A stretch of DNA of 64,000 bases from Cunninghamella blakesleeana (lineage: Eukaryota > Mucoromycota > Mucoromycetes > Mucorales > Cunninghamellaceae). Positions 1-64,000 of this stretch are shown in pieces. Positions within the stretch are counted from its first letter, which is position 1. The number at the start of each line of letters is the position of its first letter. The notes beneath the pieces are model-generated. The model saw only the letters and a program-made list of their open reading frames with translations, did no database searches and was not told where the DNA came from. The DNA lies in the NCBI GenBank assembly GCA_017871115.1, contig JAFCIZ010000008.1:868001-932000 (forward strand), in the 5' to 3' direction. Both the position numbers and the translations under genes were made by a program.

Positions 1-583
1 CACCTGAAAAACATCCTGCTATGTTTGATGTTACTCAATCTGTCTTATCTCTCTATATCTTTAGTTATATTACTAGTGAAGTTGCTGAATATCGTGATAT
101 CGTTGCTCACATTGCCGCTCTAGATGGTGGTTAACTCCTCCCTTACTGTATCACGCGTTATAAATAGTTGATCATGAAATAGGTGATTACTTGGTGCATA
201 CCTTGGCCAAAAATGATTTATCCGTAATAATTTATATATCAAAATTGTTTTAATAATATTTATATATATATATAGACAAGAGAGATAAAAAAAAAAATGA
301 TACTAATTAATATCTAGACTTGCATTTTATTTTACTTTATTATATTTAATTTAGGATGGTGGTACAGCTATGCTTTCTGACTGTGCCGATCATTTATAAA
401 GGAAGTCTCTGCTTCTGGCATTAGATCTACAAAGGTTTGTCCCACTGTCCTCCTAAATGCAAATGTATTACATGGGTCGATGATTTTACTATTGTTGATT
501 TATATTCTTTCCAAGAAGCGTATGTCTTCTGAAGAGAATACTTAGGATTTGGTACCTCAATTATCAATAGAAAGTTTATTTAA
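1..583 (+). pseudogene. Decayed actin pseudogene (fragment, runs off the left edge)
   Basis: Two blocks translate to actin-like sequence. Bases 4-135 read PEKHP, then TQSVLSLY, then EYRDIVAHIAALDGG and a stop. This resembles actin's PEEHP, IQAVLSLY and IYEGYALPHAI..LDLAG segments, but the DSGDG phosphate loop between them is missing. Bases 355-583 match the actin C-terminus: GGTAM, then after a frame change KEVSASGIRSTKV, then WVDDFTIVDLYSFQ, an in-frame TGA, and GTSIINRKFI followed by TAA, against the family's GPSIVHRKCF end. Deletion, frameshift and stop show it is dead. It lies just upstream of, and in the same orientation as, the open actin-like gene, so it is probably a tandem duplicate left to decay. 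Assignment to the actin family is firm from the C-terminal block; the order of events is inference. Confidence 0.8.
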
Positions 584-1141
584 TAATCATGAAGCTACAC
601 AATAATTGTGAACTAAATAATGTTTTGTATGAAAAAAATATTAGGATTTATTATGAAAAACTATACTTATTTTCTATTTATTTGATAATAAAGTAGTATG
701 ATATGGAGTGTAAATATATTTAATATGGTTAATAGCTCTTTAATCACCTATTGTAGTTTCGCACATAGTATTTGGACAAGAAAAATAAAACAGTGCTATG
801 ACGGACTTGAAGTAAAGATGGAATAGTTTTTTTGTATGTACAAATAAATAATAATAACATCTAATAGTTTATATATTTATGTAATAATAAAAAGCTAACA
901 TCTGCTATTAGGATCGATACTAATTATAAATGACATTAAAAAATTAATAAGCATGTGCTTTTATGAAAGAAAAAGAAAGTAGCAACTAATTTTTTAAACA
1001 GCGAATGTGGCAAAGCACTAATTAATTCCTTTTTTGAAATTTATATTTTAAAACTCAAAATTTTTAAAAAAAATAATTCTTTATCCTTTCTTTTACTTAC
1101 TTTTTTTTCTGTTATTTTAAATTAAGAACAAGCTATAAAAA
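584..1141. other. Intergenic, no gene seen
   Basis: AT-rich sequence between the actin relic and the actin-like gene. No open frame with a recognisable product, no tRNA and no clear repeat was seen; presumably it holds the promoter of the downstream gene. Confidence 0.5.
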
Positions 1142-2892
1142 ATGGAAAAGCCAACTGTATGTATTAGTCTGCTATTAAAAAGCATTTAGATTTTACTGTT
1201 ATTATTACTCATGGTGAAGTGCAAATCGTCATAAGTTTTACCTTATTATAAACAATTCATACTCGTTTATTAACAAAACAACTAATAACTCTATTATCTC
1301 TATTTCTTTTTTTTTTTCTTCCTTCTTCCTTCTTTTTATATAGATAGTTATTGAAAATGGCTCTGGAACAACTGTTGCCGGTTTTGCTGGTGATAATACT
1401 CCTAGTTCAGTAAGCCTTTTTTTTTTACACTTTTCTTTTTATTCTTAAAATAACCCGTATTATGAAATATATATAGCTTTATATATGAGTGTGTATATTT
1501 TAAATTAAGGATTTAAAAAAGTAGAAGAAAGATATAGATATTCAAAGAGGAAAGCAATAAAATTAGTATATAAAGGTGTTAAGGTCTAAATAATATGATT
1601 GTGAATTTGAATTTAAAAAGTTTTAGTGTTTTTATTTATTTTATTTTGACTCAATTTAATACTTTTTTTTATGATAAAACTAGCTTACTGAAATTATATT
1701 TTTTCTTTAAATATTCTGCTTCATTAATTAATAATAGATATTTCCTACTATTATTGGTACTAGTACGGATTCAAAAGAATCTTATGTTGGTCATGAAGCT
1801 AAATATAAACGCGATACATTAGTCCTTTCTTATCCTATAGAACGTGGAAAAGTTACTAACAATGAAGAAATGATAAAGATCTGGCATCATGCGTACTCTA
1901 ATGAACTTCGTGTTAAATCTGAAGAGCATCCCGTTTTATTAACTGAACCTCTTCTTCTTTCTGGGTATAAACGTACGTTTTATGCTGAGAGCATGTTTGA
2001 AATATATAATGTTCCTGCGATGTATCTTGTTAATTCACCTTCTTTATCACTTTATGCCGCCGGCAAAACTAGTGGTTGTGTTGTTGATTCCGGTGATGGG
2101 GCAACCAACACTCTTTGTATTTATAAAGGTTGTGTTCTTCCTCATACTGTCAGAAGCATAGATACAGCTGGTTGCGATATATCTGATTATTTGGCAAAAA
2201 TTCTGGCCGAACGCAACACCTCTTATACTATTAATGATCGTGTAATTGCTCATGAAATCAAAGAAAAATATGGCTATGTTGCTCTTGATTATGAAAAAGA
2301 AATAAATACTACATCGTCAAACATTAATAAATCTTACGAATTACCTGATGGCCAAATTATTAATATTGGCGATGAATGTTTTCGTGCTCCCGAAGCTCTC
2401 TTCAATCATTCTTTGCTCGGTGATGAACGTTTTCGCGTTCCCGAGCCACCTCTCAAATCTTTTTTCGGTGGCCCTAAATCGAATGGTATTCACGAAGCAA
2501 CTATTAACTCTATTATGGCCTGTGATACTGATATTCGTGACCTTTTATACCCCAATATTGTTTTGGTAAAATATATATAAATGAGGAGGGTTATAAAAAA
2601 CTATAGGAACTAATATTATTACATCTATATTATATTATATTATTGAATATAGGCTGGTGGTACAACTATGTTTCCAGGCTTTGCTGAACGTATGCAAAAG
2701 GAAATCTCTGTGCTTGCTCCTAGTTCCGCAAAGCCTTGTATAAGTGCCCCTCCCAATCGTCATTATTCTGCATGGATTGGCGGCTCCATTTTGGCTAGTT
2801 CTTCTCACTTTCAAAATTTATGCGTCACTAAACAAGAATATGATGAACATGGTGCTTTCATAGTCAACAGAAAGTGCTATGGTCAACTCTAA
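1142..2892 (+). CDS. Divergent actin-like protein
   Basis: Phase-consistent model of five exons: 1142-1156, 1344-1409, 1738-2565 and 2653-2892, where the first coding exon holds only five codons; total about 382 residues (actin is about 375). Recognisable actin landmarks are ENGSG near residue 9, [45 protein letters not shown] and WIGGSILAS. Many key positions differ. The segment between FPTIIG and SYVG is about eight residues short, removing most of the DNase-I-binding loop. The lysine of GSGxxKAGFAG is valine. The catalytic glutamine of IQAVLSLY is replaced (NSPSLSLY). The methylated histidine of YPIEHG is arginine. A 17-residue unit is duplicated around residues 240-273. The long frame is open, so the gene may be expressed as a specialised actin or be an early pseudogene. 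Conventional F-actin function looks doubtful. Correction to exon count: four coding exons are listed. Confidence 0.85.
2368..2469 (+). repeat. Tandem 51-bp in-frame duplication inside the actin-like gene
   Basis: Two adjacent 17-codon units read [17 protein letters not shown] (2368-2418) and [17 protein letters not shown] (2419-2469). Normal actins have one copy of the G-x-ERFRxPEALF segment in subdomain 3 or 4. The copies have diverged, so the event is not very recent, and the reading frame has been kept. Confidence 0.85.
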
Positions 2893-3361
2893 GATACGAA
2901 AGAGTAACAATAAATTTTAAAAAAGATTTTCACAAAAAGAAGTTATTGGCGGCTAATAAAGGTTTTTTAGTAAAAATAAGGTTGTAACTCTCTTTCCTCA
3001 ATTTTTTTCAACTGCCGTTTTGGCATAAATAAATCCTAAAAACTATACCTATATGTATTAATAAAAAATTATCAATAATTGTTGTTATTAGTATTGTTGT
3101 TATATATATAATTGCCATTAAATATAATTTTACTTTATTTTCTTTAAAAAAATAGATATATTTTACTCAAAGAAGAGTATTGAATGTATGAAAAATGTAA
3201 AAACAATAGTAAAAAGAAAACGTTTTTTTTTAAAGCTTTATTAAATTTCATTGAATGTCCGCATTTTTCTTTTTTTTTTTTTTGAAATTTTTTTCCATTC
3301 ATTCTCTTTTGTTCGTTTCCTATTTTTATTTTTTATTTTTTATTTTGTTAGTGAACTATTC
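2893..3361. other. Intergenic, no gene seen
   Basis: AT-rich region between the actin-like gene and the SLX4-like gene. A T-rich tract just before 3362 is the probable 5' leader of the latter. An upstream in-frame ATG at 3251 would add a phenylalanine-rich stretch translated from this tract, and I do not accept it as the start. Confidence 0.5.
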
Positions 3362-4575
3362 ATGAACATAAAAGAATGTGTAGAAAATTTTATTTTACCC
3401 GAAAAGAGAAATAAAAAACAGCGTTTAAATCATACTGATCCGGGATTACAACCGGTTAATAAAGATTTAACTTTAATAGATCTTCAACACAAGAAAACAA
3501 ATGCTGATCAAACTGTTATCTTAATCAGTGACGACGATGACAATGAATCAATGTATAAAAGTGAATCAAATAGTACTATTTTAACTTTAGAAAAAGAGAG
3601 GCAGCTTAATATTGTTTACCCATCTAGTTTAACTTGTACAGTAAGAGGATAATATTAATAGTATAAGAATGATAGCTATAAAAAAAGATATAAAAATAAA
3701 GTATTTTCATTTATGGATAATAAGTTATTTTACTTTATACGTTCTACACACATATTAGTAGATGAATGAAAAAAAAGCTATCAATAATGCATCAGAAACC
3801 CTTATTGATTTGACTTCTGTGGATATTTATGAATCGGATACCCCTTCCTCTACTACAATATTTTCTTCGCCATCCTTATTAGTTGATGTTTCTTCAAGTA
3901 TTGACAGTAACGATCATTCTATATCGACATTAGACACAGATGCACAAATGAATCGAGATAGTAAATCTACCGTTGACACAGCATATCATCACGATTTTTC
4001 ACAAAGTATTATATTGCCAAATTATGATTCATTAACCATGTCGGAACTAAGAGTAAAATATTAGAAATCTTTATAAAATTTATTATAATGATAGGAATAT
4101 TAATTAATACTTATATGCTTTTATTCATATTTTAGAATGCTGTCAAGAAATATGGATTTAAACCTAAAGATCGACAAGAAATGATTACTATATTACAAAA
4201 ACTACATGAAAATATTAATCATTCAGCATCATCTTCGCCAGTGTTACTACCGCCTTCATCTGAAAATAATAGAGAAACAACATCCTCTCCAGCAACTAAC
4301 GTACTGAATATGGAGTTTTTAGAGCATATCACTCGAAAAACTGAATTATGGGAAAGAATGTTACGTTATGAAGCTGTAAAATTTGACGACTGTTTTGATG
4401 GAATGGATAAAAAGAAAAAAAATGCTCTTCGTAATTATTTAGATGAAAATGTGTGTAAAAAAAGCAGTATTTTATTAAAAAAGCATCATAGGATGATGTC
4501 TAACTTTTTTTTTCATTTTTTCAATTTTTATATACAAATTAGGCACTGATTTACAAACCTCCAAAATCAAGATAA
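3362..4575 (+). CDS. slx4: SLX4-like structure-specific endonuclease scaffold subunit
   Basis: Four phase-0 exons: 3362-3640, 3762-4052, 4136-4450 and 4543-4575, giving about 305 residues. SLX4 binds the SLX1 nuclease and resolves branched DNA in the nucleus. The C-terminal half fits the SLX4 conserved C-terminal domain: MSELRNAVKKYGFKP around residues 186-200, a SAP-like helix pair, then FLEHITRKTELWERML and LRNYLDEN near the end, as in the SLX1-binding tail. The N-terminal half looks disordered and has two strong SUMO-interaction-like motifs, VILISDDDD (residues 52-60) and TLIDLTSVD (106-114), plus a basic KRNKKQR patch. It is far shorter than animal SLX4 and shows no BTB or UBZ region. The last intron was chosen because splicing restores a normal short tail; without it the frame runs into a phenylalanine-rich stretch. 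Family call is from motifs only. Confidence 0.72.
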
Positions 4576-5920
4576 TTATATATAACTATATATATATATA
4601 TATATATATATTATGCAAAAAGTAACAGATAGAAATGACTTTATTTTATTTTTATTTGTTATATTTATATTGATTTTCACATATTAAACATATAGCATTA
4701 TTTTCTGAATATTTATAGATAAAGTTTAAATTTAAGTTTTGATTGAAATGATAACCAATATATATATCGGTATGTTTTATTTTCTACGTAAGCTGTTTAT
4801 TATTATTAAAATTAGAAATATAAAATTATAATACATTATAAATATGTTTTATATTTGTTGCAAAATATAAAAGAAATTCACCTAAAATAACTGATAGTTC
4901 ATTAAAGGTGCTTTTTATTATTATTTTTGTTACGTATGAGTATTATTGTATTTTCATTTACGTTAATCTTTATTATATAAAAACGTTCAATATCATTCTT
5001 ATTGTTATTTTTATTAAAATATATATCAGACTATAGAATTTTTTAAATTTTCATGCTCTTTTTCATTGATACTCTTAAAAGACAATACCAAATTTAAAAT
5101 ACATAGTATTCTTTATTCAATCAAATCTAACCTATATATATATATATATATATAATCAGATATTCTTTTAAAAGCATTTTTTTTATCTAGAATTTAATAA
5201 TTACCATAGATTAATAATAATGATAAAAAGAATACTTACGCTAACGTAAAAAATAAAAAATAAAAAATAGTACATTTAAGCGCCCCAGCATTATAACTAA
5301 AATTAATATTATTAAAATCTCCAAATTCATATTTTTTTTGAAAAAAAACAGAATATCCTCAGCTTTTATACAAAATATAATGTATAAGTACATTTATGAT
5401 TTAATATAAAATAATAATAATAATAATCCAAATTTAAATTCAAATTTGAAAGTGTAATATAATGTACTATGTAATGTACGCTTATCCTTTTTTTTTTTTT
5501 TGCATTGAGGATTAAGCATTGGCGTGGCATTATCAAAAAAAGAAAGGTTATACCTCACATTTCTTTTTTTTATAATTATTTTACTTGAATATACATATAA
5601 ATATTATTATATAATGTTTTATTTTGAAAATTATCGATATATCATTATTATACAATAACTTTCTTCAACTTAAGATTATATTATTTCGTTATAAAAACAT
5701 ATATAATTAGTCAATTCTATAAAAAGTAAAAAGATGTCTGACTTTAAAATGAGATAAAACCTATTCTTTTTTTTTTTTAATTTCAATTTTTTTTTCTCTT
5801 CCTTTTTTTTTTTTCTTTTTTTTTTTTGTTCACTCTAGTTTTATTTTTTATTTATTTTTATTTTTATCCTTTCTTTTCATAATAATATTATATTTTATTA
5901 TACAAGAAAATAAAGCTAAT
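4576..5920. other. Long AT-rich intergenic region
   Basis: About 1.3 kb of very AT-rich sequence with (TA)n tracts near 4590-4612 and 5133-5154 and poly-T runs at 5490, 5770 and 5805-5827. No coding segment, tRNA or mobile-element end was recognised. The T-rich end probably belongs to the promoter and leader of the C78 peptidase gene. Confidence 0.5.
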
Positions 5921-7940
5921 ATGACAACTGTACCTTCAGAATATATTCACAATTCGAAAACTCACTTTAACGATCAAGGTAATAATAGGGTAGATTAAAA
6001 AAAGAATGGATTAATAAAACGGGCGATCTTTTTATTGAAGAAAATAGATCTAATGTGGGGGGAAAAAGATAAAAGAAAGAGAAAGAGAAAGAAAAACAGA
6101 AGGGGTTTTTGATGATCTATATATCATTTATAAGAAAAAAGAGATGGTTTTTTATTTTATTTATTGAAATAGACTATGCAAAAGACGTTACTACAGTATC
6201 AACAGGTTTAGAAGGTAGTGATAAACAATTATTAACAAAGGTAAAAAATAAAATAAAAAAAAAGTAAAAGAGAGTAGTAACAATATGAAATATATTATGG
6301 GAATATGTGAATAAAAATAATTTATATATATTTCATTCTCCTCTTCTTACTTTTTACTCCTTACCTAATTTATATAAAACTTTTTTTTTTATTTATTTAT
6401 TTTTTAAATTAATGAAGCGCAAACATATTAGCACAATGAACAATAACTTACTGGATAGTAATAAACGTCCTTTTACTGAACAAGTAGAAAACTTGGCTCG
6501 TACTCGAATTAATAATGACAAAGAGCTATGGCAAATTTTAAAATCTTTAAAAGAAAGTAGCAGAACTTCAGGTAAAATAAAAATAAAAATAGTAAATATA
6601 AGGCTATCTATATATGTCAATAAAATGGATTAAATATCAATTTTCATTTTTCATTTTTTAGGTGTTATACCACGGCTAGAACCCCATTTCATTGATTTAA
6701 ATAAAAAAGGAACAACCACTTCGGTTTATTTGTGTAGTCCATTTACTGATCATATCTCAACTGGAATTATGGATTTAGGATGGGGATGTGGTTACCGTAA
6801 TACTCAAATGTTGATGACTTTTTTGCAGAGAAAAAAGCAAGCTGGAGATATTCTTTTACAACAAGTATCTGATATCAGCGGAATTCAAATTATCTTGGAA
6901 CGTGCATGGAAAGAAGGTATATCTATAAAAAAATAATGGGAATAGATAAAGTTATACATATAATACATATATATTTATTTACTTATTTATTTTTTCTCTT
7001 CTTTCTTTCTCCTTCATTTTTTTTTTTTTTTTTTTTTAAATAATAATAAATAAATAAATAAAAATAATTTATAGGATTTGATCCGCAAGGGGCAAAACAA
7101 TTGCATAACCGAGTTTATAAAACTAGAAAGTGGATTGGTACAACAGAAGTATATAGTATTCTAAGTTATTTAGGTATTCGATGTACAATTCTTGATTTTC
7201 ATCGGCCCACTGGACCTAATGATACTCATGAAGCATTAATGGATTGGATTCAAGATTATTTTCAACTCCCCACCAGTCACTGCTCGAAAAATAGTAATAG
7301 TAACCGTAATAATAATAAAATTGTTCATATCACCAATCGCCCACCTTTATATCTTCAACATTCTGGGCATAGTCGAACCGTAATTGGAATTGAGTTGCTT
7401 AAAAATGGAAAACGAAATTTAATCATGTTTGATCCTGGGCGTAGAATGTTAAGATCTTATCATCATATCAAACAACAAGATCAGCAATATCACGGGGAAG
7501 AGGAAGAAGAAGTACATCTAAATGATCCGACAGAACCTGAAGATGATATAGATGAATCAAACCTTTCATCATCTGTTAATGATGATGAGGATGATGAGGA
7601 TGATGAGGATGAAGTTAGTACACCAAAAGAAGATAGTCATCATGAAAATAACAGTAATAGTCAACAACAACAAGGATTTACAAGATTCTTTTCAAAATTT
7701 GCACCTCAAACACATTTACCCGCTAATTTATTAAGACCTTTTCGTGTGGATGCTAAGACCATAGCAAAAAATAAACAATATCAATTATTAGTTTTGGGTG
7801 AAGTTTTGGATAATAGAACGGAAGGTGATAGTGACGATATTGGTGGAAAATTGGTTTGGAATGAAGAAAAAGGCTACTTGTTAAATGAAGATGAACGTGA
7901 GCAGAAAAAAAATATTACTAGTATTGGTATGACACTTTAA
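5921..7940 (+). CDS. ZUP1: ZUP1/UFSP-type cysteine peptidase (family C78)
   Basis: Five phase-consistent exons: 5921-5978, 6173-6240, 6418-6571, 6662-6916 and 7075-7940, about 466 residues. The family includes UFM1-specific proteases and the ubiquitin-chain peptidase ZUP1; S. pombe Mug105 is a fungal relative. Diagnostic sequence: DLGWGCGYRNTQMLM with the nucleophile cysteine, AWKEGFDPQGAKQL, WIGTTEVYSILSYLGIR, then YLQHSGHSRTVIGIE with the catalytic histidine and LIMFDPG with the aspartate. The order Cys, then Asp and His regions close together, is typical. After the catalytic core comes a very acidic insert (EDDIDESN, then DDEDDEDDEDE) and a C-terminal extension. No zinc fingers or ubiquitin-interacting helices are visible in the N-terminal 90 residues. 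The first two exons are supported by phase only; a shorter product could start at 6412. ZUP1 versus UFSP cannot be settled here. Confidence 0.85.
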
Positions 7941-8355
7941 AAGAAAAGACATGGGTTTAAAATTTTAAAAAAAAATTATGCTTTATATATGATTTCATAT
8001 TATACCTTTATTTTTATTTTTATTATTACTATATTTATAAAAAAAATCAAACAACCAAAAAAAAAAAAAATAAATAACAAAAAATATTTTTAAATTGTAT
8101 TATTCATTCTTACATTCATTTTATTATTTTATTTTATACTTTATTAATAAATATATAAATTTTCAAATGCATTAAAAAAATTGTTGTCGGAGTTATGCGG
8201 TTTAGCGTGAGTAAAAAAAAAAAAGATATTTATTCCTCGCCATTTTTTTTTTCTGTCGCTTTCTTTTTTTTTCTTTTTCTTTTTAATACTATCTTTGTTC
8301 CCTTTTTATATATATCTTGTATTTTATCCATTATTTTATTCTTATTTGTTAAATA
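7941..8355. other. Intergenic, no gene seen
   Basis: AT-rich 3' region of the peptidase gene followed by the T/C-rich leader of the mitochondrial Hsp70 gene (8235-8290). No further gene seen. Confidence 0.5.
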
Positions 8356-11132
<2,777 letters not shown>

Positions 11133-11460
11133 ATTCAGCAATAGTTAGTCTTTTGTTATTTTATTATAAAAATAAGAAATTAAATAAAAAATTAAATCTA
11201 CAGTATATTTATACATAAACCCTGAATAAAATTATTTTTTGACATTTTTATAATTTATCCCCACATTTTAAAAAAAATTCACGTGCAATTTTTTTTATCC
11301 CGTAAATTTTTACTCCACTCCATTTTTTAAAAAAACAATTATTGTTCTTTTTCTTTTTATCTTTTTTCTTTTCTTATTATTTTCTTATTATTTAATTATT
11401 TGTTTTTCTATTTTTTTTCTTTTGTTATATTTATATATATTTTAAAACACATAATCATCA
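11133..11460. other. Intergenic region with one E-box-like hexamer
   Basis: Short spacer between Hsp70 and PEX22, in tandem orientation. CACGTG occurs at 11280-11285, about 175 bases before the PEX22 start; pyrimidine-rich tracts follow at 11340-11420. Whether a bHLH factor uses the hexamer is unknown. Confidence 0.35.
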
Positions 11461-11758
11461 ATGGCTAATACATCAACACAAAAAAGAGTTTTACCACCAT
11501 GGATAATACGATTACTAGGGTTTTCTTCTATAGCTACATTATTAGTTAGTATTGGTCTATTCCTTTATAAAAAAAATGCTTCTACTCGCTCATTACCTAG
11601 ATCAGAAGATGAATCTAATGATAGATCAACTCAGCAGGTAATAAAATAAAGGAATAGCATAGCAATAATATAATAAAAAAAAAAAATAGATTATAATAAT
11701 ATAACAGAATTATATATGATTTATTTATGCTCTGATTTTATTGTTGTTATTGTTATTT

Positions 11759-11808
<50 letters not shown>

Positions 11809-12518
11809 CATATCTATATAGCCATCAGCAACAAGAGGAAATGGTTGGAGTTTATTAAATAGTAAAAGTGGAAATAAAAAGAAAAAGAAAGTGACAATAT
11901 CTTTAAAAAACGTAAGTGTGTAAAAAAAAATGACTAATAGGAAAAATATTATTAAAATTATCCTAATATGTCCTTTTTTTTTATACATTCATTTTTCTTC
12001 CTTTATTTAAACAACAGACAGTTTTATGGAATCCATCTTCCGATGTCACTAGCCCTAACCATGCCTTCCATGAACATGGTCATGAATTATTATCAGAATT
12101 AGTCAAACAGCATGATGTATATATCATTATTCATGTCAACAATGAAGAACAGAAGGAACATATGGAACATTTATTAGAGAATGCCAATATTAATCAATTA
12201 GATCCACGTAAAGTCTTATTTTGTTCAACAGAAGAAGGGAAAATTCATCTTGTACGTCATTTGGAGCCTCAAATTCATATTGAAGGTGGTTGGGAAGAGG
12301 ATGATGGGGAAGATATTATTCGTAAATTAAGGCCTTTTATACCAAAATTAATTTGGGTCATTACAAAACGTAGACGTAGTTCTTTTAATACTTCATCGAA
12401 GAAACAGCAACAATCATTGAAACCAGAAGATCAAGGAATTTTGGGCCCTAATGTAGAATTAACAGATCATTTATTGGATACTTCTTTTGCAAAGGAACTT
12501 GGTTTCGTATTGGATTAA
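11461..12518 (+). CDS. PEX22: Peroxin-22 like, PEX4 membrane anchor
   Basis: Three phase-0 exons: 11461-11637, 11822-11911 and 12018-12518, about 255 residues. PEX22 tethers the ubiquitin-conjugating enzyme PEX4 to the peroxisome so that the receptor PEX5 can be recycled. One N-terminal membrane span is visible (about residues 14-36, WIIRLLGFSSIATLLVSIG), followed by a basic/serine linker. The cytosolic domain begins VTISLKN-TVLWNP and continues with HAFHEHGHELLSEL, DVYIIIHVNN, KVLFCSTEEGKIHLVRHLEP and LRPFIPKLIWV, the pattern I associate with fungal PEX22. An interior KRRRSS...KKQQQ insert is low complexity. Recognition is by pattern rather than by an invariant catalytic motif, so identity is good but not certain. 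Confidence 0.82.
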
Positions 12519-12962
12519 AAAAAAAGGGGGGAAGAAAGGAAAATAATAATAATAATAATAAATAAAAAAAATACATCATATCGATTTTTGATTGTAATCA
12601 TAATTCATGCGTACATAAATATATGCTGAGACATTTTATTTTAAAAAAAAATAAACTATATTAAAATAGATGACGCTTTTACTACGTATTTTATTTTTAC
12701 TATTTATATATACATCATATGACCTATCAAAAAATAAAAAAATCACCTAAAAAAGTTATTTATACTTGATTGTCTCTTGGCATTTTCTTTTTTGAAAAAA
12801 AAAAAAAAAAGGATGTAGTTTTTCCGTTTCCAAAAGAAGAATTAGGTTTCTTTTTTTTTAATTTTAAAATTCAGAAAAAAATTTCTAACTTATTTCTTTC
12901 TCTTTTTTTTTTTTTTTTTTTAAAAAAAATAAAATAAAATAGAATAGAATTCAATATTAAAT
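12519..12962. other. Intergenic, no gene seen
   Basis: AT-rich spacer. A T-rich tract at 12900-12920 immediately precedes the aspartic protease start. No other feature recognised. Confidence 0.5.
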
Positions 12963-14698
12963 ATGTATTATATATTATCCACTTGTATATTATTTTTCAC
13001 TAGTACATTTATATTTAATGAATCAGCTCAAGCTAGCCCAACAATGGCTAATCCTCCTTTAATCAGGGCACCATTAATAAAAAGAACCCCAGCCAATTTA
13101 ACTAAAACTATTTTATCACAAAAAGCGAAAAGGGATCCTTTTCAAAGTAATCTATATAACTATGAAGCTGTTACTTATTTAGTGAATTTAGCTATTGGTA
13201 CTCCTTTACAAAATTTTACTGTCGCTGTCGATACAGGAAGGTAAATTATATAATTTGTATAAATGGTCACTACTTTTTATATTTATAGACATCACTATTA
13301 TAGTATGTTTCTGAGGTTAAAATTCTCACACTTCTTTTATTAGTTCTGATCTTTGGGTTCCTTCCACTTCTTGCTCTACTACGGATTGCCCCCATAGTCG
13401 TTTTGATTCTACTCAATCTTCTTCCTTTCAAAATCTTAGCCAATCTTTTGATATTAAATATGGTATGTAGGAAAAAAAAAAAAAAAAAAAAAAACGCTCT
13501 AACGCATGTATATATTTAATTTTTATTTTATATTGTTCATTTACCTATTATATTCTAACTATCAACTCTCTTCTTCCTTTAATTTATATAAATAGGATCT
13601 GGAGCTGTCAATGGGGTATATGGAAAAGATACAGTAATAATAGGAAATGTTCAAGTATCTAACCAACAATTTGGTCTTGCCTCATCGGCTAAAGGTGTTT
13701 TTGATACTGATACAACTACGGTAGGAGGGTCTGGTTCGTCATCTAACAACAATGACCCAACACCTAATGGAATTCTTGGTTTAGGTTACCCATTATTAAC
13801 AACAAATAGTCAGACAAACCGTAACTACAATCCTGTGGTTTTTAATATGATTGAACAAAAATTAATTGCTAATGCCATCTTTTCCATTTATATGAATCAA
13901 CGAGAAGCTTCTGGTTGGGCTGGGGAAATTATTTTTGGTGGCGTAGATCAAAGTAAATATACTGGTGATCTTGTATATGCTCCTAACGTTCCTCAAGCTT
14001 CTAATAATGGCCGATCTATATATTCCTATTGGATGGTTTACGCTCAAGGGATTGCTTTGAATGGAACCAATAATGATCAAACCATCTCCTTCACCTCTTC
14101 TTCTTCATCATCCTCAGGATTATCAAATGAATTTATTATTGATACTGGTACCACTTTAACTTATTTACCTAGCGATATTGCTCAAACTATCGTATCAAGT
14201 ATTACAACAAATTTTGCTTATAATCCCAATTTACAAGTATTTGAAATTGATTGCGATTTAGCCCAATCTTCTTCTGCTACCATTCAATTCCAAATAGCTC
14301 AATCTAGTCACACCTCATCCAATCCTGTCACTCTTTCCATTCCTGTAGCTAATTTAATCTTTCCTCTGGGTAATATTGGAAGTACTAAAGTATGCATGTT
14401 TGGTATTGCCCCTTCCGGTGGTAGTGGTGGTTCAAGTAGTAATGGTAGTGGTAGTGATAATGGTATTTCTATTAGTTCTGGAATGATGTTAGTAGGTGAT
14501 TCTATATTACGCCATGTCTATCTTGTTTTTGATATTGGCAATAACCGAATCGGGTTTGCTGCCGCCAATGGTGCTGGTGGTAGTGTCAATGGTGTGAGCG
14601 CAAGTTTGACGCCAAATCAAGCCATAGCCAGCGAACCAAATTTATTGTCTTTGAAATTAATGGTCATTACTGCTTTCTTATTTTGCTTTTTTGGATAA
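12963..14698 (+). CDS. Secreted aspartic protease, pepsin/yapsin-like, probably GPI-anchored
   Basis: Three exons: 12963-13240, 13344-13462 and 13596-14698, about 499 residues. The first 25 residues form a hydrophobic signal peptide ending near SAQA. A basic prosegment with likely processing sites (IKRTP, KAKRDP) follows. The two catalytic aspartates lie in AVDTGSSDLW (split by intron 1) and FIIDTGTTLTYLP. The usual flap-side and C-terminal features are present (GILGLGYP, GDSILRHVYLVFD, NRIGFA). The C-terminus is serine/asparagine rich and ends in a hydrophobic stretch (LKLMVITAFLFCFFG), consistent with GPI attachment and wall or membrane localisation. The glycine/serine insert GGSGGSSSNGSGS before the second conserved block is low complexity. 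Confidence 0.93.
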
Positions 14699-15227
14699 TG
14701 TAGTAATGATAAATATATAAATATAAAAATTAAAAGGTTAAAATTTGCTATCGTTTTTATTATCATTTTATTTTAATCAAATCATTTAATCATATACTTT
14801 ATTTTATTTTTATAAATACATATACATATGCATATTATATCGTAACTGTCGTTTATTGTCTATAAATTTATTTTTAATATGATACTGTAGTTTTAATAAA
14901 GAATTTTATCGAGTGATTTTTGTTGTATTTGTACAAGATATTAGCATATACATATAAGTAGGAGGTGATGAGCTTTTTTTAACTTTTGAGAAAGTATCAA
15001 AATTACAATCATTTCGATACTTATTAAATGGAAATAAAAAACTATCTGCATTTTATGTATTAATAGTGTATGCTTTCTTATTTTATATATATAAATATAA
15101 ATATAATGCCATTCTTTACTTTTGTATTAGTTAATTCATTGCAAAGGCTGTGTATATTGGTCATATTTAATTATGAACAAAAAACTATACAAGTATATAT
15201 TTAAAAGGTATTTTTTATTTTATTTTA
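14699..15227. other. Intergenic, no gene seen
   Basis: AT-rich spacer between convergent genes (the aspartic protease on plus, HET locus A on minus); likely both 3' regions. Nothing else recognised. Confidence 0.5.
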
Positions 15228-17072
15228 TTAATATATATTAAAGATATAATAAACATTAGTCCAACGTAAATAATTATCAAAGATACGAAGATGGTAGTAT
15301 AATGGGAATATTATCCATCTATTTTGATTAAAATTGCCGAGTAAGTATATGCCACTCGTAACAGTAGGAGGAGGAGGATCATTAATACCGTTATTTTTAT
15401 GAATAAAAAAAGGAATATATACAACTCTTATGCTATCGTCGTCATTTAATAAATAAGTAGATAATATTTCTTCACTAATCATAGGTATTTCATTGGTAAA
15501 TAAGTAATTTGCTGCTGTGACAGAAAGGCAATTGAGTTGAAGATTCATTTGAATGTCTATTAAATTGGTGATATAAGGTAGATACTCTAGTGCATTTTCA
15601 TCCACTGAATTCCAGAACATGGAGATCATTTTAACATTCTCACATTTTTTTTCCAAAACCATAATGGCATCTTTATGTTTTTTAGCTTCATCTTCTGTCA
15701 TTTTTGTAAGGTCCAAATTTTTTGAATTATAAAGCCTTCTTTTATATTCTTCATAAAAATGAAGATACATGGATTTTTGGTGTTCTACTAGAAAATATGA
15801 ACTATCATTCAAGTATTTTTCTCGTAGATAAATACACTGGTAACTGTATTGACTAGCATAGGAAGGAATAATGGGTGAATTTGTAAAGTGTGAACATGCA
15901 TGAAATAATCTTTCTTTATCCCATAAATCATCCATGATTTCATATAATTTTACTCGAACTGATGTCATGTCTGTAATATTCCAGTTTGATATTGTATTTT
16001 TATCTTGAATGTGATAACTATATTTCTTCCATGATGGTAAAATTGCGTGAAATCGATCTTCACTTTTACTTGCATTTGAATTTAATATCATAGTCAAGTT
16101 ATCACGTATTCGAAACTTTTCCTTTAAAAAGTGCATAAGCGTGTCACGATTGGCCACACCTTTACTAATTGAGATATCAAACATGGGAATAGAATACTCT
16201 TCAATATTTAATTCCTCGTAACTAACGTCATCTATCTCTATCTTTACAGGGTGGTGATAAAGGGGGTATGAATAAAAATTAACATGTTCTTCTTTATGTT
16301 CTTCTTCGAAAAGACCAACTAATATAGATATAAACATATATTTGAAAGATAATTCTTGTTTTTCTTGTTTTTCTTTTGCAATAAGAAATTCGCTAATTAC
16401 CCAAGCACGATTTACCCAATCATTTAAAATATATGATAAAAACCCATATGCTTTCTTCATTTCTTTTTTACTATTACTGATAGGGAGTTGGTCAGTTTTA
16501 AAAAATTTTATAAGTCTACGTATATCGTTCATAATTCCATTTCCTACTTTCATTTTATGTGCATATAATGGCTGATCATGATTGTAGTTACTAATTTATT
16601 TATGTATTTTTGTACAATATTTATGTATTAAATCAAGTGCTTCCTTATTTGATGGATTCTTCGTTAAATACCCCATATGTAAATCAGGTACAGCTAAGAT
16701 ATAAGTTGCATTTTTATATATCTCTGACATTTTTAAAATGGCTTCCTTTTTTTTCGCGTGATTTTGCTGATCTATTGATATTGCATCGATCCATAAATAT
16801 GGTATTTCTTTTAGATCTGGTTCTCTTTGGATAAATGTACATAGGATCAAAAAATCATATAGATCAAATGAGGTTATATGGGCTATATAGTCCGGTGTTT
16901 TAACTGTTTGTTCAGTCAGTTCACCCCAACGGTATGATATGGAAATATATTTTAAATTTGGATCATACATATTCTTTTTAACACATTTTATATTATAATA
17001 ATATACATAAGAATATTCTGCTGAATACCATATATCAACAAGCACAATATCGAAAACCTTTTTTAGTATCAT
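15228..17072 (-). pseudogene. HET-domain locus A, interrupted by an in-frame stop
   Basis: On the minus strand 17072-16596 encodes the HET-like N-terminal domain: VFDIVLVDI, LKYISISYRWG, TPDYIAHITSFDL, YLWIDAISIDQ and MSEIYKNATYILAVPDLH. A TAA at 16598-16596 interrupts it. The same frame continues without shift through 16553-15228 with the family's second half (KKAYGFLSYI, WVNRAWVISE, SNWNITDMTSVR, QNRWI, ending FNIY). The N-terminal and C-terminal frames differ by exactly 173 codons, so one nonsense codon separates them. Splicing around the stop was tested by eye and gave a shifted frame or a new stop. The upstream PIP exon is also decayed. Probably a recent pseudogene or a truncated HET-only protein. 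HET domains are known from fungal heterokaryon incompatibility. Confidence 0.8.
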
Positions 17073-17149
17073 AAAATAAAAATAATTAATTTTAATAAAT
17101 GATTTTTATAGTAATTCTTCTTTTTTGCTATTATTAATATATATATGTA

Positions 17150-17310
17150 TATTATTTACCTTCATCTATTTTTTCTATTTCATCTTCTTGTTCTTGACGT
17201 CCGGTAATATCAAGTCTTGGCATATTTTATATATTAGAAAGTTATCTTTGGTATTTGTATTTTTTTTAAAAAAAAGAATTGATTTGTCTTGTAATAATTA
17301 TAAGTGGATA
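17150..17310 (-). pseudogene. Decayed PIP-repeat leader exon of HET locus A
   Basis: Minus-strand sequence upstream of locus A resembles the intact leader exons of loci C and D: AAAGATAACTTTCTAATATA aligns with AAAGATTACTTTTCAATAAA of locus D, coding KDNFLI against KDYFSI. The first conserved QTTLFNYF block is not found and the frame is broken. A short open piece starting with ATG at 17223 and ending at a GTAAAT donor (17159) exists, but its phase does not fit the HET exon. Assignment rests on a short alignment. Confidence 0.5.
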
Positions 17311-18320
17311 ATATGAATTATACTATTATTACTATATTTTAAAAAATATAATAATGTAAAGTGAAAGTGAAAGGAAAGTAAAGTTTTTTAAAAATCCATG
17401 TTCAAGTACCTATTTTTGAATCCGACATAATATTTCAAAGTGGAGGTTCCGGATCATTTTACGCCCATGCATACTAAACACATTTCCTAATTAGACATTC
17501 GGTCCTGTTTCCTTTCATTATTATTATTATTATTATTTTGTAAAAGAAAACCCAAATATCATCACGTTTTTGAAGTTTTAGTATGCTTTTTTTTAAAAAA
17601 AAAAAAAAGAAAAAAGAAAAAAGAAAAAAGAAAAAGAAAAAAGTTACGTATAGATGGGGAAAGTGAAATTATAGTACATCATAGTTCATCAGACTATGTA
17701 CAGAAATATAAAATAAAATGATAATCATTTATATTATATTCAAATATATCAATCTTTCTAAAATAAGCAAGTAGTTACCAAAGTATAAAAAAGATGCTAC
17801 ATATATATTGTTTATTTTATAAAGTTTGAGAAGATTTTTTAATTATTAATTTTTAAATTTTATAATCATTTATTTTCACAAACAATAAAATAATTAAATA
17901 TGATATTATGGTGTATTACAAATGTATATACACTATTGCATTACACCAATTTCCATAATATGAGCACGAATATCCACAAAATTATTTAAAGATCATTGCT
18001 TATTTTGAAATATTAAAAAATAAAGATATGTCATTTATCAATTATTATTTTATAATAAAGTAAAATAATGATTAATATGTATAGAGATAAATGCAAAAAT
18101 AAGTAAAAGTTAATATTTTATAAAAAATATATATGACTTTATAAGAAATTATAGGAAAACACGCTTATTATTATTATTATTTAACATAGTATTTAATAAG
18201 AAAATAAATCTTTTTTTTTTTTTTTTTTTTTTAATTTGGATCATTATCTATTTAGCCCATTTTATATAAATTTATCTGTAAATATATGAATATGTATATA
18301 ACTAATTTATAATTACTTGA
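17311..18320. other. Spacer between HET loci A and B
   Basis: About 1 kb with poly-A and poly-T runs (17586-17640, 18211-18232) and an ATT tract (17517-17537). No coding relic was recognised. It must hold any promoter of locus A and the 3' end of locus B. Confidence 0.45.
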
Positions 18321-20186
18321 TTAATATATATTTAAGATAAAACCATCAGAGTGACAAGTATATTTTTTGGGTCTGTCACCTCGTTCGTACGGAGGAGCTA
18401 ATACCCATCTATTTTGCTTCATATTACCGATTAATAATATTCCAGTTCCATCCCAAGGGGGGCATAGTGCAAATTCAGACATTGCAAACGTAAAAAAAGG
18501 TATATACAAACTTATTAAATCATCATCAAGTTTTAGTGACCATGGTAAAAGCTCTTCCTGATCATAAACATGTTCTTCAAGTTTAAAAGTAAAATACTTT
18601 TTAGCTTCAACAGAAAGATAATTAAATTCACGGTTCAATTGAATATCCATTAAATTTTCAGTATAGAGAGATGAAGATAACGATTTTATTTTTTCATTAT
18701 CATCATTACCATCCAATATAAATTGTTGTATAGAATTAGTATTTCCAAATTTTTCAACTACGCAATTTTCTAGTTCAGACAAGTAGATTTCATAAGTATA
18801 TTTAGGGTGATCTTTTTCAATTATAAATAAATCCATTATACTCGTTTGGGAGGCAAAGGAAGGGAGAATAGGTGTAATTATATAAAATGAACTTGCATAG
18901 AGTAATTTTGCTTTATCCCATAAATCATCCATAATTTCATACAGTTTTAATCTAACCGATGTCATATCGGTAATCCCCCAGTTTAAAATTGTATTTTTAT
19001 CTTCAATGCAGTGACTATATTTTTCCCATGATGGTAAAATAGCATGAAAACGGTCTTCATTTTTACTTGCATTTGAGCCCAATAGCATAGGTATATGCTG
19101 TCGTTGTGTAAGCCTTTTTTTAAAATAATAGATGAATTTGCTATTACTATCCATATTTTTATGTAATCTAATTTTATTATTATCACCGTCGTTATCATTA
19201 TAATTGTTCAGAACAATATTGTAATAGTCAAATTCGTATGAGATAAAATAAGTCACCTGCGGACTTAATAGAGATATAAATATTAATTTCAAAGGCGTTC
19301 CTTGTGTTTCTTGTTTTAATTTTGCAATATGGTATTCACTGATCACCCAAGCGCGATTTGACCAATCTTCTATAAGATAGGTTAAAAACTCGTACGCTAT
19401 CTTTATTTCCTTTTTATTGGTTGGTTGAAAAATGCTTCCAAGGCAATTTAAAAGTACTTGTGCCATCATTTTAAGTTTGTTATTATCTTCATTTTTGTTG
19501 GTTGTTTGGTAATTTAAAATGAATTGATATATAATCTCTTTATGTTTTTGTACCAAGCCAAGCGCTTTTTTATTTGCTGGATTATTCCGTAAATATTTTA
19601 AATGTAAGTCAGGCACGGCTAAAATATAAGTTGCCCTCTTATATATTTCTGCCATTTGTAATATGGTTTCTTTTTTCCTCTCATCACTATTGTATTGGTC
19701 CACTGAGATAGCATCGATCCATAAATAAGGTATGCCTTCTAAATCAGGTTCCGCTTGAATATAACTACAAAGGTTGCCCAAATCATGTGGATCAAAAGAT
19801 TTAATATGTGCTGTATAATCAGGCGTTTTAACTAATTGTTCTTCCAATTCCCCCCAACGATAAGATATGGCTATATATTTCAAGTTCTGTTCGTACATAT
19901 TTTTTTCACACAATTTATGTTACTAAGAAATGAGCTCTTTATATCTACAAGCACAAGTTCAAATACTTGGGCTGTGTAAATAAAAAATAAAAATAAAGTA
20001 AAATAATAAACATTAATAAATATCTTATATGAATATACGTATTGCCTATTAGTGTTATTTATTACTCTCTTCTTTTTCTTCTACTTTGTGTTTAATACAA
20101 TCCAGTGCTGTCATTTTTTTTATTTTTAACTCTATTGTATAGGCTGTTTGTTTAATTAGTTTACTAAACAGTATTGTTTGTATTCA
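18321..20186 (-). pseudogene. HET-domain locus B with lost start and one-base frameshift
   Basis: The HET frame is open from 19913 to 18321 (LKYIAISYRWG, YLWIDAISVDQ, YILAVPDLH, SNRAWVISE, NWGITDMTSVR, QNRW, ending FNIY). Its first part lies in another frame: VFELVLVDI and NCVKK (19969-19900) join the HET frame only if the run of seven A at about 19896-19902 had eight, as paralogue coding (VKKNMY) requires. Upstream, 20186-20066 preserves a leader exon in decayed form: IQTILFSKLIKQT, then KKMTALDCIKHK, matching the PIP exon of loci C and D but with the ATG replaced and the Q-x-x-h-x-x-F-F residues lost. A GTAATA donor (20065) and ACACAG acceptor (19972) still bound the intron. The homopolymer shift could be a sequencing error; the loss of the leader start could not. 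Confidence 0.75.
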
Positions 20187-20829
20187 ACCTTATTATTTTT
20201 ATTTTTTAAAAAATAATAATGGTAAAGGTAAAGAGGAAGAAGTATAAAAAAGTAGTAGTTTTTTTTTTTAATTTATAAAAAAAATAACGGTTACCGGCAT
20301 CATCTTTATTTTTATTTTTTCAAAATTCAGCATGCATATTTCTGCCTTTTTATTTATTTTCTATTATTTTTTTACAATAAAAAATGAAAGAATCTGTTTT
20401 GATAATTAACTATATATAAAAAAGTTTCCTTTGAATTTAACCTTTTTTAGTATATACATGTTACTGATTAGGCACTTGTAACCAAATGTAACTAAATGCA
20501 CCAATTTACATATAAGGATCACGAAAGAGAATAAATAAAAAAAAAAATTAACAAAAGAGAAATATTTAAATAAAGCGCAGAAAAATATGCATCTTGTTTC
20601 ATATATGTTGAAAGTATAATCATTGGTACAACGTGATATATCTTTTAATTGATACTTGATATTGAACTTTTCAAGGACTACCTACCTACTTTGGCTAATA
20701 TTTCCGATTATATAGATACATTTAACTTTTAGGTAGACATTGTTAAAATCAGGTAGTGTAAAAGCAAAAAAAAAAATAAAAAAAAATAAAAAATAAAAAT
20801 AACATTATATAGGAAACATGCTCATACTT
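20187..20829. other. Spacer between HET locus B and relic E
   Basis: AT-rich, with poly-A/T runs and a small repeat of TACC-type motifs near 20680-20700. No coding segment recognised. It would include the original promoter of locus B. Confidence 0.4.
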
Positions 20830-21260
20830 CCACCTCGATTTGGTTTCCCATTCATCATTGTCTTCTAGCGAAACTTCTTTAAGGGACAGGACACTGGCCT
20901 TGAAAACCATTTCCTTTCAAAATAAAACATTTATTTACCGTAGTGGAAAGGCAGTGGGGATGATGATTTAATCGAATAAGCGTTGAATTTTCAGTGTAGA
21001 GTGGACTCTATTTTCTAATTCTTTTTTTCAAGTGTATTTCATTATAAAAAATATCTATACATATATATGTGTTAAAAGAAGCTATTGCTTTTTATCCCTC
21101 TTTTCCTTTTACTTTACCTTCCTCGTATTTAATATTATCTAGTGTTGTCATCTTTTTATTTAATACTAACCTTGAAAGATGATTTATCTTGAAACTTTTA
21201 TTCTATAAGCTGCTTTTCCAATTGATTTGCTATGCTATATTGTTATTATTATTATTACTA
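20830..21260 (-). pseudogene. HET-family relic E (leader plus C-terminal scrap)
   Basis: Minus-strand 20998-20830 reads YTENSTLIRLNHHPHCLS and continues with CFILKGN and, after a frame change, LSLKEVSLED. This matches YTENLMDIQLN..YLSVEAK and the following part of locus B. Further upstream, 21240-21118 resembles the PIP leader exon: a decayed AATCAATTGGAAAAGCAGC stretch, then MTTLDNIKYEEG ending at a GTAAAG donor (21117), against locus D's TILDYFKLQEGK with its GTAAAC donor. The whole HET core between the two pieces is missing. It is a third minus-strand member reduced to its ends. Confidence 0.65.
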
Positions 21261-22721
21261 TTAATATTAAAGTAAAAGAGAAGGAAATAAAAAATTAAAA
21301 AATAGTTGCTCTCGTTTTAATTTTAAGTTCGTTATGCGTACTTTTTTTATTATTTTAACATACGATTTTTTTATTATTCTGTGGGCACAATATAGAGCTG
21401 AATCTGTAGACTAAACATTGAGAGGTATTTTCTATCTCGTAAGGTTTCTTAAATAAAATAGGTTATTGTATTAAAGTGATTTAGTGAATTGAAATAAATG
21501 AATATGTGTTGGTAAAATAATATGATATAAAATAAAGGATAGTAAAATGGGAATAGAATAAAAGTAGTTAAAAAAAATTAGATGTGATTTATATTTTTTT
21601 TTTTTATTTTTTTTTTGAATGGAAAGAGAGAATAATTTTGATCGGATGATTGGGTGGTAGGATAGGGCTTCAGTGGTATTTTCTTATGATCAATATAATT
21701 TTAAATTCTAATAAAACACGTCTTTATTTCAAATAAAATGGATACAAGAACGATATAGACTTTTTGCATAAATGTTAATTTTTAGGACATTTTATTTTAC
21801 TGGATATTATTAATAAAATAAGCTTTTTTTTACGATCTGTGTGACTAATTTTTATGTATTATAAATAATCCCATTTAACGAAAGTCTATTCCGGTTTCCT
21901 AATTTGGACTCGCGGAAGTCATGTTTCTGAATATGGTTTAAAAAAGGGACTTGAGAATACGCTTTCTTCCTCTCTCTATCTCTCTCCCGTCTCCCTCACA
22001 CACATACTCTCTCTTTTTATAGTAATAAACATACATGTATATCAATAATTATCAATAACTACATTCAAAATATATACATGAACTTGTTCAAAAATACAAT
22101 TAATATTAAAAAAAAGGCAATTTTTTAAAATTGTAGATAGATCCCCGTTTATAGTAATGGTATGGTAAAGAAAGATGTATAGATTCAAAGTATCAAAAGT
22201 TATTTGATAAAAGCAAAAGAAATGACTCTAGGTTCACCCCCGTAATCAAAAGTAATAAACAATAGAACTACAAAAAAAAGAATACAATTTTGCAGAATAA
22301 GGCAAGATCAATCAATATTTTTTTTTTTAATTCATGCTAAAAAAGATGCAATTATATATATAAAAAACCAGGTGAATGGAGGGAATATTTTCTATATTTT
22401 TTATATATATGGATAATCTTTCGTTACATAGATAATGTTTTGTTCGTTAATTACGTATATAGTAAATAGGTTGGAGTTTGAAATTAATTTTAGCAAGGAA
22501 ATATGATTGGTGTTGGGATTAAAATAATAATAAAAACATCATTCCTCCTTTTTAAATTTTCTATAAAAAAAATTTTTTTTTATTTTATTCGCTAGTTCTT
22601 TCTCTTTTTCTTTCTCCTTTTTTATTTTTGTTTTATTGTTTGTGAGAGTTTTTTTTTTTTTATTTTTTTTTTTTTTTAAGCGTGTCTTACGGAGGGAAAT
22701 AAAAATAAAAAATAATAAATT
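21261..22721. other. Long spacer, nothing recognised
   Basis: About 1.5 kb without a supported gene. It holds a pyrimidine-rich CT tract at 21960-22018 and long T runs at 22636-22678 just before the next gene. I looked for further HET-family relics here and found none. Confidence 0.45.
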
Positions 22722-22847
22722 ATGGAAAATCAATATTCAGATATATTTCTTATGCAGCGACTTGCTTCTATTAGTCACCAAAAAATATATCCAGCTTTAC
22801 AAACCAAAGTAGAAATGCCTTTATGGAAAACATTACATATTACAAGG

Positions 22848-22883
<36 letters not shown>

Positions 22884-23421
22884 CATTTATTCCCCTCTTC
22901 CCCCTCTTACTCCCCAAAATAATAAATAAATAGAAATAATAATAATAATAATAATAATATAATAATAATATATAATAATATATAGGAATAGGAATAATAA
23001 TAATAACAAAAAAAAAAATAGATAACTAAAAGAACTAAACAATAATAATGATAATAATAATAAAAAGAAATACCACTAAAAAAAAATCATTTAATTAATT
23101 TTTCCTTTTTATTTATTCACCTCATTTTTTTTTTCTTTTTCTTTTTCTTTCTCTTTCCCTTCTTTATTACTTTTCATTTCTAATATACCCTTTTATAGGC
23201 TATGGAATCAAGCTAGAGAACAAGAGTTACTTTTGACACAACAACAACAACAAGAATGGTGGTATCAAGCCATGACAACTAACCAACTATTAGACAACTT
23301 TTTATCACCTACTTGGTTTGAAGATTCCTCTACAGTAACAACAACGACAGCAAGTGAAGAAAATAATCATCTTGACGATACTTTACTTGAATCATCAACT
23401 GCCTTAACGACCACTGAATTA

Positions 23422-23463
<42 letters not shown>

Positions 23464-23883
23464 AGTGATAATACTATTATTATAGCAACTACTGCCGCTA
23501 AAACAGCAGCAGCAGCAACAACAACAACAACTGTAAAAACGGATAAAGATATTGCTATCGATACAAACCATTCTTCTATATCGACTGAAAATCTTCACCA
23601 TCTCCACCCTACTTTACCTATAAAAATCGATCGATCTACTATTACAACATCATTACTTTCTCATACACCCGTTGAGCCTTTATGGACTCAGGATGATTTG
23701 TCATGTTTATTAGCAGTAACAGCTACAACCACAGCTACAAATAATAGTAACAATAATAGCAATATAATAAATGATAAAAAAAGAAAACGGGAGGATGATC
23801 TCTGTTCAACCTCTACCCCTCCTCCTCCTCCTACCCAAGTCGTTACTACTACCTCTTCTTCCCCTTTAATGGTTAAAGTATAA
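22722..23883 (+). CDS. Hypothetical low-complexity protein, possibly nuclear
   Basis: Two exons, 22722-22846 and 23199-23883, joined at a split AGG codon; about 269 residues. I do not recognise the family. The first 85 residues look folded or amphipathic (MPLWKTLHITRLWNQAREQE, then QQQQQEWWYQAM), and a second short tryptophan motif EPLWTQDDLSCLL occurs late. The rest is threonine-, asparagine- and alanine-rich with a ten-residue asparagine run encoded by an AAT microsatellite, and a basic KKRKRED patch that could be a nuclear localisation signal. The composition resembles fungal transcription regulators, but no DNA-binding domain is visible. Start chosen at the first ATG after the T-rich leader. 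Confidence 0.6.
23428..23460 (+). repeat. Coding AAT microsatellite (asparagine run)
   Basis: Eleven near-perfect AAT/TAA triplets in frame, encoding consecutive asparagines in the hypothetical protein. Confidence 0.9.
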
Positions 23884-24376
23884 AAATGTATATTTTTTTT
23901 TTCTTTCTTTCTCTCTCTGCCTCTCTTTCTTTCTTTTTATATATATTTTCTATTTAATATATATATTAAATATATACCCTTTTATAACACTTTTTTGTTG
24001 CATTTTCATATACTTCATATTATATTCTTCTCCTTTTTTATTTTTCTCAATAATAATAATTATCATCATCCCAGTATGGTAATTCTATATGATTGTAATT
24101 ATGATTATTATTTTTTCCTTTTCATTCATTCATTCCTTTCATGTATAATAACAAATTTATTTTTATATTCTTATTTAAATAAAATAAAATAAAATAAAAA
24201 AACACGCTTTCTTTAAAAATAAATTATCCCTTTTATTTTTGACAGCATGTATATAATTATTTATTTATTATTATAAAAATATAAAATAAACCAGGGGTGA
24301 TGGTGTGGAGAATACAGAAAACACGTGTAATAAAGATCCATATACATATAAAAGCTGTCAACTCTTACTAATATAC
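23884..24376. other. 3' region between convergent genes
   Basis: CT-rich and AT-rich sequence downstream of both the hypothetical gene (plus) and snurportin (minus). ACACGTGT at 24321-24328 is the only palindrome noted. No gene seen. Confidence 0.5.
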
Positions 24377-24885
24377 TTAATCTTTTGCAAGAATGGTATT
24401 AAATTTTTCTACCGGTAGCCAACAAACTAAAGGGGTAGAACCAACTATATATTGAGTTTTACGATGATAAAATAATAGCCCATCGATGGTATAGTCCAGA
24501 TGATGGCTTTGATATTGTTGGATATAATGTTTTGGATCCTTTAAAATCTGGTCAAGGTCTTTCGAAGGTGCTGGAATCAATGGTTTGAATTGATAAAAAT
24601 GGTTATTATTGGTTTTAGGTAACATATTACTTGGGTTTAATTTATTCATTAGCCAGAAATGGCGAAAGTCGGTATCGCAATCATAAATAGCGTATCCATC
24701 CCAGCACATTAGATCCAAAACATAAAATGTAAATGTTGTAGAATCATAAATACAATCCAAAATACAATAGTTTGATGACGACCCTTTTCCTCTTGCTATG
24801 GATCCATTAGGAAGTGTTGATTGAAATCGACTAATAATTCGCCCTAGTAACAATAAAACACCAAGTAAATACGATTGCTTTCTAC

Positions 24886-24916
<31 letters not shown>

Positions 24917-25843
24917 CTTCTTGCCCTTGCCACCGTTTGGCCATTTCCCGAAGTAACCAAACATCTTTTACCAATAGGACAAATCATAAGCACCCACTCT
25001 GTTAATAAATCTTGAGGCAAAGCTTCCAGATTTTCGGAATACATGATTTGATTTCTAATATATATGAATAAAAAAACTTGTACAACTTAATAAAGGGAAC
25101 TATTATTTTATCTTTTTTAACCCACATACGCAAATTTACTATAAGGTTTTTTCTTTGGTTTTAAAACTGGCTGATCGAGACATCGAAGTTTTCTATCTTC
25201 CATAATGTTATCGTCCTCCTCTTCTTCGTTACGTCCTCTTTTTGTCCCTTGAAATGCTATTTGTTGCTCTAATTGTTGATCATCCATATAGCCTTGTTCT
25301 TCTTCTTCTTCTTCGTCATCATCAGAAGGTAAATCACCCAAAGCTATTTGCCTTGCTTTGGATACCAAATCATTACGATGCTATAAACAATATAATATAA
25401 AAGAGTTATATATATGTAAAATGAAATAATAAACTCTTTCTTTTTCTTGCATAATAATAAAAAATAGTTTATATTACCATTATCATGGACCCCTATTAGT
25501 ATGACACTATGCAAATATATATTACCTTTTTTTGCCAATCCAAAGCTTTACTAATTCTTGACGTTTGATTCTCTTGATTAAATCGATCATTAATTGGTGA
25601 ATAAAGATTATTTAAAACGCTTTTTCTATGACTATAATCTTCTTGTTTAATATCATTATCATTATTATTTATATTTGTATTAAGATTATGTTGAAAAAGA
25701 TGTGTAAGGTGATCAACTCGAAGATCCACTGTAGGTGAATTATTAATGGTTACTCTGTCACCCTCTATTTCTTCATTGTCATTTATTTCATTATTTTTTT
25801 CATATGGTGGTTGAGTAGTGATAGAGGCAGTGCTTGATTCCAT
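24377..25843 (-). CDS. SNUPN: Snurportin-1, m3G-cap snRNP import adaptor
   Basis: Four exons on the minus strand: 25843-25526, 25380-25130, 25054-24915 and 24843-24377, in phase, about 391 residues. Snurportin binds the trimethylguanosine cap of spliceosomal snRNAs and carries the snRNP into the nucleus through importin beta. The N-terminal exon ends in a basic helix, SRISKALDWQKK then RNDLVSKARQIAL, the expected importin-beta-binding region. An acidic stretch (DDDEEEEEE) follows. The cap-binding domain has [56 protein letters not shown] and GSTPLVCWL. Intron 3 (24914-24844) was set so that ARARSG joins RIISRF as in the family; the asparagine run seen without splicing is therefore intronic. 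Confidence 0.93.
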
Positions 25844-26115
25844 AATATGTATATATAAATATGAGTTTTGTATATTATTACATGTATATATTTATATGTA
25901 TATGTAATATATTTATTAATAACAAACGTAAAATAAAATAAAAAAAAAATGAAAATTATAGTCGCGCGTTTGAACTTGAAAAATAATTATGTCCTAAAAA
26001 AATTAAATTTCCGCTAGATTTTTTTTCATTATTTATTTTTCTACAATCATTTTTTTTTTTTTTTTTTTTTTTTCCTCCTTTCTTTCTTCTCTTTTTCTTT
26101 AGATATCTATATTCA

Positions 26116-26844
26116 ATGGTAAAACTTTTTTACTTTTATTTTTTCTATACAATAAAATCTATTTTTATTAAATAGATATATTCATTTATTCATTTTTATT
26201 GTTTCTTTTTTTTTCTTTTTCTATTTTATTTATATGTATATATTTTAACATAGGGTAAAAGAAAATCAAAGAGAAAGCCAGTAAAGAAGTTAAAACAAAA
26301 GTTAGATACACAATTCAACTGTTTATTCTGTAATCACGAAAATGCTATTGAATGCAAACTGTAAGTCTACTGTTGTCTATATCTATAAAAATATCTATTT
26401 ATTTAATGTCAACATCCATATTCTTACGTTATCATTATATTTTATATATTTTTATTTTATTAATCAACTAGTGATCAGTCAAATAAAGTTGGACATTTGA
26501 CGTGTAAAGTTTGTGATATTTCATGGCAATGCTCTATTACTTGTAAGTTTTATGCAAATAATTGATAAATTAATAAATAATACATATATATATATATTAT
26601 ATTTAATCATCAATTCTTGTTAATAACATTTTATTGTTAATTTTTTTTGATTACAGACTTGGATGAACCAGTAGACGTATATTCAGCATGGATAGATGCA
26701 TGTGAGGAAGTGAATAAAACCAAAAAACAAGCAGCTTCAAGAGTTAGAACACAAGATAGAGAACAGGATGATGTTAATGAAGAACCTGGCTATTCAAATG
26801 ATGTAGGTCATGGAGACCCATACGATGATGATGATGATTATTAA
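26116..26844 (+). CDS. ELF1: Transcription elongation factor 1 (ELF1/ELOF1)
   Basis: Four exons: 26116-26118 (the ATG alone), 26254-26360, 26472-26542 and 26657-26844, about 122 residues. ELF1 rides on elongating RNA polymerase II and helps it through nucleosomes and damage. The product begins [10 protein letters not shown], the usual basic N-terminus, then a four-cysteine zinc ribbon: FNCLFCNH and [12 protein letters not shown], followed by [17 protein letters not shown], the family signature. The C-terminal acidic tail (DPYDDDDDY) is typical of fungal forms. The start is firm because the glycine-lysine-arginine-lysine sequence directly follows the acceptor at 26253 and the only way to gain an ATG in phase is the isolated start exon. 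Confidence 0.95.
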
Positions 26845-27355
26845 GGTGAACGGATAATCGCACGGTATTTATATATATATGCTCTCTTCTCTTTTCCTTG
26901 GTGCAAAAATGAAAACCAAAAAAAAGAAGTCTATATTATAAAATACATTTGATAGAATGAATTTATATAAATAGTATTTATAATAGTCTAGCAATTATTT
27001 TAATTCTTTTCTTTTTTATTTTGATTATAATCCTTTTAATGCACTCAATTACATATATACACCCTCTTCTCCTTATCTTCTCTTTATTGTTCATCAATCT
27101 ATTTTCTTTCTTTTTTTTAATATAATTTGTAAATATGGATATTAATAAATTTGTTGTTAATTGGCTCTTTTATATTTTATGTTGATCATCTTGTTCCGAT
27201 TCTACGGTCGCCCTGTGCCGAAGCTTTCGGGGCAATAAAAAATAAAATTTTATAATTATAAAAAAAAAAGGAATGAATTTAATTTTTTTTTTCTTTCTTT
27301 TTTTAATTATATTTTTTTAAAATATATATACATTTATATATTTATTCAACTGCGA
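26845..27355. other. Intergenic region with a GC-rich patch
   Basis: Promoter-side spacer of the next gene. A GC-rich island at 27195-27232 stands out in AT-rich surroundings and contains the inverted repeat CCGAAGCTTTCGG (27218-27230). Confidence 0.4.
27218..27230. promoter_or_regulatory. Inverted repeat, candidate protein-binding site
   Basis: CCGAA-GCT-TTCGG, arms of five with a three-base centre, about 125 bases upstream of the ATG at 27356. CCG/CGG half-sites are typical of fungal zinc-cluster factors, but no factor can be named. Confidence 0.3.
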
Positions 27356-28063
27356 ATGTGGAAATCTCATTATTCTCTAGATACAAATATGGGTCATTAT
27401 GACATGTGGCAACCTATTTATTCAGATTCCTCATTAACTAATCCAGTGGATCCTTCAGCAGTAGCTACTACAGATTCTCATGGACCTACTAGTACTACAC
27501 CCTGTGCTTCGCTATTAAGAAAAAAAGGCCATTTGATTCACCCAAGTCCTCATTATTTACATAACCGTCCTTTTAGTCCATTTTCTGGTTATTATGAAGA
27601 AAATGATGTTTACCTTGGTTGTGAATATGATGTTTTTGGAAGTGAACCAATGATTATACCTAATCATCATCACCATCATATTAATAATACAACAACAACG
27701 ATTTCTCCTTCATCCATAGCAACAACAACAACAACAGCAACAGCATCAGCATCAGCAAATAAGGATCCCTTTTTAGCATGCTCTCAGAATAATTATAAAA
27801 ACACATCATCATCACCATCATCGCCCATCTTAAATTTGAATCATCACCAACATCAACATTTAAAACGATCAAGGAACGATCATGATATGGCTCAAGTAAA
27901 TACAGATAAAAGACAACGTACCAATAATTTTATTATACCAATGGATGATGTAAAAAAATCATCATCATCATCATCAATTCATTCTTTGGATTCTTTTAAT
28001 TCTTCATTTACCACTACACATTCAATGATTATTATGAACGATAATCAATTAGAATATTGCTGA
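27356..28063 (+). CDS. Hypothetical low-complexity protein, possibly nuclear
   Basis: Single exon of 235 residues. I do not recognise the family. The N-terminal 100 residues are less repetitive and look like a conserved module: YDMWQPIYSD, CASLLRKKGHLIHPSPHYL, RPFSPFSGYYEENDVYLG. The rest has histidine, threonine, alanine and serine runs, and two basic patches (LKRSRND and DKRQRTNN) that could act as nuclear signals. The GC-rich inverted repeat upstream may regulate it. A transcription-related or stress role is only a guess from composition. Confidence 0.65.
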   Translation: MWKSHYSLDTNMGHYDMWQPIYSDSSLTNPVDPSAVATTDSHGPTSTTPCASLLRKKGHLIHPSPHYLHNRPFSPFSGYYEENDVYLGCEYDVFGSEPMIIPNHHHHHINNTTTTISPSSIATTTTTATASASANKDPFLACSQNNYKNTSSSPSSPILNLNHHQHQHLKRSRNDHDMAQVNTDKRQRTNNFIIPMDDVKKSSSSSSIHSLDSFNSSFTTTHSMIIMNDNQLEYC

Positions 28064-28593
28064 AAAACAAAGCAAAGTAATTATTATCACCTTTTTTTTT
28101 TTTTTGTATGTTAGAATTATTATAAACATGTATATATTTAAAATTTAAGATTTACACATACCACTTATCAACTCTATTTTTTTTAAAATAAAAATAACCC
28201 TCCCCCATTAAATAAAAATTAATTATTATTACTTATAAAAGCCTATATATATGAAAATTAAAAATGAATCATGATGTATACAAAATAAACATACAGTCTT
28301 AAACTCACACGCACATAGTATCATCACAAATCATTGTTTATATGTAAGGAATCCATGAATCATCAAATCCAACGGAAAACTCCGGTATCTCGGCGGAGGA
28401 ATAAATTTTAACAATGTATGCTTCTTTTGATGGATTTTTTTAATCTTAGTGTCATTTTACTATAAATAACCTTTTTTTTTTTTTTTTTTTTTCCAATGAT
28501 AAATTTTCCATATGAATATTTTTTATAATTATTTTATTTTGTAATTATATATAAAAGATAAATAGAATTACAATATTTTATTTTCTATTATTA
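28064..28593. other. 3' region between convergent genes
   Basis: AT-rich spacer downstream of the hypothetical gene and of NCA2. A short GC-rich stretch at 28372-28400 contains CCG-N6-CGG (28382-28393). No gene seen. Confidence 0.45.
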
Positions 28594-31248
28594 TTATTTT
28601 AATAAAAAGTGCCAAGTACGATACATTCTTTGTATAGTTTCTACTTTTTGTTGCTTTGATAATTTCACTGTTTCTAGATCTCTAATATCTTCAATAAATA
28701 ATTCTCGAATGGAATTTCTTGTTGGTAAAGATTGCGCATAATTTCTTAATAATAATAACTCACATAATAAGGCACCTTGGGATTCACAGGTAAGTTCATC
28801 GTCATGGTTCGGATCTAATGTAAGAAGTCTTTCAATACGTCTATCGATCATCATCATCATCATCATCGCCATATTAAATAGATTAAAATTAAAAAGCGAA
28901 AAAATAAAATGAGTAAAAAGCATATATCATTACTATCTTTGTTATCATCATACACTAGTATATGTAAATACCTGACTGCATCTTTAATAGGCTGTCTTAT
29001 TTGTTTCATTTTATGTCCGCCACGTTTAATATACATATTCTTTATCCAAGAAATAGATGCCCAAGTTAAAAGCATAGAGGGTGCAACAGCTATTTAATTA
29101 TAAAAAACTGAGTTTAGTATTATTTTATTCTTATAATCCATAGATTATTATTGTTATTATTTTACCAAGGAAAGCAAAATTCAATTCATTGGATTTAAGT
29201 AGTTTATCTAAAGCTTGCATTGCCATATCAACATCTACTTTTGTTTTTTGAACTTGAATTAAAAGAGTTTGTATTAAATCACCTCGAATAGCATTTTTTA
29301 ATGGACTCTATAAAAGATATATATATATAATAGTAAATTAAGTACATATATAATATTTTGCTTTATAAAAATACTTTTACTATTATTTACCTTAATTTCA
29401 TTTTCATAAGCACGTAAAATAACAGACATATCGCCATCCCTAACTTTATTTCCCAATTGAACGATTTCTTGATCTGATAAAGAATAATGTTCTTTAGCAA
29501 ACTGTACCACCATACGTTCCAAGGAAGCCAAATCACTACGTAACCCCTCTTTGCTTGAAACGCCAAACTGTTGATTTTCTTCTTTCACACGAATGGTATC
29601 CAATACTTTCAAAGTAGGTTCCCATACCCAATGAATCAAGAATTCGCGTATAGTTTCTACACTTGTCTCTAACCAACTTATAATATCATCTTTACGGTTG
29701 AAGACATAACTTGATAATTGTTTACTAGCAATATAAACGGTAATACCTGGTAACCAATATCGAACTAATCGTGAAGGGATTCCATAATCTGTTTTCCATG
29801 TGGCTAAATATTGTTGATATATATGTTGATTGTCTACTATATTTTTTAAATCAAGGATGGCTTGACTGGGTTGAATGGTAGTGGCGGTAGTGGTGGTTAA
29901 TGAATTTTTGATTTCATCTATTGGTTATATATTTTTTTTTTAAAAAAAAAAAAAAAAAAAAGAGCGAGAGAGTACTTGCTGTTAATAAGGCATGATTTTT
30001 CTTCATTTTTATTTATAATTTTTATATTATCATTATTTACCTATTTTTAATTGCATATTGGTATTTTGATTAGCATTAATTGAAAAAGCATTCATCAAAA
30101 TATTGGATTGACCTTGTAAACAAGAGGAAAGGGATTTAATACATTGAATAGTACCTAAAGCTACATGTTGGATTGATAATTCTTCTCCGTTTTGTTGTTG
30201 TAGTTCAATAGAAGAAGTGCGTGATGATGATGGTAAATCAAAATTAGGTGCTAATTTAATTAATAAGCCAAGTGTAGCTGCTTGATGAGACCGATAATAT
30301 CTTGTACAATGACGTTTTTGACGAATTTCATCACGAATCAAAGCTAAAGGCAATGATGTATTATAAAGTTTCCCGATCACATGAGCAATTGTTTTACTAG
30401 GATCATATTTTAAAGACAAAGACGAGGAAGAAGATAATTTTCTTTTTTCTCTAAGATGTCTATTACTACTTTTATGTTGTAAAGTCATGGGAAATAAACT
30501 ACCAAGGATATGATCAGGTGAAGTTAATAGTATCTTCATTTTATTGGACATTGATGTTGTTGTCATTGCTGTTGCTGACGTGGTAGTTGAAGCAGTGGTT
30601 GATATGGCTGAATCTAATATTACCTTTCTTGTATTTTCTATTAATTGATATAATCGAGAAGGCACAGCTAATAACAATATAAAAATAAGTATACGTGATT
30701 TTTTCAATACCCTTCCTTTCGATATTTTATTATTTATTGTACACATTATTGTTATTACTACTATTATAATCTTACTTACTTTGGATACCATAATATATTT
30801 CATGCCATATGTTTCCATAAATTGAATCCCAATACACTAAAGATTGTGATAAAGGTAAAGTGGAATCCAAAATATTTGTTAATGTATGACCATAAACTCC
30901 AAGAGTACACTTTGTTACAAATAACCATTCCAAACTGGCGGTGGTGGTTGTAAGATTAGCAGCTATATCATCTTGTTCGGTTTTTTCAAAGTCCAAATAC
31001 CAAGTTAAATATTGCTGAATCTCTTCAATATGAGGCACTCCTTTTAAAGACGCGTCCAAGGCTTTATTTGCCGAAAATAAAAACTGTGATTTGTTTTTTT
31101 GTTCCCAAGCTTGCTTTGGTGTCAAGCTGGTTTCATCCATTGTTGTTGTTGTTGTGCTAGTAGTTAGAGTAGTACATAATAAATCCCTTTGAAACTCTAT
31201 AAGGGAAGAATTTAAACGCTGTACTTCTTCAATAGCGTAAGTTGTCAT
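28594..31248 (-). CDS. NCA2: NCA2-like mitochondrial membrane protein
   Basis: Six exons on minus: 31248-30780, 30667-30041, 29917-29391, 29307-29166, 29089-28972 and 28840-28594, all in phase, about 709 residues. Yeast NCA2 is a mitochondrial outer-membrane-associated protein needed for normal ATP6/ATP8 transcript levels. Recognisable family stretches: [50 protein letters not shown] (first hydrophobic segment), EYE-type [19 protein letters not shown], then [16 protein letters not shown] and [20 protein letters not shown], and a second membrane segment [12 protein letters not shown]. The end reads [18 protein letters not shown]. Serine/threonine runs in exon 2 are low complexity. Phase and conserved order make the model reliable; exon 6 acceptor choice gives [11 protein letters not shown]. 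Confidence 0.88.
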
Positions 31249-31945
31249 ACTTTTTTTTTTTATTATGTTTAAAAATAAATAGAAGGGAAGGGGACAAAAA
31301 AAAATCGATTTTATTTTTTCAACATGCGTAAAATTTATTGGCTGGAAATAATTTTCAAGTCACCAAAGAATTTTTTTTAGCCATTATTTAAAAGCTAATA
31401 TATACTTCATTATCGTTTTAAAATATTCATTATTCATTTTATTTATTATTACTCTTTATTTTTTTAAAAAAAAGGTTTGAAAATACATCTTTTTGTATTT
31501 TACGTAGGTACGTATTTATTTTTTTCACTTTTGAATCTATTTTAATTTTTAAATAGATAAAATAATAAACTGTGCCGATGATTATGCGTCGGAGAATCAT
31601 GAATATATATTAATAAATTTATAAATATATAATATAATATATAAAAAAAGAAAGTATGGTATAAATAAAATAGATGAAAAAATAAATATATAAATAATAA
31701 GGTACTCGATTAAAAAAAGTGAATCAATAGCTGAAAATACTAAATATATAAAGTGAAAAGGTGGATTGATTGACAATTTTATTTAATAAATCGTTCAAAA
31801 CTAAAAATAGCTGAGGCTGGCTTTAAAAAAATAGAGGGAGAGAAAAAAATATAAAAAATTCAATTTTTTAGGTTTACTTTTTCTTTTTTTTCTCTTCTCT
31901 TCTCTTCTTTTCTTTATATAAACAGCTTTTTATTTTTTATATACC
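31249..31945. other. Divergent promoter region between NCA2 and PCM1
   Basis: About 0.7 kb between head-to-head genes, so it should hold both promoters. A pyrimidine-rich tract (31875-31918) lies just before the mutase start. No other element recognised. Confidence 0.5.
31875..31918 (+). promoter_or_regulatory. Pyrimidine-rich leader tract before PCM1
   Basis: An almost pure C/T stretch with repeated CTTTT and TCTTC units ends 28 bases before the start codon. Such tracts are common upstream of well-expressed fungal genes and mark transcription start regions. Confidence 0.4.
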
Positions 31946-32318
31946 ATGGCCAATTTTAATCTTGATACTATTAAAAACAACATTGTTCCTCATAAATATG
32001 ATGACTTTGTTTATGCTTATGGCACTGCTGGCTTCCGTTCCAAGTAAATATAGTTGAATAAAAAGAAAATGATGACACGTCATAAATGTCATTTGATATA
32101 TTTACTTATTTCAATTATTTTTATTTCTCATGAAATACATAGAGCTGAAGTACTTGATTCCGTCATGTACATAGTTGGTGTTTTGGCTACTTTACGTTCT
32201 AAGAAATTAAATGGTGCTACTATTGGTGTTATGATTACTGCCTCTCACAATCCTGAAGAAGTAAATACATTTATATAAAATATAAAAAATAGTAAAAATA
32301 ATAAAAGGGAATAGAAAA

Positions 32319-32354
<36 letters not shown>

Positions 32355-33731
32355 AAATAGGATAATGGTGTTAAACTCGTAGATCCTCGCGGTGAAATGT
32401 TGGAACAATCATGGGAAGGATACGCTACCAAGTTGGCAAACGCTAAAGATGGTGAAACACTTGGTCAAGTAGTAGATGATATTATTGCTGCTCAAAAAAT
32501 TAACGTTGAAACCAATGCCTCTGTTATTTATGGCTTTGATACTAGGTAAAATAATTGTTATCCTGTTTTTATTTGTTTATTTTATTTCACGATATCACAA
32601 AAAAAGAAAAAAGAAAAAAAAAAAATAAACACGCGCTATACTATATATTATCTGATCTGTATATATTTTATTTATATTTTTATATTTTTTAGACCCAGTT
32701 GCCCAGAACTCGTTAGACATCTTGAAAATGGTTTAGATGCTGCTGGTGCTGATAAGAAAAACTATGGTCTTTTAACAACACCTATGCTTCATTATCTTGT
32801 TAGATGTATTAACACTGCTGGTACAAGTGACTCTTATGGTGAACCTACTGCTGAAGGTTATTATAAAAAATTATCAGAAGCTTATAAAACTGCTGTTGTA
32901 AGTATAATGAATTATGTATACATAATTAAGATAAAGTAAAACAAAATAGGAAAGGAAAAAAAGGGTAATGAGGTAATAATTATTAATTACTTTCATTATC
33001 ATCGTTATCATTATATTTTATAGAAAGGATTTCCTCGCCTTTCCCCTCTCAGTGTAGATTGTGCTAATGGTGTTGGTGCTGTTAAATTACGTGAATTTCT
33101 TGAATATGTTCCTGATGAAATTCTTTCTATTAACATTCTTAATGAAAGCGTAGATACTTTGGGTGCTTTAAATAAAAATGTAAGTAGTATAAGAATAAAA
33201 AAAAAAAGGATTATTATATTGTACCTATTTTTATATCATTAATACTGATATATATTTGTTATTTCTATATATAGTGCGGTGCAGATTATGTCAAGACAAA
33301 TCAACGTGCTCCTCCTAATGCTAATATTGCTCCTGGAGATAGATTCTGTTCTTATGATGGTGATGCTGATCGTATTGTGTATTATTACGTTGATAAAGGT
33401 AAAATAGAAATAATAATAACATTAAAAAGGGGAAAGCGATATTAATGAATGATACCCATGATTTTATTATTGTTATTATTCTATATAGATAATGTATTTA
33501 GATTATTAGATGGTGATAAGATTGCTGGTCTTGCTGCTATGTTTATTATGGAACTTGTTAATGATGCTGGCATTGATTCTATTAAAGTTGGTGTTGTTCA
33601 AACTGCTTATGCCAATGGAAGCTCCACTAATTATTTAGAAAATGTTTTGGTAAGTTGGAGATTTTTTTTTCTTTTTTATAATTAATAAATAATAATAATA
33701 ATAGGATTGTATTGTTAACGCTCATACATAC

Positions 33732-33767
<36 letters not shown>

Positions 33768-34484
33768 CTTTTTTTTTAAAAAAAAAAATATATAGAAAGT
33801 ACCCGTTTCTTGTGTTTCAACTGGTGTAAAACATCTTCACCATGAAGCTGAAAAGTATGATATTGGTGTTTATTTCGAAGCTAATGGTCATGGTACTGTT
33901 CTCTTTAGCCCTGATGCATTAAATACATTCAAAACTACCGAAGCGTAAGTATATTTATGATCTGTATTCCCTTCTATTTTTTTTTTTTTTTCATAATATA
34001 TTTACCTATATATTTTTTCTCTTTTAATATATATAGTAAGACACCTGGACAAAACCGTGCTTTACAACAATTAATCGCTTTAACCGAATTAATCAATCAA
34101 ACTGTTGGAGATGCCATCTCTGATATGCTTTTAGTAGAAACTATTTTAACCAACCGTCAATGGGGCCCCGAAGCCTGGGATCAAGCTTATACCGATCTTC
34201 CCAATCGTTTAGTCAAAGTCGTAGTTGCTGATCGTACTATTTTTAAAACTACCAATGCCGAACGTCAATTGGTTGAACCTGCTGGTCTTCAAGCTGAAAT
34301 TGATGCTCACGTTGCTAAATATAGTAAAGGACGTTCCTTTGTACGTGCCTCTGGTACTGAAGATGCTGTTCGTGTTTATGCTGAAGCTGCTACTCGTGCT
34401 GAAACCGATGAATTAGCTAATAAAGTTGCTCAAGCTGTTTATGATCGTGGAGGCGGTGTTGGTTCTCGTCCTTTGATGCCATAA
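31946..34484 (+). CDS. PCM1: Phosphoacetylglucosamine mutase
   Basis: Nine exons: 31946-32043, 32143-32260, 32361-32545, 32693-32897, 33024-33179, 33275-33398, 33489-33649, 33796-33944 and 34037-34484, in phase, about 547 residues (family about 540-560). It converts N-acetylglucosamine-6-phosphate to the 1-phosphate, feeding UDP-GlcNAc for chitin, chitosan, N-glycans and GPI anchors. The catalytic serine loop is ITASHNPEE (serine near residue 67), the metal-binding loop YDGDADRIV, the sugar-binding loop YFEANGHGT and the phosphate-binding loop [13 protein letters not shown]. All four are intact. Several introns carry (AT)n runs. Confidence 0.96.
33735..33766. repeat. (AT)n microsatellite in a PCM1 intron
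   Basis: About 16 TA dinucleotides within intron 7, just before a T/A-rich acceptor. Similar runs occur in other introns of the window (11774-11801, 32322-32349, 56740-56763). Confidence 0.9.
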
Positions 34485-35027
34485 ATTATTATATAACCCT
34501 TATTTTATTTTCTTTTGATCTCAATCTCTATATATATAATTTTTTATTGTTTTATTTTTTACCCTCTTTATACAAAACTTTTTTTTTAAGAAATACGTGA
34601 ATAAAAATTAAAATAAAAAAATGAGTTATCATTTTTTTTTATTTTTTTATTGAGTATAAATGAAAAGTTTTACGAGTAAAAAATGCTTCCTTATATACTC
34701 TTTTTTTTTAAATACTTAATGTCTTCACATAAACATGACTTTTTTCTTTTATATTATATATATATATATATATATATTTACTCTATGTAATTTCTTTTAA
34801 GTATCTTCGTTTCTTTTTTTTTTACATCAATATATTAATTGTTACAATTTTACTCATTTTTATTTATTTATTATTATTATATTATAATTATTAATTTGGT
34901 ATAAATGAAAATTTTACAAAATTGTGAATGCATGGATGCAAAAAAATCAAATAAAAAAGTAAAAAATAGTAGTAGTAATAAATTATAATTAACATTTCTT
35001 ATATGCATAAATATATATGTATATATA
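34485..35027. other. 3' region between convergent genes
   Basis: AT-rich spacer downstream of PCM1 and of the ZIP transporter, with a (TA)n run at 34756-34777. No gene seen. Confidence 0.5.
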
Positions 35028-36368
35028 TTAATGAGAATGACCAAGATTGAGTATCATAGGTAAGATCATACCGATTAAAATACATACAATACTTGATTGA
35101 TCTAATTTTCCGCCGTGATGATGGTGGTGATGTGAAGAAGGAGAAGATGATTGTAGTTCTTGTAAAGCATGCATAGCAACATATAAAAAGGTTCCACCCG
35201 AAAATAATAATAAAATACCAGTCCAATATTCTAAAGAAACATCACCAGGTGTAGAAGTCATAGATAAAAAGAGATATGTTGTGATCGCACCAGTAGGAGC
35301 AGCCATGGAAAATAATAATAAATGCTTACGTACCTCAATACGAGAAAACCCTTCAGCTAATAAAACAGTAGTTAAAGCAAATGCACTAGGTCCTTTATGT
35401 AACATGATTGCAAAAAAAACAACCATGGATAATTTAGGGTGACTAGCCGAAGCACCTAAAGCGATGCCATCCGCTGCTGCATGAACAATTAATCCAATGG
35501 TAGGTGTCATACTATGAGGTTTATTTATGGATGTGGATGGTCGACGATATATTCTATTGTTATTACTATCATGTTCATCATTAATATCATCTGTTACAAC
35601 TGTTGTTCCAGCAGTATTTGTAGCTGTTGCCGAAATAGGAGCTGAAATTGATGTCATTAAAGGCATTGTTGTTGTATCCAATTCATTTGAATTATCGTTA
35701 TTATTATTTTCATCTCTATTAGGTGCTAGCATATGATCTAATTCATGATCTTGATCCGTTCCTTCAGATAGTGATGTTCTATATTTCGTATTGCTATGGC
35801 TTGCGTTGTTGTTTCCATGGATGTGAAGTGAACTATATTGATCTATTATAAACATAACTGCATAACCAAATATAAGTGCCAGTCCAACAACAGTATGCTT
35901 AGAAAACCCATTTTCATCGTGATGGTGTTCTTCTTCTTCACCTTCTTCTTCTCCCTTCTCCTCTATTCCCCTTCCCTCTTTTACTACTTCTTCATTGAAT
36001 GCTATTTCCTCATCTATGAATAAATCGTGTGATATTGAATTAGACGATGGTGTATCTGATGGGGCATTATGCCAAGAAGGAATTACTGGAGTGGTTATTG
36101 TTGGATTATTCTTATTATTTGTCTCATAAGAATGAGCTGCACTTGTTTCTAATGATGAACCAGTAGAACTACTACTATATAAAGTTTCAACACCTTCAGG
36201 AATAATTACCACTAGAGAAGTACCAATAAGTAAACCAACACCTATAGCTGTTAATTGTTTTAATTTACGTTCAGATAATTTAGAAGCTAAAGGGATACAT
36301 CCAAATAAAAAGCTACCAATAAGCATGGTCACACTTAGTAGTAGTAACCATATAAAAGGATTGACCAT
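35028..36368 (-). CDS. ZIP-family metal transporter, SLC39A9/ATX2-like
   Basis: Single exon of 446 residues, unusual among these intron-rich genes. ZIP proteins move zinc, iron or manganese into the cytosol; the ZIP9/ATX2 branch acts at the Golgi. Membrane segments: residues 4-24 (FIWLLLLSVTMLIGSF), about 38-58, a span in VVGLALIFGYAVMFI, then the signature PTIGLIVHAAADGIALGASA and FFAIMLHKGPSAFALTTVLL with the metal ligands, plus at least three more spans. The large loop between spans 2 and 3 holds acidic and histidine clusters (EEEHHHDE) and serine/asparagine runs; a second HHHHHH cluster lies before the last span. The protein ends in LGHSH. The HKGP motif lacks the glutamate of classical ZIP motifs, as in ZIP9. 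Gene identity within the ZIP9/ATX2 group is likely. Confidence 0.9.
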   Translation of the reverse strand: MVNPFIWLLLLSVTMLIGSFLFGCIPLASKLSERKLKQLTAIGVGLLIGTSLVVIIPEGVETLYSSSSTGSSLETSAAHSYETNNKNNPTITTPVIPSWHNAPSDTPSSNSISHDLFIDEEIAFNEEVVKEGRGIEEKGEEEGEEEEHHHDENGFSKHTVVGLALIFGYAVMFIIDQYSSLHIHGNNNASHSNTKYRTSLSEGTDQDHELDHMLAPNRDENNNNDNSNELDTTTMPLMTSISAPISATATNTAGTTVVTDDINDEHDSNNNRIYRRPSTSINKPHSMTPTIGLIVHAAADGIALGASASHPKLSMVVFFAIMLHKGPSAFALTTVLLAEGFSRIEVRKHLLLFSMAAPTGAITTYLFLSMTSTPGDVSLEYWTGILLLFSGGTFLYVAMHALQELQSSSPSSHHHHHHGGKLDQSSIVCILIGMILPMILNLGHSH

Positions 36369-37080
36369 GTTTATATATTATTCAATAATATTAAGGGAGT
36401 AAGTGAGATATAAAATAAATGGAAAAAAAATGGAAAAAAAAAAATATAGCAAGAAAGAAAAAATAAAAATGGGAGAACAAAAAATTTAATAGTTACGCAC
36501 TGGATTTAAATTTCTTTTTTTAGCCTTTTTTGTGCAAAATAAGTAGATCAATATAAATGTAATGAGCTTTACTATATAATGATTATAATGATACTATTAC
36601 CGTTTTTTTTTTTTAATTGATTATACAATAATAAAGTAACGGCAATATTTTAATTTATTATTTTTTTATTAGAAAAAATCAATATTAAAAAGGTATTGAT
36701 AATTTTTTATAGATAGGAATCAATCTGAAATAATGTTTCTTGATATTATTAATCATAAATATGAAATAAAATATGAAAAATACAACGTTTATTTTCTATT
36801 TTATAATATGTACAAATGGAATTCATAAAAATAAAATAAAATAAATGATTATATTTAAGTATATACACACGCACATGTTAATAAAGATAGCAATTACACA
36901 TTTTAATAAAAAACACCAAAATATAGGTATATAATTAGATAATAATTTTAATAAAAATTCATTATGATAATAAAGATGAATGGAAATATTCACAATGATC
37001 ATAGTGTTGCAAATACAATAAAAATTCATCATGCTCCATTCCTTTTTTGATATTTTTATCTTATAGCATGATTCTCGGAG
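36369..37080. other. Intergenic, no gene seen
   Basis: AT-rich upstream region of the ZIP transporter. Nothing recognised beyond its probable promoter. Confidence 0.45.
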
Positions 37081-37467
37081 TCAGCTATTTGGAATCATAG
37101 GTTCTAATTTTTCACCATTTTTATTTTTTTCAAACTTCTTCGAAAGAATCTATGGTTTCTTTTATAATATTCTTTAAAAAATCAAATTATATTAAATAAT
37201 CTTATGCTTTTTATCAGTTTCATTTTATTGTAATTACCTTTAATGATAATAAAGAAATGTCTTCTAAAATAGTTACCAATTTACAATTATCAAGCTGTAT
37301 CATTTCATAAATACTATCAAATTCTAATTTCATAACATAAATATACAAAGAAAAAAAAAGTATTAATGAAATGTATAAAATATAGATATTGATTTAATGT
37401 AAAACTTACCATTAATTAGAATTCCCCAACTATAGGCTTTACCCCAAATTAGTAAATATATATTCAT
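37081..37467 (-). CDS. Small hypothetical three-exon gene or gene remnant
   Basis: On minus, 37467-37410, 37323-37238 and 37149-37081 join in phase through a GTAAGT and a GTAATT donor and two good acceptors to give about 70 residues: MNIYLLIWGKAYSWG, then EFDSIYEMIQLDNCKLVTIL, then a basic end with KKFEKNKNGEKLEP and a stop. I do not recognise it. Three matching phases with consensus splice sites are more than chance would often give, and the middle exon reads like ordinary protein, but the product is tiny. It may be a real small gene, the remains of a longer one, or a coincidence in AT-rich DNA. Confidence 0.3.
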
Positions 37468-38483
37468 CGATAAATTATTAATACGTTCTTTTATAAATAA
37501 GAGCTTTTATTATTGTTTGCCTTTTGGCATCATTTTATATTTATTTTATATTTATTTTTTTAAAAAATAATAGTTAAAAAATTATATTCAAGTAGTAAAA
37601 TCAGCTTTTTTTTAAATAATAATACATTTATCACATTTATCGATGATTTTATGTTAAGTCTTCCTTTTTTCTTTTTTTTTTCTTTTCTGCATAGGATGAA
37701 TTTTGATTATTCAGAATTTATCTATTTAAAAACTTAAATTTGATTTTAATATAAGAATCTATATTTGCAAAAAAAGATGGAAAAAAGAATAGGTCCTATG
37801 AGAAAAAATATATCGAAAATAATTTCATTTAAAGAAAGGAATCTAAGGAATATATATTTTAAAAAATAACCACAAATAAATGTAAACAATGCAGCAATTT
37901 CAACATAAGTTGTTATAATATTAGATTTGACTTGTAGTTTTCATTTACTTATTTAAAAAGAGCCAGTAATTTTTTATTATAATCAATATTTTTTATTTAA
38001 ATCACATAGAAGCGTAATGCACTACTTCTGAAGATAAAAATGGGTATATACGTATTTATATGAAAAGTGCACAATTATTATGATTGTTATTTATATTATT
38101 AATATGAGTGTTGAAATATAATCTGATTTCTCTTTTTTTTTATTATAATAAGCGTTTAAAGTCATTTGTTTTTTTATTTTTTTTAAATAAATTCCCTTTT
38201 TAAAATAATATAGTATTATTTTTTTAAAATATAAATTGTATTACTTTTAAGTATATGACCTTATTTTTTTTTTGATTTACCTGTGTGCCTTAATATTTCA
38301 AGATCTAATCTAAAAAGTCAAAAAAAATTCACTAAACCCGTGGAAAAATTTTTTTCTTATTTCCAACACAGCCAATTATTTTTCGCACGATTAAAAACGA
38401 AAAGAATTTTTTTTTTCCTCTCCTTTTCTTTCTCTTTTTATAATTTTTTTTAAAAAAAACAAAAATCAATTAATATATACAAA
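37468..38483. other. Intergenic region upstream of CBS
   Basis: About 1 kb of AT-rich DNA. GCCAATTA at 38371-38378 includes a CCAAT box about 110 bases before the CBS start, and a T/C-rich tract follows at 38409-38440. No further gene seen. Confidence 0.45.
38372..38376 (+). promoter_or_regulatory. CCAAT box upstream of CBS
   Basis: CCAAT on the coding strand, 108 bases before the ATG, in the range where the Hap/CBF complex acts in fungi. Presence of the pentamer is certain; function is inference. Confidence 0.35.
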
Positions 38484-40686
38484 ATGAGTACCCACGGTTT
38501 AGAAAAGTTTAATCATGTTCAAGTGTAAGTAACCGATAATAAATATAAAATAATCTATATAGCATTTTTATATACTTTATCACTCATGTTATTTTTATTT
38601 TATTGTGTATCATTATAGTACACCTCATCCCAAGATCTTCAATACTATTTTAGAAAACGTAGGTCGTACTCCTCTTGTTCGTATTAATAAAATTGGAAAG
38701 GAAGAAGGTTTAAAATGTGAACTTTGTAAGTATTATATTATTTATTATAAAAAGATAAAAGGTTAATGTAAAAAGGTCAATAATAATAATATATATACGT
38801 ATACGTATTATGTTCTATTAATAATAATAATAATAATAGTGGCAAAGTGCGAATATTTTAACGCTGGTGGCTCCGTTAAAGATCGTATTGCTGTTCGTAT
38901 GATTCAAGAAGCTGAAGATGCTGGTATCATTACTCCTAATGTTAGTACTATTATTGAACCAACTTCCGGTAACACAGGTAATTTATTTTTGAAGTTTTAC
39001 AATAATAAAGAAAAAGAAGAATGGATTAATAATTATTATATGAGCTATTTATATATCACCTATATTAATAATCATTATTATTATTATTATTATTTTTTAT
39101 TGTATATAGGTATTGGTTTAGCTTTAGCTGCTGCTGTTAAAGGCTATCGTGTTATTATTACTTTACCTGAAAAAATGTCCCAAGAAAAAGTTGATGTATT
39201 AAAAGCCCTTGGTGCTGAAATTATCCGTACTCCTACTGAAGGTAAAATACATTTTTGTTAATTTTTTTTTTTTTTAGTTATTTATTTGTTTATTTACTTT
39301 ATACATATATAGCTCATATTTTGACTGACTGGTTTATTTATTTATTTTAAAAAATTTATAGCTGCTTGGGATGCTCCTGAAAGTCATATTTCCATTGCTA
39401 AAAAATTACGTGATGAAATCCCAAATGCTGTCATTTTAGATCAATATGCTAATCCTTATAACCCTGTTGCTCATTATGATACCACTGCTGAAGAAATTTT
39501 ACAAGCTTGTGACGGTAAACTTGATATGCTTGTTGCTGGTGCTGGTACTGGTGGTACTATTACCGGTTTAGCCGCTAAAATTAAAGAAAAGTGCCCTGAC
39601 TGCAAGGTAAATTCAATTATATATATACATAAAAAGAAAAATGAAACAAAAATCAATGGCGGTATTATTATTGTTTTAAAAATAAAATAAAATAAGGATT
39701 AGAATAAGGACACTAATAAATGTATCTTTATTTTTTTTTAGATCGTTGGTGTTGATCCTATTGGTTCTATCCTTGCTCAACCAGAAAGTCTTAATACCGA
39801 AGGTGGTTCTTATCAAGTCGAAGGTATTGGATATGATTTTATTCCTGATGTTTTACAACGTAAATTAGTAGACCAATGGTTTAAATCTGAAGATCAACCT
39901 TCTCTTTTAATGTCCCGTCGTTTGATTCGTGAAGAAGGATTATTATGTGGTGGTTCTTCTGGTACAGCCATGTATGCTGCTTGTCAAGTTGCTAAAGAAT
40001 TAAAAGAAGGTCAACGTTGTGTTGTAATCTTACCCGACTCTGTACGTAATTACATGACCAAATTCTTGAATGATGATTGGATGCGTGAAAGAGGTTTTAC
40101 TGATGAAAAATTCGAAGCCCAAAGTTTCGAAAAGAAAGCTGAAGAAGGTTATAAAGGTGCTACTGTTCGTAACTTAGGTTTAGCTCAAGCTGTTAGTGTT
40201 GATGGTGAAGTAAGTATTATATTTATAAAAGTATACATGCGTGTATATATACTTAAAAAAAGGAAATAAAAAGTAATGGTAATGAAATATGTATATATAT
40301 TAACTATTATTATTACATTATTCTAGACTACTTGTCGTGAAGCTATTGAAACAATGGAAAAGAATGGTTTTGATCAATTACCTGTCACTGCTGGTCCTCA
40401 TCATCGTCTTCGTGGATTAGTAACAATGGGACATATTTTATCTCGTATTGCTAGTGGTCGTGCTAAACCTTCCTCTCCTGTTACAGATGTGATGTTTAAA
40501 TTCAAGAATAATAAGCACCACTTTGAAGAAATTACAGTTGATACACCTTTGGATAAATTAACTCGTTTCTTTGAAACCAATTCTAGTGCTATTGTTACTG
40601 AAAAATCTGGAGATGAACTTAAAGTGAAACATGTTGTTACCAAAGTCGACTTATTATCTTATTTAGTTAAACATGTCCAAGCTTAA
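38484..40686 (+). CDS. CYS4: Cystathionine beta-synthase
   Basis: Seven exons: 38484-38524, 38619-38725, 38840-38977, 39110-39241, 39362-39606, 39742-40209 and 40327-40686, in phase, about 496 residues. It condenses serine and homocysteine to cystathionine with pyridoxal phosphate, the first step of transsulfuration. The PLP lysine is in [10 protein letters not shown] (about residue 63), the substrate loop is [10 protein letters not shown], and the phosphate-binding loop is [19 protein letters not shown] follows. The C-terminal 120 residues form a pair of CBS (Bateman) motifs. The N-terminus is short and lacks the heme-binding segment of animal enzymes, as in yeast. Length and architecture match yeast Cys4 (507), so it is CBS and not a bacterial-type cysteine synthase. 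Confidence 0.96.
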
Positions 40687-41144
40687 TCTTTTTCATTACA
40701 ATTCTTTTTTTATATTTACTCTTTCTTTTATATTTATTTATATAGCATTTCCTATTATATTCCTTTTTATATTATATATATATTGAGCATTATATATTAT
40801 CATTTTCATATTATAATTCTTTTTTTATATTAATTTGATTTGAATAAACCTATTTCATATCAATAGTTTTTTACTACTATTAAAAGATGGATACAGATGA
40901 CCTTTTTATTTTAATATTCTTATTTTATATTGATAGGGACGGTAAAAACAAAAAGAAAATGACACAATTGCTATTCATATTTTTATTGTTTTAATGTGGA
41001 GTAAAATGGTAGAAAACAGAAAAAGGATAGGATATGTATTTTGTGTAACTATTTTTGATTTTTGTAAAGTACTTTTTAAAACCCAATTTTTTTCTCTTTT
41101 TCTCTGTATTTTTTAATAATAATAATAATAATAATAATAATAGT
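40687..41144. other. Spacer upstream of HET locus C
   Basis: CBS 3' region and probable promoter of locus C; an AAT microsatellite (41116-41141) directly precedes the locus C start. No gene seen. Confidence 0.5.
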
Positions 41145-43084
41145 ATGATACAAACAACTCTCTTCAACTATTTTCCGTGCAATAGCTCATCTATTAAACA
41201 GACAACTAATAAAATAAAACAATTAAAGCAAACCATCATAAACGATTACTTTGCGATAAAACCGAAAGAAAAGTCAATATTTGAATATTTTAAACAAAAG
41301 GAATATAAAGTAAAGAAAGAAAAATGTAAAAAAAAAAAAAAAAAAAAAAAAGCAATGATAAGTAACATACACGCATATATATACGCCTATATATACATAT
41401 ATACATATATATATATTAAACAGATTTATAATGGATTATATCAACTGACACTTATTATTATTATTTTATTTTGGATCCAGCTTTTGATCTTGTTCTAGTC
41501 GATATAAAAAAAACTGCTACAGCTTATCACTTTAGAAATGATATCAGCCCTTCATGTATTAAAAAGAATATGTATGATAAAGATTTGAAATATATAGCTA
41601 TATCTTATCATTGGGGTGAATTGGATGAGCAGCTAGTGACAACGCCAGATTATACAGCACATATCACTTCATTTGATTTAGTGGATTTAAAACAGCTTTG
41701 TGAATATATTATGAAAGAGGTTGATCTAAAAGAAATACAATATTTATGGATTGATGCAATATCAGTAGATCAACATAATTTTGAAAAGAAAAAAGAAGCC
41801 ATATTAAAAATGTCAGAAATATACAAAAGATCTGCTTATATCTTGGCAGTACCAGATCTACATTTTGGATCTTTAATGAAGCATGCAGCAATAAATTTGA
41901 TACAAGAATATAGGGAAGCGATACTTGAAGGTATCCTCAGTAACGTTAATCAACCAAATACTAATAAAAATGAAATTATAATTGAAGAAAATAAACATCT
42001 TATAAATTATAACCACCAGCAACTAATCAATGATAAAGCAATACAAACTGAAAATGAAGATACAAAGAAAGCTTATCAATATTTAGCATACCTTGTACAT
42101 ATATGGTCAAATCGTACCTGGGTGATCAGTGAATATTATATTGCGAAAGAAAAACAAGAAAAATATGGAACACCTCTGAAATATATATTTATAGTTTTAC
42201 TACATCCTAGAATTTATTCTTTTTTCTCATATCCTTTTGATCACCATCTATCTTCAAAACCAATAACTTTAAATTATTGGCAAGTAAATAATAGTAATCA
42301 GTTCTTCATTTTTTTAAAAGCAAGATTTGTACAACGACCATATCTAAATATGTTAATTGATTCAAATACAACTGTAAACGAAGATAGATTTTATGCTATT
42401 TTGCCATTATGGAATAAATATAGTCATTGGATTCAGAATAAAAATACAATATCAAATTGGAATATTACGGATATGACATCGGTCAGAATAAAATTATATG
42501 AGATCATGGATGATTTATGGGATAAAGCAAAATTACTTTATGCATGTTCATGGTTTACAAAATCACCCATTATTCCTTCTTTTGCTAGCCAACTGGATAA
42601 TAACTACTTGAATATTATTGAGAAAGATAATAAGGATTATGCTTATGAAATATACTCATACGATTTACTTGATACACTTGGACATGATAATTATATGCAA
42701 TTTTTATCAGAGAATAGTGTAATGGAAAATGAATCAATCTATACTGAAAATATAATTGCCATTCAATTAAACTCTCATCTGTACTGTCTTTCTATTAAAG
42801 CTTCGATATATTTTACTTTTGGCATATTAGAAAATGAGTTTAGTCAAGAATACTTATCAACCTATTCATTAAAAGATGATGCATGCTTAGAATGTGTATG
42901 TATACCTTTTTTCACTTTTGCAGTATATGATTTTACAGATAATGTTCCTCAGAATGGTAGTATTATTTTTTTACTTGGTAATTTTGGTCAAAATAGATGG
43001 ATACTCCTCCCAAGACAATCTATAAAGAGATATCCTGATGAATTTATTAGTTGCTATGATGACTATAGCTTTAATATTTATTAA
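41145..43084 (+). CDS. HET-domain protein C with triple PIP-box-like leader
   Basis: Two exons. The leader exon starts at 41145 and encodes QTTLFNYF (residues 3-10), QTIINDYF (29-36) and EKSIFEYF (42-49). The first two fit the PCNA-interacting Q-x-x-h-x-x-a-a pattern exactly and the third lacks the glutamine. A donor at 41326 (GTAAAA) joined to the acceptor at 41480 keeps phase and gives about 594 residues; a GTAAAG donor at 41310, as used in locus D, would be out of phase here. The second exon holds the HET-like domain: FDLVLVDI, LKYIAISYHWG, TPDYTAHITSFDL, YLWIDAISVDQ, MSEIYKRSAYILAVPDLH. A conserved downstream half follows: WSNRTWVISE, SNWNITDMTSVR, LYEIMDDLWDKAKLLYACS, SPIIPSFASQ, FGQNRWILLP, ending FNIY. 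The family is known for cell-recognition and incompatibility; the role here is not known. Confidence 0.8.
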
Positions 43085-43259
43085 CAAAATAAAATAAGTA
43101 AATATTTTTCTAAAATATATTTTAATACGTTTAAAAAAATGATAATATGCAATAAATCTTTTTTTTTTGTTTTGTTTTTAAAACTATTTGGAAAAATATT
43201 GACAAGGGGAACACAAAAATAACTATTATCTATTCATTCAAACGTAGTGTCAATTTAGT

Positions 43260-43448
43260 ATATATGTATATACTTATTTTTACATTTAAAATGCTTCGTT
43301 TACTAAAGCCCTCCCTTGAAATAGTTCTATTATTTTCTTTTTTGGTTATACGGATCAGAATAGGTGGATATCACTCCCACATTTCTTATTTATGGAATAT
43401 AAAAGAGAATTCACATCTTGTATTGATCTTGGTACTAATATATACTGA
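43260..43448 (+). pseudogene. HET-family relic F, C-terminal scrap between C and D
   Basis: In one frame this reads YVYTYFYI, stop, NASFTKALP, stop, NSSIIFFFGYTDQNRWISLP, then TNIY and a stop. It aligns with locus C's CIPFFTF, VPQNGSIIFLLGN, FGQNRWILLP and the FNIY end. Two in-frame stops and the absence of the HET part show a dead fragment. It lies in the same orientation as the flanking intact copies, as expected for a tandem array that has lost its middle member. Confidence 0.8.
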
Positions 43449-43593
43449 TTAATTATATATATATATTTATTTATAAAAAGTAAAATATTAATATTATTAT
43501 TATTATTATTATTATTTTAAAAAAATTACGACAATTAATATTTACCTTGTAAAATAATTACAATCGTCAATAGTGAAACGATAGAGCATAAGC

Positions 43594-43625
<32 letters not shown>

Positions 43626-43956
43626 TTAAAAAAAATAGATATGCATAGTAAAAACGCACCTGTTTGTTTTTAAATCTATTTTGGAACACTACATATGAGC
43701 ACCTGTGTTGTTTTGAGCAGTAAAAAAGAATAAAAATAATAATGATATATATAATAATTTTGATTAAACATTGATTTTTAAAGTAATATAATGCTGTTGA
43801 GGTAAAAAATCAAAAAAGGAAAGTACATGGAACTTTTCTAACTCTTTGTTAGTTGGTCAACGGAGTTATAATACAATACGAGAACAGAAGTTCAAAAGAA
43901 TTTTTTTTTACTTTATTTTATTTTTATTTTTTGTTTTTAATAATACCAACAATAAA
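43449..43956. other. Spacer upstream of HET locus D
   Basis: AT-rich, with an ATT tract (43492-43517) and a poly-A run (43600-43625). It should contain the promoter of locus D. No gene seen. Confidence 0.45.
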
Positions 43957-45809
43957 ATGATACAAACAACGCTATTCAACTACTTTAATTGTAAAGATGA
44001 TTCAATTAAATTAACAACTCATAAAATAAAACAACAACTAAAACAAACCATTATAAAAGATTACTTTTCAATAAAACCAAAGAAAAAGACAATATTAGAC
44101 TATTTTAAGCTTCAAGAAGGAAAAGTAAACGGAGAAAAAAGTAATAGCAGTCAACATATTAAAATATGAAAGAGTTTATAAGTTCTATTTATTAATAAAA
44201 CTTATTGGTTTATTTTATTTTACTTTTTTTAATTTAGAAAAAAATATTTGATCTTGTGCTTGTAGATATACACGATGCAGCTAATAATTTTGAATGTTCT
44301 ATTGACAAAAATATAGCATGCATAAAAAAGAATATGTATGATCAGGAATTAAAGTATATTGCCGTATCATACCGCTGGGGAAAATTAGATAGAAAGCTAG
44401 TGGAAACACCTGATTATGTAGCCCATGTTACTTCTTTTGACCTATCTCATTTAGAATACCTTTGTAGCTACATTCAAAAGGAGCCAGACTTAAAAGATAT
44501 ACCCTACTTGTGGATTGATGCAATATCAGTGAATCAACGAAATTACAAAAGGAAAAAGGAAACTATCTTACAAATGTCAGAAATATACAAAAGATCAACT
44601 TATATTTTAGCAGTACCTGATTTACATCTAGGACCCTTACAACAAAATGCAATAAAATTTTATATGCTCGATTTAATAGCGAAGTATAACCGTACAATTT
44701 ATGAAGATATCCTCAACAACAATAACAAAAATAAATCGCATGAGATTATAACCCAGTTTGATCGAAATGAAAGAAAAAGAGTCTATCAATTTTTCGCAAC
44801 AATTATACTAGATTGGTGGAACCGCGTTTGGGTGATCAGTGAATGTCTTATTGCAAAAGAAAAAGAAAAAAACTTTGGAATACCATTAAAATATATGTTT
44901 ATAAATTTACTTCATTGTGGAATGACCACTTTTTTTTCATATCCCTTTGATCATCAATCTACAGAGACTATGTATAATAATTACATTATCAATGGTGTAT
45001 ATGATGTTGATGTGGTCGATAGTGAAACACTTATCGAGTTCTTAAAAACGAGGTGTATACGACGAACTCATCTAGATATGATACTGAATTCGAACGCAAG
45101 TAGAAATAGTGATCGGTTCAGCTCTATTTTACCACAATGGAATAAGTACAATCACATAATTAAAAATAAATATACAATATCAAGATGGAATATTACCAGT
45201 ATGACATCTGTTAGACTAAAACTATATGGGTTTATGGATGACTTGTGGGATAAAGCAAGGCTACTTTATGCATGCTCAAAATTTATAGGTGAACCAATTA
45301 TTCCTTCCTATGCTAGTCAGTGCGATGGTTTTTATTTACAACTTGTCGAAAAGGACGATATTAATGAAGCTTATAGAACGTACACATATAAACTATCGAG
45401 CTATACACAGAAGTTTAGTACTAAATATTTTAAAAAACACATAACAAGTGAACTAGGAAATAAATTACCATACACTGAAAACTTAACATACATTCAATTA
45501 AACTCTCAATACCGTTGTCTTTCTATCAAAGCAAAGAGATATTTTATCAATAAAAATATAGAATGCAAATACGATCAAAGATTTTTATCAAAATATTCAT
45601 TAAGAAACGATAGTGGCTTAAGGAATGTATATATACCTTTTTACACCTTTGCGATACCAGGCTATACCGATCTTCATCCTTCTACTGGTAGCTCCATAAT
45701 ATTATTTGGTAATATTGGTCAGAATAGATGGATAATTATCAGCTACTCTTATTTTATTCCCTCTGAGGGAGACCTTTATGATGATATTTACACTTTTAAT
45801 ATCTATTAA
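43957..45809 (+). CDS. HET-domain protein D with triple PIP-box-like leader
   Basis: Two phase-0 exons, 43957-44124 and 44238-45809, about 579 residues. The leader exon carries QTTLFNYF (residues 3-10), QTIIKDYF (30-37) and KKTILDYF (43-50); the first two are canonical PIP-box patterns, and the spacing matches locus C. The main exon starts KKIFDLVLVDI and has the HET-like core: LKYIAVSYRWG (94-104), TPDYVAHVTSFDL, YLWIDAISVNQ (146-156), MSEIYKRSTYILAVPDLH (169-186). Its second half has WNRVWVISE, SRWNITSMTSVRLKLYG, MDDLWDKARLLYACS, EPIIPSYASQ, IGQNRWIII and the terminal FNIY. No signal peptide or membrane segment is seen, so a cytosolic or nuclear protein is likely. No NTPase or other C-terminal domain of known incompatibility proteins was recognised. 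Confidence 0.83.
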
Positions 45810-46851
45810 CTAATTAAGTAATTTAAAAAGTATATATTTTTTAAAAAAATTAAATAAATAAATAAACTTATTAAATAAGATAATTTAAAATCAACCTGAA
45901 AAACTATTGGTGAATACTAATAACGTTATGAGCATGAAAATAAAAAAATACATAATTTTATAACTGAAGAGTAAATATAAAGAAATTAAACGAGGTTAAC
46001 TTTAATAAAAAAAAAAAGCTTATATGGAACTCCTAAGAAAATATATCAAAAGATTATATACTAAATTAAAAGAACGAGATTAATCATCTGTATAAGTCGC
46101 CGTATTTGAAAATAAAGATTGAACCTAACATAGAGAAAATTATTAATAACCACGATAGTTATTTTTTATATATTAGTTAAAGTGAAAATGTTGATAATAT
46201 GGTCGGTCTATCAAACTACTGTGAAGATAATACCTCTCTTTAGTTTTTCCAAGGTGGCTTTAAAGTCATAGTCATTATTTTAATAATAAAGTAGGGATAG
46301 CAATGGTGATAATGCATAAAAAAAACAATTTTATTCATGGTTTTTATTTTTTGACTTTTTCTTAATAAAGGTATTTTCCTTTTTTACATTATAATGAATC
46401 ACAGTGGGCCATTTTTTATTTATTTTTTCTGAATCTATTTTACTACCCAATTATGAATATAGTACACCAGCAACATTGCAATTCAATTGATGGTTATTTT
46501 ATTTTTGTAATTTTTTTATTTAATCAAACTAACCACACAAAAAAAGAAAGGTTAAATGTTTTTAAATTAACAAGATTTTTATTTATTAACTTTACTATTC
46601 TAAAATCTTAACTTTAAAACATTAAAAAAAAAAAAACATTCGAAATAGCTACTAAAAAAAATTTATGCAATGCTAATCGGCTACTGAATTTCTATTGGTC
46701 ACTAATTTTTTACTGAGTTAACCACATATTAATCTTATTCAAATCCAATGAAATAGATTTTCTTTTTTTAAAAAAAATTAAAGATTTTTTTTTTATTATA
46801 ATCAATAATTTAATGCATGAATCATGAACGATCATTGTAATTAAAGTTTAG
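45810..46851. other. Spacer downstream of HET locus D
   Basis: About 1 kb of AT-rich DNA. I found no HET-family relic, tRNA or mobile-element end. Confidence 0.45.
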
Positions 46852-47039
46852 CCTTTTTTTTTTATCGAAAAACTAAAACATCTCCATAAATATCACCCGA
46901 AATATGAAACATCTGAAATCTTTATCGATGATTTAAAGATACGTAAAAAAAATATCGTTATGAAACGTATTCAAATGATTCTTAATGACCAAAAAGAAAA
47001 AGAAAAACAAAATGATTATCATTTTTTTATATATAAATA
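46852..47039 (+). other. Open coding-like segment, possible remnant exon
   Basis: After an acceptor-like TTTAG (46847-46851) a stop-free frame reads IEKLKHLHKYHPKYETSE, then IFIDDLKIRKKNIVMKRIQM, ILNDQKEKEKQ and a stop. The charged helical composition looks like protein rather than random AT-rich DNA, but I recognise no family and no upstream partner exon. It lies just beyond the 3' end of QTRT2 on the opposite strand. Confidence 0.25.
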
Positions 47040-47084
47040 AATAAATAAAGGTTGATATATATCATCTATATAATAATATAAACA

Positions 47085-49088
47085 CTAAGCTAAAAGAGTA
47101 CGCTTCTTTTTAACAGCAACACCAAGAGATTCAGCATCTAACTCATCAACGTGGTCTTTTTCACCGTCTGGCTCTTTATCATGTTTATATTGATCCATAA
47201 ATAATGCCATATCTTGTTCAAATCGATTATTTTCGATAGATTTTCTAATTGATTTCATAAATTCACTTAATTGATATATATTGTGGCTAAGTAATAATAA
47301 TAATAATATAAGAAATAAAGGATGTATATGTGAGTATATACCTTTTTTACCCTTATGATTTTTTTACGCCTATGGTTTTAAGTTTTTTTATCCATATAAT
47401 TGCCGTTTTTTTCTCTGCCTGTTTTTTTTTCCATCACGCTATCGATTTATTAATTTTTATACATGCATTACCTCATTAATAAAATAGGACCTAACATTTC
47501 ATGAGCGTTTAACAAATGGTGAATATAGGCTTTTGTGTGAGGTGTTGAACATGTATAGCATCCACAAGTTTTATCAATTGGTTCAAAAGTTTGTGCAAGT
47601 TGTTTATCCCATATATTAATTGTTTTGTCTAATTTATCTTCTGATGATTTCATTTCGTCTCCAAATTTTAAAGTAATTGCTCTTCCACGCTCGGTCATTT
47701 TATAAGCATAACTAATGTTAGTTATTATTAAAAAGGAAATTGGTTAACCAGTTCATCCTTCATCTTATATAATTATTTATATTTCTTTTATTAAATATGT
47801 ACTTATATAACTTACCTTCCATCAAATAAATCAACACCATTTGCTACACCTAATAAGATATGTTCTATAAAAAAAAAATTACTAAGATCAACTTGTCCTA
47901 CTATTCTATTATTTAAATATATAAACCATGTTTTACAATATTTTTTTATCTTTATTTTATTTTTACCTGGCGAACTTAATCCATATGCTAATTTTGGTTT
48001 GTTTTCGGGGAGTGGTTCTAAAGAAGCTTTTAATAAAGGATCAAATTCATCATATTTCATACCTAATACATTAACGATATAACCTTTATATATTTATAAA
48101 ATAATAATAACAATAAACAGATTAATAAAACATTATTAAATCACATAATCATCCTTCTATTATTTTATGTTTTTTACTCCTATTTTTTATACTTTTGTAT
48201 ATTTACCATGAATATCAGCATCCCGTTCTAAAGTTTCTTTTGATGATCGTTGTCTTTCTTCAGTACTAGTGTGTCCCATTACTGGTGCAAAAATTGGTGT
48301 CCCCACTTCCTATTTAATAAGAATGATAGTAGTAATAATAATAAATTAAGCATCATGTTATTGAATATATTTATTTTTCCATTTTCTTTTACTGGTATAA
48401 TCTTCATCATTCATTTATCCTATATATATTACCTTTGCTTTTGGTAAGCATTCATCCAACCATCTTAATGTTCTATCCACAGATCTTTTAATTCTTTTTG
48501 GCTTTGCATCTTTGTCACATATAATATCAGGCATAGAAGCAAAAAGATCTGGTCGATAAGATTTTAAAAGTGTAGACCATAATTCAGGTGTTACTTGTCG
48601 AACGCCACCGTGAGTATGAACAGATAAATATTTATCAGTATTAAAAGTGACCATTTCATTAGATTGGGGGTCGCGAATGTCACAAAATAAAACATGGTCT
48701 TCTAAATGAATATATTTATGTAAACCATGAGGGTATTTAAGAGAAGAGGGTTCCTTCTCTTCCAAACTAAAATATATATATATATATAAAATATTGAGTT
48801 ACATTTATGTATTCATTTTATTATTATTATTATTATTGTTATTGAGATACTCTCTTTTCTTTTTTTGTATTTTTACAAGTGTTCTAAGGTGACTTGAAAC
48901 ATATCAATAGGTAAACCATCCAAATTATCCACTATCAAATGAGGTACGGCACCACGAATAGTATATGTCAAAATAGAAGGTGTTTGGATGGTTTTATTTT
49001 TTTTTAAAAATTGTAAAGTACCACGACGAGGATATAATTTGGTAGTAGAGGATTCTGTTAAACGTGTAAAATATAAAGACGTTGTCAT
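47085..49088 (-). CDS. QTRT2: Queuine tRNA-ribosyltransferase accessory subunit 2
   Basis: Seven exons on minus: 49088-48877, 48766-48433, 48309-48207, 48083-47967, 47864-47816, 47711-47472 and 47286-47085, in phase, about 418 residues. QTRT2 pairs with catalytic QTRT1 to put queuine at position 34 of GUN-anticodon tRNAs, working at the mitochondrial surface in animals. Recognised stretches: PRRGTLQFLKKNKTIQTPS near the start, IKRSVDRTLRWLDECL, EVGTPIFAPVMGH, KPKLAYGLSSPEHILLGVA, NGVDLFDG, MTERGRAITLKF, and the zinc site C-x-C-x2-C in CGCYTCSTPHTKAYIHHLL with the following histidine region and ILLMSHNIYQL. An alternative start three codons upstream (49097) exists. Acceptor of exon 4 was set at 48084 so GYIVNVLGMKYDEF is included. 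The QTRT1 partner is not in the window. Confidence 0.9.
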
Positions 49089-49097
49089 TCTATGCAT

Positions 49098-49472
49098 AAG
49101 TATTATAAAAATGAAAATAAAAAAAATAAAAAAGAGGTATGAAAAGAAAGGGAAAGGGAGAGATAAAAAAAAAATTATTTCTTTAAAAAAAAAAATGGCA
49201 GAGCTTTCTAAAAAAAGCCACAAATTTGATTTCCCGCATTGATCATTTCCGAAAAAGGATTGAACTTGTCAAAAACGATATTATATTTTTCATTATTTTT
49301 TTTTATTAAGTATGAGTGTACGATATAATAACTTTTAAATATATAAGTATAAAAAAATAAAATAAAACAATTATATTTTAACAATATATTAATGAGCAAA
49401 TAAGAAATCATCTATATAATTATGTATATATAAATACAAGTATTATAATATATATATATTCAACGATTTAAA
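49098..49472. other. Intergenic, no gene seen
   Basis: AT-rich promoter side of QTRT2 and 3' side of the next minus-strand gene. Nothing recognised. Confidence 0.45.
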
Positions 49473-51043
49473 TTAAAAAAAAGGATTGGATAAAGCTTTC
49501 TTTGTTCTTCTTTTACGTAAAGTACCATTAGCTACTTTTTCTTGTCGAGTGACTCTTCTTGATCTTAATTCGGCATGCCGATTACGATAAGAATCCACAG
49601 CTCTTTGAATTAACCCTCTTTTTCCATATAATTGTTCCCGGTTTAACCAGCATAACTTCCATCCTAATTCATTACAACTTGTTTCATAATTCCATCGATT
49701 TCCATCATATTCTTCTTTTTCTACATTGGCTCTAGGGTAAATCTAACAAATTTTATAACACCAAAAATAGAATAGGTTGTTTAGTATTATTTATTTTTTT
49801 TCCATGTTTCTCTTTTTCTCTTTTTTACAATTTTTTTTTTTTATAAAATGATAACAATAATACTTACAGCATTTTGTAAACGGAATTCCATTGGTATGAT
49901 ATCTAATTCTACATGCTGTACATCGGTTCGAACTGTATATTCTTTGACTAACCGATCATGAGAATAAAGAAATGTAATATGTTCAATACCATTAATGACA
50001 TGCGCTACAGGTTCATGAGCTGTTAAGGATACTACTGAAGCAACAGAAGAAGCACGACGACGGACAGGGTTATTATTATTGCTATTACTATTTTTACGAT
50101 AAGGATGCTGATCTGATTGTCTACGATATATTTTACTATTATTTTTTTGTTGTTGTTGCTGTTGATGATGATGATGATGCTGGTGTAAAATTGACGATGA
50201 TGATGGAGGAGGAGGATGAATAAAAGGTGAATTAGATTGAATAGACGTTGAACATGGTGGGGAATGATGGTTTGCTGATAATGAATTCATATTTGGATGA
50301 AAAGGAGTGGTCATGATCATAGGCTGCTGATATGATTGTTGATCATGTAAAGGTAATGGCATAGAATGAAGCATATAAGTTGGGTGAGATAAAGGAGAAG
50401 TAGAAGATGTAGTTGAACAAGTTGTAGTGGTTGTTAAAGGAGAAGCTATTGTAGGGGTAGAAGAAGATTCTATTGGAGGGGATGGTGGTAACATTGTATT
50501 ATTAGTATTATTAGTACTATGGTTATTATTATAAATAAAAGATTGGGAAGATGATATATTGTTATTGCTATTATTAGTGTTATTGTTATTATTATTATTA
50601 TTATAAATAGGTGTGGGTAAAGATTGGATCCAGCGTTGTTGCTGTTGTTGTTGTTGTTGCTGCTGCTGATGAGAAATATGAGTTGGATGAATAAGCGGAT
50701 GACTTTGATAAGAAGTTTGTTTCATAGATAAATCAAAAAAAGAATGAGTAGGTGTAGTAGTATTGGATGAAGATGACGACGACGACGAAGCATTAGGATC
50801 CATTGACCATATAGAAGTATCAAATAATTTAGCCATATCTAAAACGTTATCATTCATATTCCAATAACTTGGATCAAAATGTAAAGGATCATTATTATTG
50901 TTTTGTAATTGTTGGTGATGATGATTTAATGGTAATTCGTTATTACCATTTGTCATAAAAGGATGCTGTTGATCAAGTGTAGACATGATAGGTGAGGATG
51001 ATGTTTTTATATAATCATTTAATGCTGCTGTAGTTGCCCTCAT
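49473..51043 (-). CDS. Fungal DUF8032-like protein with Q/N/S/H-rich N-terminus
   Basis: Two phase-0 exons, 51043-49868 and 49742-49473, about 481 residues. The first 330 residues are low complexity, with asparagine, glutamine, histidine and serine runs (a QQQQQQQQQQQ run near residue 125 and an SNN-rich stretch). The conserved module is C-terminal: EPVAHVINGIEHITFLYS, EYTVRTDVQHVELDIIP, EFRLQNAIYPRANV, YDGNRWNYETSCNELGWKL, WLNREQLYGKRGLIQRAVDS, YRNRHAELRSRRV and a basic end. I know this module from basidiomycete and Mucoromycota proteins, where I believe it is labelled DUF8032; function is unknown. The basic C-terminus and prion-like N-terminus suggest a nuclear or RNA-related protein, but that is inference. 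Confidence 0.82.
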
Positions 51044-51317
51044 TTTCTTTTTTTATTTATTTGTAAATGATGTGTTTGTTTGTTGTTAATAAATGGTTAG
51101 TTTTTTTTTTTTTGACAGTAAATTAATAATAATAACGATAATGATAAGTAAAGGAAATGGAAATAAAAAGTAAAATAAAAATTAAGAAAGAGAGAGAGAG
51201 AGAAAAGATAAATTGTTTGTTGGAAATAAAAAATAAATAAACAAATAGAATCATTATCTAAAACTAAAAGGTCTAAGACAATTGACTGACATATTAAAAT
51301 TGAAACAATCGTCATTA

Positions 51318-51350
<33 letters not shown>

Positions 51351-52005
51351 CGTTATTATTGATATTCTCTTTTCAATATGAATACTAAACTGTTTTAAAC
51401 TTTTTTTTTAAACCAAGAAGTGAAAAAAAAATGAAAGGAAGGGTTTCATTTTTAAAAAATAATTTAATCTTTAATAAAAAATAGCGGACTTCAAAAAATA
51501 AAGTACCTTTTATACCTTTACGCATAAAAGTTATATTTTTTATGAAATAAAAAACTGGACTGTTTAATTTAATATCCGTTATTAAAAAAAAAAAAAAAAA
51601 AAGAACAAGAAAAAAAGGGCAGTTAAATTCATAGATTAGTTTTTAATATTAATGAAGCAAAAAAATAAAAATAAAAAAAATAAAAAACAAGTTCAAAAAA
51701 TAAACTAGTACAAATATGAGGTACAGAATTTTTTTTTTAATATTTTTTAATATAAAAATAAATTATCTTAATATAGTAAAATAAACCTTTTTTTATATCA
51801 ATCTGCCAAGACTTTTTTTAATGTGTAACTTGAATAAAAAAAAGCTTATATGATCATGATAGTTTAATAATAAAAATAATAATAAAAAGGTATAATAATA
51901 GTAATCAATCAAGTTTTAGTTTATTTTTTCTAATCATTATAAATACCATTCCCCTATCTACTTTTCTTTTTTTCTTTTATTTATTCTTATATTAAAAATA
52001 TATAT
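51044..52005. other. Divergent promoter region, DUF8032 gene and chitin deacetylase
   Basis: Nearly 1 kb between head-to-head genes. It contains an ATT tract (51316-51350), a GA-rich tract (51184-51206) and poly-A runs at 51584-51602. No gene seen. Confidence 0.5.
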
Positions 52006-53897
52006 ATGAAGAATCCTACCACTATCCTATCCATTAGTAACTTTTACTTCTTTTTCCAATCAGTTAATGCTATAGCTGGTACAGTGAATGGGCAAGAATA
52101 CTGGCAATCTTTTACATCCTCGATTAAAGATCCATTGAATATCCAAATCCCTAGTATTCCCCAAACCACCTCACATGATATTACAACTGAATGTACTTAC
52201 TATAATCCTGACCCTACACTTTTCAATTTAACTGCTTCGGAATGGCCTACTGCTTGGGATATAGCTACTTCCAATGGGATGAATACTAGTTCTGAATTTG
52301 TTGCTCTTTATAACTCTATTGATTGGTCCAAGGCTCCTTCTATTCCTGTACGTACAGTGAATGCTGATGGTAGTTTGAATATGACAGGGTATAATCAACA
52401 AGAAGATCCTGATTGTTGGTGGTCGGCTTCTTTATGTACTGTTCCAAAAATAAATGATGTAAATCCTGATATCTATCAATGTCTTGAACCTGAAACTTGG
52501 GGTCTTGTAAGTTTGAGTAGTCTATATATTTACTTGTTTTCTTAATTGAATATATGTACATATACACACATATATATATATATATATATATCAGTTGTGA
52601 AATACAATATAATCGATATTTATTCTTTTATTTTATTTTGCTTATCATTAGACTTACGATGATGGTCCTAATTGTTCCCATAATGCCTTTTATGATTATT
52701 TACAACAACAAAATTTAAAAGCTTCCATGTTTTATATTGGTTCCAATGTGGTGGATTGGCCTTACGGTGCAATGCGTGGTGTAAAAGATGGTCATCACAT
52801 CAGCAGTCATACCTGGTATGTATTTAATTAATAATATTAAAAAACGGTGTTGATTTTTATTATTTTCTACTGACTAATAATAATGGCGATGTTTATTTTT
52901 TTGTTGCAATTAGGTCACATCGATGTAGGTTTCATGTCTATAAATATATAAAAATAAAAATAATATAAATAATATAAATATGGATTAGCTTATATTTATA
53001 TTTATACTCATATTTATATGCATATTAAAAATAGTGATGACTACCTTAACAAATCAAGAATTACTTGCTGAGTTTTATTATACACAAAAGGCCATCCATT
53101 TAGCTACCGGCTTAACTCCTAAATATTGGCGGGCTGTAAGTTGCTGTTGTTGTTGTAGATTATTATATATGTATACCTTTTACCAATATTAAATTTCATC
53201 TTTTTCTCTTTTTTTTCTTCTCCTTTTTTTTTCTACTATTGTTTAGCCATATGGTGATGTAGATGATCGTGTAAGATGGTAAGTTCACTTAGTACTTGAA
53301 ATAATAATAATAGTAAAAAAAAATCAAGCATATATTAAAAATGTCGACTTTAACTTTTATTGATTTTTATTATTATTATTACTTTATAGGATTGCTACAC
53401 AACTTAACTTGACATCTATCTTATGGACAGAAGACACAAATGACTGGAGTGTTGGTGATACAGAGACCGTTCAACAAGTAGATGCGGCCTATGACCAATT
53501 TATTCAAATGGGTACAAATGGATCTATGGCTAATGGTGGAAATATTGTTTTGACACATGAAATTAATAATGGAACCATGTCTTTAGCCATTCAAAACTTG
53601 CCAAATATTATGAAGAACTACAAACATGTTATTAATGTGGCCACTTGTTCCAATATCACTTATCCCTATATGGAAAAGACCGTAGCTTTCCCTACGTTTG
53701 CTGATTATTTGTCATCTAGTAATGCTTCTGCTGGTAATCCTTCTGTGGTGTTGGGTTCCAACAATGGTGGTAATAGTAGTACTGGTACTACGGCTGGTTC
53801 AAGTTCTAGTACATCTGGTGCTACTTCTATGAAGGCTATATCACCTATTTTTGTTTTGTCATCATTATTATTGTTTGTTTACCGTATTAGTTTTTAG
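52006..53897 (+). CDS. Chitin deacetylase, probably GPI-anchored
   Basis: Six exons: 52006-52506, 52652-52815, 52914-52924, 53035-53135, 53247-53278 and 53390-53897, in phase, about 438 residues. It removes acetyl groups from chitin to make chitosan, the major wall polymer of Mucorales. The five carbohydrate-esterase-4 motifs are present: TYDDGP (with the catalytic and metal aspartates), HISSHTWSH (metal histidines), RAPYGD, DTNDW and IVLTHE. A hydrophobic N-terminal segment (ILSISNFYFFFQSVNAIAG) serves as signal. A serine/threonine-rich tail ends in a hydrophobic segment (ISPIFVLSSLLLFVYRISF) fitting GPI attachment. Exon 3 has only 11 bases; without it the HTWSH motif is broken. Exon 5 has 32 bases. 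Confidence 0.93.
52914..52924 (+). other. 11-base microexon of the chitin deacetylase gene
   Basis: The exon GTCACATCGAT completes the tryptophan codon of HTWSH and supplies serine, histidine and arginine. Flanks are AATTAG and GTAGGT. The phases on both sides fit only if it is included, and it carries a metal-binding histidine. Confidence 0.75.
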
Positions 53898-55065
53898 AAT
53901 ATATATAATTATTTATAGTGTTAAAAAAAAAAGCATTGAAATAAGCTTAAGCATTTAAAAAATAAAAAGCATAAACTCTAAGAAAAGAAAAATATGGAAA
54001 AAGAAAAGGATTTTTTTGCTATGACTGAAAATAAAATATACTCTTTATTTTTACTTTCCTTTTTTAGAATAGGATATTTTTTTTTTTTACAAACATAACT
54101 TTAAATAATCTAAATATTTTATATATTATTAGCCACTGTGAGATCAGAAATAAAAATAATTGTACTAATAATTTTATTATTGCGAAAATATATAAAATAA
54201 AATAAATTACATTTAGTACTAGACTAATTTGTGTATATTCATCTGTTAAAACTCTTGGTATAATAATATAAATACGAATTGTGAATAAATCATAATAGTA
54301 CTTTCCAATTCTTTTCTGAAATAATCATTCAAGTAACAATATACTTTTATGGTCTGTTTATATAGATATTGATCTCCTAGGCCAAATAAGGAAAATTTCT
54401 ATATATGTATTAGTATTTTGTTAATTTTTATAATATTAACATTTTATGTTTTCAAATATTCATGATTTAATCTTTCATGATCATCAGCTTCATTTCTTAA
54501 TATATTAGCAGTATCATTAAATGTAGCGGAGTTGATTATCGATCTTGAACAAATGGTAATTAAGCTTTTATTTTTTTACTTCGATTAACATTGTAGTAAC
54601 GTAACGTATTTGTAGAACATGTATTATATGATTGTTTTTGGAATATAGGTTTAATATATAATAATATTAGGCTGTACATTTATTATCTCTGTTTTTATTT
54701 ATTGTAAGTTTATATAGTACTGCAAAAAATATATAAAAACGCCAGGATGATAAGTAATTTTGACATTGCTACATATAAAATTCTATATAAATAGTGGGGT
54801 TTCCTTTTATATGATCAATTTTTTTTTTCATTATGTGAATAGTAAAGCTCATTATTAAAGTATTATATTGATCAATATTTTATAAAGTAATAAAAAAAAA
54901 AAAATCAACTAAAATTATTTCATTAAAAAAAAACATATTATAATTTTTTTTAAAAAATAAAAATAAAATATGTACATGCACCTTGTTTGTATTTTATTTT
55001 ATATTATTTCACTTTATATTTTTTAAAAAAGAAAACCCAGGTTAAATATTCAAATTTTATTATAA
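53898..55065. other. 3' region between convergent genes
   Basis: About 1.2 kb of AT-rich sequence between the chitin deacetylase and VPS53 ends. I saw no gene, tRNA or recognisable repeat beyond short A/T runs. Confidence 0.45.
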
Positions 55066-56730
55066 TTATTCTTTATATTGTTCTCTTCGTTCTTGTAAAT
55101 CTTTTCTAAACGCCATACCCGTCATGACCAATTTTCTAAAGTTTTCATTCAGTCGACCTGTTTTTGTTTGTGTTGTATTATTATCAAGTGTATTAGTTGT
55201 AGGTGAAGAAGGCTGTTGATGAGGTGAGAGAGGTGAATGCCTTCCTAATTGTGAAGTATTAAAGTTGGAAGCTGCTGAAGTGGCAATAGAAGTTAAAGAT
55301 GTTGTAATATTACTTGGTGTTATGGATGAAGCTGATAAAGGGTTAGAATTAGAGTTTGAGGATGAAAAGAGAGTAGGATTATCAATTTGAGGAAACAAGT
55401 TGGCGTTGTTGGTTAATTGATTATCATGATGATTGCTAATACGGCGTTGGAACATATCCACCAAAGGCCCTTGGTCTAATTTTCTTATGCCTTTCAAATC
55501 TAATAATCGGGTAAAATTATTTATGTGTTGATCTGCAATTAAAAAGAGATAGTTTTCTACATAGCCTTCCATAGGGTCCGTTGGTGTCATCACTGTCTTA
55601 AGTATCATTTCAGATTTAGATATACCACGGTTTACTATTTTCCCATACCTAATATAATATATATGATTCATAATAATAATAAAAATAAGAATGGAATAAT
55701 TATTATCAGTCAAAAAAAAATACTCTTAAAGAAATATGTACATTTATATATATATATATATATTTACGATGTTGGGGCACCAGTTGATCCTTCAGTACCC
55801 ATAGATGGAATGTCCATTAATAATGTTTTGATTGAATGGGTATCTAGTAACATCTATAGTACCAAATAATTTATTTTTTAAAAAAAAGGTTAGATACATT
55901 TTGTAAATAAATAAGTATAACATTATTATATTTTTACCTGTTCAGCTCCAATTTCCGATATCATTTTGCATTTGAAAATATTGATGACATATTTATTTAA
56001 CAGCATACTATAAAAAAATAAAAATAAAAAAACATGAGTATATTTTAATAGCTATGTATGTTTTTTCCTTTCTCTCTCATATAAATATAATATACTTACT
56101 CAGCAAACCGATCACAAAAAGTTCTATAGAATCTTTTATTAGCTATATTGGTTCCAGCTACTCTAATAAACTTAGTTGCACTATCTTGTAACTGAGTTAT
56201 ATAGTCTGATTGATCACCTACTGTTTCCATCGACCCCCAAGGTAATCGTGTCATTATTTGAAAGAATGGTTCAAAACTTGAACTTAGACACCGTATGATA
56301 GCATCAATACAAGAAGACACTGCACTATATGAATAGATTTATAAATATATGTTTTATATATACACATATAAGACCAATACTATTGATTATTACACTTATG
56401 TATATAAATCTTACCCCATAAATTTATCTTTAACATTTTGAAGATCAACTTTGCCTTTATAATCATCATCTATTTGTTCATTCAATTTCTCTTCTAACTA
56501 TTATAAAATATACATAAGTAAAAGAATAAATGAAAATAAAATAATAATTCATGAATGAAGCAGTTATATATATATGTAGGTTATTATTTTTCATAAACTA
56601 TTACCTGTGATGTTGTAATACAGCAATAATCTGCAGTGTTTAAGGTAATGGCTATATACCGAATATGTTCGGTAGTCACCGTTTGTTTTTCATCCCTAAT
56701 AAATATAACAATAATTAATATAATTATTCT

Positions 56731-56767
<37 letters not shown>

Positions 56768-59286
56768 ATTATCTTTATTTGATCCTTACCTAGCAATACC
56801 TTGTAATAAAACCTTTTCACAATAAGAAATCAAGTGTTTTGAAAAGAGATTACATAAGTCCCATAATGCACCACCTGTTGAAAATCTTGCACATTGTGAT
56901 AATGTTTCACGATAGAAATAGAATATATCTGTACTTGATGGCAATACTGTCATATTTGGATCATCAGAAGATTTATCAGATTGGTTATAAGAGTTAATCA
57001 TATCAGCAAGTGTTCTATTAATATAATATTTTTAATAAAAAAAAATTGAATACACCAGGTTTATAGATAGTCCTTTTTATTATCATCATTTTTTATTTTA
57101 TTTTATTTTATTTTATTTTTACCTATCCTTGGCTTCAATATAAACCCATAAGTAAGGCTGGAAGCTACTTGATATACTTTTCTCAAATTGAAAAATTGGG
57201 TATTTTTTGCCATCAATTTCTTTATACTATGATAATAATAGTAAAATACAATGGTATAAATATATAAAAAAATAATTTACTTATTATATAATTCTTATAT
57301 ATATATTCAATATATTCTTACACTTTTTTCATGTCTTTTAGAAAGTTGGGCTTCAAATTCAATGGTCATTTGTAATGCTTTTAATAGCTCTTTCACATCA
57401 GGTTGATTTGATGCTAATATTTGTTCTAAGTCAGATCTTCATTTTTTTGTTTTATATAAAATTAAAATAGAATGAAAATATAATGAAATAAATATTCATC
57501 AAATTTATTGCCTGTTTTATTTTTTATCATTAATTCAATTTTATTTACATTTCAGTTATTATTATTATATATCTTACCTGGTATAATTACAGAATTTTTC
57601 AGATACTCTTCCAGACATATACCATTCAGGTGGGAAAATATCATTATGTTCTTCGTCACAAGCTTTCAAAACCCGTTTCAAATAGGCATAACGTCGACTA
57701 ATATTATCAATTTGAGATACTTCTTCGGATGGTCGAAATATTTGTCTATAATTTGATAATTGTAAATCCACGTAATATTGTATTGCTTTTTCCCTATAAA
57801 AAAACGAAAAAAAAATAAATAAATAATATTTTGAGTCGATATCACAATTGTAAATATATATATATTTGAATTTCACAATTTTTTCTTTTGAAACGCAAAC
57901 ATATATATCGACTTACTTTGTAGTATCTCCCAATACCGATGCCACAAGGCAAGCATCGTGTAATACCCATGGTTGACTTCTTAGAGCTCCCTCGGAATTG
58001 AATCTATTTTAAATGTATAAATGCAGCCATTAATACATACACTCTTTACGATAACGTGGATATATATATATATATTTGCTTTTAATAATAATAATTGTAA
58101 TCGTTATTACCCTATTTCAATTTCATGCAATACCGAAGATTCTAACTCCTTTTGTAAATGATTAATTCGATCTGATAAAGAGGCTATTTGGGGTACACTT
58201 TTATATGACTTAAAATGCTGCATTAACTGAATGACGGCCTATTGCCACCATATATATAAAGAAATAAAAAAAGTAAAAATATTAACATAAATGAGCCATC
58301 ATTATTTTTATTTATTTATTTACATGTTTATTTATTTTTTTAATACTTTTACACCTTCCTTTTATTTGATTTTATTTTACCTGTAATAACTGAGCGCTTT
58401 CTTTATATTGTTTATTTTTTGACATAATTTCCAATTGATCAACAGCAGTAACTATAAATAAATAAATTATATATATTACAATTTCCATCATATAAAAACA
58501 TTCTTCTTTACCTTATCTAATTTATTTATGATTATAATTATTTTATTTTCTTATTATTAATATTCATATTATATATTTACCAAGCATTTGAAGACGTTTT
58601 AAGACAGTAACAGAATGAGTAAGGTGGCGTTTAGCATAATCCAAACTTTTAACATCTTGAGTAATATCACGTACCATCGATTCAGACTGTGCTGCTTTTG
58701 TTTTAATATCTTGGATTTTTTGGAATAAATCCTATAAAAGGGAAATACATATATACATATGAAATATGTATTAATGTAAGGCTGTTTCTTTTTCTATGCT
58801 ATTATGGTTAACTTTAAAGAAGTAAATAACTGAATATTTATATCTTTATATATATACTTTGATAGCAAGTTTTGCATTCTCGAGCTCTTTTTCCGTTCCT
58901 TGTTTTCCTATAGCAATTTGTGTCGTTGTTAATCGTTCCGCGTCTTTATTAATAACCAGAGTTTTTTGTTTAATCTTATCCAATACTGTATCAATAGAAG
59001 AGAGTGATTGTTCTATAATATATAAATTTGTACGTAATTATTTATTTATATATTAATTATATATATTTAATTACATAAAGCTGTATGTACATATAGTTAT
59101 AAATTAGTTTATCGACGTACCATTTGGAAATAAACGATTGATGTATTCGGTTGGATTAAAACCTGGTGATTCAAGAGGATTTTTAACATTTAAAATAGAC
59201 AGAGCTTTGTTTTCTAAAGCTGGTGGTATTGAAAAAGATTCCTCATGTAAGGTTTCTTTAGAAGAAGAATGGAGTTTACCATTCAT
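55066..59286 (-). CDS. VPS53: VPS53, GARP tethering complex subunit
   Basis: Sixteen exons on minus: 59286-59121, 59012-58858, 58731-58581, 58451-58381, 58238-58111, 58003-57917, 57793-57578, 57436-57322, 57226-57123, 57014-56790, 56695-56605, 56497-56415, 56324-56100, 56007-55938, 55853-55768 and 55648-55066, all in phase, about 851 residues. VPS53 is part of the GARP complex that tethers endosome-derived vesicles at the Golgi. The N-terminus has [28 protein letters not shown] and the coiled-coil [19 protein letters not shown] with [18 protein letters not shown], which is the VPS53 signature. The middle has the CATCHR-type helical body, e.g. [20 protein letters not shown] and [23 protein letters not shown]-terminal serine/asparagine-rich insert precedes the conserved end [18 protein letters not shown]. 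Length fits fungal and animal VPS53. Confidence 0.93.
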
Positions 59287-60454
59287 AAGATGTAATAAAT
59301 TATATATAAAAGTAGTTGAAAAAAAATAAAGAGTAAGAATTCAAAAAATTATAAAATTATGAAAACTATATTTGAACTCAGTTCACAAGTAGGTTTTAAC
59401 TCTAATTTTCACTTTTCACTCTGTCATTTTCTTTTTCTTTTTTACTATTGTATATATAAAATAAATAAAATACATACCTTTAAAAAATTATTAGATAATG
59501 AGAATAGAGGTATTTATTCAATTTTTTTAAAGTTTGAAATTAGAACAAAGATATTTTTTTTTTGAATTTTTTTATAAAAAGAAGAAAATCTAAATAATTC
59601 TTTTATTCTATAAATATAAATAGCTGTACTGAAATTTTTTTAGGACAGAACTGAATAATCGGACCAAACATTCAATTCCAAAGGATTATGCGCTTGCTTT
59701 CACCTTGCTATATCGCTTTTTAATATTTTGGCTCGTATTGTTTCCATATGCTTAGTTTTTGTTATAAAATATGAATAATGTTTTTTAAAGAGTTAAAAAA
59801 ATATAAAAGAAATATTCTGCTTTATTTTATTTATAACTATATCTCTATATCTTTCAATTCATTAAATTTATAAACTTTTTTGAAAACATACCCTTTGTGT
59901 GTATATTATTTACCTTTTATTTTGAATTAAGAAATTTATGCGTAATCCTTACATTTTGGTTTTTAATGAATAATGTTAAAACAACTAATATCGAGGAACA
60001 ATCTGTATGTAGTAGATTCTAAATTTCGTTTTATATTATATTTAAAAGTGGAGTCTTCACGCTGTGCCAATATTATCTACACTCTAGTATATATTAACTA
60101 AATCGTAATATGTACCAAAAATAATTACCAACATCCGTTTTACTTGATCCTTTTTAAAAATTAATATACAAAAGCTGTTCTTTTTTTTTTTTTTAAAAAA
60201 TAAAATAAAAGTATAAATAAATTGAAAGGTGTGAGCCATTTAATTTTTAATTTTTATACTCTTATATAAAACATCAATAAAAATATTGCTTATCCATTTA
60301 AATAAATATAATAAGAAAATTCGATATTAAGCAAAATAAAAAGCAATCTAGTTATGATTTTTTATTTTATTTTTAATTTTTTATTTTTCGATTCAATTTT
60401 TTTATCCATCTTTTTTATTTCTTTCGTGTATATAATATTAGTTATACAAATAAA
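59287..60454. other. Intergenic, no gene seen
   Basis: VPS53 promoter side and 3' region of CAP, about 1.2 kb. AT-rich with T runs (60181-60194). No gene, tRNA or relic was recognised. Confidence 0.45.
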
Positions 60455-62482
60455 TTAACTAGCATGTTCAACCATTGTTGTTACTAATTTTCCATCCACA
60501 ATTGTTGTTTTAATTTGTTCTGGAACAGGGATTTCATTAAAGTCAGAATCTTCGGCTTCAGGATTTTCAGGTACCATGATATTTAAAGAAGAAGATTTGG
60601 CAGTCAAGATTTCTACACCTAAACATTCTTTGGATAAATAAATTTGACCTCCATCACTCTTGTCAATAGCAATAGTTGGTGTGACATGAAGTATTTGAAG
60701 ACCGAAAGATTTGCAGTTCACTATATCAACGGTAGATACAACTGAATCTAATGCAAGACCACACTTTGTACAAGAATCTAGTATAAATATAAAAACAATA
60801 TATATATAAATGAATATATATACGCATTTTTCTCTTTATTTTTTTTCTTTCTATCTTATATACGATGCAAGCCTACTTACCCATTGTAACAGCATTCACT
60901 TTTCCTTTGATTTGAATAGTGGAATTCTTACAACCATAAATATAAACAGCTTGATTAATAGCTGTATCCTCTATAATAATTTGTTGATTTCCATCATGAT
61001 TTTCAACAACCCATTTATTTGCTTCCAAGGTTGTTTTAGCAGGCTTCTTTAATACATATTTATTTGGTTTGCTAGGCGTAGGAGGAGCTTGTTTCTTACC
61101 ACTACCAAGTGTAGATGTAGAAGAAGATGTACGCAAAGATGGGTTTTTATGAGTCATTTGGCTCTTATCAACTTTACGAAGACCAGCTGTAACTCCTTCA
61201 CCACGATTGATTTCAGCAAAAACAGCAGCAGCGCCGGTTGGTTTTGATTCAGATTCGTTGTCAAATGTCATGACTGGAGGTGGAGGTGGGGGTGGAGGTG
61301 GGGGTGGAGCACCGCCTGTTTGTTGGTTAGGTGGATTAGTTTCGTTTGTAGGTGGTGGTGTAGCAGCAGAAGGTGGAGCTTCAGATGTAGTTGTTGATAG
61401 TAATTTCTTTCCAATATGAACTTCGGCATTATCACCTTTAGGATTCCATGTTAAACCTGTAGGGTAAGTTTCTTTGACATAAACTGCAAGCTGTTCAATG
61501 ATGTTAAGGAATGATCTAGCCCATTCTACATGTAAAGTGTCCCTATTATTAGAAAGATATAGTATATAATAAGTAATAAAATAAATAAATTAATCAATCA
61601 ATATAAGTTTATGAATTTTTTTTTTAAAAAAAATCATGCCATATATGTAATTCTATTATTTACTTTTCTTTAAATTCCTTGATAACACGGTTAGAATAAA
61701 ATTGAGCAGAATCTTTCATTTCACGAACGTGGGGAACAGGTGTTGGTGCCTATTTTTTTAATTAAAAAGCATTTATATATATTTATAAAGTTTCCTATTA
61801 ATTATATATCTATATATCCAATATTCACTCTTTTTATCCCTACGTGCACATATATATACTAAGGGTAATACTTTATACTTACAAAAGCAAACCAAGCAAA
61901 AGCAGAGCCAGCAGCACCAACTAAAGAAAGATGATTAAATAAGGGATGGCCACGGTTTTTATCTTTAATAGCTTCCAAATCAGTAATAGCCTTATTAAGA
62001 GGAGCAAATAATTTAGCGAAAGTAGGTGAGGACATGTCAGGTTTTTGAGATAAAGTTGAAATAAGAATAAATTCACGTTGGGCTTGAATAGCTTCGGTTA
62101 CAATAATAGCCTATATAGAACAGAAACCAAAATAAAAAAAAATATAAAATGAATAAATAAAATATAACTGCATAGATATATATACTCATATCATTATAAT
62201 TATCATTATTGCTATTATTACTTGTTCAGCAACAACATCACCAATTTCTTGAGATAACTTGATATATTTTTCTACAGCTTCTCCGATAATATCATCTTGC
62301 TTTTGTAATTGAGCAGGTATTTCATTAGCGTTGTTATTATTTGCTGCAGCAGGAGGTGGGGCATTATTAGATGAAGCTGTTACAGCTGAGGCAGATGATG
62401 AAGACATGGCCAAATCCTCAAGGCGAGTAGTGGCCACCTCTAATCGTTTTATAAGATTTGCTAAGGAATGAAATTCAGACAT
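60455..62482 (-). CDS. SRV2: Adenylyl cyclase-associated protein (CAP/Srv2)
   Basis: Five exons on minus: 62482-62222, 62110-61883, 61749-61664, 61542-60881 and 60777-60455, in phase, about 519 residues. CAP binds adenylyl cyclase and recycles cofilin-bound actin monomers. The N-terminus has the heptad-like cyclase-binding/oligomerisation motif LIKRLEVATTRLEDLA. The helical folded domain follows (LSQKPDMSSPTFAKL, DKNRGHPLFNHLSLVGA, WFAFAPTPVPHVREM, KDSAQFYSNRVIKEFKE). A polyproline stretch (ten prolines) and a WH2-like region (GLRKVDKSQMTHKNP) lie in the middle. The C-terminal beta-helix (CARP) is clear: KWVVENHDGNQQIIIED, QAVYIYGCKNSTIQIKGKVN, TKCGLALDSVVS, and GGQIYLSK near the end. All parts expected of a complete CAP are present. 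Confidence 0.96.
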
Positions 62483-63103
62483 GGAGTAAAAGTGATAATA
62501 AAAAACGAGGTAGAAGGGAAAAAAGGAAAAGAAAGCGAAAGAAAAAAAAAACTGAAGGAGTCCTATATAGAAAAAGCGGCATTTTAAAGTTTTAAAAATT
62601 AATTTTTAAATTTTAATATTTTTTTCTGTGTATATTAAATTAAATATGTTCATACTATGATAATCATATTAGTACGTGCCACTTGGCATTTTTTCTTAGT
62701 TAATATATAATATAGTAATAATGGTAGTTATATATTATTTAATAGCATATGAGAAAGTTAAAAGATAATTGTATTACTTGGCTATTTCTCTCGTTTTATT
62801 TATTAAATATAAAGTAATTTAGACCTAATTAACAAAAATGAGCATTTTATATACAGTATTAGCAAATTTAATAAGTTATATTTTTTTGTACATATCCTAA
62901 ACATTATTATGTTTTGTTGCTGTCGTTGTTTTACATTTTGATGGCAAAATATTAGGATGCTAAAAAGAAAAAGTTTATATGTATATATTTATAAATCAAA
63001 AAAGATAAAATAAAAGATATATATAAAAGCAGGTTGACTTTTTTATGTAACAGTATATATAGTTAAAAAAGCAAAAATAATCTTTTTTGTTTCTCTTTTG
63101 CTT
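62483..63103. other. Intergenic, no gene seen
   Basis: CAP promoter region (GA-rich on the plus strand at 62515-62550, i.e. pyrimidine-rich leader on minus) and the 3' region of the next gene. Nothing else recognised. Confidence 0.5.
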
Positions 63104-64000
63104 TTATAGTGATTTAGCAATATCTTCATAAATCGACATTGTAAAATAGATACGAAGAACTTTACCAAACGTATTTACTTGATCTGAAGTAGGGCCTAAT
63201 GGCCTAGTAGGGGGAATCCGATAATGATTTAAATGGTATTTAATAATAGAGATAGCTAATTCTGATGATCGATGCTTTTTTTTAATACCGTTTTTTAATG
63301 TATTGGAAACATCTGAAGGTAAAAGAGAAATGGCATACTTGATCATTGCAGGTTTCCATAGAGATTGAATTTCATCCCATAAAAATTTAGGTGGTCGATC
63401 GTTATCTAGTTCGTCAAATTCTACAGGTTGATATATATGCTGTTTGAATCGTTTGGTTAACCATTGTTCAAGAGCTTTCTTTTTAGCTAATTCAGTTGCT
63501 TTAATACTATCCACTTGTCTAAAATACTTATTTTTTCTATACATATAATAAAACAATATAAAGAATAAAAAAATCAGTAAATCACGTGAACCATTTCAAT
63601 ACTTAGTTTAAATCTTTTCTAAAAAAAAATAACGCTTACGGATAATCTGAATCACATTCTACAGAAAGACATTGAGCCAAACAAAAATCATAATCTGTAC
63701 ATCGGTTAAACCAATCTAATTCTCTGGTTGCATTAACTATTTTCTGAAGATCCCCAAAACCTTGTCGAATATACCGAGTGACTACCTTCATTCCATAAGG
63801 GATGGAGAGACCATATAAAAGAAGTTTTTTTTCTAAAAGAATTTTTCTCTTATTTTGTTCTAATAAAGTTAAAAAGCAGTAAAAAAAAAAAATGCATGAA
63901 TATATATAATAACATTTATTCATTTTTTTTTTCTCTCTCTTTGCCTTTGCTTTTGTCTATTTCCTTCATTTACCTTCTAATTCAAATGGATCATCCTGAG
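63104..64000 (-). CDS. Unrecognised protein, 3' part only (5' beyond the window)
   Basis: Three exon pieces on minus: 64000-63974 (open at the window edge), 63859-63640 and 63536-63104, in phase. The visible 226 or so residues read QDDPFELEE, then KILLEKKLLLYGLSIPYGMK, FGDLQKIVNATRELDWFNR, a cysteine-containing CTDYDFCLAQCLSVECDSDYP, then KKKALEQWLTKRFKQHIY, FLWDEIQSLWKPAMIKYAI, RPLGPTSDQVNTFGKVLRIY and a stop. I do not recognise the family; the cysteine spacing C-x5-C-x3-C-x4-C is not a standard zinc finger. The length of the whole protein is unknown. Splice phases fit, so a real gene is likely. Confidence 0.65.

Follow-up and report, generated by a model that had tools for sequence, protein, structure and literature searches.

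Putative PCNA-binding leader exons preceding HET domains in a multi-copy gene family of Cunninghamella

HET genes of the window and their leader exons

The window analyzed in the present study, i.e., the whole stretch of 64,000 nucleotides at 868001-932000 of contig C8, belongs to the Cunninghamella blakesleeana genome, which comprises 32 Mb in 12 contigs. It carries the HET genes A, B, C, and D, the features of which are as follows (positions are those of the window).

15228-17105, minus strand: gene A HET exon without a PIP leader, the reading frame of which is broken by a TAA at 16596-16598 (in frame)
17160-17223, minus strand: gene A, possible alternative first exon, short and without PIP motifs (predicted splice)
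18321-19919, minus strand: gene B HET reading frame, of the C/D clade, with a decayed start
20050-20190, minus strand: decayed leader of gene B (tblastn E 4.5e-4 and reading of the sequence)
41145-41325, plus strand: gene C leader exon, 60 codons and 1 base, with a junction that matches that of homologue P0001
41151-41174, plus strand: gene C motif 1, QTTLFNYF, strict PIP pattern, leader residues 3-10
41229-41252, plus strand: gene C motif 2, QTIINDYF, strict PIP pattern, leader residues 29-36
41268-41291, plus strand: gene C motif 3, EKSIFEYF, PIP-like without Q, leader residues 42-49
41326-41480, plus strand: predicted gene C intron, GT-AG, phase 1
41481-43084, plus strand: gene C HET exon including the stop, PF06985 at about 41591-42133
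43957-44124, plus strand: gene D leader exon, 56 codons
43963-43986, plus strand: gene D motif 1, QTTLFNYF, strict PIP pattern, leader residues 3-10
44044-44067, plus strand: gene D motif 2, QTIIKDYF, strict PIP pattern, leader residues 30-37
44083-44106, plus strand: gene D motif 3, KKTILDYF, PIP-like without Q, leader residues 43-50
44125-44237, plus strand: predicted gene D intron, GT-AG, phase 0
44238-45809, plus strand: gene D HET exon including the stop, PF06985 at about 44355-44843, the first 290 residues of which were fold-modeled

The first-pass annotation of this DNA described C and D as HET genes that begin with a short exon carrying three tandem motifs that resemble the PCNA-binding PIP box, and both the exon and its motifs were located at the coordinates above. 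Motifs 1 and 2 of the two genes are exact matches to Q-x-x-h-x-x-a-a, as had been claimed, whereas the third copy is only PIP-like because E or K occupies its position 1. The distance of 13 residues between the starts of motifs 2 and 3, also pointed out there, is the same in C and D. Splicing of the leader to a HET-like domain is supported by the predicted introns, which are of the GT-AG type, phase-matched, and lead in both genes to an open reading join into FDLVLVDI, and by PF06985 profile matches of 50.7 bits for the HET exon of C and 49.6 bits for that of D against a cut-off of 22.5. One further open join is possible in gene C besides the 41326-41480 intron, and the annotation of P0001, a C. 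echinulata homologue with 92-93% identity to gene C across the HET exon, has the same junction as C (...KVKKEK/S/FDLVLVDI). The HET exons contain the conserved blocks SYRWG, WIDAIS, and W-x-x-R-x-W-V-I-S-E.

Regarding the surroundings, seven of the eight flanking reading frames that were checked matched ordinary cellular families (PLP enzyme pieces, a CBS domain, TGT, an aspartyl protease, a ZIP transporter, and Hsp70), and one matched none. Rfam and tRNA scans of the whole window found nothing, and profiles of anti-phage defence proteins gave no match to C or D.

Distribution and history of the leader

The leader is not special to C and D, as it had first appeared to be. Besides fragments, 24 longer HET copies were counted in the genome, 19 of which are of the C/D type; among these, 12 have the full three-motif leader, two have a degraded one (L010, in which motif 1 is missing, and L013), three (B, L012, and L022) have decayed and retain a relic of it, and two are leaderless (A and L014). 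No leader was detectable in the remaining five copies, which are of a longer type and lie on contigs C3, C10, and C11. A permissive test gave an open join between the leader and HET exon for all but one of the 12 full-leader genes, and eight of these 11 allow more than one join; the exception, at C6:3863839, has a stop immediately after motif 3. Among 98 database homologues, 28 carry full leaders (seven from C. echinulata and 21 from C. blakesleeana), and many of the others are gene models that start within the HET domain; the eight homologues from Absidia and Halteromyces have no leader. The 40 full leaders considered below are the 12 of this genome, which were collected by tblastn with the D leader, and these 28, which were chosen by eye.

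Trees were calculated with FastTree (95 rows) and, in a quick run, with IQ-TREE (75 rows, after 21 rows with an unassignable start had been dropped from the 95-row set and gene L016 of this genome had been added), and many of their forks are weak. All 40 leader rows fell into a single Cunninghamella clade of 62 rows in the 75-row tree (SH-aLRT 94), which also holds 11 partial-leader and 11 leaderless rows, while 13 leaderless rows lie outside it. The simplest reading of this distribution is a single gain of the leader followed by repeated loss, and this gain precedes the split of the two species because P0072/P0074 and P0044/C1:6743146 are cross-species pairs.

A wider profile search, in which the 7974 candidates sharing the most words were scored, listed 71 proteins, all but one (source lgn) from Cunninghamella; the Absidia and Halteromyces rows of the query itself were not among them, and, thus, this search is silent on the leader in other genera. 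When the leader alone served as the query, a database search scored 47 candidates and matched only the query protein itself; it was uninformative because it missed homologues known to bear the leader. A profile built from 21 of the 40 leaders gave one match against solved structures (E 0.76), which was taken as chance.

Purifying selection on the leader motifs

The strict pattern Q-x-x-[LIVM]-x-x-[FYW]-[FYW] was matched 20 times in the 12 leaders of this genome, against a mean of 0.15 and a maximum of 3 in 2000 shuffles; these leaders are relatives of one another that were collected by their similarity to the D leader and, hence, are not independent. In the 98 homologues, 45 strict matches occurred within the first 75 residues and one in the remaining 48,931, and whole-protein shuffles gave a mean of 9.0 matches in total with a maximum of 19 (200 shuffles). 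The first-pass annotation had made its reading dependent on the retention of Q-x-x-h-x-x-a-a in homologues, and this pattern was indeed kept in its strict form by 34 of the 40 leaders at motif 2 and by 26 at motif 1; the corresponding number for motif 3 is four.

All 40 leaders have Q at position 1, L or I at position 4, and Y at position 7 of motif 1, position 8 of which is F in 26, I in 10, L in three, and N in one. Motif 2 has Q and L/I in all 40, Y7 in 38, and F8, Y8, or N8 in 33, three, and four, respectively, and varies widely at positions 3, 5, and 6. In motif 3, the hydrophobic residue (I, V, or L) and F8 are present in 40 and Y7 in 39, and position 1 is K in 31, Q in four (C1:6743146, P0044, P0072, and P0074), R in three, and E in two. 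In the leaders of this genome, motif 2 starts 26-29 residues after the start of motif 1, and motif 3 starts 13-23 residues after that of motif 2. Since the motif finder itself demanded some of these positions, such as Q1 of motifs 1 and 2, the count was repeated on a pattern-free alignment of the 40 leaders, in which Q1 was present in 40/40 in both motifs, Y7 in 40 and 38, and Y7 and F8 of motif 3 in 39 and 40, respectively. Mean column entropy in this alignment rose from 0.39 bits in the 12 core columns to 1.26 in the 12 x columns and 2.09 in the 25 spacer columns.

Several non-core sites are also nearly fixed: K immediately before motif 2 (38/40), T2 in motifs 1 and 2 (37/40), and, within motif 1, T3 (38), with F5 and N6 at 29 each. 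T2, T3 of motif 1, and the K before motif 2 vary about as little as the core does, which is beyond what a PIP box requires.

Among the 12 leaders of this genome, pN/pS was 0.10 at the core of motifs 1 and 2, 0.26 at their x sites, 0.29 at the core of motif 3, and 0.57 in the spacers. Values for pS were between 0.48 and 0.74 across the classes computed except for the motif 3 core (0.26); that of the core was 0.52 for motifs 1 and 2 and 0.45 for all three motifs. This plentiful synonymous change indicates that the constraint acts at the protein level. In 20,000 draws of 12 from the 50 columns, a pN as low as that of the 12 core columns was never reached. Between the members of four close orthologue pairs, 0 of 48 core residues, 5 of 48 x residues, and 16 of 106 spacer residues were changed, and all 20 changes of a fifth, cross-species pair fell outside its core of 12 residues; the sequences compared are related, and the counts cannot be treated as independent trials. 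Taken together, these comparisons show that purifying selection acts on the leader exon and is concentrated at the core positions of the PIP motifs. Since the earliest branches of the clade (P0072/P0074, and P0044 with C1:6743146) carry the Q form of motif 3, this motif probably began as a full PIP box and later drifted to K, E, or R at position 1 in most members. Conservation alone cannot name the binding partner.

A possible tether to the sliding clamp, its alternatives, and known systems

PCNA is the ring that holds DNA-copying enzymes. The PCNA of this fungus (C5:1118 kb) has an intact docking loop (LGIPETEY; MDIDSEHLGIPETEYDVVV), and its candidate clients include a UNG with QATLFSMF near the start, a FEN1 with QSRMMDFF, and an XPG-like nuclease with QPTINSYF in the last coding exon, which ends in YF as the leader motifs do (exons of all three were joined by eye). 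No PIP box was found in the stretches examined of the DNA ligase loci L051-L053, which possibly lack the first exon, except for one in an unrelated frame of L053; L049 had none, and L050 had just one, in an unrelated frame of 19 residues. In an AlphaFold2 model of P0001, mean pLDDT was 39-51 for the blocks of the leader (residues 1-60) and above 85 for most blocks of the body, and the leader, the only helical turns of which sit at the three motifs with low confidence, is predicted to be disordered. Net charge over up to 60 residues ranged from 3 to 11 in the 40 leaders, with a median of +8. According to PMC6881253, PCNA-binding motifs mostly lie in disordered regions and their affinity is raised by positive flanks; in terms of predicted disorder and charge, the leaders have both features.

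On balance, we favor the reading that the leader tethers the HET protein to PCNA; the first-pass annotation had likewise proposed attachment to replication or repair sites or, as another option, the sensing of an element that uses the clamp. The leader would be a disordered, lysine-rich leash with an array of PIP boxes, of which motifs 1 and 2 are canonical, and this leash would tie a TIR-like HET effector to the sliding clamp, such that the effector is enriched where DNA is synthesized or repaired. We infer the PCNA binding, nuclear location, and function of the leader. By the geometry of the ring, a linker of five residues, as between the second and third motifs of C and D, is too short to bridge two pockets of the same PCNA ring, whereas the 18-19 residues between motifs 1 and 2 might do so; motifs 2 and 3 are, therefore, more likely to be alternative docking sites. 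Several observations count against a tether: the departures from the strict pattern and the nearly fixed non-core sites described above, the lack of a PIP box in the DNA ligase stretches examined, a simple NLS pattern in only 10 of the 40 leaders, and the leaderless and partial-leader rows inside the clade, which indicate that the HET protein can do without a leader.

The main rival is that the motifs bind a partner other than PCNA, such as another nuclear protein, the HET protein itself in self-assembly, or a partner in HET signaling, with a convergent likeness to PIP boxes. The nearly fixed T2, T3, F5, N6, and preceding K described above exceed the PIP rule and favor such a partner; however, positions 1, 4, 7, and 8 are on average the least variable, as a PIP box predicts, motif 2 accepts varied residues at its positions 3, 5, and 6, the members with a Q-bearing motif 3 repeat the same grammar a third time, and the leaders seem to lack the alternating hydrophobic pattern of known signaling amyloids. 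We consider this explanation to be possible but doubtful. The leader may also act as a PIP degron, by which docking on PCNA would lead to the destruction of the HET protein in S phase through a CRL4-Cdt2-type ligase and limit its toxicity. The PIP-type motifs with basic flanks and a TD pair in P0014, P0015, and P0025 are in line with this, but these three have N8 and none of the 40 leaders has the full degron signature (TD at positions 5-6 and a basic residue at +4), which makes a classical PIP degron unlikely and any degron role improbable.

The first-pass annotation had also offered inheritance from a mobile-element protein, in which case the leader arrived with, or is a remnant of, such a protein and would serve no function in HET today. 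A separate exon and a family of dispersed and partly decayed copies would suit this origin. However, searches of this genome with the leader returned HET-linked or decayed copies and a single non-significant match (E 0.38), although a donor may have diverged, and the flanking frames are mostly ordinary cellular genes. A degenerate DNA pattern for the leader, with 77 places in the genome against 66 in the reversed control, was too noisy to be of use. With strong purifying selection on the motif cores within HET genes, this proposal found no support, and we regard it as very improbable. Chance or an effect of composition, which might be suspected in an A+T-rich genome with lysine-rich leaders (K/N-rich composition), is scarcely conceivable in view of the excess of strict matches over shuffles, their position at the start of the 98 proteins, and core codons that change synonymously while the amino acids stay; it was ruled out by these analyses as far as sequence can do so.

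Returning to the tether, three consequences may be envisaged: local nucleotide or NAD chemistry at forks, restraint of the effector by sequestration, and, as the boldest reading and the one we take to be the function, a guard that would respond to abnormal or foreign clamp-associated DNA synthesis. In its widest and quite tentative form, the last may be a genus-wide, multi-copy surveillance system, in which two or three PIP boxes hold TIR-like HET effectors on the clamp and a disturbance of clamp occupancy or DNA synthesis of foreign origin (by a virus, plasmid, or foreign nucleus) shifts their local concentration, leading to NAD or nucleotide cleavage and cell death. To our knowledge, few immune-type genes of fungi are as abundant and as little understood as HET genes, most of which have no known activator. 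A conserved clamp-binding leash would name PCNA as a concrete partner of a whole HET family, tie fungal cell-death effectors to DNA replication, and open the question of the HET trigger to testing; if true, the surveillance model would place a replication-fork guard in fungi and provide this HET family with a physical trigger.

HET domain proteins (PF06985) are effectors of fungal allorecognition and cell death. The proteins described herein resemble them in their PF06985 scores above the cut-off, conserved blocks, and occurrence as a multi-copy, lineage-specific family, as HET genes are described in PMC10197012; the same source states that the biological roles of gene families acting as allorecognition reservoirs, HET and TIR included, remain to be uncovered. 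In contrast to known HET proteins, those of Cunninghamella bear a PIP-type leader, lie in Mucorales, and show no NLR part, and their role in cell death is putative. The best-ranked solved folds for the HET domain of D were the TIR-domain immune NADases AbTir, SPARTA TIR-APAZ, and SARM1; by sequence, the D HET exon matched solved structures only at E values of 0.5 and 0.85. SPARTA couples a TIR effector to nucleic acid.

The first-pass annotation knew of no HET protein with a PCNA-clamp leader, and in keeping with this, a literature search covering few subscription papers and no bioRxiv preprints found no paper in which a HET or TIR protein is connected with PCNA or a PIP box and, within the same scope, no match on multiple PIP boxes. 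A close parallel is with N-terminal PIP clients, such as the UNG2 variant quoted in PMC6881253 (MIGQKTLYSFFTPSP) and the UNG of this fungus, which likewise have Q-x-x-h-x-x-a-a near the start of the protein, within a basic tail predicted to be disordered; however, the HET leaders have two or three motifs in tandem, and the body that follows is a HET protein rather than a repair enzyme. This comparison of sequences suggests that the genes of Cunninghamella represent a HET family equipped with a targeting module that is new to it, in the form of a putative PCNA-binding leader.

Clustering and decay of HET copies

In our search of the genome we counted 24 longer HET copies; 10 of these, as well as several relic leaders, are on contig C8 (1.6 Mb), which also contains the window, and some of them are paired as neighbours. 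Upstream of gene B, what appeared by eye to be an older, badly decayed HET copy was noted, with a leader-like remnant (window 20600-21260, minus strand). On contig C5, stretches of loci L012 and L022 are near-identical to each other and apparently represent a segmental duplication; in each, a broken HET copy is accompanied by a reading frame predicted to encode a small cysteine-containing protein, possibly secreted. No HET reading frame of at least 80 residues was seen adjoining the leader relics of two other loci:

L029, ~1864-2007: leader relic
L030, ~2724-2858: leader relic
L030, ~5167-5298: leader relic

Loss and variation of the leader

Gene A is one case among several leader losses in HET genes and, judging from its sequence, appears to begin with another short exon in place of the PIP leader:

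Window 15228-17105, minus strand: HET exon, interrupted by an in-frame TAA
Window 17160-17223, minus strand: putative alternative first exon (MPRLDITGRQ...), short and lacking PIP motifs

The C-terminal part of another HET copy, L021 (C6:3864075, plus strand), includes a long, acidic repeat of the form (EEV)n. The leader is partial or drifted in some members, namely the database homologues P0024 and P0028 and the own-genome locus L010, which provide a natural series bearing on which motif matters.
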